NCBI GenBank assembly: GCA_009937505.1
Contig: JAACFJ010000018.1
Coordinates: 1-58,334, forward strand
Length of the DNA stretch: 58,334 bases
Reading direction: 5' to 3'
Source of the DNA: Gammaproteobacteria bacterium
Lineage (GTDB): Bacteria; Pseudomonadota; Gammaproteobacteria; Steroidobacterales; Woeseiaceae
This document shows positions 1-58,334 of the stretch, piece by piece. The position numbers and the translations under genes are program-made. Numbering within the stretch: position 1 is the stretch's first letter; every line of letters starts with the position of its first letter. The notes under the pieces are model-generated. The model was given only the letters and a program-made list of their open reading frames with translations. It had not been told where the DNA came from and made no database searches.

Positions 1-1069
1 CTGAACTGGCCGGCGCACTCGAGGAAGTCGCAGATCACCGGCCGGAATGCATCCATGTCCACGAGGAAGGCGTCGTGGCCCTGGATGCAGTCCAGTTCCA
101 CCAGGTAAGTGTCGTCGCACACGGTCCTGATGCCGTCGGCGAGCTGGTGTTGCTGATGGATCGGGAACAGGATGTCTGTCTTCGTTCCGATGACGAGGGT
201 ACGCTGCAGCTTCAGCCTCCGGAAGCCGGCCTCGAGCGAACCGCCGTGTTCGGCGAGCGAAAACAAATCCGAGGCTCGCGAGAGGTACAGGTAGCAGTTC
301 GCATCGAACGTGCCGCTGAACTTGTTGGCATGGTTTTCCATGTAGGATTCGACGGAGAACTCGATGCGAAAACGATCGTCCACGGGCCCGACGTCGGTGA
401 CGCGTTCGCGACCGAAACGCTTCTCCCATTCTTCCGGCGACCGGTAGCTGATCATCCCCAGTTTGCGGGCCAGGCGCTGGCCGGTAATTGGCGGGTCCTC
501 GGGGTCGTAATTCCCGTCTCGCCATTTCGGATCGGAGCGGATCATCTCACGCTGCAAGGACCGAATCCCGATCGCCCACGGCAGCGGCCGCGCCGACGAA
601 GAAATGGATATGAACCCGGCAACCGCGTCGGGGTGCTTCACGCACAGGGCAAGACCGCTCATGCCGCCCATCGAGCAACCGACGACGGTGTGCAGGCGCT
701 CGATGCCGAGACCGCGTACCACCTGGTACGCAGACTCCGCGACCGTTCACCGGTCTCCGGGTTGACAGAGGCCGGACCCGTCGAGCCAAAGCAGCTGCCC
801 AGCGAGTTCACGCATATGATGAAATACTTGTCCGTATCGAGCGGCAGATCCTCGCCGATCATGTTTTCCCACCAGCCCGGCGTCGGGTCCACCCCCGATG
901 ACGCGGCGTGCGCCGACGGCGACAGACCCGTGAATATCAGGATCGCGTTGTCTTTCGCCTCGTTGAGTTCGCCCCAGGTTTCGTAGGCGAGTGTCGGTGA
1001 TTCCAGGTAGCCCCCACGATGCATCTTGAAGGGTCCCTCGAGGGTCATGAATTTGGTCGCTAAGGTCAT
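1..1069 (-). pseudogene. metX: Homoserine (or serine) O-acyltransferase, MetX family; frameshifted and cut by the window edge
   Basis: MetX-family alpha/beta-hydrolase that acylates homoserine for methionine synthesis; some gammaproteobacterial members of this family act on serine instead, and the sequence alone does not decide. The N-terminal part (about 746-1069) carries LIFTGLSPSAHAASS and NSLGSCFGSTGPASVNPETGE. The rest continues in another frame from about 747 down to 1: YQVVRGLGIERL, then the nucleophile motif VGCSMGGM, RSLQREMIRSDPKW, ARKLGMISYRS and CIQGHDAFLVDMDAF near the C-terminus. Relatives have roughly a dozen residues (typically a PYRLxFPxLSIED-like stretch) between the TGE and AAY-type segments. 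Here they are missing and the frame changes, so a short out-of-frame deletion is inferred. Both flanks are otherwise intact, so this may be a recent lesion or an assembly error. It lies 5 nt after der at the end of that gene cluster. The first ATG is at 1069; a second at 1048 is possible. Confidence 0.8.
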
Positions 1070-1074
1070 CGCCG

Positions 1075-2469
1075 TTACTTCTTCACGTGTTTCATCAGTC
1101 GCTTGCGTCGCCGCTGCTGCCGTGGCGTTAGCTTGTTGCGCCGGCCCTTGTAGGGGTTCTCACCCGTCTTGAACGACAACCGCACCGGCGTGCCCCGTAG
1201 TTTAAACACTTTGCGGAAGCGATTGATGAGATAGCGTCGATAGGCCTCCGGCACGCGTTCAGTCTGGTTGCCGTGAATCACGATCACGGGGGGATTGCGG
1301 CCGCCCTGGTGTGCATAGCGCAACCGGATTCGCCGCCCTCGCACCATGGGCGGCGGATGCGCCGTTACCGCGCTCTCGAGCTCCCGCGTCAACTCCGTGG
1401 TCGACAGGTCGCGCATCGCAGCTTTGTAGGCTCGCTCCACCGCCGGCAACAGGTCACCGACCGCGGTACCGTGCAATGCGGAGATCGTGATTCGCTCGGC
1501 AAAGTCGAGGAACGGCAGGCGCCTGTCGAGTTCGTCGCGAACGTGCTTGCGCTCGGGGGCAGTCAAACCATCCCATTTGTTGGTAACGACCACGAGCGCG
1601 CGGCCGCGTTCCAGCACCAGCCCGAGCAGGCTCACATCCTGCTCCGTAATGCCCTCGTGGGCATCCAGTACCGCGATGACGACCTGCGCCTGTTCGATGG
1701 CCTGCAGTGCCTTGATGATGCTGAATTTCTCGATCGCCTCGTGCACGCGTGCGCGACGTCGTATGCCCGCGGTATCGATCAGGACGTATTTGCGGTCGTT
1801 GCGCTCGAAGGGCACCGCGACACTATCGCGGGTCGTACCCGGTTCGTCGAAGACGACAAGCCGTTCCTCCCCAAGCAGACGGTTCACAAGGGTGGACTTG
1901 CCGACGTTTGGACGCCCGATGACCGCAATACTCAGTTCCTCGTCTTCTTCCTCGCCCGGTTCTGCCTCTTCGGTTTCGACCTCGAACTCGTCCAGAACCG
2001 CTTCGATGAGCGCACTCACGTGATCGCCGTGCGCGGCCGATACCGCATGCGGTTCGCCGATACCGAGGCTGTGAAACTCGCTCGAGGCAACGGCTGCGTC
2101 CTGTCCCTCGGCCTTGTTAACGGCCAGCCACACGCGTTTCGCATGACGCCTGGCGAGATCTGCGACATGCTCGTCTGCGGCGGTCAGGCCCTCGCGCGCG
2201 TCGACCAGGACGATCGCAGCATCGGCTTCCTCGAGTGCGCGCACGGTTTGACCCACCATGCGCTCTTCGATACCGATTTCGCCACCCGCGACGCCGCCGG
2301 TGTCGATGACGAGATAAGGAACAGGCCCGAGCTTGCCGAAGCCGTAATTGCGGTCGCGCGTCAGGCCCGGGTAGTCGGCGACCAGGGCGTCTCTCGAACG
2401 CGTGAGGCGATTGAAAAGTGTCGATTTGCCGACGTTGGGCCGACCGATCAATGCGATGACAGGAAGCAT
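1075..2469 (-). CDS. der: Ribosome-associated double GTPase Der (EngA)
   Basis: Essential GTPase acting in 50S ribosomal subunit maturation. The 464-residue protein shows two tandem G domains: GRPNVGKST at 9-17, DTGG at 56-59 and NKAE at 118-121, then GRPNVGKST again at 185-193, DTAG at 232-235 and NKWD at 297-300. An acidic linker (about 165-178) separates them. The C-terminal KH-like domain (about 350 onward) ends in a very basic tail ([15 protein letters not shown]), as in the family. Length is slightly below the E. coli protein. It is downstream of bamB (25 nt gap) and 5 nt before the metX remnant, probably in one transcript with the hisS-yfgM-bamB group. Confidence 0.98.
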
Positions 2470-2494
2470 CGGATTTCACCGACACGAGCGCGTG

Positions 2495-3706
2495 TCATGC
2501 GCTCTCGTCGTCCCCTTCCGCGGTATCGGGGGCGCGGCGATCGTCCCGCTTCGGTTCCACCACGTACCATGCCGAGATCGAACCGTCGTCAGACTGAACG
2601 TACAGGCGGTCCGCCATGACCACTGGTGTAGTTACGATCGCGCTTTTGCCGGCACGCACCCGTGCAACCGGTTCGCCATCCACGTTGCTGAAGAAATGCA
2701 GATACCCTTCGAGATCCCCCACGGCAACCGTCGTCCTGAACGACATCGGCACCGTCGGCTCCCGCCGCAATAATGCATTCTGGCGCCAGATCTCGGTGCC
2801 GCTGCGGCGGTTAAGGGCGACCAGCTCGCCGTTGTCCAGCGTCGAATAGACATTGTTCCAATCGGCGCTTACGCCTTCGTAGGTCGATATCTCGCGCGCC
2901 CAGAGCACCTGTCCGGATTCGGCGGCCAGCGATGCGATGCGCCCCTGGTAGCCCGAGGCATAAATATCCTGCCCGACCACGGCGATGTCGCCGTCGATGT
3001 CGGACAGGCGATCGAGATCCGAGCGCCCGCTCGGCGGCGCCAGCATGCTGTCCCATTCGACGTCGCCGCTCGACAGGTCGATCGCCATGACCCGGCCGTT
3101 ATCAAAGCCGGTTACGACGGTCTGCCCCACCTGCATCGGAGACGTCGAACCGCGCATTGTGAGTGCCGGAGTAGACTGCTCGACGGTCCAGCGGTCGGCA
3201 CCGTCGAACACGGACAATGCCGTCAGCTTGTTGTCCACCGTCTGGACGATCACCCACTCTTCATAGACCAGCGGCGTCGCCAGCGACTCGCCGGAGATAT
3301 AGGCTCGCCAGCGCTCGGTGCCGTCTTCGGTCGAAAGCGCCACGACATCCCCGTCAGCCGCGACCACGACCACCAGTCCCTCGCCGACACCCGGTCCCGA
3401 CGACAAACTGATACCGAGTTTGTTGCGCCAGACCTGCTTGCCGCTCTCCGGGTCGAGAGCGACAACAATGCCGTTGACGCTGGCCGCGTAAATCCGGTTG
3501 CCGTCCCCCATGGGCCGCAACGCGACGCGCAAAAACTCGGCGTCCGCGCCGATTTTCGTCTTCCAGAGCCGCTTGATCTTTACCTTGGCTTCGAAATCGA
3601 TGAGCTCGGCCGGTTCCAGCTCCTCGTCGTCGTCACCAAACAGGCCACAGGCGGAAAGCATGAGAGCCGCGGACAGGGCCAGCAGATTGCGGCCGAGTGG
3701 TGTCAC
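2495..3706 (-). CDS. bamB: Outer membrane assembly lipoprotein BamB
   Basis: Lipoprotein subunit of the BAM complex that inserts beta-barrel proteins into the outer membrane. The 403-residue protein starts with a lipoprotein signal peptide and lipobox LSAC (Cys20), followed by an acidic stretch. The remainder is an eight-bladed PQQ-like propeller: repeated blades of the type VVALDPESGKQVWR, VVALSTEDGTERWR, LTALSVFDGADRW and VALNRRSGTEIWRQ. The start is GTG, overlapping the stop of the upstream TPR gene by 4 nt (GTGA), so translation is probably coupled. The order yfgM-bamB-der is typical of gammaproteobacteria and supports the assignment. Confidence 0.96.
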   Translation of the reverse strand: MTPLGRNLLALSAALMLSACGLFGDDDEELEPAELIDFEAKVKIKRLWKTKIGADAEFLRVALRPMGDGNRIYAASVNGIVVALDPESGKQVWRNKLGISLSSGPGVGEGLVVVVAADGDVVALSTEDGTERWRAYISGESLATPLVYEEWVIVQTVDNKLTALSVFDGADRWTVEQSTPALTMRGSTSPMQVGQTVVTGFDNGRVMAIDLSSGDVEWDSMLAPPSGRSDLDRLSDIDGDIAVVGQDIYASGYQGRIASLAAESGQVLWAREISTYEGVSADWNNVYSTLDNGELVALNRRSGTEIWRQNALLRREPTVPMSFRTTVAVGDLEGYLHFFSNVDGEPVARVRAGKSAIVTTPVVMADRLYVQSDDGSISAWYVVEPKRDDRRAPDTAEGDDESA

Positions 3707-4365
3707 TCGCTGTCGTCCTCGCCGGGAGTACTGGCCGCTTCTGCGGGAATATCCATGAGTTTCAACTGTATGACGCCCTGGTCGACGGTCGGTTGCGCCT
3801 CGCCCAGCGCCGCCTGGTAGGACGCCCGTGCCTCATCGTATCGGCCAAGCGCAACGTAGGCATCCCCGAGCTCCTCGGCATAGCGCGCCGCGAAAGCCAC
3901 GTTCCCCTGCCCTTCCAGCAGGCTCAGCACTTCTTCCGGCTTGCCCTGGTACAGCAGTATTTTCGCAAGGCGCACGCGCGCAACGTGTTTGAGATGTTCG
4001 GATCCGTTCATTGCCAGCAATTCGTTGAGCGCCTGCACGGCATCCTGGTCACGGTTCTTGTCCATGTACAGGCGCGCCATCGCAAGTTTGGACTGGGCGG
4101 CGTAGGAACTGTTCCCGTATTCGCCGTCCAGTTTGCCGGCTGAGACTTCCGCTGCCTCCACGTCGCCGTTGACCACATATTCTGTGATCTCGTCATACAA
4201 GACAGATGCGGCAACTTCTGCATTGACCGTCTGCGCCTGGTAGTAATTAATGCCGAACAGGATGGCCGCGCCGAGCACGATGCCACCAATGACGTACAGG
4301 CCGTAGTCCGACCACCACGTCCGCATTTTCTCAATCTGTTCTTTTTCCGAAAGTAGATCGTCCAC
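3703..4365 (-). CDS. yfgM: YfgM-like single-span inner membrane TPR protein
   Basis: Ancillary protein of the SecYEG translocon/periplasmic chaperone network in the family (YfgM, TPR_21). The 220-residue protein has a short cytosolic N-terminus with KEQIEKMRTWW, one transmembrane segment (about 21-40, LYVIGGIVLGAAILFGINYY) and a periplasmic region with TPR-like helices (for example SKLAMARLYMDKNRDQDAVQALNELL and KHVARVRLAKILLYQGKPEEVL). Its start is GTG. It lies between hisS (11 nt upstream) and bamB (4 nt overlap), the usual place for yfgM. The precise role in this organism is inferred. Confidence 0.88.
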   Translation of the reverse strand: MDDLLSEKEQIEKMRTWWSDYGLYVIGGIVLGAAILFGINYYQAQTVNAEVAASVLYDEITEYVVNGDVEAAEVSAGKLDGEYGNSSYAAQSKLAMARLYMDKNRDQDAVQALNELLAMNGSEHLKHVARVRLAKILLYQGKPEEVLSLLEGQGNVAFAARYAEELGDAYVALGRYDEARASYQAALGEAQPTVDQGVIQLKLMDIPAEAASTPGEDDSE

Positions 4366-4376
4366 GAATACTTCCC

Positions 4377-5675
4377 TTACTCATCCTCGGCGCCAGCATC
4401 TGCTGCCGCCTTATCCAGTTTCCTCGAAAGTACCGATGCCACGTCGTCGAGGCCGATACTCGTTTGCTCTTCACGCGTATGCATCGGTTTCAGGCCGACG
4501 CGTCCCTCGGAAAGCTCGCGCTCTCCGAGTATCAGTGCGAAACCAGCATTGCTGTTATCCGCACGTTTCATCTGCGATTTGAAGCTGCCTCCGCCGAGGT
4601 TCAGCTCCACGCGGATTCCCGCGATCGCATCCCGCAACTGCTCCGCCAGGCCGACCGCACGTTGCAACGTACCCTCGCCGACCGCCACAATGTAGACGTC
4701 AGCGCCGGTATCCGGCGCTTTCCCGCCGCAGGCCTCGAACAGCGCGACGAAGCGCTCGATACCCATCGCCCATCCCACCGCGGGCGTCGGCCGGCCACCC
4801 AGTTTCTCGACCAGACCGTCGTAACGTCCGCCGGAACAAACCGCGCCCTGTGACCCGAGCGCATCGGTGACCCATTCGAACACGGTGCGATTGTAGTAAT
4901 CGAGCCCCCGCACGAGGCGCGGATTCAGCGTGTAAGCGATTCCCGCTATATCGAGCAGTTCGCGCAGTTCCTCGAAGTGTTCCACCGACTCGGCATCCAG
5001 GTAGTCGAGCATTACCGGGGCGGCTTCAATAATCCCCTGCAGTTCCGGGTTCTTGCTGTCGAGAATCCTGAGCGGGTTGCGTTCGAGGCGCCGAATACTA
5101 TCCTGATCCAGCTGATTTTTCACGCCGGAAAAATACTCGACGAGGGTGGCACGGTAGCGCTTGCGCGCCTCCGGCGTCCCCAGCGAATTGAGTTCCAGGC
5201 TCAGCCTCGAGATTCCCAGCCGGCGCCACATCCTTGCGCTCATGATTATGAGTTCGGCGTCGACATCGGGCCCGGCGTAACCGAGCGCTTCTACGTTGAA
5301 CTGGTGAAACTGCCGGTAACGCCCTTTTTGCGGCTTCTCGTAGCGGAACATCGGCCCCGACGTCCAGAGCTTCTGGCGCTGGTTGTGCAACAGGCCATTG
5401 GTAATACCGGCACGCACCACGCTCGCCGTCGCTTCTGGGCGCATCGTAAGGCTCTCACCGTTGCGGTCCTCGAACGTGTACATCTCTTTCTCGACGATGT
5501 CGGTCACCTCGCCGATGGAGCGACGGAACAGCTCCGTGTGTTCGAGTATGGGCAGTCGGATCTCCTCGTATCCGTAAGAGTGCACGATCTCCTGCAGTAC
5601 CTGCTCGAGATACCGCCATGTGGCCGATTTCTCGGGCAGGATGTCGTTCATTCCCCTGATGGCTTTGGGTTTCAT
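4377..5675 (-). CDS. hisS: Histidine--tRNA ligase
   Basis: Class II aminoacyl-tRNA synthetase charging tRNA-His in the cytoplasm. The 432-residue protein has the family N-terminus ([14 protein letters not shown]), motif 2 around 110-131 ([23 protein letters not shown]), the histidine-specific [13 protein letters not shown] at 256-268 and SGGRYDGL at 281-288, and a C-terminal anticodon-binding domain (about 325 onward) ending in an acidic tail. The motif-3 Arg lies in AMGIERF. It sits between rodZ (24 nt) and yfgM (11 nt). In many gammaproteobacteria ispG precedes hisS here; it is absent in this window. Confidence 0.98.
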
Positions 5676-5699
5676 GTCACTGACCGCTACCGGGGCCGA

Positions 5700-6635
5700 T
5701 TAGGGCCCGGAGATCGTGAGGCGCGCCGTTCGCCCTCGGCGGCCAGCGGCAGGAATAGTGAAATCTTCACCATTTACCCGAATATCGACGTTGCCGGCAT
5801 CACCGAACAACACGGACAACGGGCCAGGGCCACTGACATTGACGGTGCGGCCGCTGCGGCCCAGCTGGAAGAACAGGCGGCGGCCGGACGCGTCGGTTAT
5901 TTCCGTCCAGCAATCGCCGAGAAACGTCACCGAAAGCCGGACATCGTCACTACCTGCTGCAGGAGGTGAAATCGCCTCGACCACAGGCTGTGTTCGCTGC
6001 TCGATTCCCGTTGTAACCTCTGCGGCCTCATCCGCAGGCGGCTGTAGCCGAACCTCGTCTACGGAAGTGTCACCAGCCGGCTCTTCAGCAAGTACAGGTT
6101 CCTCGTCCGGCGCGTCGCTTTCCGCCGGCTCCTCGACGCCGCTCTGCGCCGTTTCCGGCGGCGGAGTACTCTCAGTCGCGGCCGGCATTGTCGCAGTCGG
6201 CGGAGGCGGTGGCGCGAATGGCCTTTCGACGAGTAGCCAGTACGCCAGCGCCAGCACCAGCACCACAGCGATAGCGCTAATCCACGGACCCGGCGTTAGT
6301 TCGCGCTTCGGCTTCTGCCGCTTGACGATGACCGGCGGCATCTCCTGGCTGCGCGTGAGGCGGTAGTAGTCCGCCAGCACGTCGTCGTTATCCACGCCGA
6401 CGAGCTGCGAGTATTTTTTCAGGTGACCCTTGGCGAAGACCGGTGCGCCGAGTTCGTCGAACTCGTTGTTCTCCAGCGCCCGGATTTTCGCCTCTTCGAC
6501 ATGCAGTTCTTTCGCGATCTCGAGCACGCTTATTTGCTTTGCACGCCGCGCCTCGGCAAGCCGCTCGCCGCCGACGGGACCTTTTGCTTCGGCCTCAGGC
6601 TTTTCGGTGTCCGGTTTGTCTTTATCGTCGGTCAT
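5700..6635 (-). CDS. rodZ: Cytoskeleton/cell-shape protein RodZ
   Basis: Bitopic inner membrane protein linking MreB to the cell-wall elongation machinery. The 311-residue protein has a cytoplasmic helix-turn-helix domain of the HTH_25 type (about 23-92, GERLAEARRAKQISVLEIAKEL and FAKGHLKKYSQLVG), a basic juxtamembrane segment (VKRQKPKRELTPG), one transmembrane helix (about 117-136) and a Pro/Thr/Glu-rich periplasmic linker. It ends in a DUF4115-type domain (about 228-305, VRLSVTFLGDCWTEITDASG). Its neighbours pilW (21 nt upstream) and hisS match the conserved order. Confidence 0.95.
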   Translation of the reverse strand: MTDDKDKPDTEKPEAEAKGPVGGERLAEARRAKQISVLEIAKELHVEEAKIRALENNEFDELGAPVFAKGHLKKYSQLVGVDNDDVLADYYRLTRSQEMPPVIVKRQKPKRELTPGPWISAIAVVLVLALAYWLLVERPFAPPPPPTATMPAATESTPPPETAQSGVEEPAESDAPDEEPVLAEEPAGDTSVDEVRLQPPADEAAEVTTGIEQRTQPVVEAISPPAAGSDDVRLSVTFLGDCWTEITDASGRRLFFQLGRSGRTVNVSGPGPLSVLFGDAGNVDIRVNGEDFTIPAAGRRGRTARLTISGP

Positions 6636-6656
6636 GGGTCTGGCAGCGCAACGGTC

Positions 6657-7418
6657 CTAGCCGGACTGGCGAATACTCTCAGCCTCGGCCGAGTCCGGAA
6701 AATCCCGCAGCAACTGCAGGGTATACTCGCGACGCGCGGTGTCGTCGCCGAGCTTTTCCTCGATGCGGATACCGTGAAAGAGAACGGTCGCGGTTGGCAT
6801 GTTGCTGCCCAGATAGCGCTGCAGGAACGCGCGCGCGCGCAGCGTATCGCCCGTTTCGTAGGACAACACCGACATCTGCAGGAGCGCCTCGCCGTAATTC
6901 GGCCGCCGTTCAAGCGCAGCGCGAAGGTACTCCTCGGCCGCCACGTTATCCGGCTTTTGCATCATGCAAACACCGGCATTGGTATACGTCTGCTCGGAAA
7001 AGTCGTTGGTGGGCGCTTTTATTGCCTTGTCGAAATACTTGCGGGCATCGTCGTATCGATCCTGGCGGCACAGGAAGACCGCATAGTTTTCCTGGATCTT
7101 GAATTCACGCGGGGCCACTCGCACCGCATTGTCGTAGGCGTCTTCGGCAAGCCTTACGTTGCCGAGCGCTTCGTAGGTGAGGCCCAGGGCCGACCAGGCC
7201 AGCCCGTTCTTCGGATTCTGCTCCAGCGCCAGCTCGAGGCGGTCGCGCGCGAGGTCGTAGTCGCCTTTGCGGTAGTAGCGTGCCCCGAGCTGGTAATTCA
7301 GCTCCGCCGCATCGCCCTGATTCGCCTTCCTCTCCGGCGACCCTGTCGTCGTCGAAATACAACCGCCGATCAACAGTAAGGCAGCCATCGCCCCCAACAG
7401 ACCATCGCTCTTTTTCAC
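6657..7418 (-). CDS. pilW: Type IV pilus biogenesis lipoprotein PilW/PilF (TPR)
   Basis: Outer-membrane pilotin-type lipoprotein needed to assemble the PilQ secretin; in organisms without pili it persists as a TPR lipoprotein. From the GTG at 7418 the 253-residue product begins with a lipoprotein signal (VKKSDGLLGAMAALLLIGGC, Cys20), followed by TPRs (about 34-200): YRKGDYDLARDRLELAL, GLAWSALGLTYEALG, YDDARKYFDKAI and YGEALLQMSVLSYETGD. The GTG overlaps the rlmN stop (GTGA, 4 nt). That overlap and the signal peptide decide the start over longer upstream readings. Confidence 0.92.
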   Translation of the reverse strand: MKKSDGLLGAMAALLLIGGCISTTTGSPERKANQGDAAELNYQLGARYYRKGDYDLARDRLELALEQNPKNGLAWSALGLTYEALGNVRLAEDAYDNAVRVAPREFKIQENYAVFLCRQDRYDDARKYFDKAIKAPTNDFSEQTYTNAGVCMMQKPDNVAAEEYLRAALERRPNYGEALLQMSVLSYETGDTLRARAFLQRYLGSNMPTATVLFHGIRIEEKLGDDTARREYTLQLLRDFPDSAEAESIRQSG

Positions 7419-8521
7419 GCTGTCGCCACCCCGATGTTTTTTTCGCCCAGGCGTCTGCGGACCCGATCGCTGACCTTGCCAGCGAGCTGCCCACAGGCCG
7501 CGTCGATATCGTCCCCGCGCGTGCGGCGCGTCGTCGCCACAATACCGCGGTCGCGCAGCCGATTCTGGAAATATCGAATCGTCCCCACGCCGGATCGCTT
7601 GAACTCGGTTCCCGGGAACGGATTGAATGGAATGAGATTGACCTTGGCAGGGTTGCCGTCGAGAAGATCCGCCAGCTCGTCGGCGTGCGCCAGCGAATCG
7701 TTGACGTCGCGCAACATCACGTACTCGAACGTAATAAAGCGGTTCGCGTGTTTGGCGGCATACCGCCAGCATGCGTCCAGCAATTCGTCGATCGGGTGCA
7801 GCTTGTTGATCGGCACGATGCGATTGCGCAGCCCGTCATTCGGCGCATGCAGCGACACGGCAAGCGACACGTTGCACTCGTCTCCGAGCTTCTCGATGTG
7901 TGGCACGATGCCCGAGGTGCTGATGGTGACGCGGCGCCGGGACAGCCCGAAGGCGTAGTCAGAGATCAGCAACTCGAGCACGGGGACGACGTTGCGATAA
8001 TTCGCCAGCGGCTCGCCCATACCCATGAAGACCACGTTCGTCACCGCGACCTCGCCATTCGGGCGGCGCGGAAGCACGGTATTCGCATGCCAGACCTGGC
8101 CGATGATCTCGGCCGCAGTCAGGTTGCGATTGAAACCCTGCGCCCCCGTCGCGCAGAACGCGCAATCCAGTGCACAACCGACCTGTGACGAGATACACAA
8201 GGTGCCCCGGGCCGATTCCGGAATGTACACCGCCTCCACGCGCTGCCCGGAACCGCTGGCAAACAGCCATTTGACCGTGCCGTCCGAGGATTCCTGCTGG
8301 CTATCGACTCGCGGCAACGCGACCGTTGCCCGCTCGACCAGCTTTGCACGAAGCGCCTTTGACAAGTCCGTCATCGCATCGAAGTCGGTGACGCCGCGCT
8401 GATACATCCACTGCAGGACCTGCCGCGCGCGATAGGGCTTCTCGCCGAAATCGGCGAACAGCGCCTCGAGCTCGCCTTGCGGCATGCCAAGCAGGTTCAC
8501 TTTTTCAGCGTCATCGGTCAT
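7415..8521 (-). CDS. rlmN: Dual-specificity 23S rRNA/tRNA adenine-C2 methyltransferase RlmN
   Basis: Radical SAM enzyme methylating C2 of A2503 in 23S rRNA and A37 of certain tRNAs. The 368-residue protein has an N-terminal accessory domain (YRARQVLQWMYQRGVTDFDAMTDLSKALR), the radical-SAM cluster motif C116-x3-C120-x2-C123 (SSQVGCALDCAFCATG) and the SAM-binding MGMGEPLAN. The C-terminal TRGDDIDAACGQLAG has Cys343 as the methyl-carrying cysteine. It follows ndk by 11 nt and its stop overlaps the pilW start by 4 nt. All key residues are present. Confidence 0.98.
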   Translation of the reverse strand: MTDDAEKVNLLGMPQGELEALFADFGEKPYRARQVLQWMYQRGVTDFDAMTDLSKALRAKLVERATVALPRVDSQQESSDGTVKWLFASGSGQRVEAVYIPESARGTLCISSQVGCALDCAFCATGAQGFNRNLTAAEIIGQVWHANTVLPRRPNGEVAVTNVVFMGMGEPLANYRNVVPVLELLISDYAFGLSRRRVTISTSGIVPHIEKLGDECNVSLAVSLHAPNDGLRNRIVPINKLHPIDELLDACWRYAAKHANRFITFEYVMLRDVNDSLAHADELADLLDGNPAKVNLIPFNPFPGTEFKRSGVGTIRYFQNRLRDRGIVATTRRTRGDDIDAACGQLAGKVSDRVRRRLGEKNIGVATA

Positions 8522-8532
8522 CGGAACTTCCG

Positions 8533-8964
8533 CTAGCGCGTGCGCGGGCAGACACCCTCCTCGCCGAAGAAGAACGCGATCTCCGCGGCTGCCGTATCGG
8601 GGCCATCCGACCCGTGGACGACGTTTTCCTCGATACTCGCAGCGAAGTCGGCGCGAATGGTGCCCGGGTCCGCATCGGCCGGATTGGTCGCACCCATGAT
8701 CTCGCGATTCTTCGCGATCGCGCCCTCGCCCTGCAATGCCTGGACCATGACCGGTCCGGACGTCATGTATGCAACCAGGTCATTGAAAAACGGCCGTTCC
8801 CGGTGGACGGCATAAAAACCCTGCGCCTCCGTCTCGGTGAGGTGCTTCATTCTTGCGGCGACGATCTCCAGGCCCGCCTCTTCGAAGCGTTTGTAGATCT
8901 CGCCAATCAGGTTTTTCTGAACGCCATCCGGTTTGATAATAGAGAGCGTCTGCTCAACGGCCAT
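8533..8964 (-). CDS. ndk: Nucleoside diphosphate kinase
   Basis: Balances NTP/dNTP pools by phosphotransfer through a phosphohistidine. The 143-residue protein begins [17 protein letters not shown], has the conserved [27 protein letters not shown] segment, and carries the catalytic His117 in [18 protein letters not shown]. Its length matches the family. It heads the ndk-rlmN-pilW-rodZ-hisS cluster. The 111-nt gap upstream to the iscA-type gene is the likely place for a promoter, although no convincing -35/-10 pair was identified. Confidence 0.98.
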
Positions 8965-9075
8965 GCGATGTTCCTTTTCGAATTTGTGGAGATTCCCGCG
9001 CCGGTCAGAATTCGACCGGGCGAACGTAAACCCTCGATTTTACTTGGCATATAGGAGCCGGGCAACGGCAGCAGG

Positions 9076-9399
9076 TCAAACGTTGAAGCTTTCTCCGCAG
9101 CCACATTCGCCGGTAACGTTAGGGTTTCTGAAGCTGAACGCCTCGTTGAGGCCGCTCTTGACGAAATCGACCTCGGTGCCATCGATCAGCAGCAAGGCAT
9201 CCGAGTCCACGATTACCTTGACGCCCTTGTCTTCGAATACGACATCGGCGTCCGTGATGTCTTCAGCGTAGTTAATGACGTAGGAATAGCCGGAGCAACC
9301 GTTTTTGGTCACACCGAGGCGCAATCCGACCCCCCCGCCCCTGGCCTGGAGGTAGTTACGCACCCGGCTTGCTGCCGATTCTGTCAATGAAATTGCCAT
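9076..9399 (-). CDS. A-type iron-sulfur carrier (IscA/ErpA family)
   Basis: HesB/IscA-family protein that receives and transfers Fe-S clusters. The 107-residue product has the three invariant cysteines: Cys35 in NGCSGYSY and Cys99/Cys101 in GECGCGESF. The region between ([31 protein letters not shown]) matches the family core. It could be named iscA or erpA; the sequence does not separate them clearly. It starts 2 nt after the stop of the IscU-like gene, so it is the last gene of the trmJ-iscS-iscU-like unit. Confidence 0.95.
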
Positions 9400-9401
9400 G
9401 T

Positions 9402-9791
9402 CTAGTCCGTGTCCTCGCCCGCATCCGGGCTCACGCGAGCGCCCTGCCCAAGCGATCGCACTGCATCTTCGAGTATCAGTATACGGCCCAATTTCTCCCG
9501 CGGTACAGGAAGAGTTTGCATAATTTCATTCGCACTGAATGCCTGGAGCGCCGAAACGGGCCGACCCTCGAACTCGCGGCAAACTGCCTCCGCGGCTGCA
9601 AGCGCGTGTGGGCAACCCCAGACGCGAAAGCGCAGGCGATCGATGATATCGCCGTCACATTGCACCGCAAGGGCAATCCGCACACCCTGATCGTCGATTT
9701 GCACCCGCGCGGACGGCTTTTCAAGGTCGCCGGCATGATCGGGGCGGGCAAACAGCTCCCGCACCCGCTTGCCATAAGGGTCGGCCGTCAT
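9402..9791 (-). CDS. IscU/NifU-N-like scaffold homologue lacking two ligand cysteines
   Basis: The 129-residue protein aligns by eye with Isc[27 protein letters not shown] matches the IscU segment around the central ligand cysteine (here Cys60), and [11 protein letters not shown] matches the IscU segment ending ILAEDAI. The first ligand cysteine (in the PxCGD motif of IscU) and the third (HCS motif) are not present. The remaining cysteines (45, 71) are at other positions. It therefore may not assemble a normal 2Fe-2S cluster. The ATG at 9791 overlaps the iscS stop (ATGA), which decides the start. The context (iscS upstream, A-type carrier downstream) supports a role in Fe-S assembly, as scaffold or accessory; the exact function is unknown. 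Confidence 0.82.
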
Positions 9792-10963
9792 GCCGCGCGC
9801 CCTGGAGCAATATCCCGCAGGCGCGCGACAGCCTCCCGGTAGCGCGCGACGGCGAGATCCACTTCGGCTGACGTCGTCGGGCGCCCGAAACTGAAGCGTA
9901 TGGCGCTCTGCGCCAGCAAATCGCTGCGGCCGAGCGCACGCAGCACGGACGAGGGCTCCTGACTGGTGGAATTGCAGGCTGAGCCGGTGGCCACACACAG
10001 CGGCTCCAGCGCCAGCAGCAGGCTCTCGCCCTCGACGTCCTCGATGCTGACGTTGAGAATACCGGGGAACGAGTGGCTGTCGCTGCCGTTACGAACGATC
10101 CCGTCGAGGTCGCGGATCCCGCTCCAGAGGCGTTCGCGCAGCGATCGCAGGTGCTCGTGGTTTTCCTGCATCTCGCAGCGCGCGATGCGTGCGGCTTCGC
10201 CGAATCCCGCGATCAGCGGCACGGCGAGCGTACCCGGGCGTCGCCCTCCCTGCTGCCCGCCGCCGTAGATCAGCGGCTCAACGTGGCAACCCGGGCGGTC
10301 GGCGATATAGAGCGCGCCGATTCCCTTGGGGCCGTAGACCTTGTGCGCGGTTGTCGACAGCAGGTCGACCGGCAGTGACGCCAGGGCCAGCGGCAGCTTG
10401 CCCACGGACTGCGCAGCATCCACGTGAAACAGGACATCCCGCTCGCGGCAGAGCGCACCGAGTGCCTCGATGTCCTGGATCACACCGGTTTCGTTGTTGA
10501 CCTGCATGATCGACACGAGCTGCGTGTCGGGCCGTATTGCCGCCTCCAGGTTCGCCGGATCGAGGACACCCGTGTCATCGGGTCGCAACCAGCTGACTTC
10601 GAAGCCCCGTTTCTCCAGTACGTGAAACACGTCGGCAACGGCCTTGTGCTCGGTGGGCATCGTGATGAGGTGCCTGCCGCGGTCGGCGCGGTACCGGGCC
10701 GCACCGACGATGGCGAGGTTATCCGACTCCGTCGCACCCGACGTCCAGACCAGTTGCTCCTCCTTGCAGCCAAGCAACTCGGCCAGTTGCCCGGCCGCAC
10801 GCTCGACGTGCGCGCTGCTGCGGCGCCCCGCGGTATGTCCTGACGACGGATTGGCGAAATCGCCGCCCGCGCCGAAAAGCGGCGTCATGACATCGACGAC
10901 ACGCGGGTCGGCGGGCGTGCTGGCCGCGTAATCCAGGTAAACCATTTCCGCGATGTTGCTCAT
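9788..10963 (-). CDS. iscS: Cysteine desulfurase (IscS/NifS family)
   Basis: PLP enzyme taking sulfur from L-cysteine for Fe-S clusters and tRNA thiolation. The 391-residue product shows VYLDYAASTPADP, TSGATESDN, TEHKAV (His106), the PLP lysine Lys208 in TTAHKVYGPKG, and the active-site loop Cys330 in ATGSACNSTSQEPS. The loop sequence differs from E. coli IscS (SSGSACTS). The start ATG at 10963 overlaps the trmJ stop by 4 nt (ATGA). A longer open reading upstream lies entirely over trmJ and is not used. No iscR is present nearby. Confidence 0.95.
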   Translation of the reverse strand: MSNIAEMVYLDYAASTPADPRVVDVMTPLFGAGGDFANPSSGHTAGRRSSAHVERAAGQLAELLGCKEEQLVWTSGATESDNLAIVGAARYRADRGRHLITMPTEHKAVADVFHVLEKRGFEVSWLRPDDTGVLDPANLEAAIRPDTQLVSIMQVNNETGVIQDIEALGALCRERDVLFHVDAAQSVGKLPLALASLPVDLLSTTAHKVYGPKGIGALYIADRPGCHVEPLIYGGGQQGGRRPGTLAVPLIAGFGEAARIARCEMQENHEHLRSLRERLWSGIRDLDGIVRNGSDSHSFPGILNVSIEDVEGESLLLALEPLCVATGSACNSTSQEPSSVLRALGRSDLLAQSAIRFSFGRPTTSAEVDLAVARYREAVARLRDIAPGRAA

Positions 10964-11676
10964 GCGTCTTCTTCCTTCTCTCGCTCCACGGCCGCAAGGA
11001 TGCCGCGCAGGATATTGACTTCGTTCTGATCCGGCCGGGCCCGGATGAACAGGCGCCGCAGGCGGCGCATCAGGTGCCGCGGATTGTCGGGATCGAGAAA
11101 CTGCACGTCGGTCAGGACGCGTTCGAGGTGCTCGTAGAAATTCTCCATTTCCCGGCTGGTCGCAAGCGGCGCATCCGCCTCGTACCCGGGCGACTTTCCG
11201 GCCTGCGCCGCACGCAGTTCGTACGTCACGACTTGCACGGCCATCGCGAGATTGAGTGAACTGAAATCCGGATTCGTCGGAATCGTCAACAGTGTATCGC
11301 AATGATCGAGATCCGAATTCGAAAGACCGGAGTTCTCCGGGCCGAACACCGCGGCGACGGGTCCCCTGGCGCTCTCCTCCAGCAGCCTGGCGGCGCAGTC
11401 GCGCGCGTCGAGGCAAGGCCAGCTAATGGCCCTGGAACGCACGCTCGCGCCTGCCACGTACACACAGTCCTCGATCGCTTCCGCAAGGGTATGCACCACA
11501 GTCGCATTCTCGAGCAGGTCTTCCGCGCCGGAGGCCCGTGCCGTCGCCTCCTTGTCCGGGAAGTAGCGCGGATCGACCAGGGCCAGCTCCGTGAGGCCCA
11601 TGTTTTTCATCGCACGGGCGACCGCGCCGATATTGCCCGGATGCGTGGTACCGACGAGGACGATGCGTATCGACAT
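10960..11676 (-). CDS. trmJ: tRNA (cytidine/uridine-32-2'-O)-methyltransferase TrmJ
   Basis: SPOUT-class methyltransferase modifying position 32 of tRNA. The 238-residue product from the ATG at 11676 begins SIRIVLVGTTHPGNIGAVARAMKNMGL, the family N-terminus. It contains VAAVFGPENSGLSNSDL and IPTNPDFSSLNLAMAVQVVTYEL, which are the SPOUT knot/SAM-binding motifs. A C-terminal helical extension ends in LRGILAAVEREKEEDA. A TTG at 11703 would add nine residues, but the ATG fits family N-termini better. It is the first gene of the trmJ-iscS operon, divergent from suhB, as in many gammaproteobacteria. Confidence 0.95.
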   Translation of the reverse strand: MSIRIVLVGTTHPGNIGAVARAMKNMGLTELALVDPRYFPDKEATARASGAEDLLENATVVHTLAEAIEDCVYVAGASVRSRAISWPCLDARDCAARLLEESARGPVAAVFGPENSGLSNSDLDHCDTLLTIPTNPDFSSLNLAMAVQVVTYELRAAQAGKSPGYEADAPLATSREMENFYEHLERVLTDVQFLDPDNPRHLMRRLRRLFIRARPDQNEVNILRGILAAVEREKEEDA

Positions 11677-11794
11677 GTCAATATTCTGGCGAGTTGGCGG
11701 CAAAGTCCGGTATTCTACCGCCCCGATCGGGTCCCGGCAGTTTCTATTCCCGAACCCGCTTCTAGCAGTTCTTTGACATCGACGGAATCGTTAC

Positions 11795-12628
11795 ATGCAC
11801 GCACTACTGAATGTGGCCGTGATGGCCGCGCGTCGCGCCGGCAACTCGCTGATGAGAAACCTCGTCAAGCTCGACAAGCTGACGGTCGAAACGAAAGGCC
11901 ACAACGATTACGTCAGTGAGGCGGATCACGCCGCCGAACGGGAAGTCATCGAAACCATTCACAAACACTATCCGGATCACGCGATCCTCGCGGAGGAGTC
12001 GGGCACGAGCGGCGACTCCGATACCGTCTGGATCATCGACCCGCTCGACGGTACTACTAACTACCTGCACCGCTTTCCCGTATTTGCGGTGTCCATCGGC
12101 GTGCAGGTCAAGGGCCGCATGGAGCACGGCGTTGTCTACGATCCGATGCGGCAGGAGCTCTATACCGCATCCCGGGGTGTGGGCGCCCAGCTCGACGGCC
12201 GCCGTATCCGCGTCAGCGGACTTACCAATCTCGATCGCGCGCTGATCGGCACCGGCTTCCCGTTCCGCCAGGCCGACTTCGAGATGGAGCCCTACCTGAC
12301 AATGCTCGGCAAGATCATCAAGAACACGTCCGGTGTACGGCGCCCCGGAGCGGCGGCACTCGACCTCTGCTACGTCGCCGCCGGGCGCCTCGACGGCTTC
12401 TGGGAAACCGGCCTGTCGGCCTGGGACCTCGCCGCAGGTGGCCTGATCATCCGCGAGGCGGGAGGCATCGTCAGCGGCCTCGACGGCAGTGAGAATTACC
12501 TGGAAACCGGCCACATCCTCACCGGCACGCCGAAGATCTACGCAGGCCTCGCGAAGCTCTGCGCGTCGGAAATCAAGGCCATCCTGCACAAACCCGACGC
12601 AGACACCGCCGCCAAGACAGACTCCTGA
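11795..12628 (+). CDS. suhB: Inositol-1-monophosphatase / Nus-associated factor SuhB
   Basis: Mg-dependent phosphatase of the IMPase family that in gammaproteobacteria also takes part in rRNA antitermination. The 277-residue protein has the metal-binding AEESG (Glu67/68), WIIDPLDGTTNYLHRFP (Asp82, Asp85) and WDLAAGGLIIREAGG. RRPGAAALDLCYVAAGRLDG is also typical. A purine-rich GACGGAA sits before the ATG. It is divergent from trmJ with a 118-nt gap and converges on secF; the intergenic repeat at 12663-12700 follows it. Confidence 0.96.
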   Translation: MHALLNVAVMAARRAGNSLMRNLVKLDKLTVETKGHNDYVSEADHAAEREVIETIHKHYPDHAILAEESGTSGDSDTVWIIDPLDGTTNYLHRFPVFAVSIGVQVKGRMEHGVVYDPMRQELYTASRGVGAQLDGRRIRVSGLTNLDRALIGTGFPFRQADFEMEPYLTMLGKIIKNTSGVRRPGAAALDLCYVAAGRLDGFWETGLSAWDLAAGGLIIREAGGIVSGLDGSENYLETGHILTGTPKIYAGLAKLCASEIKAILHKPDADTAAKTDS

Positions 12629-12662
12629 AAGACCAATGCGGTGAACGCAGTCCGGCGGGGAG

Positions 12663-12700
12663 TTCCTCTCCGTCATGGCTCGCTCGACGAGCCGGGGGCT
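12663..12700 (+). repeat. Dispersed core repeat, copy A, with terminator-like hairpin
   Basis: Contains CTCTCCGTCATGGCTC and further on GCTTTATTC, matching the cores at 26128-26174, 26242-26290 (inverted) and 44390-44440 (inverted). Inside it lies a hairpin GGCTCG-CTCGA-CGAGCC (12677-12693) followed by GGGGGCTTTATT, which could terminate suhB transcription. It is between the convergent genes suhB and secF. Confidence 0.7.
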
Positions 12701-12704
12701 TTAT

Positions 12705-13646
12705 TCAGGGCAATTCGTCGATCAGGTCGGGGTCTTTTACGGGCTCGATGAGGTCCTGGGCGTTCACGCCGAGCAGCAGCGCGGTCGCGCTTGCGGTGTA
12801 GATCGACGAATAGGTACCGACGATGATGCCGACGATCAATGCGATCGAGAATGGCGCGATAGACTCGCCACCGAGCGTCAGCAGGGCTACGAGCACGAGC
12901 AAGGTCGTCAAACCCGTGATGATCGTGCGCGCCAGCATCTCATTGATAGACACATTCATCGATTCTTCCGCCGACACGCCGCGCAGCTTGAAGAAGTTCT
13001 CGCGAATCCTGTCGAAAGCCACAACGGTGTCGTTCAGCGAATAACCGATCACCGCGAGGACTGCAGCCACGACCGTGAGATCGAACGGCAGACTGAAGAT
13101 CGAGAAGAAGCCGATGGTAATGATCACGTCATGGGCGAGAGCAGCCACGGCGCCTGCTGCGAATTTCCACTGGAAACGGAACATCACGTACGCAAAGATC
13201 AGCAGCAGTACGATGATCATCGCAAAACCGCCCTGCTCCGCGAGCTCGCTGCCAACCTGGGGACTGACCGCCTCGACGCGCCGCAGCTCGACCTCTTTGC
13301 CACCCGCGGTCAACGTGGCCTGCAGTTGCTCGCGGATTGCGCCCTGGTCGGAACCCACCTGCGGAGGCAGCCGCACCAGCACGTCGTTGGCCGCGCCAAA
13401 GATCTGTACCTGAGCGTCCTCGAATCCGGCCTCGAAAAGATCGTCGCGAATTCCTTCGACATCAGCGTCTTCGGTGTACCCGACTTCGAGCAGAATGCCG
13501 CCCGTGAAGTCGATGCCGAAATTCAGGCCCCGCATGCCCAGCGAAACGAGTGATGCAATGACGACGATCACCGAAATGGACAATGCAATCCGGCGCCGCG
13601 ACAGGCTGAGGAAATCGATACTGGTTTTCTTTTTCAGAAATTTCAT
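12705..13646 (-). CDS. secF: Protein translocase subunit SecF
   Basis: Inner membrane partner of SecD that uses proton motive force to finish protein export. The 313-residue protein has one N-terminal transmembrane helix, LNFGIDFTGGILLEVGY at the start of the periplasmic domain, and a C-terminal bundle of five helices. The RND-type motif VIGYSLNDTVVAFDRIRENF and the SINEMLARTIITGLTTLLVLVALL segment are present. It follows secD by 9 nt, so they are co-transcribed, and it ends next to repeat copy A. Confidence 0.97.
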   Translation of the reverse strand: MKFLKKKTSIDFLSLSRRRIALSISVIVVIASLVSLGMRGLNFGIDFTGGILLEVGYTEDADVEGIRDDLFEAGFEDAQVQIFGAANDVLVRLPPQVGSDQGAIREQLQATLTAGGKEVELRRVEAVSPQVGSELAEQGGFAMIIVLLLIFAYVMFRFQWKFAAGAVAALAHDVIITIGFFSIFSLPFDLTVVAAVLAVIGYSLNDTVVAFDRIRENFFKLRGVSAEESMNVSINEMLARTIITGLTTLLVLVALLTLGGESIAPFSIALIVGIIVGTYSSIYTASATALLLGVNAQDLIEPVKDPDLIDELP

Positions 13647-13655
13647 CGTCGTTTC

Positions 13656-15470
13656 CTAAACCGGAATGCCCTGCAGCTTGCGACCGCCGAACGCGAGGTT
13701 GACGATCGTCCGGGTACCCACGATCGCCGTAAACATCGACGTAAGGATGCCGATCATCAGCGTGATCGCGAATCCCTTGATCGGCCCTGTGCCGAAACCG
13801 AGCAGTACGATCGCGGCAATCAGGGTAGTGATGTTCGCGTCCGCGATCGACGACAAGGCCTTGTCGTAACCCGAGTGTATCGCCTGCTGCGGCGACGTCC
13901 CGGCCGCCAGTTCCTCGCGTATTCGTTCGAAAATGAGCACGTTGGCGTCCACCGCCATGCCGACGGTCAGCACGATACCGGCAATGCCGGGCAAGGTCAG
14001 GGATGCGCCCAGCAGCGACAGCACGGCCACGATGAATACGAGGTTCGACAACAGTGCGACGTTGGCGATCAGGCCGAACACCCGGTAGTAGACGACCATG
14101 AATATGATCACCGCCAGGAAACCGATCTGGATCGCCTTGAAACCGCGATCGATGTTTTCCTGGCCGAGCGTCGGGCCGATCGTCCGGTCGTCGACCTTGT
14201 AGACCGGTGCTGCGAGCGCGCCGGCGCGAAGCAGCTTGGCGAGGTCGCTGGCTTCGATCGGGTTCAACCCGGTGATCTGGAAGTTGTTCTTGAATACACC
14301 TCGAATCGTCGCCGTATTGATGATTTCTTCCGACTTCACGCGGCGTGTCTCGCTCTTGCCGCCACGCGTCACCGTTTCTTCCTTCCACTCGATGAACACG
14401 GTCGACATCGGCTTGTTGAGATTATCCCGGGTCGTAGCCAGCATGCGCTCGCCACCCGCGGCATCCAGCGTGATGTTGACCGCGGGCTGGCCCTCGGAAC
14501 TGAAGCCCGCGGATGCGTTGACGATCTCGTCGCCGGAAGCGATAACTTCGCGCTTGAGTATTTGCGCGGGTTCCTGGCCGCGACCCGGATATCGCCGTGA
14601 GCCTGGCTGGTTGCCGGACTGGTCGACGAGCCGAAACTCGACCGTCGCGGTCGCCGTCAGGATCTTGTCCAGTTCCGTCGGGTCCTGCACGCCGGGCAGC
14701 TGTACGACGATGCGATCAAGGCCCTGCCGTTGAACCAGCGGCTCGGCGACGCCCAGTTCATCAACGCGGTTCCTGAGCGTCGTGATGTTCTGTTCGATCG
14801 CAAAATCCTGACGCGCGCGGATCTGCGTCTCGGACATGCGTACCGTGAACGACTTGTCGTCCGTGCCGTCGTTGATCAGAACCTCGGGATCGGCCGTGCG
14901 CACTATGCTCATGGACGTCTCGTAATCCGCGCTGTCCGAGAGCCGCACCGTAATGACATTATTTTCGAGGTCAACGCGGTGGCGGATCCTCGCTTCGCGC
15001 AGACGATCGTCGAAGTCCTGCTGGTAGGATTCGAGGCGCTTGTTGATGGCCGATTCCATGTCGACCTCCAGCAATACGTAGATACCGCCGCGCAGATCCA
15101 GGCCCAGGCTCATCGGGTTGAGGCCAATGCCGCGCACCCAGGCCGGTAGCCTCGGTGCGAGCGTCAGGGCAATATTGAGATCGCGGCCGTAGCGATCGCG
15201 CAGCCGGTCGCCCGCGGCAGTCTGGGCTTCAGGCGTTTCGAACCGCAGCACCGCCCGGTCGTCTTTCAGAAAGGCGGCTTCGGGCTCGATGCTTGCGCCC
15301 TCCACCGTGCTGACAAATTCTCGCAGCTGCGACTCGGTAATCGGTTCGCCGAGGCGATCAGCCAGCTGAATCGCCGGAGCGCTGCCGTAAAGATTGGGCA
15401 GGGCCAGCAGGATACCCGTCAGCAGTACGACGAGCACCAGCACATTGAGCCAGGCGGGATATTTGTTCAT
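13656..15470 (-). CDS. secD: Protein translocase subunit SecD
   Basis: Inner membrane RND-like subunit of the Sec translocon. The 604-residue protein has an N-terminal helix (YPAWLNVLVLVVLLTGILLALPNLYG), the conserved LGLDLRGGIYVLLEVD, P1 head domains in the periplasm, and the C-terminal segment VYYRVFGLIANVALLSNLVFIVAVLSLLGA with the signature TVGMAVDANVLIFERIREE. Length is close to the usual 600-620. It lies 19 nt after yajC and 9 nt before secF, the standard yajC-secD-secF order. Confidence 0.97.
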   Translation of the reverse strand: MNKYPAWLNVLVLVVLLTGILLALPNLYGSAPAIQLADRLGEPITESQLREFVSTVEGASIEPEAAFLKDDRAVLRFETPEAQTAAGDRLRDRYGRDLNIALTLAPRLPAWVRGIGLNPMSLGLDLRGGIYVLLEVDMESAINKRLESYQQDFDDRLREARIRHRVDLENNVITVRLSDSADYETSMSIVRTADPEVLINDGTDDKSFTVRMSETQIRARQDFAIEQNITTLRNRVDELGVAEPLVQRQGLDRIVVQLPGVQDPTELDKILTATATVEFRLVDQSGNQPGSRRYPGRGQEPAQILKREVIASGDEIVNASAGFSSEGQPAVNITLDAAGGERMLATTRDNLNKPMSTVFIEWKEETVTRGGKSETRRVKSEEIINTATIRGVFKNNFQITGLNPIEASDLAKLLRAGALAAPVYKVDDRTIGPTLGQENIDRGFKAIQIGFLAVIIFMVVYYRVFGLIANVALLSNLVFIVAVLSLLGASLTLPGIAGIVLTVGMAVDANVLIFERIREELAAGTSPQQAIHSGYDKALSSIADANITTLIAAIVLLGFGTGPIKGFAITLMIGILTSMFTAIVGTRTIVNLAFGGRKLQGIPV

Positions 15471-15489
15471 TGAAACGGTGCGTCGTCGC

Positions 15490-15813
15490 TCAGGCTTCTT
15501 CGAAGGTGCCCTTCGGCACTACTTGCGAGACACTGCTCTTCTGAATCTTGATCTCGGTGTTGTCGCTGATCTGCACAACGGCGTAATGGTCGCTGACGGC
15601 CGTGATCCGCCCGAGGATTCCTCCGGCGGTCAAAACTTCATCACCGACCTGCAGGGCGCCAACCATCTCGGTGTGCGCCTTCTGCTTCTTCTGCTGTGGC
15701 CTGATCAACAGGAAGTAAAACGCGATGAAGATCAGGACGAGAGGCCACAAATCAATGAGGCTTCCCTGTGGTGCGGCCTGTTGCGCGTGAGCGCTACTGA
15801 TAAAAAAGTCCAT
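15490..15813 (-). CDS. yajC: Preprotein translocase accessory subunit YajC
   Basis: Small inner membrane protein of the SecDF-YajC complex. From the ATG at 15813 the product is 107 residues: FFISSAHAQQ at the N-terminus, one transmembrane helix (about 20-37, IDLWPLVLIFIAFYFLLI), the invariant RPQQKKQK and MVGALQVGDEVLTAGGILGRI. An AAGAAAT purine stretch precedes the ATG. An open frame extends 11 codons further upstream, but those residues do not match the family. Confidence 0.95.
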   Translation of the reverse strand: MDFFISSAHAQQAAPQGSLIDLWPLVLIFIAFYFLLIRPQQKKQKAHTEMVGALQVGDEVLTAGGILGRITAVSDHYAVVQISDNTEIKIQKSSVSQVVPKGTFEEA

Positions 15814-15929
15814 GGTGATATTTCTTCTCGTTGCGGGGTCCGGCAAGCGCCCGGAAAAAACAGCGCGGTATTATGGCACAGAGCGCAAGTTGTGGGGACG
15901 CGATCGCGAAAGCCAAGCCGAAAAACGTT

Positions 15930-18061
<2,132 letters not shown>

Positions 18062-18113
18062 GGGCGCGCATGGTATCAGAGGCATGCGCGCCCGAGCGTT
18101 CTCACGTTCGCGA

Positions 18114-19163
18114 TCAGGTCCTCTGATCGGGGACCGGTGCGCGCTGCACGCGGATGTTCACGTTTGCGGGCTTTACCGGCAGAGGCGGGCGTGGCGCGAG
18201 CGGTACGAGCATGCTCGAACGATCGTCCGGCAACTCGATATTGATCGTCTGGCGGCGCTTGTCGCGCATGATCCCCAGTTCGAGTTTCTCACCGGCCTGG
18301 TACGAACTCAGAATTCGCATCGCGTGGCCCACCGACGTGGGTTCGCGGCCGTCGATACTCTCAATGACGTCACCGTCCCGCAGTTTGAGCGCTTCCGACT
18401 TCGGCGCGTTGACTACAAGCAGGCCCGCGTCGGTGCCGAAGTACCGCCCCAGCCCTTCATTGAGCTCGACAAGTTCCATGTCGCCCCAGCTGCTGCCGAA
18501 AAGCGGCGAGGCGAAACGATACTTGCGCACGACCTCGGGCGCTACGTGTACGGATGGCATTTCAAACTTGAAGTTCTCACCTTCGCCGATCCAGGCATAA
18601 GCATGCGCATCCATAATTCGGGGTTCGACCTCGACCTTGCCGACATTGCCGTCGCGAAGGTACTCCACCTCCAGTTTGTCACCCTCCTCGACACCTTTCA
18701 TGGCGTCGAGCAGGCGTCTGTTTGCTTCGCTGCCATCTTCGGCACTCATCGATTCACTGTTCACCGCGGTAATCACGTCACCAGCACGCAGTCCGGCATC
18801 ATCCGCCGCGCTGCCCGGTGAGACGCCGAGGATGTTTACGCCTTCGACGGGCCCTTTGCCTTCGTTGCCGCCGACAGTGACACCGAGCCTGGGCTTGCCC
18901 ATCAGCCCCATGACCGATTTTTCGATTTCCAGCACCTGCGGCAGATTCTGCTGGCTCAGTTCGGCAATCCGGCGGGCAGCCTCCTCGAGCTGGCGTTCGG
19001 CATCACGCATTTGTCGCCTGGCTTCCTCTTTCTCGAGCTGAGCCTGCGCCTTGCGCTGCTCCGCCTCGCGCTGCGCTTCTTCGGTCTCCGGGGTTTGCGC
19101 AGCTGCCTGCCCGGCGAGCAGCAGGGCTGCCGCCACAGGTATCAAAATCTTCATCGTCTTCAT
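18114..19163 (-). CDS. Periplasmic double-PDZ protein, third gene of an ECF sigma operon
   Basis: From the ATG at 19163 the product is 349 residues: a cleavable signal peptide (KILIPVAAALLLAGQAAA), a charged coiled coil (about 25-88, rich in Glu, Arg and Gln), a PDZ domain with GVSPGSAADDAGLRAGDVITAVN (about 95-180), and a second PDZ-like domain with LLVVNAPKSEALKLRDGDVIESIDGREP (about 230-300). The C-terminus is Pro/Arg-rich. No HEXXH or serine-protease triad is visible, so it looks like an adaptor or sensor rather than a protease. It lies 22 nt after the anti-sigma-like gene and probably belongs to that regulon. Confidence 0.8.
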   Translation of the reverse strand: MKTMKILIPVAAALLLAGQAAAQTPETEEAQREAEQRKAQAQLEKEEARRQMRDAERQLEEAARRIAELSQQNLPQVLEIEKSVMGLMGKPRLGVTVGGNEGKGPVEGVNILGVSPGSAADDAGLRAGDVITAVNSESMSAEDGSEANRRLLDAMKGVEEGDKLEVEYLRDGNVGKVEVEPRIMDAHAYAWIGEGENFKFEMPSVHVAPEVVRKYRFASPLFGSSWGDMELVELNEGLGRYFGTDAGLLVVNAPKSEALKLRDGDVIESIDGREPTSVGHAMRILSSYQAGEKLELGIMRDKRRQTINIELPDDRSSMLVPLAPRPPLPVKPANVNIRVQRAPVPDQRT

Positions 19164-19185
19164 CGAAACAGTTCTCCTGAAGCAG

Positions 19186-19770
19186 TCAAAATGCAGTTCG
19201 CTGCGCCTGCGCATAGCGCATGCCAACCAGCAACTTCATCAACCTGACGCGTTCGCGCCAGAAAATTTCCTCGTCTTCCGGACTGAGTTGGGATTCGGGA
19301 TCGTTGAGCTGATAGTCGATCGCGGCAATGCGATCCTCGAGGTTCGCGATCGTCGCCGCCGTGCCGGCACGCATCACGCGCGGCTCGTCGGGCAGATCAC
19401 GCAGGTCGCTCTCGAGTTCGCGCGATTCGGTCATCAACGTCTGCAGTGTGTTCAGTTGAATCGGTGAGCTGCTGCCAACGTTGTCCGGAGTCGTCGGATA
19501 GACAACGGGCTCCTGTTCGAACATTCCCGGCACCATGAGAACCGCCACCACTAGGGCCGCCGCCAGGCTGCCCCCGACATACCAGGTCGACCGGCGCCGT
19601 GCCGCGGGCCGGGTAATCAGCCCTTCGGCCTCCGCCTGCTCTCGGATCCGGTGCCATACGGCGCGCGGCGGCATCGTGTCCGGCAAACCGCTCAGTCCCT
19701 GACGCAACGCGTCGTGTTCGTCAGCAGTCAATGCGCAGATCATCTCTTCGTCCTTAACATCTTTCGTCAT
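19186..19770 (-). CDS. Putative membrane-bound anti-sigma factor
   Basis: The 194-residue protein has a cytosolic N-terminal part (about 1-60, with LTADEHDALRQGLSGLPDTMPPRAVWHRIREQA), one transmembrane helix (about 64-82, WYVGGSLAAALVVAVLMVPG), and a periplasmic part containing a likely coiled coil (LMTESRELESDLRDLPDEP and ATIANLEDRIAAIDYQL). Its gene starts 3 nt after the ECF sigma stop. The size, topology and position fit an anti-sigma factor; a canonical HxxxCxxC zinc motif is absent. The function is inferred from context. Confidence 0.65.
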   Translation of the reverse strand: MTKDVKDEEMICALTADEHDALRQGLSGLPDTMPPRAVWHRIREQAEAEGLITRPAARRRSTWYVGGSLAAALVVAVLMVPGMFEQEPVVYPTTPDNVGSSSPIQLNTLQTLMTESRELESDLRDLPDEPRVMRAGTAATIANLEDRIAAIDYQLNDPESQLSPEDEEIFWRERVRLMKLLVGMRYAQAQRTAF

Positions 19771-19773
19771 TCT

Positions 19774-20373
19774 CTAATAACTCCTCGCCGTGGCGCCTTG
19801 TCCTGCAAGGCCGTCCCCACTGGCATCGAGCATCGGCCGCAGCCGCTGATAAGCCCTGGAAAGCTGCGACTTGGAAAAGCTTTCTGTCTTGCCCATCGCT
19901 GCCGCGATCTCCTTGTGCGTAAATCCTTCGACATCGTGCAGCCACACGACCACGCGACTGACCGTCGGCAGGTTCGCGAGAGCCGCGTCGAGATCCAGTG
20001 CGTCATCCGGATGCCGCGAAACCCCGTGGCTGATCGCGTCGCCGGGCGTCATGTCGTCCCAGTCTTCGGCCAGTGACTGCCCGCGCGCCGTCCAGGCCGA
20101 GCGCAGGAACATCAGCGACTTTGTCACCGCGATACGCCGAATCCAGCTGCCGATCGCCGCCTCGCCGCGAAACTGCTTTATCGAGCGCATCACCTCGATA
20201 TAGGTTTCCTGGACGAGGTCCTCCGCGTGTGCCGGTACCCGGGTAAAGCGCAGGCACAGCGAGTACACCGGTGATGCGAACGCCCGATACAGGATCTCGT
20301 GTGCCCGCGCGTCGCCACGCGCGGCCCGCTTGATGATCGCAGGATCGATCTGGATATCGGCAAACTTGCTCAT
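19774..20373 (-). CDS. ECF-family RNA polymerase sigma factor
   Basis: The 199-residue protein has sigma-70 region 2 (about 25-95: EILYRAFASPVYSLCLRFTRVPAHAEDLVQETYIEVMRSIKQFRGEAAIGSWIRRIAV) and region 4 (about 140-185: ALANLPTVSRVVVWLHDVEGFTHKEIAAAMGKTESFSKSQLSRAYQRLR). Region 3 is absent, as in ECF sigma factors. It is first in the operon with the anti-sigma-like and double-PDZ genes. It is divergent from the tRNA-Leu gene. Autoregulation is likely for the class, but no ECF promoter motif could be identified by eye. Confidence 0.93.
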   Translation of the reverse strand: MSKFADIQIDPAIIKRAARGDARAHEILYRAFASPVYSLCLRFTRVPAHAEDLVQETYIEVMRSIKQFRGEAAIGSWIRRIAVTKSLMFLRSAWTARGQSLAEDWDDMTPGDAISHGVSRHPDDALDLDAALANLPTVSRVVVWLHDVEGFTHKEIAAAMGKTESFSKSQLSRAYQRLRPMLDASGDGLAGQGATARSY

Positions 20374-20407
20374 GTCTCGAACCTTAGATGCCCGGCATTC
20401 CGGAATG

Positions 20408-20436
20408 GTCGCAGAACCGCGAAATATTCGTATACT
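20408..20436 (+). promoter_or_regulatory. Candidate sigma-70 promoter of tRNA-Leu
   Basis: A TATACT -10 (20431-20436) is followed by a GC-rich discriminator (GTGCGGC), typical of stringently controlled stable-RNA promoters. A weak -35 (GTCGCA, 20408-20413) is 17 nt upstream. It lies about 48 nt before the mature tRNA 5' end. Confidence 0.5.
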
Positions 20437-20483
20437 GTGCGGCTTCCGGCCGGGGCTGCCCAGATTCTACCCCGGCCATGTAT

Positions 20484-20570
20484 GCCGGGATGGCGGAACT
20501 GGTAGACGCGCCGGATTCAAAATCCGGTTCTGGAGACAGAGTGGGGGTTCGATTCCCCCTCCCGGCACCA
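20484..20570 (+). tRNA. tRNA-Leu(CAA)
   Basis: A class II tRNA of 87 nt including an encoded CCA. The acceptor stem pairs GCCGGGA (20484-20490) with TCCCGGC (20560-20566). The anticodon stem CCGGA/TCCGG encloses TTCAAAA, giving anticodon CAA, which reads UUG. A long variable arm is present, and the T arm GGGGG-TTCGATT-CCCCC is intact. The discriminator A is followed by CCA (20568-20570). Confidence 0.97.
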
Positions 20571-20586
20571 AATCTTCGAAATTGCT

Positions 20587-21120
20587 ATGAAATATTGCTC
20601 CACATGCGGCGCACGCGTCGCTCGCAGAATTCCGGCCGACGACAATCGCGAGCGCTGGGTCTGCGAACAATGCGACACCGTGCATTATCAGAATCCGCTG
20701 ATCGTCGTCGGCTGCATCGCCGAACGGGACGGCAAGGTACTGCTGTGCAAACGCTCGATCCAGCCACGCTACGGCTACTGGACCGTGCCCGCGGGTTTCA
20801 TGGAACTCGGCGAGACGCTTGCCGGCGGCGCGGCCCGCGAGACGCTCGAGGAAGCCTGCGCGACCGTCGAGATCGGCCATCTGTTTGCGTCGGTTGACGT
20901 CGTCGACGCCGGCCAGGTGCATTTTTTCTTTACCGGCAAGCTCGTGGGCGACTATGCCGCAGGGCATGAGAGTCTCGACGCCAGGTTGTTCTCTCAGGAC
21001 GAGATTCCGTGGGACGAGATTGCCTTTCGCAGCGGCACCTTCGCATTAAAGAAATACTTCGAGGACCGCGGCGAGAATCGCGGTGTCCACATTCACGAGT
21101 TGCGCCGCATTCGCAGGTAG
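20587..21120 (+). CDS. NUDIX hydrolase with N-terminal zinc ribbon
   Basis: The 177-residue protein starts with a zinc ribbon (Cys4, Cys7, Cys26, Cys29) and then a NUDIX domain whose box G70-x5-E76-x7-R84-E85-x2-E88-E89 is complete (GFMELGETLAGGAARETLEE). This arrangement is seen in NudC-related and ADP-ribose/NAD(H)-type pyrophosphatases, so a dinucleotide pyrophosphatase role is possible but the substrate is not shown. It starts 16 nt after the tRNA-Leu CCA end and may share its transcript. There is no strong Shine-Dalgarno sequence. Confidence 0.88.
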   Translation: MKYCSTCGARVARRIPADDNRERWVCEQCDTVHYQNPLIVVGCIAERDGKVLLCKRSIQPRYGYWTVPAGFMELGETLAGGAARETLEEACATVEIGHLFASVDVVDAGQVHFFFTGKLVGDYAAGHESLDARLFSQDEIPWDEIAFRSGTFALKKYFEDRGENRGVHIHELRRIRR

Positions 21121-21145
21121 AAGCGCTTCCCCGTCGCAGGAGTGC

Positions 21146-21199
21146 TAGTGCAGGAGCGGCTCTCGAGCCGCGATACCCGTTTCGCGCTTCAAGAAGCGC
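21146..21199. repeat. REP-like palindrome plus 16-bp palindrome between convergent genes
   Basis: GCGGCT-CTCG-AGCCGC (21156-21171) inside GTGCAGGAGCGGCTCTCGAG resembles REP elements of pseudomonads and xanthomonads (short conserved head, GGAGCGGC stem). A second palindrome GCGCTTCAAGAAGCGC lies at 21184-21199. Both are between the convergent NUDIX and dsbC genes. No T-tract follows on either strand. Confidence 0.6.
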
Positions 21200-21212
21200 T
21201 GCCGCCGGGCAA

Positions 21213-21980
21213 CTATTCGCTGGCCGCTACCTTGGCGTCCGTGGCAGCCTTCTGCTCCAGCCGCAGCTTCAGCGCATCCGGTGGCAGATAGCCGGCGATC
21301 AGTTCGCCGTCATCGAGCACGATCGCGGGCGTACCCGACAGTCCAACTTCCTGGCCAAGTACGTAATGATCCTGCACGATCGACGCGTCGCAGCTTGCCG
21401 ACTCGAACTCGCGATCAAGCTTCGCCATCGTCAGCGCCTGGCTGCGATCGGAAGCACACCAGACCGCTTCGGACGTGTTCCATGCAGCCGATGCCGGCCC
21501 GCCGCGCGGGTACAGCAAGTAGCGGACCTCGATGCCGTTGGCCATGTACTGCTCGATCTGGCTGTGCAGCCGCCGGCAATAGGTACAGTCGACATCCGTA
21601 AATATGGCTACCGAGTACTTGACCTCGTCCGGTGAAAACACGATGACCTCGTCGTCGGCAAGTCCCGACATGAGCTCGCGACGCGCGTCCGTGCGGCTTT
21701 CCTCGGACAGGTTGATCTTGGTATCGAGATCAATGAGGTCACCCTGCAGCAGGTAACGGCCGTCCTGCGAAATGTAGGCGACGAGCGATCCCTTCTGGAT
21801 CATGTACCAGCCGTCGATGGGGCTCGACCTGACGTTCTGGGGGTCGATGCTTTCGAACAACCCTGCCAGCCGCTCGCGCTCCTCCGCCGGGACCTCGGCG
21901 GATCCTGCGGACCATGCGGGTGATACGGCAAGAAGCGACACCAGCAAAGCTGCGCATATCTTGAAAAACTGATTTGTCAT
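21213..21980 (-). CDS. dsbC: Thiol:disulfide interchange protein DsbC
   Basis: Periplasmic disulfide isomerase. From the ATG at 21980 the product is 255 residues: a signal peptide (FFKICAALLVSLLAVSPAWSA), an N-terminal dimerisation domain (about 30-110, with VRSSPIDGWYMIQKGSLVAYIS), and a thioredoxin fold with the active site Cys132-Thr-Tyr-Cys135 (DVDCTYCRRLH). A structural cysteine pair (Cys175, Cys197) and the cis-Pro218 (SGTPAIV) are present. In many relatives dsbC lies next to xerD, as here. An open frame extends upstream but has no signal-peptide character. Confidence 0.95.
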   Translation of the reverse strand: MTNQFFKICAALLVSLLAVSPAWSAGSAEVPAEERERLAGLFESIDPQNVRSSPIDGWYMIQKGSLVAYISQDGRYLLQGDLIDLDTKINLSEESRTDARRELMSGLADDEVIVFSPDEVKYSVAIFTDVDCTYCRRLHSQIEQYMANGIEVRYLLYPRGGPASAAWNTSEAVWCASDRSQALTMAKLDREFESASCDASIVQDHYVLGQEVGLSGTPAIVLDDGELIAGYLPPDALKLRLEQKAATDAKVAASE

Positions 21981-22088
21981 AAAAATACTTCCATAGCTGC
22001 GAGCGGACCGGGCCTTCGCTCGGACACGTGTAAACGTTCGACAGGATTGCACGACGCCAGTTCCGGCGCGGCAAGTGTAGCAAACTGA

Positions 22089-23030
22089 TTATCCGCGCGG
22101 GTGATGCTCGCCGTGCAGGTCCTTCAGGCGCTCCCGCGCGACATGCGTGTAGATCTGGGTCGTCGACAGGTCGCTGTGTCCCAGCAGCAACTGCACCACA
22201 CGCAGGTCCGCACCGCGGTTCAGCAAGTGGGTTGCGAACGCATGGCGCAGGCTGTGCGGTGACAGCTTCTTGCGAATACTGGCCTTTTCGGCATAGCGCT
22301 TGATGATGTGCCAGAACGCCTGGCGCGTCATCCGGTCGCCACGGCGGGTCGGGAACAGGTAGTCGGTCTGCCGCTCGAGCAGGATCTCCATGCGCGAACC
22401 CTCGATGAAGTCCTTGAGCCAGCGCTGTGATTCCTCGCCGAGCGGGATCAGGCGCTCACGATCGCCCTTGCCGACGATACGCAGTACGCCCTGGTTGAAA
22501 TTGACCTGTGACTGCTTGAGGTTGATGAGCTCGGTGACACGCAATCCCGTCGCGTAAAGCAATTCGAGCATGGCCCGATCGCGATGGCCGAGGGGTTCGT
22601 CCGTGTTCGGGGCATTCAGCAATGAATCGACTTCTTCCTCGCTGAGCGACTTTGGCAGCGAGCGGCCGATTCGCGGCATCTCGATGTCGGCCGTCGGATC
22701 CTCGCTACGCATACCTTCACGCATGATGTAGCGGAAGAAGCGGCGGAAACTGGACAGCTGGCGTGCCGTCGAACGCGGTTTTGCGCCGCTCTCGACCCGG
22801 CCCGCGATGAAATCGAGCAGATCGGCTTTTTCGGCCTGGTCGATGGTCTTGCCGCCTTTGGCGAGTTCGCGGCACAGCGTCATCAGATCGGCTCGGTAGG
22901 CACCGAGCGTATTCTGCGACAGTCCGCGCTCCATCCAGATTGCATCAAGAAAACGATCGACGAGCTCCTCGGAGCCGGCGACGAGTTGAGCTTGTTCCTG
23001 GGTCAGTTCACTGCTAGCCATTTTGTCCAT
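22089..23030 (-). CDS. xerD: Site-specific tyrosine recombinase XerD
   Basis: Resolves chromosome dimers at dif together with XerC and FtsK. The 313-residue product has the N-terminal core-binding SAM-like domain (about 20-105) and a catalytic domain with Arg164 (ATGLRVTELINL), Lys188, His259 and Arg262 (SPHSLRHAFATHLL), His285 (LLGHSDLSTTQIY) and nucleophile Tyr294. The start is the ATG at 23030; another ATG lies three codons downstream, and a TTG five codons upstream is also open. It precedes dsbC, a common arrangement. Confidence 0.95.
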   Translation of the reverse strand: MDKMASSELTQEQAQLVAGSEELVDRFLDAIWMERGLSQNTLGAYRADLMTLCRELAKGGKTIDQAEKADLLDFIAGRVESGAKPRSTARQLSSFRRFFRYIMREGMRSEDPTADIEMPRIGRSLPKSLSEEEVDSLLNAPNTDEPLGHRDRAMLELLYATGLRVTELINLKQSQVNFNQGVLRIVGKGDRERLIPLGEESQRWLKDFIEGSRMEILLERQTDYLFPTRRGDRMTRQAFWHIIKRYAEKASIRKKLSPHSLRHAFATHLLNRGADLRVVQLLLGHSDLSTTQIYTHVARERLKDLHGEHHPRG

Positions 23031-23327
23031 TGAGTCGTCCAGCAATCCATTGCCTAGTTGATGTCGCTACGCCTTTGCACGAATTACCAGCCAACATTCC
23101 GGCAGACCAGCTGGTAGCATACGCCGGGTCCAGATTCCGGCGTCGCTTCCCGGTCCGCCTGGCGCTTTCGATGGCGTATCGCCAAGCGACGGATTTTTCA
23201 AGGTTTTGAGTATGATAACGATGGCCGACGATCGGCGTGATCGGTTTCACAGATTCCGGAAGGCGTTAACATAAGTGATCTGCGTCACACTGTGCTGCGT
23301 GCGCTGGTTCCAGGCGGAGATTGACCC
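23031..23327. other. Non-coding gap between divergent xerD and the acyltransferase
   Basis: No convincing gene. On the plus strand a TATGAT -10-like box (23211-23216) has only a poor -35 17 nt upstream. A strong purine-rich GGCGGAGA (23313-23320) sits just before the acyltransferase reading frame. Open frames on the minus strand here lack recognisable features. Confidence 0.4.
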
Positions 23328-24056
23328 CTGAGACGCCTGCTGCATGCGCTGTTTGGACTGTACGCGATATTCGCGTTCTCATTGTGTGTACTGTTCTCAC
23401 TTTTCGTCGCCGTGCTCGTTCCGGGGCTCGAGCGGCGTCGGCGGCTCGTCGCAGGAGCAGCTCGTGCCTCGTTTCTCCTCTCCGGCGTGCGGCCGGAGAT
23501 CAATGGCCTGGAAAATCTGCCCGACCGCAGCTGTGTCGTCGTCGCCAATCATGCGAGTTACCTGGACGGCATACTTCTCAAAGGCTTTCTGCCGGCGCGG
23601 TTCTCTTTCGTGATCAAGGGTGAAATGCGCGACGTGCCCATCGCACACTTCCTTATGCGCCGCTCGGGGGCACGCTTCGTCGAGCGCTTCAAATCAACCG
23701 GGAGCGCCCGCGACGCCCGCCAGATCGTGAAAGCCGCGCGTGGCGGCGAATCGCTCGGCTTTTTCCCCGAAGGCACGTTTCTCGCCGAGCCCGGCGTAGG
23801 ACGATTCCGCGCCGGCGCCTTCATGGCCGCTATCAAGGGCGATATGCCCGTGGTGCCAATCGCCATTTCCGGCACCCGTGAAATGCTGGGATCCGGTCGC
23901 GCGTTGCCGCGGCCGGCACCGATCCGGGTCGATATTTTACCGCCGATCTTGCCTGGCGACGCCGCCTACGGTGATCATCACGTCCTCGCGGAAAAGGCAC
24001 GCCAGAACATACTCTCAGCGATCGACGAGCCGGATCTGCTTGCGACTTTAGACTAA
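23328..24056 (+). CDS. 1-acyl-glycerol-3-phosphate acyltransferase (PlsC family)
   Basis: Membrane acyltransferase of the PlsC type, probably adding an acyl chain to lysophosphatidic acid. The HX4D motif (NHASYLD) and the FPEGTF motif are present, followed by PVVPIAISGTREMLGSGR. The N-terminus forms a hydrophobic helix (LLHALFGLYAIFAFSLCVLFSLFVAVLVPGL). The frame contains no ATG or GTG early on: a TTG at 23382 would cut the helix in half. A CTG at 23328 lies 7 nt after GGCGGAGA and restores the full helix, so CTG initiation is proposed; the start remains uncertain. If TTG is used, the product is 224 residues. Confidence 0.8.
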   Translation: MRRLLHALFGLYAIFAFSLCVLFSLFVAVLVPGLERRRRLVAGAARASFLLSGVRPEINGLENLPDRSCVVVANHASYLDGILLKGFLPARFSFVIKGEMRDVPIAHFLMRRSGARFVERFKSTGSARDARQIVKAARGGESLGFFPEGTFLAEPGVGRFRAGAFMAAIKGDMPVVPIAISGTREMLGSGRALPRPAPIRVDILPPILPGDAAYGDHHVLAEKARQNILSAIDEPDLLATLD

Positions 24057-24078
24057 TTCGGTGCGATTATTGTTGCGC

Positions 24079-24099
24079 TGCACCAAAAATTGCACCAAA
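24079..24099 (+). promoter_or_regulatory. Direct repeat TGCACCAAA x2 upstream of the thiolase
   Basis: Two TGCACCAAA units (24079-24087 and 24091-24099) are spaced by 12 bp in the 80-nt gap between the acyltransferase and the thiolase. The spacing is close to one helical turn, so a regulator site is conceivable. No known motif is assigned. Confidence 0.25.
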
Positions 24100-24136
24100 G
24101 TAGGGAGCCCCCGAAAAAAGAGCCCGGAGAAAACCA

Positions 24137-25318
24137 ATGAGCACGGATCCTGTCGTCATCGTCGCCGCACGGCGCACACCTATCGGTGCCTTCCAGGGTG
24201 CCTTTTCTGACGTGAGCGCAACGGAACTGGGTGCAGCCGCCGTCGCAGCCGCCGTCGCCGACTCGGGCGTCGACCCTGCGGATGTTGGCCGCGTGCTGAT
24301 GGGCTGCGTACTCCCTGCCGGGCTCGGCCAGGCGCCCGCCCGCCAGGCTGCCCTGGGCGCGGGCCTGCCGAAAGGCGTCCCCTGTGCCACGGTCAACAAG
24401 ATGTGCGGATCCGGTATGGAAGCGCTGGTGCTCGGCCATGACCTCGTCGCATCGGGCAGCGCCGCGATCGCCGTCGCGGGCGGTCTCGAGTCCATGACCA
24501 ATGCACCGTACCTGATGCCCAAGGCTCGCAAGGGCTACCGCATGGGCCACCAGGAGATTCTCGACCACATGTTCTACGACGGCCTGCAGGACATCTATGA
24601 AGGTCACATGATGGGGCATTACGCCGAGGCGACGTCGCAGGAATACGGCTTTACGCGCGAAGACCAGGATGCGTTTGCGATCGAATCCGTGACGCGCGCC
24701 ACTCGCGCCGCCGCCGATGGCTCGTTCGATGCGGAGATCACGCCGGTGACGGTCAAGACGCGCAAGGGCGAACACACGGTGAGCGTGGACGAGGTACCGG
24801 GCACCGTGAGCATCGAGAGAATTCCGAAACTGCGACCTGCATTCGCCAAAGACGGCACGGTTACCGCGGCCAGTTCGTCGTCGATATCCGACGGTGCCGC
24901 GGCGCTCGTCATCATGCGCGCATCGGACGCGGAAAAACGCGGGCTCGAGCCGCTGGCTCGCATCGTCGGCCATTCGGCGTTCGCGCACGAGCCGGCCTGG
25001 TTTACGACCGCGCCGGTCCATGCTCTGAAGTCGCTGCAGGAAAGCCTGGGCTGGACTCCCGACGACGTCGATATTTACGAGATCAACGAAGCATTCGCAT
25101 GCGTCACGATGGCGGCCATGAAAGACGTCGACATCGATGCCGCCAAGGTCAACGTCAACGGCGGTGCCTGTGCGCTGGGTCACCCCATCGGGGCGACAGG
25201 TGCTCGCATCACGACGACGTTGCTGCACGCGATGCGAGCGCGTAACCTGAAGCGCGGTATCGCAACGCAGTGCATCGGCGGTGGCGAAGCCACCGCGGTT
25301 GCCCTCGAGATCGACTAG
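24137..25318 (+). CDS. Acetyl-CoA C-acyltransferase (thiolase)
   Basis: Catalyses thiolytic cleavage or condensation of acyl-CoA in beta-oxidation or short-chain (branched) acyl-CoA degradation. The 393-residue protein has the nucleophile Cys90 in VNKMCGSGMEA, the NEAFA segment, the GHPIGATGAR motif with the catalytic His, and the C-terminal acid/base Cys in TQCIGGGEATAVALE. Size and motifs fit the AtoB/PhaA class; substrate range is not determined. It precedes the SDR gene by 8 nt, probably one operon. Confidence 0.93.
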   Translation: MSTDPVVIVAARRTPIGAFQGAFSDVSATELGAAAVAAAVADSGVDPADVGRVLMGCVLPAGLGQAPARQAALGAGLPKGVPCATVNKMCGSGMEALVLGHDLVASGSAAIAVAGGLESMTNAPYLMPKARKGYRMGHQEILDHMFYDGLQDIYEGHMMGHYAEATSQEYGFTREDQDAFAIESVTRATRAAADGSFDAEITPVTVKTRKGEHTVSVDEVPGTVSIERIPKLRPAFAKDGTVTAASSSSISDGAAALVIMRASDAEKRGLEPLARIVGHSAFAHEPAWFTTAPVHALKSLQESLGWTPDDVDIYEINEAFACVTMAAMKDVDIDAAKVNVNGGACALGHPIGATGARITTTLLHAMRARNLKRGIATQCIGGGEATAVALEID

Positions 25319-25326
25319 GAGCAAAC

Positions 25327-26094
25327 ATGGATTTATCGACTGCCAGGGCCGTCGTTTCCGGCGGCGCCTCAGGGCTTGGCTATGCAACGGCGAAACGCAT
25401 CATCGATGCGGGTGGCCACGTTGTACTGCTCGACGTCAACACCGAGCAGGGTGAAGCCAGCGCAACAACGCTCGGTGAGCGTGCGAAGTTCGTGCAAACC
25501 GACGTTTCCAGCGAAAAGGCAGTTCGCGCCGCGATGCAGGCCGCGAACGATTTCATGGGAGGCATCACGCTCGCCGTCAACTGCGCGGGCGTGGCAACGG
25601 CCGGCCGCACGCTCGGCCGCGAGGGCCCCTGGCCTGTCGAGAACTTCAGCCGGGTCATTCAGATCAACCTCATCGGCTCCTACAACGTCACCAAGGAAGC
25701 TGCCGCATTCATGCAGCAGAACGAGCCCGACGGACAGGGCGAACGCGGCGTCGTAATCAGCACGGCATCGATCGCGGCGTTCGAGGGCCAGATCGGCCAG
25801 GCGGCCTACTCCGCTTCCAAGGGCGGTGTCGTTGGCATGATGTTGCCGCTCGCGCGCGAGTTCGCGCAGTTCGGGATTCGCGTCAACACGATCGCGCCGG
25901 GCATCTTCAAGACGCCGATGATGGCCGGCATGCCGGACGAGGTACAGGAGTCGCTGGGCAAACAGGTGCCGTTCCCGCCACGCCTTGGCGCGCCCGAGGA
26001 ATACGCGGACACGGTCGCGTTCATCTATGGCAATACGATGGTGAACGGCGAGACGATCCGCGTCGACGGCGCCATCCGGATGCAGCCCAAGTAG
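25327..26094 (+). CDS. SDR-family 3-hydroxyacyl-CoA dehydrogenase (HSD17B10-like)
   Basis: NAD(P)-dependent short-chain dehydrogenase. The 255-residue product has [13 protein letters not shown] (Rossmann glycine motif near residue 12), [14 protein letters not shown], the catalytic Ser and the YSASKGG motif, and [15 protein letters not shown]. The long insert and the N-terminus resemble type-2 3-hydroxyacyl-CoA dehydrogenases that act on 2-methyl-3-hydroxybutyryl-CoA. Adjacency to a thiolase supports a role in the last steps of branched or short-chain acyl-CoA degradation. The ATG at 25327 follows the thiolase stop; a GGAGCAAAC ribosome-binding site precedes it. Confidence 0.88.
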
Positions 26095-26110
26095 GAGCAT
26101 TTCTGTCGCG

Positions 26111-26191
26111 CGGCCGTGCGGGGGTGGTCCTCTCCGTCATGGCTCGCTGCGCTGCACTTTACTTCCGTCGAGGAACACCCCCGCACGGCCG
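26111..26191 (+). repeat. Repeat copy B: core inside a 16-bp perfect inverted repeat
   Basis: CGGCCGTGCGGGGGTG (26111-26126) pairs perfectly with CACCCCCGCACGGCCG (26176-26191), and the pairing continues inward with one mismatch. The enclosed loop (about 49 nt) holds the core CTCTCCGTCATGGCTC ... CTTTACTTC. It lies between the convergent SDR and ETF-QO genes. Confidence 0.85.
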
Positions 26192-26223
26192 GGAACGTCC
26201 GCGAGCGCTCCGCCAGAGCGTCC

Positions 26224-26308
26224 CGCTGGCGAGCCGGAGCGTTTGTCGACCGAAGTAAAGCGGACCGAAGGGAGCCATGAGGGAGATAAATGCTCCGGCT
26301 CGCCAGCG
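26224..26308 (-). repeat. Repeat copy C: inverted core inside an unrelated 17-bp inverted repeat
   Basis: CGCTGGCGAGCCGGAGC (26224-26240) pairs perfectly with GCTCCGGCTCGCCAGCG (26292-26308). The loop carries the same core as copy B on the opposite strand (CTCCCTCATGGCTC ... GCTTTACTTC). The stem sequence is unrelated to that of copy B, yet both pair fully. Confidence 0.85.
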
Positions 26309-26328
26309 ACCACCGGGCAAGAATCGAA

Positions 26329-27933
26329 TCACATCCCGGAGTAGTTCGGGCCCCCGCCGTCGCAGGTCTTGCAGTGAATGCAGTTGCTGGGGCTGACCTC
26401 GAACCGCGGCTGGCCGTCTTTTTCCACGATCTCGTAGACGCCCGCCGGGCAGTAACGCTGCGCCGGTTCGTCGTATTTCGGCAGGTTGTATTCCACCGGC
26501 ACCGACTCGTCCCTGAGCTTCAGGTGCGACGGTTGGTCCTCTTCATGATTCGTGCTCGAGAGGAACACGGAGGAGAGCCGGTCGAAACTGATGACGCCAT
26601 CCGGTTTCGGGTAGTCGATGGGTTTGGCCTTGGCCGCTTCGTCGAACTGCTCGTGGTCCGGATCCCTGTTGCGCCACGTGAACGGCATCTTGCCGAAAAC
26701 GATGTTCTGGTCGATGAACGTGAATGCAGAGCCCCAGAACGTGCCCAGCTTGTGCAGACCGGGCCCGAAATTCCGCGCGCTGTGAAGTTCCTTGTGCACC
26801 CATGACGTCCGGACAGCGTCGCTGTAGGAATCCAGCACGCCGTGCCCCGCATCGCCGGACGCCAGTGCCTCGTGCACGCTCTCGGCCGCCAGCATGCCGG
26901 TCTTCATCGCCGTATGCGCGCCCTTGATCTTTATGCCATTCAGGAAACCGGCGCCACAGCCGACGAGCATGCCGCCCGGGAAGACGAGCTTGGGCAGCGA
27001 CTGCAATCCGCCCTTGTTGACCGCGCGCGCGCCGTAGGCAACCCGGGTGCCACCCTCGAGGTATTGCCGGATGCGCGGATGATGCTTCCAGCGCTGGAAT
27101 TCGTCGAAGGGCGCAAGATGGGGATTGCGGTAACTGAGCGCGATGATGAAGCCGAGATACACCTGGTTGCCGGATGCGTGATAGAGAAAGCCGCCGCCCT
27201 CGGTGTGGCTGTCGAGAGGCCAGCCCATAGAGTGCACCACGAGGCCTTCATCGTGCTTGTCAGGCTCGACCTCCCAGATTTCCTTGAATCCGATGCCGTA
27301 ATGCTGCGGGTCGGCGTCGGCACGCAGATCGAACCTCTGCATCAACTCTTCGCTGAGATTACCGCGCACGCCTTCCGAAAATATCGTGTACTTGCCCAGC
27401 AGTTCATAGCCCGGCTGGTAGCTCGGCTTTTTTTCGCCGTCCTTGCCGACGCCGAGGTCGCTGGTGACTACACCCGTGACACGGCCATCATCGTCGTAAA
27501 GCACTTCCGCGGCTGCAAAACCGGGGAAGATGTTGACGCCCGCATTTTCCGCCTGCTCGCCCAGCCACTGGCACAGGCGGCCCAGGCTGATGATGTAATT
27601 GCCCTCGTTATGCATGGGCCGCGGCACGAACGCCCCGGGGACCCTGATGCCGCCCGATTCACTCGTCAGGTAATGAATGTCATCGCCCTTGACCGCCGTC
27701 GTCACGGGTGCGCCCCTGTCCCGCCAGTCGGGGTATAGCTCATCCAGGGCCGTGGGCTCGAACACGTTGCCCGACAGGATGTGTGCGCCGATCTCGGAAC
27801 CCTTTTCGACCACCACGACCGACAGGCTGTCGTCGAGCTGCATAAGCCGGCATGCCGCGGCAAGGCCGGCCGGCCCGCCGCCGATGATAACGACGTCGAA
27901 TTCCATGGACTCGCGTTCGATTGATTCAGTCAT
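26329..27933 (-). CDS. Electron transfer flavoprotein-ubiquinone oxidoreductase
   Basis: Membrane-associated FAD/4Fe-4S enzyme passing electrons from acyl-CoA dehydrogenases via ETF to ubiquinone. From the ATG at 27933 the product is 534 residues: FAD motif DVVIIGGGPAGLAAA, GAHILSGNVFEP, and PKLVFPGGMLVGCGAGFLNGIKIKG. The 4Fe-4S ligands are Cys495 (CPAGVYE), Cys518, Cys521 and Cys524 (NCIHCKTCD). The family normally has about 15 residues (IKDPTQNINWV-type) between CKTCD and the terminal GGGPNY; here CKTCD joins GGGPNYSGM directly, an apparent in-frame deletion. ETF subunits are not in the window; the acyl-CoA dehydrogenases nearby are plausible electron donors. Confidence 0.95.
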   Translation of the reverse strand: MTESIERESMEFDVVIIGGGPAGLAAACRLMQLDDSLSVVVVEKGSEIGAHILSGNVFEPTALDELYPDWRDRGAPVTTAVKGDDIHYLTSESGGIRVPGAFVPRPMHNEGNYIISLGRLCQWLGEQAENAGVNIFPGFAAAEVLYDDDGRVTGVVTSDLGVGKDGEKKPSYQPGYELLGKYTIFSEGVRGNLSEELMQRFDLRADADPQHYGIGFKEIWEVEPDKHDEGLVVHSMGWPLDSHTEGGGFLYHASGNQVYLGFIIALSYRNPHLAPFDEFQRWKHHPRIRQYLEGGTRVAYGARAVNKGGLQSLPKLVFPGGMLVGCGAGFLNGIKIKGAHTAMKTGMLAAESVHEALASGDAGHGVLDSYSDAVRTSWVHKELHSARNFGPGLHKLGTFWGSAFTFIDQNIVFGKMPFTWRNRDPDHEQFDEAAKAKPIDYPKPDGVISFDRLSSVFLSSTNHEEDQPSHLKLRDESVPVEYNLPKYDEPAQRYCPAGVYEIVEKDGQPRFEVSPSNCIHCKTCDGGGPNYSGM

Positions 27934-28012
27934 GATTGTCCGTTGTTCCTGATGTTGGCTGGCGGTCGCCGCCGACGGCGCGTCTGGCGACTGCGAATGA
28001 CGCATTGTAACC

Positions 28013-29146
28013 TTGACGGTCACGTCCTCACAGAGACCGCGGGCCATCGCTTCATTGAATATTCGCGACGCTTACGAGCAGCACCTGTTGCAGCACGGTC
28101 ACGTGCGTGATCCGTCTCAGGCGCGCATCGTCGAGCTGCTCGCCGATCTGCAGCAGCGCCTGCTGACGGCGCCGCCGCCAAAACGGGGGCTCGCGAAGCT
28201 CCTGTCGCGCGACCGGAATTCTGTTCCCGGGGTTACCGGCCTGTACCTCTGGGGCGGCGTAGGCCGGGGCAAGACTTTTCTGATGGACCTTTTCTTCGAG
28301 ACGCTCGCGCTCGAATCGAAGCGACGCGTCCACTTTCATCGCATCATGAAAGACGTGCACGAGCGGCTCGGGGCACTGGGTGATATCGAGGATCCGCTGG
28401 CTGCGGTCGCCCGCGACATGGCCGCGGAGGCTCGTGTACTCTGCTTCGACGAGTTCTTCGTCAGCGATATTGGCGACGCGATGATACTGGGGCGCCTGCT
28501 GCACGGTCTTTTCGAGCGCGGCGTAACGCTGGTCGCCACCTCAAACACGCGCCCCGACGACCTGTACCGAGACGGCCTGCAGCGGCAACGCTTTATTCCG
28601 GCCATAGAAGCACTAAACCGACAGACGCGGGTCGTCGAGCTCACCGGCGACACGGATTACCGGCTGAAGCTCCTGCAGCAGGCGGGCACGTACCTTACGC
28701 CCGATGACGGTTCGGCGCAGACCAGGCTTCGCGAGTTTTTCCGGGAGTCCGCCTCGAGCCAGGTACGGGAGGACCACGAACTCGACATCAACGGCCGCAA
28801 TCTGAGGACCCGCCGCTGCGCAAAGGGGATCGCGTGGTTCGATTTCCTCGAGTTGTGTGACGGGCCGCGCAGCCAGGCCGACTACATCGAAATCGCACGC
28901 TGGTACCCCACGATCATCGTCTCGGGCATCCCCGTGCTCGATGAACTGCGAGAGGACCAGGCGCGCCGGTTCATCGCCCTCGTTGACGAATTCTACGACC
29001 GCCGCGTCAAGCTCATCGTGTCCGCCGAACGGCCCACGGACGAGCTTTACGCGGGGAAACGCCTGCGTTTCGAGTTCGAAAGAACGGTCAGCCGGCTGGT
29101 TGAAATGCAGTCGCTCGAGTACCTGCACCTGCCACACCTTGCCTGA
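28013..29146 (+). CDS. zapE: Cell division ATPase ZapE (AFG1-like)
   Basis: P-loop ATPase of the AFG1/ZapE family, associated with the Z ring in E. coli. The 377-residue protein has Walker A GVGRGKTFLMDLFF, the Walker B region LCFDEFFVSDIGDAMILGRLL, and the conserved VATSNTRPDDLYRDGLQRQRFIPAI. The C-terminal FERTVSRLVEMQSLEYL is typical. No ATG is available early on; TTG at 28013 or 28055 is used. It is divergent from ETF-QO. Confidence 0.93.
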   Translation: MTVTSSQRPRAIASLNIRDAYEQHLLQHGHVRDPSQARIVELLADLQQRLLTAPPPKRGLAKLLSRDRNSVPGVTGLYLWGGVGRGKTFLMDLFFETLALESKRRVHFHRIMKDVHERLGALGDIEDPLAAVARDMAAEARVLCFDEFFVSDIGDAMILGRLLHGLFERGVTLVATSNTRPDDLYRDGLQRQRFIPAIEALNRQTRVVELTGDTDYRLKLLQQAGTYLTPDDGSAQTRLREFFRESASSQVREDHELDINGRNLRTRRCAKGIAWFDFLELCDGPRSQADYIEIARWYPTIIVSGIPVLDELREDQARRFIALVDEFYDRRVKLIVSAERPTDELYAGKRLRFEFERTVSRLVEMQSLEYLHLPHLA

Positions 29147-29212
29147 CCGGGTTTATCGTGGCCTTCCGCAGTTGAATGGACACCGGCTTGTGGTTACTGT
29201 TCGAAAGGCAAC

Positions 29213-29686
29213 ATGCGGAATACAATGAGAACGACAATGACCGACGAGCTGATCCTCGAGGACTTCCTGCCCTACCGGCTGGCCGTGCTGTCGCATACCG
29301 TGAGCACCAAGATTGCGGGCGTTTACGACAAGCGCTTCGGCCTCACGATCCCGGAGTGGCGTGTGATCGCCATCCTCGGACGCTTCCCCGGGCTGTCCGC
29401 AGTCGAGGTGGCGGAGCGCACCATGCTCGACAAGGTGGCGGTGAGCCGCGCCGTGACCAAGCTCATCAAGAACGGTCGGCTGGATCGCGAATTCGCGGAC
29501 GCGGACCGGCGCCGTTCCATTCTCAACCTGTCGGAGGAAGGCAAGCGCGTCCACGACGAAGTCGCACCGCTCGCATTGCAGTTCGAGAGCGACCTGCTGC
29601 ACGGTCTCAGCGACGAAGATATCGAGGTATTCAACGTGGTGATGGAGCGCCTGCTCGCCAAGGCCCGGCTCCTCGGCACGCCCTGA
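29213..29686 (+). CDS. MarR-family transcriptional regulator
   Basis: The 157-residue protein has the MarR winged helix: YDKRFGLTIPEWRVIAILGRFPGLSAVEVAERTMLDKVAVSRAVTKLI, then the wing DREFADADRRRSILNLSEEG. The C-terminal helix probably dimerises. Starts at 29213, 29225 or 29237 are possible. It lies between zapE and the glutamate dehydrogenase gene on the same strand, so control of the latter is a reasonable guess, but no palindromic operator was recognised in the 89-nt gap. Confidence 0.9.
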   Translation: MRNTMRTTMTDELILEDFLPYRLAVLSHTVSTKIAGVYDKRFGLTIPEWRVIAILGRFPGLSAVEVAERTMLDKVAVSRAVTKLIKNGRLDREFADADRRRSILNLSEEGKRVHDEVAPLALQFESDLLHGLSDEDIEVFNVVMERLLAKARLLGTP

Positions 29687-29775
29687 AAATTCCGTTGCTC
29701 CAATTTAGTGCGTAGAATGGCGCCGCCCGATAACGACAAGCGTTCGCGCTGCCATCGGCAGCCGGAGAGTCAAGA

Positions 29776-32700
29776 GTGACACGAACCGAATATCGCCGGG
29801 GAAGCGACGTCAGGGAAAGAATCATTGACGCCATCGTGGCTTCCAGGGTGCAGTCCGGCATCCTCAAGGACCGGCAGCAAATCAAGCACTTCCTTCGCGA
29901 GTACTTTGCCCACGTCCCCTACGAGGACCTGCAGGGCCGGGTCGAGAAGATCATGGCGCGCGCGGCGCTGGATCATCTGGAATTCGGCGCGACGAGAAAG
30001 AAAGGGCAGCCCCTCGTGCGATTCTTCAATCCGACGGTGGAGAGTCACGGTTACGAATCGGCATTTTCCTTCATCGAGATGGTGAATGACGACATGCCGT
30101 TTCTTGTCGACTCGGTATTTGCGGCGATCATCCGCCAGGGGCTGGCTGTCCATATCACCGTGCATCCGATCATCCGTATCGTTCGCAACAGGCGCGGCAA
30201 GGTCGAGAGAATTGCACAACCGGGCGAAAAAGCGGGCAAGCTCGAGTCTCTCATTCGATTCGCGATCGACAAGGAAACGGATGCGCAGCAAATCAAGCTG
30301 CTGAAACAGGAAATTCTCAAAGTCCTGTCCGACGTACGCGTCGCGGTCCGTGACTGGTCGAAGATGCGCGAGAAAATGCGCGAGGCGCGCGAATTGCTGG
30401 AGTTCGGGCCGTCGGGGGTCGATGAGGACCTGCGCGAGGAGAGCAAGGAGCTCCTCGAGTGGATGGTCGATGAACATTTCACGTTTCTCGGCTATCGCGA
30501 GTACAAGCTCTCCTACCGCAAGGACAAGATATTCCTGCGTCCTGTCGGGGGCAGCGGCCTCGGCCTGCTATCCCACGACGAGCGGGGTCAAAACAAGACC
30601 GTCGAGCTGACGAGCGAAATGCAGCGCCTCGCACGCTCCAGGGACTGGCTGATCCTGACCAAGGCGAATTCCCGGTCCACCGTGCATCGGCACGCGTACC
30701 TCGACTACGTCGGCATCAAGGAATTCGACAAGTCGGGAAAGGCGAGCGGCGAGCGGCGCTTCATCGGCCTGTTTACTTCGGCTGCTTACAGCGAAAGCCC
30801 GCGAAATATTCCGTTGCTGCGCCACAAGGTCAAGAAGGTCATCGAACGTTCCCACGTGCAAGCGACGGGACATCGGGGTAAGGCTTTATTGCACATTCTC
30901 GATACCTTCCCTCGTGACGAACTTTTCCAGAGCTCCATTCCCGACCTGTCCCGCACGGCCATGGGCATCCTCAACCTGCAGGATCGGCAGCGCGTGCGTT
31001 TCTTCCTGCGGCGCGACACGTTCAGGCGATTCTTCTCCTGCATCGTCTTCGTGCCTCGTGAACGCTATACGACGGCCGTCCGCCGGCGTATCGAGGAGGT
31101 CCTGAAGGAGGCTTTCGACGGTACGTCCGTCGATTCCAGCGTGGAGATTTCGGACTCGCCCCTCGCCCGCGTGCATACGATCGTTCGGACGCCGCCGCGC
31201 GAACGTCCGCGAATCAGCATCCAGGACATCGAGACAAAGCTCGCGGAAGTCGTCGTCAGCTGGTCGGACAGGCTGCGGGCCGAAATGCTCGATGCCTTTG
31301 GTGACGACGAAGGTCACAAGCTATTCAGGATCTACGGCAACGTATTCCCGGCTGGCTACCAGGCCGAGACCGATCCGAAAGACGCTTGCAGCGACATCAG
31401 TTCGATCGACAAGATGCCGATGGCGGGAGTCAGCCGTGCCGTGGAACTCTACAAGCCCTCGGACGCCGCGCCCGGTTTCCTGCATTTCATAATCTTCAGC
31501 GCCGAGGAACCGTTGGCGCTTTCAGAAGCATTACCGATCCTCGAAGGCATGGGCCTCGAAGTCCACACCGAACACCCGTACGAACTCACATTGCAGGACG
31601 ACAGGCAGTTCTGGATCCAGGTATTCAACCTCCGCCGCGAAAGTGGTTCGGACGTCGACGTCGAGGCGGCATCTGAGCGATTCGAAGATTGCTTCATGCA
31701 GGTACTCACCGGTAATGCCGAAAACGACGGGCTGAACCGCCTCATACTCAGCGCGGAACTCGACTGGCGCCAGACGGCGTTGTTCCGTTGTTACGCCAAG
31801 TACCTGCAGCAGCTCGGCCTGCCCTTCTCCCAGGACTACATGGAGGACGTCCTCGTTGCGCATGCCAGGCTGGTCGGCTTGTTGACCGAACAATTCAGGG
31901 CGATGTTCGACCCGGGTCTGAGCAAGGCGCAGAGAACCAGGCATTTGAATGCGGCAAGTCCTGCGATCCGCCGCGAGGTCAGCAAAGCGAAGAATGTCGA
32001 TGAAGACCGAATTCTCAATGCATTCGCCGGCGCCTTCAACGCGACGCTAAGAACCAACTACTACCTGCCCGGCGACTTCCACGGGCACCGCGACTGCATC
32101 TCCGTGAAACTGGACCCGTCGCGCCTTCCCGAAGTGCCGCTGCCACGGCCGAAATACGAAATCTTCGTGTATTCGCCGGAAGTCGAGGGCGTTCACCTCC
32201 GCGGTGGCGATATTGCCCGCGGCGGGCTGCGCTGGTCAGACAGGCGCGAGGATTTCCGAACGGAGGTCCTGGGACTGATGAAGGCCCAGGTCGTGAAGAA
32301 CACGGTCATCGTACCGACCGGCGCAAAAGGCGGCTTCTTCTGCAAGCGCATGCCCGAAGGCGATCGCGACGTCGTCATGAAGAAGGGTATCGCCTGCTAC
32401 CGGACATTTATCGGCGGTTTGCTCGACATCACGGACAATGTCGTTGACGGCAAGGTCGTCACACCTGAGGGCGTGATCCGTCACGACGGCGACGATCCGT
32501 ATCTCGTTGTCGCCGCCGACAAAGGCACGGCAACCTTTTCGGACATCGCGAACGAGATATCACAGAGCTACGATTTCTGGCTTGACGACGCGTTCGCGTC
32601 AGGCGGCTCTGCCGGCTACGACCACAAGAAAATGGGCATCACGGCGCGCGGCACCTGGGAAGCCGTCAAGCGCCACTTCCGTGAGCAGGGCTTCAATACG

Positions 32701-34608
32701 CAGACAGACCCTTTCACCGTGATCGGCATCGGCGATATGAGCGGTGACGTGTTCGGCAACGGCATGCTCTTGTCGCGCAAGATCAAGCTCGCCGCCGCAT
32801 TCAATCACCAGCACATTTTCCTCGATCCTGATCCGGATATGGCGGCCAGCTTCAAGGAACGCCAGCGGCTGTTCAGGCTGCCGCGCTCCGGCTGGCCGGA
32901 TTACAACGACAAGATCATTTCGAAGGGCGGCGGCGTTTTCTCCCGGCGGGCGAAAACCATTCGCATCAGCAAAGAAGCGCGGGCAATGCTCGACACGGAA
33001 AAAACGTCGATGCAGCCCGACCAATTGATACGCGCAATACTCAGGATGCCCGCCGACCTGCTGTGGAACGGCGGCATAGGCACCTATGTAAAAGCCAGCA
33101 CGGAAAGTCATGCCGATGTCGGCGACCGCAGCAGCGACAACGTACGCGTCAATGCCAACGAGCTGCGCTGCAAGGTCGTCGGTGAAGGCGGCAATCTCGG
33201 GCTCACACAGCGAGCGCGCATCGAATTCAGCCTGAACGGCGGTCGCGTCAACACCGACTTCATCGACAACTCCGCGGGTGTCGACAGTTCGGACCGCGAG
33301 GTAAACATCAAGATCCTGTTGGGCGATGTAGCCAAGCAAAAGGGCATGTCGCGCGACAAGCGCAATCAGCTGCTTGCCTCGATGACCGATGATGTCGCGG
33401 ACTACGTGTTGCGCAGCAACTACATGCAGACCCAGGCGCTCAGCATGAGCGAACTAAGGTCACTCGAGCGCATCGACGAGATCGGGCGAGTCATAGCCGG
33501 CCTCGAGCGGAACGGCCTGCTCGATCGCGATCTCGAGTACCTTCCCGACGACGTGGAGATCGAGGAGCGCAAGGCGCGCAAGCAAGGCATGACGCGACCC
33601 GAACTCGCCGTCGTGCTGAGCTACGCCAAGATCGACGTCTATAACGCGCTGACCTCGCATAAGGAGACGCTCGAGGACTTCCTCAAAACGCACCCGATGC
33701 GTTACTTCCCGGAAGTCCTCAGGCGGCGCTACACGGAGTTCATCCCGACGCACCGTCTGAGCCCGCAGATCCTCGCGACGCTCATTGCGAACGACATCGT
33801 CAACCGCATGGGACCGGCATTCGTGAAGCGCGTGCAGCTCGATACCGGGGCGGACGTGGTGACGATTGCGCGCGCCTACACGGTCGCGCGCCAGATCGTC
33901 CGGGCGGGCGCGCTCAATCGAACGATCGAGGAGCTGGACAACGTGATCCCGGCGTCGGCGCAGATGTCCATGCTGTTCGAGCTCTCCCGCACTCAGCGCC
34001 ACGCGACCTACTGGATCATCGAGCACTACGGGGATTACGTAGACATTGATGGCCTGGTCGACCGGCTCAAGGGCGGCATGGCGATCGTCTACGGACGGAC
34101 GGGCGGCGTCATGTCGGCGGCAGCCCGGGAGCGTCATGCAATCGCAATGAAGAGCTACATCGAGATGGGCGTGCCGGACAAGCTGGCCGACAAGATGGCC
34201 GCGCTGTTGCTGACCCGTGCGGGACTCGACATTACCGATCTCGCAGCCACCTACAAGCGGGACGTCATGGAAGCCGCCCGCGTCTACTCGTTGTTCAATG
34301 ACAGGTTGGGGATCTTCGTCCTGCATGCCGGTGCGGAGGACGTCAAGGTCAAGGGCCGCTGGCAGGCGATGGCACGCAGCAACCTGCGCGACGAGTTCTT
34401 CCAGATCCGCCGAGACATGGCGGCGGATATACTGAAGAAACGCAGCAAGAAGAACATCGAGCAGCTCGTCGACGAGTGGTTGCAGCAGCGCAGCACGAGG
34501 GTGGAGCGCTTCGTCGGTATGCTCGACGAGATGAAACTGCGCGGAACGTTCGACATTGCGACGCTGTCGGTTGCGGCCAAGGAGCTGCGCGAGTTCGTTG
34601 CCAACTAG
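29776..34608 (+). CDS. NAD-specific glutamate dehydrogenase, 180-kDa class
   Basis: Oxidatively deaminates glutamate to 2-oxoglutarate. The 1610-residue protein fits the large L_180 family. It has a long N-terminal regulatory part with ACT-like domains (about 1-700) and a catalytic domain (about 750-1250) containing RGGDIARGGLRWSDRREDFRTEVLGLMKAQ and the lysine-bearing VKNTVIVPTGAKGGF. Also present are DMSGDVFGNGM, AAFNHQHIFLDPDPD and LWNGGIGTYVKAS, and a long helical C-terminal region. The start is GTG with GGAGAG upstream. It is a single intact frame; no frameshift was seen. Confidence 0.96.
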   Translation: MTRTEYRRGSDVRERIIDAIVASRVQSGILKDRQQIKHFLREYFAHVPYEDLQGRVEKIMARAALDHLEFGATRKKGQPLVRFFNPTVESHGYESAFSFIEMVNDDMPFLVDSVFAAIIRQGLAVHITVHPIIRIVRNRRGKVERIAQPGEKAGKLESLIRFAIDKETDAQQIKLLKQEILKVLSDVRVAVRDWSKMREKMREARELLEFGPSGVDEDLREESKELLEWMVDEHFTFLGYREYKLSYRKDKIFLRPVGGSGLGLLSHDERGQNKTVELTSEMQRLARSRDWLILTKANSRSTVHRHAYLDYVGIKEFDKSGKASGERRFIGLFTSAAYSESPRNIPLLRHKVKKVIERSHVQATGHRGKALLHILDTFPRDELFQSSIPDLSRTAMGILNLQDRQRVRFFLRRDTFRRFFSCIVFVPRERYTTAVRRRIEEVLKEAFDGTSVDSSVEISDSPLARVHTIVRTPPRERPRISIQDIETKLAEVVVSWSDRLRAEMLDAFGDDEGHKLFRIYGNVFPAGYQAETDPKDACSDISSIDKMPMAGVSRAVELYKPSDAAPGFLHFIIFSAEEPLALSEALPILEGMGLEVHTEHPYELTLQDDRQFWIQVFNLRRESGSDVDVEAASERFEDCFMQVLTGNAENDGLNRLILSAELDWRQTALFRCYAKYLQQLGLPFSQDYMEDVLVAHARLVGLLTEQFRAMFDPGLSKAQRTRHLNAASPAIRREVSKAKNVDEDRILNAFAGAFNATLRTNYYLPGDFHGHRDCISVKLDPSRLPEVPLPRPKYEIFVYSPEVEGVHLRGGDIARGGLRWSDRREDFRTEVLGLMKAQVVKNTVIVPTGAKGGFFCKRMPEGDRDVVMKKGIACYRTFIGGLLDITDNVVDGKVVTPEGVIRHDGDDPYLVVAADKGTATFSDIANEISQSYDFWLDDAFASGGSAGYDHKKMGITARGTWEAVKRHFREQGFNTQTDPFTVIGIGDMSGDVFGNGMLLSRKIKLAAAFNHQHIFLDPDPDMAASFKERQRLFRLPRSGWPDYNDKIISKGGGVFSRRAKTIRISKEARAMLDTEKTSMQPDQLIRAILRMPADLLWNGGIGTYVKASTESHADVGDRSSDNVRVNANELRCKVVGEGGNLGLTQRARIEFSLNGGRVNTDFIDNSAGVDSSDREVNIKILLGDVAKQKGMSRDKRNQLLASMTDDVADYVLRSNYMQTQALSMSELRSLERIDEIGRVIAGLERNGLLDRDLEYLPDDVEIEERKARKQGMTRPELAVVLSYAKIDVYNALTSHKETLEDFLKTHPMRYFPEVLRRRYTEFIPTHRLSPQILATLIANDIVNRMGPAFVKRVQLDTGADVVTIARAYTVARQIVRAGALNRTIEELDNVIPASAQMSMLFELSRTQRHATYWIIEHYGDYVDIDGLVDRLKGGMAIVYGRTGGVMSAAARERHAIAMKSYIEMGVPDKLADKMAALLLTRAGLDITDLAATYKRDVMEAARVYSLFNDRLGIFVLHAGAEDVKVKGRWQAMARSNLRDEFFQIRRDMAADILKKRSKKNIEQLVDEWLQQRSTRVERFVGMLDEMKLRGTFDIATLSVAAKELREFVAN

Positions 34609-34653
34609 GAACAACCTCACGCTTCGACAGATCGAATTGCAAACGGAGACGAC

Positions 34654-35400
34654 ATGGCTGGCAAGCTGATTCTCTGCCGTCACGGCCAGAGCGACTGGAA
34701 CCTGAAGAACCTGTTCACGGGCTGGAAGGATGTGGACCTGACCGAGCAAGGCATCGAAGAAGCGAAGGAGGCCGGGCGCACCGTGGCCGCGCTCGACTAC
34801 GATATCGATATCGCTTACACGTCGGTGCTGAAGCGCGCGATCCGCACGCTCTGGCTGATGCTCGACGAGATGGACCGGGTGTGGATCCCGGTGGTGCGCG
34901 ACTGGCGCCTGAACGAGCGCCATTACGGGGCGCTGCAGGGGCTAAACAAAGCGGAGACCGCGGCGAAGTACGGCGACGAGCAGGTGCACATATGGCGGCG
35001 CAGCTATGACATTCCGCCGCCCGAACTCGACGCCGACGACGACCGGCATCCGTCGCACGACCCTCGTTATGCCGGTATCGAAAACCTGCCCGGCAGCGAG
35101 TCGCTCGCGCTGACTCTGGATCGCGTGCGCCCGTGTTGGGTCGAGAACATTACGCCGCAACTGCGCGCTGGCCGCAACGTCCTCATCGCTGCGCACGGCA
35201 ACAGTCTGCGCGCGCTCGTGAAGATGCTCGACGACATCTCAGACGAAGAAATAACGGGCTTCAATATCCCCACCGGAGTCCCGATAGCCTACGATCTCGA
35301 CGACGACCTGAAGCCACGGTCGCGGGAATTTCTCGGTGACCCCGAAGCCGTTGCGAAGGCGGCTGCGGCCGTCGCGGCGCAGGGCAAGGCGAAGGGCTGA
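34654..35400 (+). CDS. gpmA: 2,3-bisphosphoglycerate-dependent phosphoglycerate mutase
   Basis: Glycolytic enzyme interconverting 3- and 2-phosphoglycerate. The 248-residue protein begins [30 protein letters not shown] with the phosphorylated His10 in the RHG motif, has [14 protein letters not shown] (catalytic Glu) and the second active His in [14 protein letters not shown]-terminal residues are Ala/Lys-rich. It lies 45 nt after the glutamate dehydrogenase gene and converges on tesB with only 19 nt between. Confidence 0.97.
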
Positions 35401-35419
35401 GCCAGCCGGCCGGGACCGT

Positions 35420-36319
35420 TCAGACCTGCAGCCGCGGATCGGAGCGCGGCGGCGATGCGTCCGTATCGACGACCCGGATGAGCCCCTCCTGCGCTGTCGA
35501 CGCAACCAGTATGCCGCCTTCGGTGAACAGCTGCCCCCGTGAATACCCGCGCGCACCCGCCGCGTTGGGGCTTTCGATCGAGTAAAGCAACCATCGGTCC
35601 ACGCGACACCTGCGATGGAACCATAACCCGTGGTCGAGGCTCGCCATGATCACCCTGCCGGAAACAAAATTCAGCCCGTGCGGTAACACGCTTGCGCCCA
35701 GCAATTCGTAGTCGGACACGTAGGCAAGCAGGTTCTGATGCAGGGCCGGATCGTCGGGAAGCGCATCGACGGCGCGAATCCAGCAGTGCTTGACCGGCGG
35801 CAGGTTTACCGGCTCCGTGAAGCTGATACGTTCGACCGGCCGGAACTCGAACGGCCGCTGCGCTGTCAGGAAGCGCCGCATCTTCATCGGCACTTTCTCG
35901 AGCTTCTCCGCGGGTACGTCAAACAGGTCCTTGAGGCCGTCCGGTCCCGGTACGTCGGGCATGTCGGCCTGATGCTCCAGGCCTTCCTCGGGGTCCTGGA
36001 AAGACGCGGCCAGGTTGAAGATCGGTCGCCCGTGCTGAATGGCGACAACGCGGCGGTTCGAGAAGCTGCCGCCGTCGCGGGCGCGATCGACTTCGTAGAT
36101 GATGGGCTTCGTCATATCGCCGCGGCGCAGGAAATACGCGTGCAGGGAATGTGCGACCCTGTCTTCGACGGTGTGCTGGGCAGCGGACAGCGCCTGGCCC
36201 AGCACCTGCCCCCCGAAAACCTGCGCGCTGCCTATGTCGCGGCTGTCGCCGCGGAAGATATTATCCTCGATGCGCTCGAGTTCGAGGAGCGCGATCAGGT
36301 CTTCGAGTACAGGGTGCAT
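35420..36319 (-). CDS. tesB: Acyl-CoA thioesterase II
   Basis: Hydrolyses medium/long-chain acyl-CoA to free acid and CoA. The 299-residue protein has a double hot-dog fold: first domain FGGQVLGQALSAAQHTV and AHSLHAYFLRRGDMTKPIIYEVDRARDGGSF, second domain ASLDHGLWFHR with the catalytic Asp, and a C-terminal YSRGQLFTEGGILVASTAQEGLIR. It starts 20 nt after the SDR-like gene stop and belongs with the SDR and the acyl-CoA ligase on the minus strand. Confidence 0.94.
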   Translation of the reverse strand: MHPVLEDLIALLELERIEDNIFRGDSRDIGSAQVFGGQVLGQALSAAQHTVEDRVAHSLHAYFLRRGDMTKPIIYEVDRARDGGSFSNRRVVAIQHGRPIFNLAASFQDPEEGLEHQADMPDVPGPDGLKDLFDVPAEKLEKVPMKMRRFLTAQRPFEFRPVERISFTEPVNLPPVKHCWIRAVDALPDDPALHQNLLAYVSDYELLGASVLPHGLNFVSGRVIMASLDHGLWFHRRCRVDRWLLYSIESPNAAGARGYSRGQLFTEGGILVASTAQEGLIRVVDTDASPPRSDPRLQV

Positions 36320-36339
36320 TGCAAAGCTGTCGCGCCCGC

Positions 36340-37089
36340 CTAATCGTCGACACGGCCGCCGTCGACGGCCACGCCCGTACCGCTTACGAATACGGCATCG
36401 TCGCTCGCGAGGAACAATACGACCTTCGCGACATCGACCGGCTCGCCGAGCCGTTTTGCGGCAGAACTCGAAATACAGTAATCACGGAGTGTCTTGTCTT
36501 TGCGAAACACCTCGCGGCTGTCGGGAGTCATGATCGCCCCGGGCTGAACATGGTTCGCCGTGATCCCGAAGCTCCCGATCTCGGCCGCCAGCGCGCGTGA
36601 GATTGCAGCGAGGTCCTGCTCTGCCCTTTTGCTCTGCTCCCTCGCATTGGCGGCGAACACGCTGCGCAGAAAACCCATGTTGATGATGCGCCCCGCGGGA
36701 CTTTTCTTTAGGTACGGCAGCGCCGATCGGCACATTGCCATAATGAGTTCTGCACGCTTGCGCAGCAGTTCGTCCAGCCCCGCTCCGTCCTCGCCGATCG
36801 GCACGTCCGGTTTCAGCGGGAACTCGTTGACCAGGATATCCAGAGTGCCGAGCTTTTCGGCCGCGTCCTCTACCAGCGCCGGGATGCTGCCCGGTTCGTT
36901 GAGTTCCGCCGGGTAACCCTGTATGCCTCGGACCGACGCGAAATGCTGGTCGACGCCGCTATTCGGCGTGTCGACAGCGAGAACTTCCGCGCCGTGCTTG
37001 ATGAGCGTCCTCGCGGCGGCCTCGCCAATGCCCCCCGCGGCACTCGTCACCACGGCCTTCATTCCGTATAGCCGCAATGCTTCGGCCAT
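36340..37089 (-). CDS. Short-chain dehydrogenase/reductase-like protein without catalytic Tyr
   Basis: The 249-residue protein has SDR architecture: [17 protein letters not shown] at the N-terminus, VAVDGG at the C-terminus, and a [11 protein letters not shown] segment. Two usual catalytic features are changed: the NNAG motif reads VNEF, and the YxxxK position reads REQSK, so the tyrosine is an arginine. The preceding serine is not evident either. It may be a non-catalytic or substrate-binding member, or use other chemistry. The gene is 6 nt after the acyl-CoA ligase start-side neighbour's stop (37096), suggesting co-transcription with acyl-CoA metabolism genes. Confidence 0.75.
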
Positions 37090-37095
37090 GTGCGC

Positions 37096-38727
37096 TCAGC
37101 CAGGGAGCCGATACTCAGCGAATTGCTTGCGCAATTCAATCTTCTTGACCTTGCCCGTGGCGGTGTGGGGCAACTCGTCGACGAAAACGACGTCGCTCGG
37201 CACCCACCAGGTTGCAACCTTGCCGTCAAAATACGCCAGCATCTCTTCCTTGCTGACGTCTTCGCCCTCTGACCTGACTACGACCAGCAGCGGGCGCTCG
37301 GTCCATTTCGGGTGCGCCACGCCGATCACGGCCGCTTCGGCCACCGCCGGATGGCCCATTGCGGTATTCTCCAGTTCGATCGAGCTTATCCACTCACCAC
37401 CGGACTTGATGACGTCCTTGGTCCGGTCGGTAATCGCCACATAGCCCTGCGGATCGATGGTTGCGACATCCCCTGTCTCGAACCAGCCATCGTCGGTATG
37501 CGTGCCGCCGCTGCCCTCGAGCTTGAAGTAGTCGCTGCACACCCAGGGCCCTCGAACCTGCAGTGCGCCGAACGCTTCCCCGTCCCACGGCAGCTCGCCA
37601 CCATTGTCGTCGACGATACGCAACTCACAGCCGAAGATGCCGCGCCCTGCCTTCGTCGCGAGGTCCAGCTGCTCGTCTTTCGACAGATCCTCGAGTCCTG
37701 CCTTGATGGTATTAACGGTACCGATCGGGCTCGTCTCCGTCATACCCCAGCCCTGGCGCAGTTCTACACCGTGCTTGTCCCGAAACACCTCGATCATCGC
37801 GCGGGGCACCGCGGCGCCTCCGACGAGCGACTGCTCGAGCTTTTCCAGCCGCTTGCCGGTCTTTTCGGTGTATTGCAGCAGCGACAGCCAGACGGTCGGA
37901 ACGCCGAACGCCTTGGTCACGTCTTCACTCTCGATGAGCTCATAGAGCGCTTCGCCGTCGCCCATTTTGGGGCCCGGCAGGACGAGCTTTGTCCCCGCCA
38001 TCAGTGCCGAGTAAGGGACGCCCCAGGCGTTGACGTGGAAGAAAGGCACGACAGGCATCGCGACGTCACGGCTCGATACACCGGCCACGTCGATCGACAG
38101 TGTCGCGTAGGCATGCAGGATCGTGGAGCGATGGTCGTAGAGAACTCCCTTGGGATTACCGGTGGTGCCCGACGTGTAGCAAAGCGCAGAGGCAGAGCGC
38201 TCATCGAGTTCCGGCCAGTCGAATTCCGACGACTCCGCGGCCAGCAATGTCTCGTAACACATGACATTGGGTAACGAGGTCTCCGGCATATGGGCCTCGT
38301 CGGTCAGGATGATGAAGCCCTCGACATTGGGGATCTTGTCGGCGACCGCCTCCAGCAGGGGCACGAACATCACGTCGACGCAGATGAAACGGTCCTCGGC
38401 ATGGTTGATGATGAACACGATCTGCTCCGGGAACAGCCTGGGATTGATCGTGTGGCACACGTATCCGCTGCCGCTAACGCCGTAGTAAATCTCCAGGTGC
38501 CGGTAATCGTTCCAGGCGAGCGAGGCGACGCGATCACCTTGCTTTACGCCGAGACGTTCAAGCGCATTCGCGAGTTTCTTTGCCCTCCCGATCGCCTCAC
38601 GAAACGTGTAGCGGTGCCTCGGGTTATCCGCTGTGACCGAGACAATCTCGCGATCGCCATGGAACTTTTCGGCATGCTGCGCAATCGAGGAGATCAGCAG
38701 CTGGGTGTCCATCATCAGACCTTTCAT
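37096..38727 (-). CDS. Fatty acid (medium/long-chain) acyl-CoA ligase
   Basis: ANL-superfamily enzyme that activates a fatty acid via an acyl-AMP to acyl-CoA. The 543-residue protein has the P-loop [19 protein letters not shown], the DGWFETGD motif, [20 protein letters not shown] and the catalytic Lys in TGKVKK. The usual N-terminal domain ([22 protein letters not shown]) is present. The start is the ATG at 38727; another ATG at 38712 is possible. It heads the minus-strand unit ligase-SDR-tesB and is divergent from the nitrilase gene. Confidence 0.92.
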
Positions 38728-38889
38728 GACGGTATATCCTTGTTGTTATGCAGTCTTCGGCAGCCATGGTAACAGCCGTTACGTGCTATGCTAACCGGCG
38801 CCGTGTTGCCGTCAGGTTAACACCAAAAGCTACTGATTTTGAAGAACAAATCGAACCCCACCGGAAAACAACCGGGCCCGTCATCGAGA

Positions 38890-39843
38890 ATGAACAAAAC
38901 CACACTGAAGGTCGGTATCGCCCAGATCGCTCCCGTCTGGCTGGACCGCGACGCCACCGTGACCAGGGTTATCGAATGGATGCGCAAAGCGGCGTCGCAG
39001 GGATGCGAGCTGGTCGTGTTCGGCGAGGCCCTGATACCGGGTTATCCGTTCTGGGTGGAACGTACGGACGGGGCACGATTCGAATCAGACCTGCAAAAAG
39101 AACTTTACCGCCACTACGTGGAACAGTCGGTCTGCATCGAGGCCGGTGACCTCGACGCTATCCGCGAGGTCGCCAAGAATAACTCGCTTGCCGTTTATGT
39201 TGGCGTCATGGAACGTGCCCCTGACCGCGGCGGTCACAGCCTGTATGCGAGCATGGTCTACATCGACGCTGGTGGCGAGATTGGCTCCGTGCACCGCAAA
39301 TTGATGCCGACTTACGAAGAGCGCCTGGTCTGGGCGATTGGCGACGGACACGGTCTGCGCGTGCACAAGCTTGGCCCGTTCGCCGCCGGCGGCCTGAATT
39401 GCTGGGAAAACTGGCTGCCGCTGGCTCGCGCGGCCCTCTATGCCCAGGGCGAAGACCTGCACGTCGCAATCTGGCCCGGCAATCAGCGCAATACCGAAGA
39501 CATCACGCGCTTCATTGCGCGCGAGGGCCGCTGCTTCGTGGTCTCGGTTGCTGGTCTGATGCGCAGGTCCGACATCCCGGACTCGCTGCCCCGGGCGGAG
39601 CTGCTGCGCGAGACGGCCGACGAGGTCATGGCAGATGGTGGCTCCTGCATTGCGACGCCAACCGGCGAATGGTTGCTCGCGCCGCACACGGGCGAGGAAT
39701 CGTTGCGCGTAGCGGAACTCGACCACCGAATCGTGCTCGAAGAGAGGCAGAGTCTCGACGTCGCAGGCCATTATTCGCGACCCGATGTCACGCAGCTTCT
39801 TGTCGATCGGCGGCGCCAGTCGACCGCCGAATTCTCGGACTAG
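38890..39843 (+). CDS. Nitrilase family C-N hydrolase
   Basis: Hydrolyses a nitrile or related C-N bond through a Glu-Lys-Cys triad. From the ATG at 38890 the product is 317 residues with Glu46 (VVFGEALIPGYPFW), Lys137 (HRKLMPTYEERLVW) and Cys171 (GGLNCWENWLPL). The CWEN context and the GHYSRPDV C-terminus are typical of true nitrilases and cyanide-active relatives rather than ureases/amidases; the substrate is unknown. A TTG 17 codons upstream opens the frame further, but those residues are unlike the family. It ends 3 nt before the next gene. Confidence 0.9.
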   Translation: MNKTTLKVGIAQIAPVWLDRDATVTRVIEWMRKAASQGCELVVFGEALIPGYPFWVERTDGARFESDLQKELYRHYVEQSVCIEAGDLDAIREVAKNNSLAVYVGVMERAPDRGGHSLYASMVYIDAGGEIGSVHRKLMPTYEERLVWAIGDGHGLRVHKLGPFAAGGLNCWENWLPLARAALYAQGEDLHVAIWPGNQRNTEDITRFIAREGRCFVVSVAGLMRRSDIPDSLPRAELLRETADEVMADGGSCIATPTGEWLLAPHTGEESLRVAELDHRIVLEERQSLDVAGHYSRPDVTQLLVDRRRQSTAEFSD

Positions 39844-39846
39844 TTT

Positions 39847-41628
39847 ATGAAATTCCTGTCACTACTCGCTTGCAGCCTCTTGCTCATCGCATTTGCTGCC
39901 GCAGCCGAGCTGCCCGCTGGCTACTGGCCGTTGGAACGGACGCAGCCGATACTCGATGCCAGGCTCAAGGTCACGCTGGACCCGGATCTCGGGCATCTCT
40001 CTCCCGCCGAGTCGCAGGCGTTGGGCGAATTGCTCGAAGCCGGCCAGATCATGCACGCGCTTTACGAGCAGCAACTTCACGCCGAGGCGTTAACAGCGAA
40101 ACAAGGCGTCGAGGACCTGCACGCATCGGCAACGGCGCCGGATGCGACGCGAAACCTGCTCGACCTCTATTACCTGTTCAAGGGACCGGTCGCGACGACG
40201 CTCGACAACGAACGGCTGCCTTTCCTGCCGGTCGATGCCCCGAATCTCGGAAAGAACGTTTACCCCGGCGGCCTCACGCGCCAGGAGATCGATGCCTTTC
40301 TCGAAGCGAACCCTGCCGCCCGCGATTCGCTGCTCGCCGTGCGCAGCGTGCTCAGGCGGGCCAGCGCGGAAAACATCGCCGGCGATCTCGTTCGCCTTGA
40401 CGAACATCCCGCGATCGAGGCACTGCACCCCGGGTTGCGAGAGCGACTCGAGGCGCTCACGGAAAACCCTGCCTGGATGTATGCCGTCCCGTATGCGCTT
40501 GCCTACGCGCCGCAGCTCACCGAGGCACGACAACACCTGGAACGGGCGGCAAGCGCCATCGACGATGAAGCGCCCGACTTTGCGGCGTATCTTCGCAACC
40601 GCGGCCGCGATCTCCTCTCCGGCGACTACGAGTCCGGTGATGCATCGTGGGTAACCGGCCGATTCGGCAAGCTGAACCTGCAGTTCGGAAGCTACGAGAC
40701 CTATGACGATTCCCTGCTCGGCATCAAGGCCTTCTACAGCGCCAGCCTGCTGGCACGCGACGAGGCGAAGAGCCGCGCGCTGGCCGCCGCGATGACCGAA
40801 TTGCAGTCGATCGAGGACGCCCTGCCCTACGAGCACCAGAAGCGGGTGCGGTCGGACATCCCCGTCGGCGTCTACAACGTCGTCGCTGATTTCGGCCAGG
40901 CACGTGGCGCAAACACCGCGACGATCCTGCCGAACGATGCGAATCACGCCCGCAAGTACGGCCGCATAGTGATGATTCGCAACAACATACTGGCGAACCC
41001 GGCGATTTTCGAAAACAGCAAGCAGCGTTTCGACGCGGTCGTAGCGCCGGCGTTTCGCGATCACCTGACGATCGACGGCGGCTTCAATCGTACGCTCTGG
41101 CACGAGATCGGCCACTACCTGGGCGCGAGTATGACCGCCGACGGCCGCAGCCTGGGCGAGGCACTCGCCGATTACGCGGATCTCGTCGAGGAAATGAAAT
41201 CCGACCTGGTGTCGCTGCACGCCGCACCGACCTTGCTCGACATCGGCTACTACGACGAACAGGGCCTGCGCGCCCACTATGCCGACGGTATCCGCCGTAC
41301 GCTGCAGGTCGTAAGACCAAGACCCGAACAGCCTTACCAGAACATGCAGCTGATGCAGTTCAACTACTTCATGGAACACGGACTGATCGAACCGCGGGGC
41401 GAAGGGGCGCTGCTCGCCATTAACTACGAGCGCTACCACGAGGTCGTGAGCGAACTGCTTGGCGAGGTGCTGCACCTGCAGTACGCGGGCGATTACGATA
41501 GGGCGAAGGCGTTCGTCGAACGATGGAACTACTGGGACGATCGCGTTCATGGCCGGCTCGCCGAGCTCATTCAGGAGCAGGCACGCTACCGCGGTACAAT
41601 GGTGCGCTACGCAATTCTCGAAAAGTGA
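39847..41628 (+). CDS. Secreted HEXXH metallopeptidase-like protein (M49/DPP III-related)
   Basis: The 593-residue protein has a signal peptide (about 1-20, FLSLLACSLLLIAFAAAA) and then a largely helical body. The zinc-type motif is His419-Glu-Ile-Gly-His423 (TLWHEIGHYLGAS), followed by Glu448/Glu449 in LVEEMKSDLVSL, like the second zinc-binding glutamate segment of the M49 family (DPP III and the NUDT3-type C-terminal domain). It is classified as M49-related by these motifs; the assignment is moderate. It lies 3 nt after the nitrilase and 18 nt before the cysteine synthase, all on the same strand. Confidence 0.65.
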   Translation: MKFLSLLACSLLLIAFAAAAELPAGYWPLERTQPILDARLKVTLDPDLGHLSPAESQALGELLEAGQIMHALYEQQLHAEALTAKQGVEDLHASATAPDATRNLLDLYYLFKGPVATTLDNERLPFLPVDAPNLGKNVYPGGLTRQEIDAFLEANPAARDSLLAVRSVLRRASAENIAGDLVRLDEHPAIEALHPGLRERLEALTENPAWMYAVPYALAYAPQLTEARQHLERAASAIDDEAPDFAAYLRNRGRDLLSGDYESGDASWVTGRFGKLNLQFGSYETYDDSLLGIKAFYSASLLARDEAKSRALAAAMTELQSIEDALPYEHQKRVRSDIPVGVYNVVADFGQARGANTATILPNDANHARKYGRIVMIRNNILANPAIFENSKQRFDAVVAPAFRDHLTIDGGFNRTLWHEIGHYLGASMTADGRSLGEALADYADLVEEMKSDLVSLHAAPTLLDIGYYDEQGLRAHYADGIRRTLQVVRPRPEQPYQNMQLMQFNYFMEHGLIEPRGEGALLAINYERYHEVVSELLGEVLHLQYAGDYDRAKAFVERWNYWDDRVHGRLAELIQEQARYRGTMVRYAILEK

Positions 41629-41646
41629 CGACGGAGGCTCGTTGCC

Positions 41647-43140
41647 ATGATGTCACGCTATAACAATATCCTGGAGACCGTGGGCGGGACGCCGATCGTG
41701 AGACTGAACCGTATCGCGCCCGAACACGTCAACCTGTACGTGAAGATCGAGTCCTTCAATCCGATGGGCTCGGTCAAGGATCGCCTTGCGCTGAGCGTCA
41801 TCGAAGACGCCGAACAGAGTGGAACGCTCAGCCCCGGACAGACCGTCATCGAGGCGACCAGCGGCAATACGGGCATCGGTCTTGCGATGGTCTGCGCCTG
41901 CAAGGGCTATCCGCTCGTCGTAACAATGGCCGAGAGTTTCAGCGTTGAGCGGCGCAAGCTGATGCGCTTCCTGGGCGCCCGGGTCGTGCTGACTCCCGCC
42001 GCGCTCAAGGGCAGCGGAATGCTGGCCAAGGCGGTCGAACTGGCCGAGGAACACGGCTGGTTCCTGGTGCGCCAGTTCGAAAATGAGGCAAATGCAAACG
42101 CCCATTCGCGCACGACGGCACCCGAAATCCTCGAAGCATTCTCCGACAGGAAACTCGACTACTGGGTTACCGGTTACGGCACGGGCGGTACGCTCAAGGG
42201 CGTGTCGCGGGTGTTGCGGGAGGCAAGCCCGGACACGCGGGTCATCGTCTGCGAGCCGGACAATTCGCCCATCCTGGGCAGCGGCATACCGCAGGAACGC
42301 CTGGACGATGGCGCGCCGAAAGACAGCCACCCGCTGTTCCGCCCGCACCTGATGCAGGGCTGGACTCCGGACTTCATACCGAAGCTGACCGAAGATGCCG
42401 TCGACGCAAAATACATCGATGAAATTCTGCCGATCAGCGGCGACGACGCCATGAGGTTGTCGCGATCGCTGGCGACGGAAGAGGGGATATTCGTGGGTGT
42501 TTCGGGCGGCGCGACCCTGGCGGGCGCCATTGCCGTCGCGGAAAAAGCGGAGCGCGGCACAAACATTCTCTGCATGCTCCCCGACACGGGCGAGCGCTAC
42601 CTGAGCACGCCGTTGTTCGAGGACATCCCGGCGGACATGACCGCTAAAGAGCAGGAGATCTCACGCTCGACGCCGAACTACCGTTTCGACACGCCGCCGC
42701 CCGCGCCACCTGCCGAGGCGGAAGAGGACGACGAGGCCGGGGCACCGGTGGATGCGCTGGCGTTCCTCGACGAGGCGATTCACGATCCGAACAACCCGGT
42801 CGTGTTATTTGCGCTGGAGTGGTGCGAATTCTGCTGGTCGGTACGCAAGATGTTTGCGGAGTACGAAATCCCGTACCGCTCCATCGACCTCGACTCCGTC
42901 GAATACCAGCAGGACAACAAGGGAGGCAACGTCCGGGCCGCGCTTCTGGAGCGCACCGGCCTCAAGACCATTCCGCAAATTTACATGGGCGGCGAGCACG
43001 TCGGAGGCGCGACCGAGCTGTTCGATGCCTGCAAGGATGGCACTATGGCCAGGCTGCTGGATCAGTCGAACGTTTCGTGGAACACGGCGGTAGACAGGGA
43101 CCCTTACGCCTTCCTTCCGGGCTGGCTGCACGCACGCTGA
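41647..43140 (+). CDS. Cysteine synthase fused to a glutaredoxin domain
   Basis: The 497-residue protein has a PLP-dependent O-acetylserine sulfhydrylase/cystathionine beta-synthase fold (1-about 325) with Lys44 in NPMGSVKDRLALS, EATSGNTGIGLAM and YGTGGTLKGVSRVL, ending LPDTGERYLSTPLFEDI. An acidic/Pro/Ala linker (about 345-370) leads to a glutaredoxin domain (about 375-475): VVLFALEWCEFCWSV with Cys393-x2-Cys396, TIPQIYMGGEHVGGATEL. The fusion suggests linked sulfur assimilation and thiol reduction, for instance reducing the synthase or persulfides. Both halves look intact. An O-acylserine from a MetX-type serine acyltransferase (as in the broken gene at 1-1069) would be a possible substrate, but this is speculative. 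Confidence 0.9.
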   Translation: MMSRYNNILETVGGTPIVRLNRIAPEHVNLYVKIESFNPMGSVKDRLALSVIEDAEQSGTLSPGQTVIEATSGNTGIGLAMVCACKGYPLVVTMAESFSVERRKLMRFLGARVVLTPAALKGSGMLAKAVELAEEHGWFLVRQFENEANANAHSRTTAPEILEAFSDRKLDYWVTGYGTGGTLKGVSRVLREASPDTRVIVCEPDNSPILGSGIPQERLDDGAPKDSHPLFRPHLMQGWTPDFIPKLTEDAVDAKYIDEILPISGDDAMRLSRSLATEEGIFVGVSGGATLAGAIAVAEKAERGTNILCMLPDTGERYLSTPLFEDIPADMTAKEQEISRSTPNYRFDTPPPAPPAEAEEDDEAGAPVDALAFLDEAIHDPNNPVVLFALEWCEFCWSVRKMFAEYEIPYRSIDLDSVEYQQDNKGGNVRAALLERTGLKTIPQIYMGGEHVGGATELFDACKDGTMARLLDQSNVSWNTAVDRDPYAFLPGWLHAR

Positions 43141-43160
43141 CCGGGACTGGCGGGAGCGGC

Positions 43161-43622
43161 CTACTCGCCGAAGAAGTACATCCCGAGCGTCTCGGCAACG
43201 CAGGCAGGCTTGCGCTCGTTTTCCACTTCGATGCGCGTCTCTGATGTCAGCAGCAACGCGCCCGCCCGCCGGCGAGCCTGCAGCACGGTCGCTCGTGCGC
43301 GCACGCGGTCGCCGGCCTGCACAGGCGTGTAGAAGCGGACCTTGTTGACGCCGAAGTTGATCGCCCGGGCAAGGTTCTCGATCTCGACGAAATTAACGGT
43401 GAGCACAGGGATCAGTGCCAGGGTGAGATAGCCGTGGGCGATGGTCTTACCCCCAGGCATTTCCGCTGCCGCACGCTCGGTGTCAACGTGAATCCACTGG
43501 TAGTCCCCGGTTGCTTCGGCGAACTGGTCGATCCGGTTCTGATCAATGATCACCCAGTCGGACAAACCGACCTCGACACCTTCCAGTGACTTTGCATCTT
43601 CGATGGAACTGATGACGTGCAA
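43161..43622 (-). CDS. MaoC-like enoyl-CoA hydratase
   Basis: Hot-dog-fold hydratase. The 153-residue product has FAEATGDYQWIHVDTERA (Asp and His of the active site) and GGKTIAHGYLTLALIP, the two core MaoC motifs. It begins at a TTG (43622) with a GGGAAGG ribosome-binding site 5 nt upstream; a longer frame upstream has no similarity. Its role may be in hydrating (R)-specific enoyl-CoA; the substrate is unknown. It is divergent from the MocA-like gene and convergent with the cysteine synthase. Confidence 0.85.
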   Translation of the reverse strand: MHVISSIEDAKSLEGVEVGLSDWVIIDQNRIDQFAEATGDYQWIHVDTERAAAEMPGGKTIAHGYLTLALIPVLTVNFVEIENLARAINFGVNKVRFYTPVQAGDRVRARATVLQARRRAGALLLTSETRIEVENERKPACVAETLGMYFFGE

Positions 43623-43755
43623 TTGACCTTCCCTGCTGGTCCGACCGCGTAAGGAATACACATTAGCCCCCGCTGTCGCAAGTTTTCTGCCAGGATTCTT
43701 GTGGCATGCGGGGTGCGCCACTTTACAATGCGTGACTCCGACAACGGAATCATCG

Positions 43756-44361
43756 ATGCAGGAAACAGTACCAACAAAGGAAGACCGGGTCGTCTTTGCC
43801 GCCGTTCTGGCGGCAGGCAGATCGCATCGATTCGGGCGCAGCAAGCAGCTCGAGAACTTCGAGGGCAAACCTCTCGTGCGCCGCGCCGCCGACCTGGCCC
43901 ACGAGGTCTGCGGCGATCGCAGCGTTCTCGTTGCCGGCCACGAAAGCGCTGCTGTCGCAGCGGCGGCAGGCAGAGCCCCCCGTTACCTGATCGTCAACGA
44001 CCGTTATGCCGACGGCATCGGCGGCTCGATCGCGCTCACCGCGAAAATCCTGTCACACGCTGCCGATGCGGTGCTGTTTCTGTTCGCCGACCAGCCGCTG
44101 ATCACGGCGCATCATCTGCAGGCACTGATTGATACCTGGAGCGGCGCCGACGACGAAATCATGGCAACCGCATTCGCGGGGACTACGGGACCCCCGGTGT
44201 TGTTCCCGCGTGGCGCATTCGAAGCGCTCGGAGAACTATCGGGAGACGAGGGGGCGAAAAGCGTGCTCCGGGATCCTCGGTTCGACGTCAGAACAGTCCC
44301 TTTCGAGGACGCGGCGGTCGACATCGACACACCTACTGACCTGGAGAAACTCGCTGACTAG
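43756..44361 (+). CDS. MocA/MobA-like molybdenum cofactor nucleotidyltransferase
   Basis: The 201-residue protein has the NTP-transferase signature LAAGRSHRFGRSKQL, the metal-binding Asp in LFADQPLITAHHLQALI, and the NDRYADGIGGSIA and VDIDTPTDLEKL segments. This matches the MocA (cytidylyltransferase) type, which adds CMP to molybdopterin. It faces moaCDE and so fits molybdenum cofactor biosynthesis. An alternative is a related nucleotidyltransferase for another cofactor. The ATG at 43756 fits; the frame is open upstream. Confidence 0.85.
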   Translation: MQETVPTKEDRVVFAAVLAAGRSHRFGRSKQLENFEGKPLVRRAADLAHEVCGDRSVLVAGHESAAVAAAAGRAPRYLIVNDRYADGIGGSIALTAKILSHAADAVLFLFADQPLITAHHLQALIDTWSGADDEIMATAFAGTTGPPVLFPRGAFEALGELSGDEGAKSVLRDPRFDVRTVPFEDAAVDIDTPTDLEKLAD

Positions 44362-44367
44362 CGTGGT

Positions 44368-44389
44368 ATGGCTTCGGCATGATTTTTTT
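44368..44389 (+). terminator. Possible intrinsic terminator after the MocA-like gene
   Basis: A short hairpin with a TTCG loop (44368-44380, stem ATGGC/GCAT with one bulge) is followed by seven Ts (44383-44389). The stem is short, so the call is tentative. It ends where repeat copy D begins. Confidence 0.4.
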
Positions 44390-44440
44390 GCGCGAAGTAA
44401 AGCGCAGCAAGCGTAGCGCAGCGAGCCATGAGGGAGAGGA
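44390..44440 (-). repeat. Dispersed core repeat, copy D (inverted)
   Basis: Reading the minus strand: CTCTCCCTCATGGCTCGCTG, then GCGCTACGCTTGCTGCGC, then TTTACTTCGCGC. The ends match the cores of copies A, B and C; the middle is longer. No flanking inverted repeat of the kind in copies B and C is visible. It lies between the convergent MocA-like gene and moaE. Confidence 0.75.
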
Positions 44441-44473
44441 ATACGCCGCCGCGTCGGACAGCCCGGTTGACGC

Positions 44474-44911
44474 TCAACCCCCGTGTGCGTGCTCGGCGCA
44501 GCGCTCGCAGTTGACCCACCCGGAATCGCCGTTCGTGTAGTGCTCTTTCTTCCAGATCGGCAAGCGGTGCTTGAGTTCGTCGATGATGTAGCGGCAGGCC
44601 TTAAAGGCCTCGTCGCGGTGCGCAGACGCCACGCCTACCCAGACGGCGCAATCGCCGATCTCCAGCATCCCGGTCCGATGTACGCAATGCGCGCGCAAAT
44701 ACGGAAACTTCCCGGCGGCCTCGACCAGTATCTTCTCGCCCTCGGCCACCGCTACGGGTTCGTAGCCCTCGTACTCCAGCCGCAGGACCTCGTGCCCCTC
44801 ATTTTCGTTGCGCACCCAGCCCTCGAACGCGCAGTAGCCGCCCGCAGCGGGATCGAAAAGCTCACGACGCAGGGCGTCCGGATCGATCGAATCGGTCGTC
44901 ATACGGATCAT
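44474..44911 (-). CDS. moaE: Molybdopterin synthase large subunit MoaE
   Basis: Large subunit that transfers sulfur from MoaD to precursor Z to make molybdopterin. The 145-residue product has GGYCAFEGWVRNENEG, LEYEGYEPVAVAEGEKI, and the catalytic region HRDEAFKACRYIIDELKHRLPIWKKEHY. It starts 1 nt after the moaD stop. The C-terminus ends VNCERCAEHAHGG with extra cysteines/histidines. Confidence 0.95.
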   Translation of the reverse strand: MIRMTTDSIDPDALRRELFDPAAGGYCAFEGWVRNENEGHEVLRLEYEGYEPVAVAEGEKILVEAAGKFPYLRAHCVHRTGMLEIGDCAVWVGVASAHRDEAFKACRYIIDELKHRLPIWKKEHYTNGDSGWVNCERCAEHAHGG

Positions 44912-44912
44912 G

Positions 44913-45155
44913 TCAGCCGCCCGCCACGGGAGGAAACAGGAGCACCGTGTCGCCGTCTTCCACCGGCGACGTCCAGTCCGCCATCTCGTCGTTGATCGCG
45001 ACCTTGCAGTGCCCTGCGGGCTCTGACGACCCGTGCCGGGCCTTGGTGTGTTCGAACACGTCGGCAGCCGTCGTTGCGTCCAGCGACAGCGTCTCCTCGT
45101 TGACGCCGGCCTGTTCGCGGAACATGGCGAAGTAGCGCACGGTTATGGTCTTCAT
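44913..45155 (-). CDS. moaD: Molybdopterin synthase sulfur carrier subunit MoaD
   Basis: Ubiquitin-like sulfur carrier. The 80-residue protein begins KTITVRYFAMFREQAGVNEETLSL and ends in the required Gly-Gly (LLFPPVAGG), where the thiocarboxylate forms. It is followed by moaE after 1 nt and preceded by moaC after 15 nt, so one operon. Confidence 0.95.
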   Translation of the reverse strand: MKTITVRYFAMFREQAGVNEETLSLDATTAADVFEHTKARHGSSEPAGHCKVAINDEMADWTSPVEDGDTVLLFPPVAGG

Positions 45156-45170
45156 CGGCTTTCCTCCAGG

Positions 45171-45647
45171 CTAGCCGTCACGATGAAAGTCCTGCTTGCC
45201 GCCGGTCTTCATCATCAACCGGGTTTCCGAAATGACGATGTCGTGGGACAGGGCTTTACACATATCGTAAACCGTCAGTGCCGCAACGCTGGCGCCCGTC
45301 AGCGCCTCCATCTCCACGCCGGTCTTGTGCGTCACCTTGCAACGGCAGTCGATCACCGCGCGATCACCATCCATCGCGATGCCGACATCGCAGTTATCGA
45401 GGCCGAGCGGATGACAAAACGGTATGAGTTCGTGCGTCTTCTTGGCCGCCATGACCCCGGCAATGATCGCCGTCGCAAAAACCGGCCCTTTCTTGCTCTG
45501 TATTTCGTCACCGTCGAGCGCCGCAAGCACTTCCTCCGGCAGCACGACGACAGCACGCGCGTGGGCCTCGCGTGCCGTAACGGCTTTATCACCGACGTCG
45601 ACCATCGTGGGTCGGTTCTTGTCGTCGATGTGACTCAGTTCAGACAC
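45171..45647 (-). CDS. moaC: Cyclic pyranopterin monophosphate synthase MoaC
   Basis: Works with MoaA to make cyclic pyranopterin monophosphate. The 158-residue protein has LSHIDDKNRPTMVDVGDKAVTAREA, KKTHELIPFCHPLGLD and GVEMEALTGASVAALTVYDMCKAL. The start is GTG at 45647, with a strong AGGAGG ribosome-binding site 5 nt upstream. It heads moaC-moaD-moaE. No moaA, moeA or modABC is in the window. Confidence 0.96.
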   Translation of the reverse strand: MSELSHIDDKNRPTMVDVGDKAVTAREAHARAVVVLPEEVLAALDGDEIQSKKGPVFATAIIAGVMAAKKTHELIPFCHPLGLDNCDVGIAMDGDRAVIDCRCKVTHKTGVEMEALTGASVAALTVYDMCKALSHDIVISETRLMMKTGGKQDFHRDG

Positions 45648-45788
45648 GCTAACCTCCTGTCTGTACGTCCGGCCCCTGCGCCGAATCCGCGCTCATTGCT
45701 ACATTCTGCACGATTGGCTCGAACCTTTGAACGCATTCTGTGACAATCGGGTCCCCCGAAGGCCCTACCCCGTTTACTTAGGAGCACC

Positions 45789-46991
45789 ATGGACGCGACG
45801 TTGAGTGATGAGGACCTTGCCTTCCGCGAGGAAATCCGCGCCGTATTTAGAGACGAATTCCCGGAAGACATACGCCGCAAGCGAGAAAAGGGTGTTCCCA
45901 TGGGGCGCGGGGACCTCGTCCGCTTCCAGCAGTGGCTGCACGAACACGGCTGGGCCGGGATGAACTGGCCCGTCGAGTACGGCGGTACCGGCTGGACGCC
46001 GGTGCAGAAACACATCTTCGCGATCGAAATGGCGGAAGCGAACGCCCCGCCCATCGTGCCATTCGGGCTGAGCATGGTCGGGCCCGTCGTGTATACCTTC
46101 GGCAACGAGGAGCAGCAGAAGCGCTTCCTCCCGGACATACTGGCCAGCAAGGTCTGGTGGTGCCAGGGCTACTCGGAGCCGGGCGCCGGTTCGGATCTCG
46201 CGTCACTGAAGACGCGTGCGGACCTGGCCGGCAACCACTATGTCGTGAACGGTACCAAGACGTGGACCACGCTCGGCCAGCACGCAGACTGGATATTCAT
46301 ACTCGCACGAACCAGTACCGACGTCGCCCGGCGCCAGGAAGGCATCAGCTTCCTGCTCGTCGACATGAAGACGCCCGGCGTCACCGTGAACCCGATCATC
46401 ACGATTGAGGGCGACCACGAAGTCAACGAAGTGCACTTCGAAGACGTCAATGTGCCCGTCGAGAACCTCGTCGGCGAAGAAGGCAAGGGCTGGACCTACG
46501 GGAAGGTGCTGCTGCAGCACGAGCGCGCCAATATTGCAGCCGTCGCGATCTCCAAGTACCGGCTGCGCAATCTCAGGGAGCAAACGACGAAACCCGTTCG
46601 CGGCGCCACGCCGCTCGGCGAGGATCGCAATTTCATGCGCAAGGTCGCGGCTGTCGAAGTGGACCTCAGGGCGCTGGAGTACACGGAGCTGCGCACGCTC
46701 GCTGCGGTGCAGTCCGGAAAGGCGCCGGGACCGGAATCCTCGATACTCAAGGTCAAGGGAACAGAGATCCAGCAGGCTATCGATACGCTTTACCTGGAAG
46801 CCGCGGGGTACTACGCGCTGCCTTACGTGCAGGAGCAGTACACGCTGGATTCCGATCCGGCGGACTGGGTCGGTGACGTCGCCGAAACGCAGACCTCGCT
46901 GAAATACTTCAATTTCCGAAAGGCATCGATCTACGGCGGCTCCAACGAAATCCAGAAGAACATCATCGCCAAGCACGTGCTCGGCCTTTAG
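45789..46991 (+). CDS. Acyl-CoA dehydrogenase (large subunit-like of a paired enzyme)
   Basis: FAD enzyme for the first beta-oxidation step. The 400-residue product has YSEPGAGSDLASLKTRA, VNGTKTWTTLGQHADW, and VEVDLRALEYTELRTL, and ends IYGGSNEIQKNIIAKHVLGL. The organisation with an immediately following second dehydrogenase resembles pimeloyl-CoA dehydrogenase PimC/PimD-type pairs, where the two form a heteromer; this is inference. A TAGGAG ribosome-binding site precedes the ATG. The next gene starts 9 nt later. Confidence 0.88.
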   Translation: MDATLSDEDLAFREEIRAVFRDEFPEDIRRKREKGVPMGRGDLVRFQQWLHEHGWAGMNWPVEYGGTGWTPVQKHIFAIEMAEANAPPIVPFGLSMVGPVVYTFGNEEQQKRFLPDILASKVWWCQGYSEPGAGSDLASLKTRADLAGNHYVVNGTKTWTTLGQHADWIFILARTSTDVARRQEGISFLLVDMKTPGVTVNPIITIEGDHEVNEVHFEDVNVPVENLVGEEGKGWTYGKVLLQHERANIAAVAISKYRLRNLREQTTKPVRGATPLGEDRNFMRKVAAVEVDLRALEYTELRTLAAVQSGKAPGPESSILKVKGTEIQQAIDTLYLEAAGYYALPYVQEQYTLDSDPADWVGDVAETQTSLKYFNFRKASIYGGSNEIQKNIIAKHVLGL

Positions 46992-47000
46992 GAAACAGAC

Positions 47001-48851
47001 ATGGACTTCTCGTTCAACGAAATACAGTCGATGCTCGACGACAGCGTCGAGAAATTCATCGCCAACGACTACGACTTCGAGACGCGCCAGAAATACGCCG
47101 CGAGCAAGCGAGGCTACAGCCCGGAAGTCTGGCAAACCTTTGCCGAACTCGGCTGGACATCGGTGCCGTTCAGTGAGGATGACGGCGGCTTCGGCGGCGG
47201 TCCGACCGACCTGATGGTCCTTATGCTGCGCTTTGGCAAGGGCCTCGTCGTCGAGCCTTACCTGGCCAATATCGTCCTCGCGGGCGGCGTTTTGCGGCGC
47301 GCGGCCAGCGCGGAACAGAAAGAAAGGTGGCTACAACCGATCATCGCCGGTGAGCTGCAGTCCGCTCTCGCGTACACGGAGCCACAAAGTCGCTACGATA
47401 TCGCCGACATCAGGACCACGGCTACGGCGGACGGCGACGGCTGGGTACTCAGTGGCGAGAAAGGTGTCGTTTTCAACGGCGGCAATGCCGAGCTGCTGAT
47501 CGTTGCCGCCAGGATTTCTGGCGCGCAGGACGATGAAGACGGCATCACGCTGTTTGCCGTGCCCGCCGACAGCGATGGCCTCGATGTCAGGTCTTATGCC
47601 ACGGTGGATGGGCAACAGGCGGCGGAGATCAGTCTCGATAACGTCGCCGTGGATGGCGCGGGCGTTATCGGCGAGCCGGGCAAGGGTCTCGCCGCGCTGG
47701 ATGCCGCCATCGACGATGCGACGCTGGCCGTCTGCGCGGAAGCCGTCGGCATCATGCAGATCATGACGGACAAGACGGTCGAGTACTCGAAGAACCGCAT
47801 GCAGTTCGGCGTGCCGATCGGTAGCTTCCAGGCTTTGCAGCACCGCATGGTCGACATGTTCACCGACTGCGAACAGAGCTACTCGCTGTTGCTGTGGGCG
47901 ACGATGCTTGCCGCACAGGACGACGCCGATGCGAAACACGCCATGCACTCGATCAAATACCAGGTCGGCACCGTGGGGCGCAAGGTCGGCCAGGAAGCGG
48001 TGCAGATCCATGGCGGCATGGGCGTCAGCTGGGAAGTCGATATCGCGCACTACTTCAAGCGCCTGACGACGATCGACCAGATTCTCGGCAATGCCGACTG
48101 GCATCCGCAGGCCCTGATCGACTTCTTTGCCGCCAAACAGGAGGTTTTGTGGCTCACCACGCTGATGCTTGACCTCGGCGGCACGGTGGTTCTGTATCGC
48201 TTGTTCGGCAAAGCGGGACTGCAGGTCGCCATCGCGACGGCGATCATCCTCGCGAACCTGCAAGGGCCCAAGCTGACCATCATTTTCGGGCTCGAAACCA
48301 GCCTCGGCGTGATCTTCTACTCGAGCATCTTTTTCGCCACCGACGTGCTGTCGGAAAACTACGGCAAGCACGAAGCCGCGCGAGCCGTCTGGATGGGCTT
48401 CACGGTCAGCGTCATCGTGCTGGTCATGATGAGCCTGGGGCTCATGTACCTGCCGAGCACGAACCCCAAGACGGCCGCTTTTTCGCAGGACATACAGGAC
48501 GCGTTTTCAACCATCCTCGATTTCTCGCCGCGCTTCGTGTTCGGTTCGTTACTCGCCTACCTGATCAGCCAGCGTTTCGACGTCTGGGCGTTCCACAAGA
48601 TCAAGGCGTGGACGGGCGAACGCTGGCTGTGGCTGCGGAATAACGGCTCGACCATGGCCTCCCAGGCCCTCGACACCACGATCTATTCGTTGGTCGTCTG
48701 GTGGGGCACCGTGGATCTCCGGACCGCTCTCGCCCTCGGCGGCGCCAAATACCTGTTCAAACTGGTAATCGCGGCCATCGACACCATATTCATTTACTGG
48801 GCGCGCAGCAGTTTCCTGAAACATCACCCGGAAAAACCGCTGACCGCCTGA
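47001..48851 (+). CDS. Acyl-CoA dehydrogenase fused in frame to a YhhQ/VUT-type transporter
   Basis: A single 616-residue frame. Residues 1-about 380 are an acyl-CoA dehydrogenase, PimD-like: FSFNEIQSMLDDSVEKFI, ELGWTSVPFSEDDGGFGGGP, AYTEPQSRYDIADIRTTA, IHGGMGVSWEVDIAHYFKRL. Residues about 381-616 are a six-helix-type membrane domain of the YhhQ (queuosine precursor transporter, VUT) family: VLYRLFGKAGLQVAIATAII, SSIFFATDVLSENYGKHEAAR, LAYLISQRFDVWAF and LWLRNNGSTMASQALDTTIY. A queuosine gene pair (queA, tgt) exists elsewhere in the window. At the junction, AGGAGG (48139-48144) precedes a TTG (48147), so the transporter might also be translated separately. The fusion may be natural or caused by loss of a short stop-containing stretch. 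Confidence 0.85.
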   Translation: MDFSFNEIQSMLDDSVEKFIANDYDFETRQKYAASKRGYSPEVWQTFAELGWTSVPFSEDDGGFGGGPTDLMVLMLRFGKGLVVEPYLANIVLAGGVLRRAASAEQKERWLQPIIAGELQSALAYTEPQSRYDIADIRTTATADGDGWVLSGEKGVVFNGGNAELLIVAARISGAQDDEDGITLFAVPADSDGLDVRSYATVDGQQAAEISLDNVAVDGAGVIGEPGKGLAALDAAIDDATLAVCAEAVGIMQIMTDKTVEYSKNRMQFGVPIGSFQALQHRMVDMFTDCEQSYSLLLWATMLAAQDDADAKHAMHSIKYQVGTVGRKVGQEAVQIHGGMGVSWEVDIAHYFKRLTTIDQILGNADWHPQALIDFFAAKQEVLWLTTLMLDLGGTVVLYRLFGKAGLQVAIATAIILANLQGPKLTIIFGLETSLGVIFYSSIFFATDVLSENYGKHEAARAVWMGFTVSVIVLVMMSLGLMYLPSTNPKTAAFSQDIQDAFSTILDFSPRFVFGSLLAYLISQRFDVWAFHKIKAWTGERWLWLRNNGSTMASQALDTTIYSLVVWWGTVDLRTALALGGAKYLFKLVIAAIDTIFIYWARSSFLKHHPEKPLTA

Positions 48852-48864
48852 TAAAATTTGAATC

Positions 48865-49668
48865 ATGCAGCCTTCCGGCGTCATCACGATCACCACGGAC
48901 TTCGGCCACAAGGGCCCCTTCACGGCCGTCATGAAAGGCGTGATCATAGGGCGATTCCCGGAAGCGAAGATCATCGACCTGATCCACGATATCCCTGCGC
49001 AATGGCCTCCGGAAGCCGGCTTCTGGGTCAGTCGCGCGTACAGGTACTTCCCCAAAGGCACGGTGCACCTGGCCATCGTGGACCCGGGCGTGGGCACGGA
49101 GCGCGACATACTGCTCGTGCAACACGACTGGCACTATTTCCTGGCGCCCGATAACGGCCTGCTCTCGCCAATCCTGGATGATGCAGAAGACACCCGGGTC
49201 TTCAAGCTCGACCTGAACTGCTTCAAGCGACTGGGGCTCGACGAGCCCAGTGCCACGTTCCACGGCCGGGACATTTTTGCCCCGATTGCCGCGGACATCG
49301 CATCCGGGAGGACCAACCCCGTGTCCGTCGGTATCCCGACCTACGAGTGGATCCCGGGCTGGGTCGACGACCCGGACGTCTCGACGGGCAAAGTGAGCGG
49401 CGTCATCATTACCGTCGATACCTTCGGCAATCTCATCAGCAACATCGACCGTAAACTGATCGAAGGTTTCCGGCAGCCTGTCGTGACCGTGGCCGGCCAC
49501 GAATTCCCGATGAAGACGACCTACGGCAGAGTGCAACCTGGCGAGTACCTGGCCCTGATCAACTCGTTCGACGTCATCGAGGTAGCCAGGGCCGAGGGCA
49601 ATGCCGCGGAAGGGCTCGGCCTGGAGCGCGGCGCACCGATCGTGATCAGCGACGGGATCGAAACCTGA
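48865..49668 (+). CDS. SAM hydroxide adenosyltransferase / SAM hydrolase family protein (DUF62)
   Basis: The 267-residue protein has ITITTDFGHKGPFTAVMKG, VDPGVGTERDI, FLAPDNGLLSPIL, FHGRDIFAPIAADIASG and TVDTFGNLISNI, which are the core motifs of the SAM-dependent chlorinase/fluorinase/hydroxide adenosyltransferase family. Such proteins convert SAM to adenosine and methionine in the hydroxide-type members; a fluorinase or chlorinase role is not indicated. It starts 13 nt after the transporter fusion, so it may be co-transcribed. Confidence 0.88.
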   Translation: MQPSGVITITTDFGHKGPFTAVMKGVIIGRFPEAKIIDLIHDIPAQWPPEAGFWVSRAYRYFPKGTVHLAIVDPGVGTERDILLVQHDWHYFLAPDNGLLSPILDDAEDTRVFKLDLNCFKRLGLDEPSATFHGRDIFAPIAADIASGRTNPVSVGIPTYEWIPGWVDDPDVSTGKVSGVIITVDTFGNLISNIDRKLIEGFRQPVVTVAGHEFPMKTTYGRVQPGEYLALINSFDVIEVARAEGNAAEGLGLERGAPIVISDGIET

Positions 49669-49742
49669 TTTGGCAGGGATCGCGTGGGCTGAATTTCATC
49701 TTCCGCTCATTGTCCAAATTCTGACACCATCAACAGTTGCCG

Positions 49743-51662
49743 ATGAGCAGGAAATCAGCATTGTTCGACATTCGAAAGTCAGTCTGCTTGCTGCTGCTCG
49801 CAGCCGCGCCTTCTGCGCATGGCGATGTCAGCTACGTCGTGAACGGGCTTGACGATACGCTCTCCGCCAATGTGCTGAGCCACGTTGACACTGTGCAATT
49901 CGGCCCGCGCGCCCGATTGCGCCCGCGTGACCACGAAAAAGTCATTGACAAGGCGATCGAAGATGCTCGGGCGGCCCTGCGGCCCTATGGCTACTATGCG
50001 CCCGACATTTCGGTGCGCATCATCGAGAAGCAGGACCGGTCCGCGATCGTCGAACTGACCGTCGAGGCCGGCCCGCCGATCCGCATCGCGAGCGTCGACG
50101 TAGGTGCTGTCGGACCCGGGGCCACCGACCGCCTGATTTCTGCCTGGCTGCGAGCATGGCCGCTTGGTGAGGGCGCTGTCCTCGACCAGACGATCTGGGA
50201 GAATCAGAAACAAGTCGCCATCGAGACCGCAAATTCTCGCGGCTACCTCGCTGCAGAATTCACCGAGCACGTGATCGAACTGGATCTCGAAGAAAACACG
50301 GCAACGATTGCGCTCATGTTCGACACGGGGCCGCGCTACGTCATGGGTGACGTCGCCTACAGCGGCCATGCGATAAAGCCCGGCATCCTGGAATACATCC
50401 CGCGTTTCGAAAAAGGCGATCCGTACACTGCGCGGCTCGTGAGCCGGTTGCGCACCGATCTTTGGAAGACGGGCTACTTCGACGACGTGACGGTACTTGA
50501 AACTGAACGGCCGGACCTGGATCCGCCAGCCGTCGATTTCGAAGTACGTCTCGGGACGGAAACCCGAAACCACTATTCCGGCGCGCTAGGCTGGGGCAAC
50601 GACACGGGCATACGACTGCAGGCGAACTACAGCCGCCACCCCATGTCCGCCAACGGCGACCGAGTCGATGTCGGCATCGGCTACCAGGAACTCGATGACC
50701 AGTTCACGTTGCGCAGCCGGTACCGCAGGCCGCGCATCGGACGGGCCAGGCAGTGGTGGGATGCGGAATTCACGCTACGCTTCGAAAATCAGGATCTCGA
50801 GGTGAAGCGCGACGAAGAGGACGAGGACTTCATTACGCTGGCAAACGGCGACCTCGACGAACGTCACCTCCGTTTCGGGCGACTGAAGCTCAAAAACCTG
50901 AAAGGCGGTGAAGCCCAGCGTTTCACCACTCCGTTCGTGCAGTTCCTGAATTCCGACCAGCGCTTCGACCTTCTGGACACCACGCCGGACGATCCGACGA
51001 CGAGAGTCAGCGATCCCGCCCTCGAGGGCCGGTTGCGGACCATCGAGAACGCGTTCTCGGTCGGTATCGATTACGAAGTCGTCGATGTGCAGGGCCGCGC
51101 GTTCGAGACCTTCGGGCGGCGCGATCGCGCCTGGATCTTCCATTCGGACAAGGCGTTCGGCTCGACGGTCGAATTTACCCAGTTCTACGCGGCAACGCGG
51201 CGCAGTTATGTGCTCGGTGATCGCCTGAAGTTCCACGTGCGCGGCGAGGTCGGTTACACCGACGCTGTTGTCGACCAATTCGAACTGGATATTGGCGGTC
51301 AGCCGCTGAACCTGTCGTTCACGACACTGCCGAACTTCTACCGATTCAAAGCCGGCGGCAGCATGAGCGTACGCGGCTATGGATTCGAACGGCTCTCGAA
51401 CAACGACATCGGTTCGAACCACATCATTACAGCAAGCGCCGAGGCCGAGTACCGTTTCCTCGATTCCTGGTCCGGTGCCGCATTCGCGGATATCGGCAAT
51501 GCTTTCAATAACTGGGATGACCCCGATCTCAAGCGGGGCATCGGCATTGGCATCCGCTGGTATTCATTCGCCGGTGAAATCCGTGTCGATATCGCCCAGG
51601 CGATCGACTTCGAGGGCAAGCCCATACGCTACCACCTGACGATCGGGACGCCACTGCTGTGA
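49743..51662 (+). CDS. tamA: Outer membrane translocation and assembly module protein TamA
   Basis: Omp85-family barrel that with TamB supports outer membrane biogenesis. The 639-residue product has a signal peptide (ATG at 49743; LLLLAAAPSAHGDVSY), three POTRA domains (about 25-300), and a C-terminal barrel of the D15 type with the RGYGFERLSNNDIGSNH-like motif. The family's conserved lid segment reads SVRGYGFERLS, and the final strand ends YHLTIGTPLL. The stop overlaps the tamB GTG start (GTGA, 4 nt). Confidence 0.93.
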   Translation: MSRKSALFDIRKSVCLLLLAAAPSAHGDVSYVVNGLDDTLSANVLSHVDTVQFGPRARLRPRDHEKVIDKAIEDARAALRPYGYYAPDISVRIIEKQDRSAIVELTVEAGPPIRIASVDVGAVGPGATDRLISAWLRAWPLGEGAVLDQTIWENQKQVAIETANSRGYLAAEFTEHVIELDLEENTATIALMFDTGPRYVMGDVAYSGHAIKPGILEYIPRFEKGDPYTARLVSRLRTDLWKTGYFDDVTVLETERPDLDPPAVDFEVRLGTETRNHYSGALGWGNDTGIRLQANYSRHPMSANGDRVDVGIGYQELDDQFTLRSRYRRPRIGRARQWWDAEFTLRFENQDLEVKRDEEDEDFITLANGDLDERHLRFGRLKLKNLKGGEAQRFTTPFVQFLNSDQRFDLLDTTPDDPTTRVSDPALEGRLRTIENAFSVGIDYEVVDVQGRAFETFGRRDRAWIFHSDKAFGSTVEFTQFYAATRRSYVLGDRLKFHVRGEVGYTDAVVDQFELDIGGQPLNLSFTTLPNFYRFKAGGSMSVRGYGFERLSNNDIGSNHIITASAEAEYRFLDSWSGAAFADIGNAFNNWDDPDLKRGIGIGIRWYSFAGEIRVDIAQAIDFEGKPIRYHLTIGTPLL

Positions 51663-54600
51663 GCCTGCGCCGCGTACTGCTGCTCCTGGCCGCCACCCCC
51701 GTCGCATTTGCCGCCGCCGCGTGGTTCTGGCTGCTGCACACGGAACCAGGCGCGCAATGGCTGTGGAAACAGGCGGAATCGGCCACCGGCGGCGCCCTGT
51801 CGGCCACCAGCGTCTCGGGTAGTTTGGGCGGGGGCGTCACTCTGCACAGCTTGAGCTTCGAGAACGATGCTGTCGACATCGATGTCAGCAATATCCGTCT
51901 TACCGCCCGGGTGGCGGTACTGCCCGTGCGCATCTTTGTGACAGAGGCCCACGCCTCCGGATTCAGTCTTCGAATCCCCGACAGAGAAGAGAACAGAGAC
52001 GGCAGCACCGATCTGCACGAAATATTCGCGAAGCTGCAGCTGCCTTTCGAGATCGTCGTAGAAGCACTCGACATCGAGGACGCAAGCTTCGACGGCTTCG
52101 TCGGTGAGGAATACCTGAGCTTCGGTTTCGCGTCGATCACGGGCGGCTGGAAGGACGCGATCCGCATCGACCGCCTGCAGGCCCGGACCCCGTATTACGA
52201 CCTCGACGGCACCGGGCAGATGTGGCTCCACGGCAGGAACGAGATCACCGCCGACGTCGAACGCCGTCAGCGCCGCGGTTCGCGGCTACATCGACGAGCT
52301 GGCGCTGCAGGCCAGCACCGTTGAACCCGGAGCAACGGCGGCGGGCCACCTGCGCGGGCTGGGCTCCGAACTGAGCTGGGACCTCGAGGTGCGTGCGCCG
52401 GCGGTGTCGGTACCGGTGAAAGAAGGGATGGCCGAAATGCCGCCTGTCTCCCTGTCGGCAAATGCGCGAGGCGACACGCAGGCCCTGGCTGCCGAAGCCG
52501 ACGTCGAATTCTCCGGCACCGACATGCACGTCGGTACAGTTGCCGATTACGACATTCAATCCGGCGCAGTCTCGGCGGAACTGGACTGGCGTAACGCTCA
52601 CTGGCCGGTGGGTCACACCGAACCGCAGGTAAATAGCCGCTCGGGCAAAGTCGCGGTCGGCGGCTCGATCGACAGCTGGACCGTGGCAGGAACGCTCGAG
52701 CTCGACGTGCCGCAGCTGCCACCGGGCACGTTCACGATCGACGGCGACGGTAACCGTGATGAGGCCCAGGTGGAGATTATCGAGGGCGATATCCTCGGCG
52801 GCACGATCAGCGGCAATGCCCGATACAGCTGGCGGCAATCGCGGCCGTTCAACGCAACACTCGAACTGGACGAGATCGAGACGGGCACCGCGTTTCCCGA
52901 CTGGCCGGCCCGACTGAGCGGCAAGCTCGCGATGTCGGGGCAACAGCAACCACTTCGAATTACCGCCACGTTGAGGGATGTGCACGGGCAGTTTCGCGAC
53001 AGGCCCATGTTCGCCGACGGCGGCATCGAGTACGAAGCCGCTGCATTCAGCGTCGATGATCTCGAGTTACGGCACGGCGGAGCCAGTGCCCGTCTCGATG
53101 GTCGGGTTTACGCGGCAACCGGCCTGGCTTACGACATCAGCATCGACGAACTCGGCCATTACCTCGATGGAGCCCAGGGCGAGCTGTCGGCCAAAGGCAG
53201 GATTTCACTCGCGCCGGGCGCTATTTTCCTGCGCATCGATGCGTCCGCAGACGCCCTGGCCTATCGCGGCTTCCAGGTGGAAGGCCTGAGAGTCGAGGAT
53301 CGCGGCGACGGCGCGCGCGTGCTCGACGCCGAGATTACGGCCGGGCAGGTCTCCTACAAGGATTTCCAGGCGAACGACGTGGTGCTGGCCGCTGCCATGG
53401 GGCGCGAGTCGCAGTCCGTCGACCTGGACTTCAACGCCCACGGGCTGCACGCAGGGCTGTCGCTACGGGGCATCCTCGACGACTGGGATGATCCATCGGC
53501 GTGGGATGGCGAGATCTCGAGGCTGGACATGAACCACAGTGACTTCAACGCACAACTGGAACAGGCGGCCCCGTTGCAGTTGAGCAAAAGTCGCGCCCAC
53601 ATCGAGCGAGTTTGCCTGACCGGCGCGCGCGGCATCGGCCTGTGCGCGGACGGCAACTGGGACGCAGGCAGAGGCTTCGACCTCGCGGCCAGCTTGTCAT
53701 CGGTGCCCGTCGACCTGGTCAACACCTTCGTCGACACGCGGCTCGAATTCGACCAGGTCGTCAGCGGCGAATTCAGCTGGAACGCAGGGCCGGACGGCCA
53801 GTCAGCCGGACGCGCCGATCTCAGGATGGCCGCGGGGACCGTCGCCAGCATCGACGATCCGGAGCGCACGCTGACGACCGGCCCGTCGAGGCTGGGCTTC
53901 GACCTGCGTGGCGACGACCTGCGCGGCGGCATCATCGACGTCCCGCTGCCGGGTCAAGGCCAGGTTGCCGCCGAGTTCCAGTTGCTTGACGTTGTGGGGA
54001 CGGGGGCAGCGGGCATCGGCGGCAGTATCGACGTCGATCTCGCCGACATCGGGATCATCCTGCCGTTCGTGCCGGTGCTCGACGACGCAAAAGGCACCTT
54101 GCGCGCCGACATCGGCCTCGGCGGAACGCTGGACGCACCCATGGTAACGGGCTCTGTCGCGCTGGATGACGGCAGCGTGAGTTACCTGCCCATCGGCCTC
54201 AGGATTGACGAGATCCAGCTGCGCAGCGAGCTGCAGGAGCAAGGCGGCATCGAGGTGATGGGCTCGTTTCTCGCCGGTGAAGGACGCGGGCAGATTCGGA
54301 CGCGTGCCGGTCAACGGCAAACCGTGGCTGCCGGGCTCGAAGTCACGCTTCGGGGTCGCAATCTGACGCTCATCGACGTGCCCGACGTAAAGGCGATCGC
54401 GAATACCGATGTGCAGATCGAGTTCGACGGCAACGAACTCGAGGTCAACGGCACACTGGCTTTCCCGCGTGCGCGAATTGTGCCCAGTAGCCTGGGCACC
54501 AGCCGCGTCTACGAAAGCGAGGACGTCGTTATCGTTACGGGGGAACTGCCGGAAGAGCCGACGGACGATACAGAACGCGCCGACCTGCGGATCCTCGGGT

Positions 54601-55175
54601 CGCTCGACGTCTCGCTCGGCGACGACGTCATCGTCGATCTCGGCGTCGTCGAGACTTCCGTCACGGGCAACACCGTGCTTGCCTGGAGTGGCGATCCGGT
54701 ACCGATGGCAAACGGCCAGTTCGATGTAGACGGCCAGATCCTGGTATTCGGACAAAGGCTGGAGATCACCGAAGGGGCAGTGCAGTTCCCCGACGTTCCC
54801 GCCGACGATCCCTACCTCCGCATCCGCGCGGAACGGGAAATCTTCGGCAATACCCAGGTGCGCCGCGCCGGTGTGCTTGTCGCGGGATCGGTCTCGCGCC
54901 CGACGATCGAGGCGTACACGACGCCTGTGACGACAGAGGAGCGTGCACTGACCTTGCTGGTAACCGGCAGCGACTTCGACTACGAGAGAGGTATCGGTGC
55001 GGTGGACTTCGGCACCTACATTGCGCCGCGCGTCTACGCCAGTTACGGCATCGGACTGTTCGACAACGAGAACGTCATCCGTGTCCGCTATGACCTGCAG
55101 CGTGGTTTCGGCGTTACCCTGACCTCCGGCCAGAAAGAGTCGGGCGCCGACCTGAGCTTCCGCTTCGAGAACTGA
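51659..55175 (+). pseudogene. tamB: Translocation and assembly module protein TamB, frameshifted
   Basis: Large inner-membrane-anchored periplasmic protein forming a hydrophobic groove for lipid transport, partner of TamA. The first part (GTG at 51659 to about 52257) has an N-terminal anchor (VLLLLAATPVAFAAAAWFWLL) and the typical AMxxWxxxTGxxLSATSVSG-like stretch, ending NEITADVE. The homologous text then continues in another frame (from about 52260: NAVSAAVRGYIDELALQAS) to 55175, with the C-terminal DUF490 domain (GVVLVAGSVSRPTIEAYTTP and GIGLFDNENVIRVRYDL). The frame changes near 52255-52262 without a good alternative, so a small indel or short deletion is inferred. Downstream of it, a frame of 928 residues from 52389 is open to the end. 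Overlaps tamA by 4 nt. Confidence 0.85.
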
Positions 55176-55187
55176 GTCGGTAAGCGC

Positions 55188-56867
<1,680 letters not shown>

Positions 56868-56923
56868 CGATTCAATTCGTTGCTTTCGACCGGGCGGTAT
56901 TGTACGCGAAGTCGCGGCCGCGC

Positions 56924-57415
56924 CTAGTCACTCTCGCCGCAGTTCGCGCAGAGACCCTGCACCTCGAGCATCTGGTGCACGGACGTGAATCCCAACCGCT
57001 CGGCCTTTTTCGCAACGACCGCATCGATCTCGGGGTCGTCAATTTCCAGCACCGTCCGGCAACGGCGGCAAATCATGAACTGGCCCGCATGCGATCGGGC
57101 CGGGTCGGGGCAGCCGATGAATGCATTGAGCGAATCCAGCCGGTGCACGAGGCCTGCCTCGATCAGGAATTCGAGTGCCCTGTATACCGTTGGCGGGGCG
57201 GCCGCCTTGCCCTCGCTACCAAGCTTGTCGAGGATGTCGTAGGCCCCGATGGGCTTGTGACTGTCCCACACCAGCGTCAACACCCGCCGGCGCAACGCCG
57301 TGAACCGCAGACCCCGGTCGCGGCACAGTCGCTCCGCCGTCTCGATTGCGGCGGACACGCAGCTGTCGTGGTCGTGGCCGGCGGGCGGCAATGGTCCTGG
57401 GGCGTTGTTCATCAA
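56924..57415 (-). CDS. zur: Fur-family zinc uptake regulator Zur
   Basis: The 163-residue protein has a Fur-type winged helix ([36 protein letters not shown] and [29 protein letters not shown]) and two zinc-binding CxxC pairs: CRRC and CANC. The tail [16 protein letters not shown] is closest to Zur rather than Fur. It is divergent from thrS with a 78-nt gap. An N-terminal start at 57415 or the next codon is possible. Confidence 0.9.
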
Positions 57416-57446
57416 TGGGTGGGTGTCTTAAACCGGGAACCAATTG

Positions 57447-57452
57447 TACAAT
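57447..57452 (+). promoter_or_regulatory. Candidate thrS -10 element within a 10-bp palindrome
   Basis: TACAAT (57447-57452) in the perfect palindrome ATTGTACAAT (57443-57452), about 42 nt before the thrS ATG. No good -35 was recognised. Confidence 0.3.
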
Positions 57453-57493
57453 GGCGCGCCGTTCCCGCGGGCAACGAACAGAAAAAGACCGAC

Positions 57494-58334
57494 ATGCCGA
57501 CAATTACCCTACCCGACGGCTCCGAGAAGCAGTTCGATGCTGCCACCCGGGGCGCCGAAATCGCCGCCAGCATCGGCAAGAGCCTTGCGCGCGATGCCGT
57601 CGCCGTGCGCGTCGACGGCGAGCTGTGGGACCTCACGCGCGATATCGAGGACGACGCCACGGTCGAGATCATCACGCGAGACTCCGACGCCGGCGTCGAA
57701 CTGCTCCGACACGACGCGGCGCATGCGCTCGCAGAGGCTGTCAAGGAGCTGTGGCCTGACACCCAGGTAACGATCGGGCCGGCCATCGAAAACGGTTTCT
57801 ACTACGATTTCTCGCGCGAAGAACCGTTTACCGAGGATGACCTGCAGGTCATCGAAGCGCGCATGAAAGAAATCGTCGACCGTGATGAGGCGATTAATCG
57901 CGAGGTGTGGGTTCGCGACGAAGCCGTGGAATTCTTTCGGAGCATCGGCGAGGAATACAAGGCGGAAATCATCGCAAGCATCCCGTCCGACGAACCGATA
58001 ACCCTGTACCGCCAGGGCGACTTCATCGATCTCTGCCGCGGGCCACACCTGCCTTCGACCGGCAAGCTCGGCAAGTCATTCAAGCTGACGCATGTGTCGG
58101 GCGCGTATTGGCGCGGCGATTCGTCGAACGAGATGCTGCAGCGGGTCTACGGCACCGCCTGGCCCAACGACAAGCAGCTGCGCCAGTACCTGCACATGCT
58201 CGAGGAGGCGGAGAAACGCGACCACCGCCGCCTCGGCCGTGTCATGGACCTGTTCCACTTCCAGGAAGAGGCGCCGGGCGCAGTATTCTGGCACCCGAAG
58301 GGATGGGCTCTGTACCAGAACCTCATCGGCTACA
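57494..58334 (+). CDS. thrS: Threonine--tRNA ligase, 5' part (cut by window end)
   Basis: Charges tRNA-Thr. The first 280 residues are present: a TGS domain (about 1-61, [14 protein letters not shown]), then the editing domain with HxxxH (His73, His77 in [14 protein letters not shown]) and the conserved Cys181/His185 in [12 protein letters not shown], and the beginning of the catalytic domain ([16 protein letters not shown]). The gene continues past the window. The ATG at 57494 follows zur, which is divergent. Confidence 0.97.

Follow-up and report, generated by a model that had tools for sequence, protein, structure and literature searches.

Two genes that adjoin in relatives, for an acyl-CoA dehydrogenase and a queuosine-precursor-type transporter, read as one open frame in a single Woeseiaceae draft contig, probably through an assembly error

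The DNA analysed here, called the window throughout, is a whole contig of 58,334 nucleotides (C167) from the draft genome of a gammaproteobacterium of the family Woeseiaceae (G000; 3.09 Mb in 191 contigs, 88% complete). At positions 47001-48851 its + strand carries an open reading frame of 616 codons with an ATG start. The first part, 47001-48104 (368 codons, residues 1-368), corresponds by profile matches and comparison with relatives to a small-subunit-like acyl-CoA dehydrogenase (ACAD) of the PimD-like kind. Pfam recognizes the three-domain architecture Acyl-CoA_dh_N/M/1 (PF02771/PF02770/PF00441) over residues 7-356, with all three domains above their gathering scores. The model of the pimeloyl-CoA dehydrogenase small subunit, TIGR03203, matches residues 2-370 with 407.2 bits and does not reach its equivalog cut-off of 652.7. 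The likeness to PimD-type small subunits lies in this alignment and in the position behind a second ACAD gene, and the difference lies in the score and in the absence of the C-terminal six residues. The second part, 48105-48851 on the + strand (residues 369-616), is a transporter of the Vut_1/TIGR00697 (YhhQ-like) family, which begins here at its third native residue (PQALIDFF...) and ends at its own stop. Curated cut-offs are exceeded across the domain, by Vut_1 (PF02592) at residues 435-601 (152.6 against a gathering score of 27.2) and by a full-length match to the TIGR00697 queuosine precursor transporter model (164.1 bits against 50.95); Pfam and NCBIfam together place the transporter at residues 403-603. 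The earlier note, which had read an ACAD and a YhhQ/VUT-type transporter in one frame, is borne out by these scores. Proteins of the Vut_1 family bring queuosine precursors into the cell through the inner membrane; here the name queuosine-precursor-type is given by homology only, and transport of preQ0/preQ1 or queuine is putative. The transporter match is the only one in the source genome, and neither a second copy nor an unfused variant was found there.

The open frame lies within a conserved group of genes (45789-49668). Directly upstream, a second, large-subunit-like ACAD gene (45789-46991, + strand) is a constant partner, present in all 27 loci whose sequence reaches far enough upstream. 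This arrangement resembles the PimC/PimD pairing; ACAD pairs of this kind oxidise acyl-CoA thioesters using FAD. Directly downstream, a SAM hydroxide adenosyltransferase-like gene with SAM_HAT_N/C domains (48865-49668, + strand) is the usual neighbor, present in 24 of the 29 loci with enough downstream sequence. The resulting order of large ACAD, small ACAD, transporter and SAM_HAT gene is shared with other Woeseiaceae, for example in CAMYJB010000001.1 and JAACFE010000010.1, where the proteins are 89-97% identical to those of the window. In those operons, in contrast to the window, the small ACAD and the transporter are two genes, kept apart by a stop and a short spacer. The window transporter is colinear with the separate Woeseiaceae transporter genes and 97% identical to the closest of them; the difference is that the start codon and the second residue are absent from the window contig. 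Such adjacency across the family suggests co-transcription rather than a joint protein. Elsewhere in the window, the open frame 41647-43140 combines a pyridoxal-phosphate enzyme domain (PALP, residues 9-313) with a C-terminal glutaredoxin domain (385-452).

We compared the locus with the two closest relatives of the source genome, G035 and G094, both of which are drafts. Over 3.7 kb aligned with G035 the single internal indel is a gap of 34 bp in the window, at 48104/48105, and the identical gap appears against G094. The missing bases comprise the last six codons and the stop of the ACAD gene, the spacer, and the transporter's start codon with the one after it. In relatives the ACAD ends in ...GNADWHLDKLAA-stop or similar, with the C-terminus LDRLAS or LDRLAG, and the transporter begins with M(I/F)P(Q)xxVxFFAANQE(L)LWLTT or similar; in the window ...GNADWH, without those six codons and stop, is followed at once by PQALIDFFAAKQEVLWLTT. 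As its first two codons fall inside the lost segment, the native transporter start is absent from the contig. No run of N marks the joint; the window and 20 other stretches of the source genome hold no N at all, and G094 holds a 34-N run. The suspicion of a lost stop in the earlier note was right, in that the ACAD stop of relatives lies within the missing bases. The same note had looked to separate genes in relatives together with an insertion in the window as the sign of a spurious fusion; the separate genes with a stop are there, and the lesion is a 34-bp absence and not an insertion. Since 34 is 1 modulo 3, which fits the frame offset in G035, the loss brings the two frames into register, at a cost of about two transporter residues and six C-terminal ACAD residues. 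So small a cost and a matching register are also what would favor a deletion that is real in the strain, giving one protein of 616 residues with the dehydrogenase tethered to the membrane via the transporter; such an event would be recent and either neutral or mildly harmful.

The state of the gene pair was compared across relatives. Once loci identical in their first 200 nt had been reduced to one each, there were 88 distinct transporter loci, 56 of which have a small ACAD at most 400 nt upstream; the other 32 lack an ACAD neighbor, in some cases where a contig end interrupts the locus and in others in more distant groups. In 55 of these 56 loci there are two genes with a stop between them, and the stop of the ACAD lies 8-76 nt ahead of the first matching transporter residue; the sole fused locus is that of the window. 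The transporter itself is present in 36 of 60 relatives searched. A search with the full-length fused protein covered 73 congeneric genomes, the window's own included, and the fusion was absent from the other 72. One of them, G079, had been reported with an open frame of 636 and was rejected as a second fusion, since a stop precedes the transporter once the sequence is inspected; open-frame figures from the congeneric search appear to run across stops that were read through. In 396 genomes of the order, 18 matches besides the window cover most of the query, and each has one in-frame stop; no other fusion occurs among 80 GTDB r220 loci. A gene-fusion family calls for the fusion in at least one independent genome, and these searches yielded none. 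A literature search, covering titles and abstract openings, turned up no description of an ACAD-transporter fusion. As the two genes adjoin across the family, their co-location is not due to chance, and the single frame is a peculiarity of the window contig. Judged by the genomes compared, the fusion is not a family trait, whether the lesion is an artefact or a real deletion, and the apparent fusion of the earlier note is not supported as a biological one.

That note had also proposed that the transporter may be translated separately from a Shine-Dalgarno-like AGGAGG just before a TTG. The motif is present at 48139-48144, with the TTG at 48147 (AGGAGG-TT-TTG, 48139-48149, + strand), and initiation at 48147 would retain most of the first membrane segment. 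However, a spacing of 2 nt is short for an initiation site, and the conserved FFAANQE segment would be lost. Comparison with relatives shows that the stretch encodes a conserved Q-E-V-L in the transporter N-terminus: relatives carry the same codons (Asn-Gln-Glu-x-Leu-Trp) inside the transporter, about 15 codons past their own start. AGGAGG occurs at this site in 13 of 112 loci (window and duplicates counted), and the commonest codons of relatives there are AACCAGGAG (33 of 112 loci) and AACCAGGAA (22 of 112). The hexamer lies in the codons for the conserved Gln-Glu and the Val after it and is not an inherited ribosome site, and a separate transporter product driven from this internal start seems very improbable.

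Lesions of the same type were sought in the window and in six other stretches of the source genome (C6, C7, C14, C185, C61 and C128; 112 kb), compared with G035 and G094. Five further sites lack bases on which both relatives agree, which gives six deletions of 34-52 bp in all; a pair of gaps at C6:7397-7410 (24 and 25 bp), where the alignment is poor, is not counted among them. Three of the five lie in the window. At 26359-26361 (about 26360) the ETF-QO gene (26329-28047, - strand) lacks 45 bp, a deletion private to this assembly that removes 15 codons directly behind the iron-sulphur motif CIHCKTCD; the pig ETF-QO continues CKTCDIKDPS at this point, and the Pfam match in the window stops at profile position 83 of 104. 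At 37090-37093 (about 37091), just upstream of the start of an SDR gene (36340-37089, - strand), 41 bp are missing and with them a ribosome-site-like sequence. At 52262/52263 a private loss of 41 bp shifts the frame of the TamB gene, which is split into the open frames 51659-52324 and 52389-55175; the TamA frame ahead of it (49737-51662) is open. Outside the window, 44 bp are missing at C128:4199, where another ACAD is split into two frames, and 52 bp at C6:6616, where the apparent start codon of a gene is lost that is, going by its translation, presumably metallo-hydrolase-like. No private deletion of this kind turned up in the four stretches C7, C14, C185 and C61 (77 kb). G094 also carries short inverted-repeat elements (matches of about 30-65 bp on both strands) in dozens of dispersed copies on many contigs, which were matched from C14, C7 and C128 of the source genome; matches in G035 are far fewer.

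In about 124 kb aligned three ways, the source genome has six private deletions. G094 has two, one of 80 bp and another of 74 bp in which one flank is poor, and G035 has a single one of 35 bp, whose flank falls just short of the threshold. These are small numbers, and when clean flanks are required they become five, one and zero. The excess concerns lesions that break conserved genes: conserved coding sequence is damaged at four of the six sites (the ETF-QO motif, TamB, the ACAD on C128 and the ACAD-transporter locus), and a ribosome site or start codon is lost at the other two. Microhomology at the six joints is 0-2 bp. Site-specific or repeat-mediated deletion was considered and rejected, given this and the lack of a shared motif by eye. 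A two-frame test for general decay found 2 of 243 G094 open frames and 2 of 149 G035 open frames split in the source-genome stretches, and, in reverse, 7 of 219 source-genome frames split in G094 and 3 of 148 in G035, both reverse counts including the fused frame of the window. Several of these rows are overlapping frames of one place on both strands, and in the forward direction the test, with its identity threshold of 78%, failed to pick up the breaks in TamB and on C128, which makes it weak evidence either way.

Codon changes bear on the age of the lesion. Those private to the window transporter number 17 synonymous to 1 non-synonymous (13:2 in G094 and 42:2 in G035), and this synonymous excess means that the lesion is either recent or artificial. 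Until very recently the transporter has been under constraint, as expected of a normal separate gene. Together with the fact that both halves are open, the ratio is also consistent with a real deletion, and an intact transporter frame is equally expected of a real, tolerated fusion.

Six similar losses without end repeats, each of which hits a gene or its start, are more easily explained by loss in assembly than by independent recent deletions in one free-living cell. We consider it likely that two ordinary neighboring genes have been run together in one draft genome and that the absence of the 34 bp is an assembly or consensus error. The ACAD and the transporter would then be, as in the conserved operon of the Woeseiaceae, separate adjacent genes. 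The ACAD end, the stop, the spacer and the transporter start codon would have been lost at the joint of assembled pieces, as at the other sites of this genome, leaving the two frames in register as one. In the cell two proteins would be made separately, a dehydrogenase in the cytoplasm and a transporter in the membrane. The absence of the bases and the two-gene state of relatives are observed, and the artefactual origin is what we infer from them. Several points stand against an artefact: the relatives, which are also drafts, have one or two such lesions each; a k-mer assembler would not ordinarily join sequences that do not overlap, and the joint bears no run of N; and 77 kb of the compared source-genome stretches are free of such private deletions. 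A deletion that is real in the strain is nevertheless unlikely, in view of the similar private lesions that break other conserved genes of the same assembly and of the 72 other congeneric genomes searched, none of which has the fusion.

A bifunctional fusion maintained by selection, in which acyl-CoA oxidation would be coupled to the uptake of queuosine precursors, could draw on the adjacency of the genes across the family, which makes shared regulation or function possible. The fusion is seen in one draft contig only, we know of no biochemical link between the two activities, and we regard this reading as exceedingly improbable. It is rather doubtful that a very recent real deletion produced a translated, membrane-anchored ACAD, with the C-terminus of the small subunit leading straight into the first membrane segment of the transporter; if it did, the locus would be a natural snapshot of operon neighbors turning into one protein.

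The case also carries a caution, as two well-scoring domains can appear cleanly fused, at full length and in frame, on a single draft-metagenome contig when no relative has such a fusion. Most of the matter is settled by setting the intergenic stretch beside that of close relatives and by looking for the same type of lesion across the assembly. What is worth keeping for the biology of the family is the conserved neighborhood of an ACAD pair, a queuosine-precursor-type transporter and a SAM_HAT gene.
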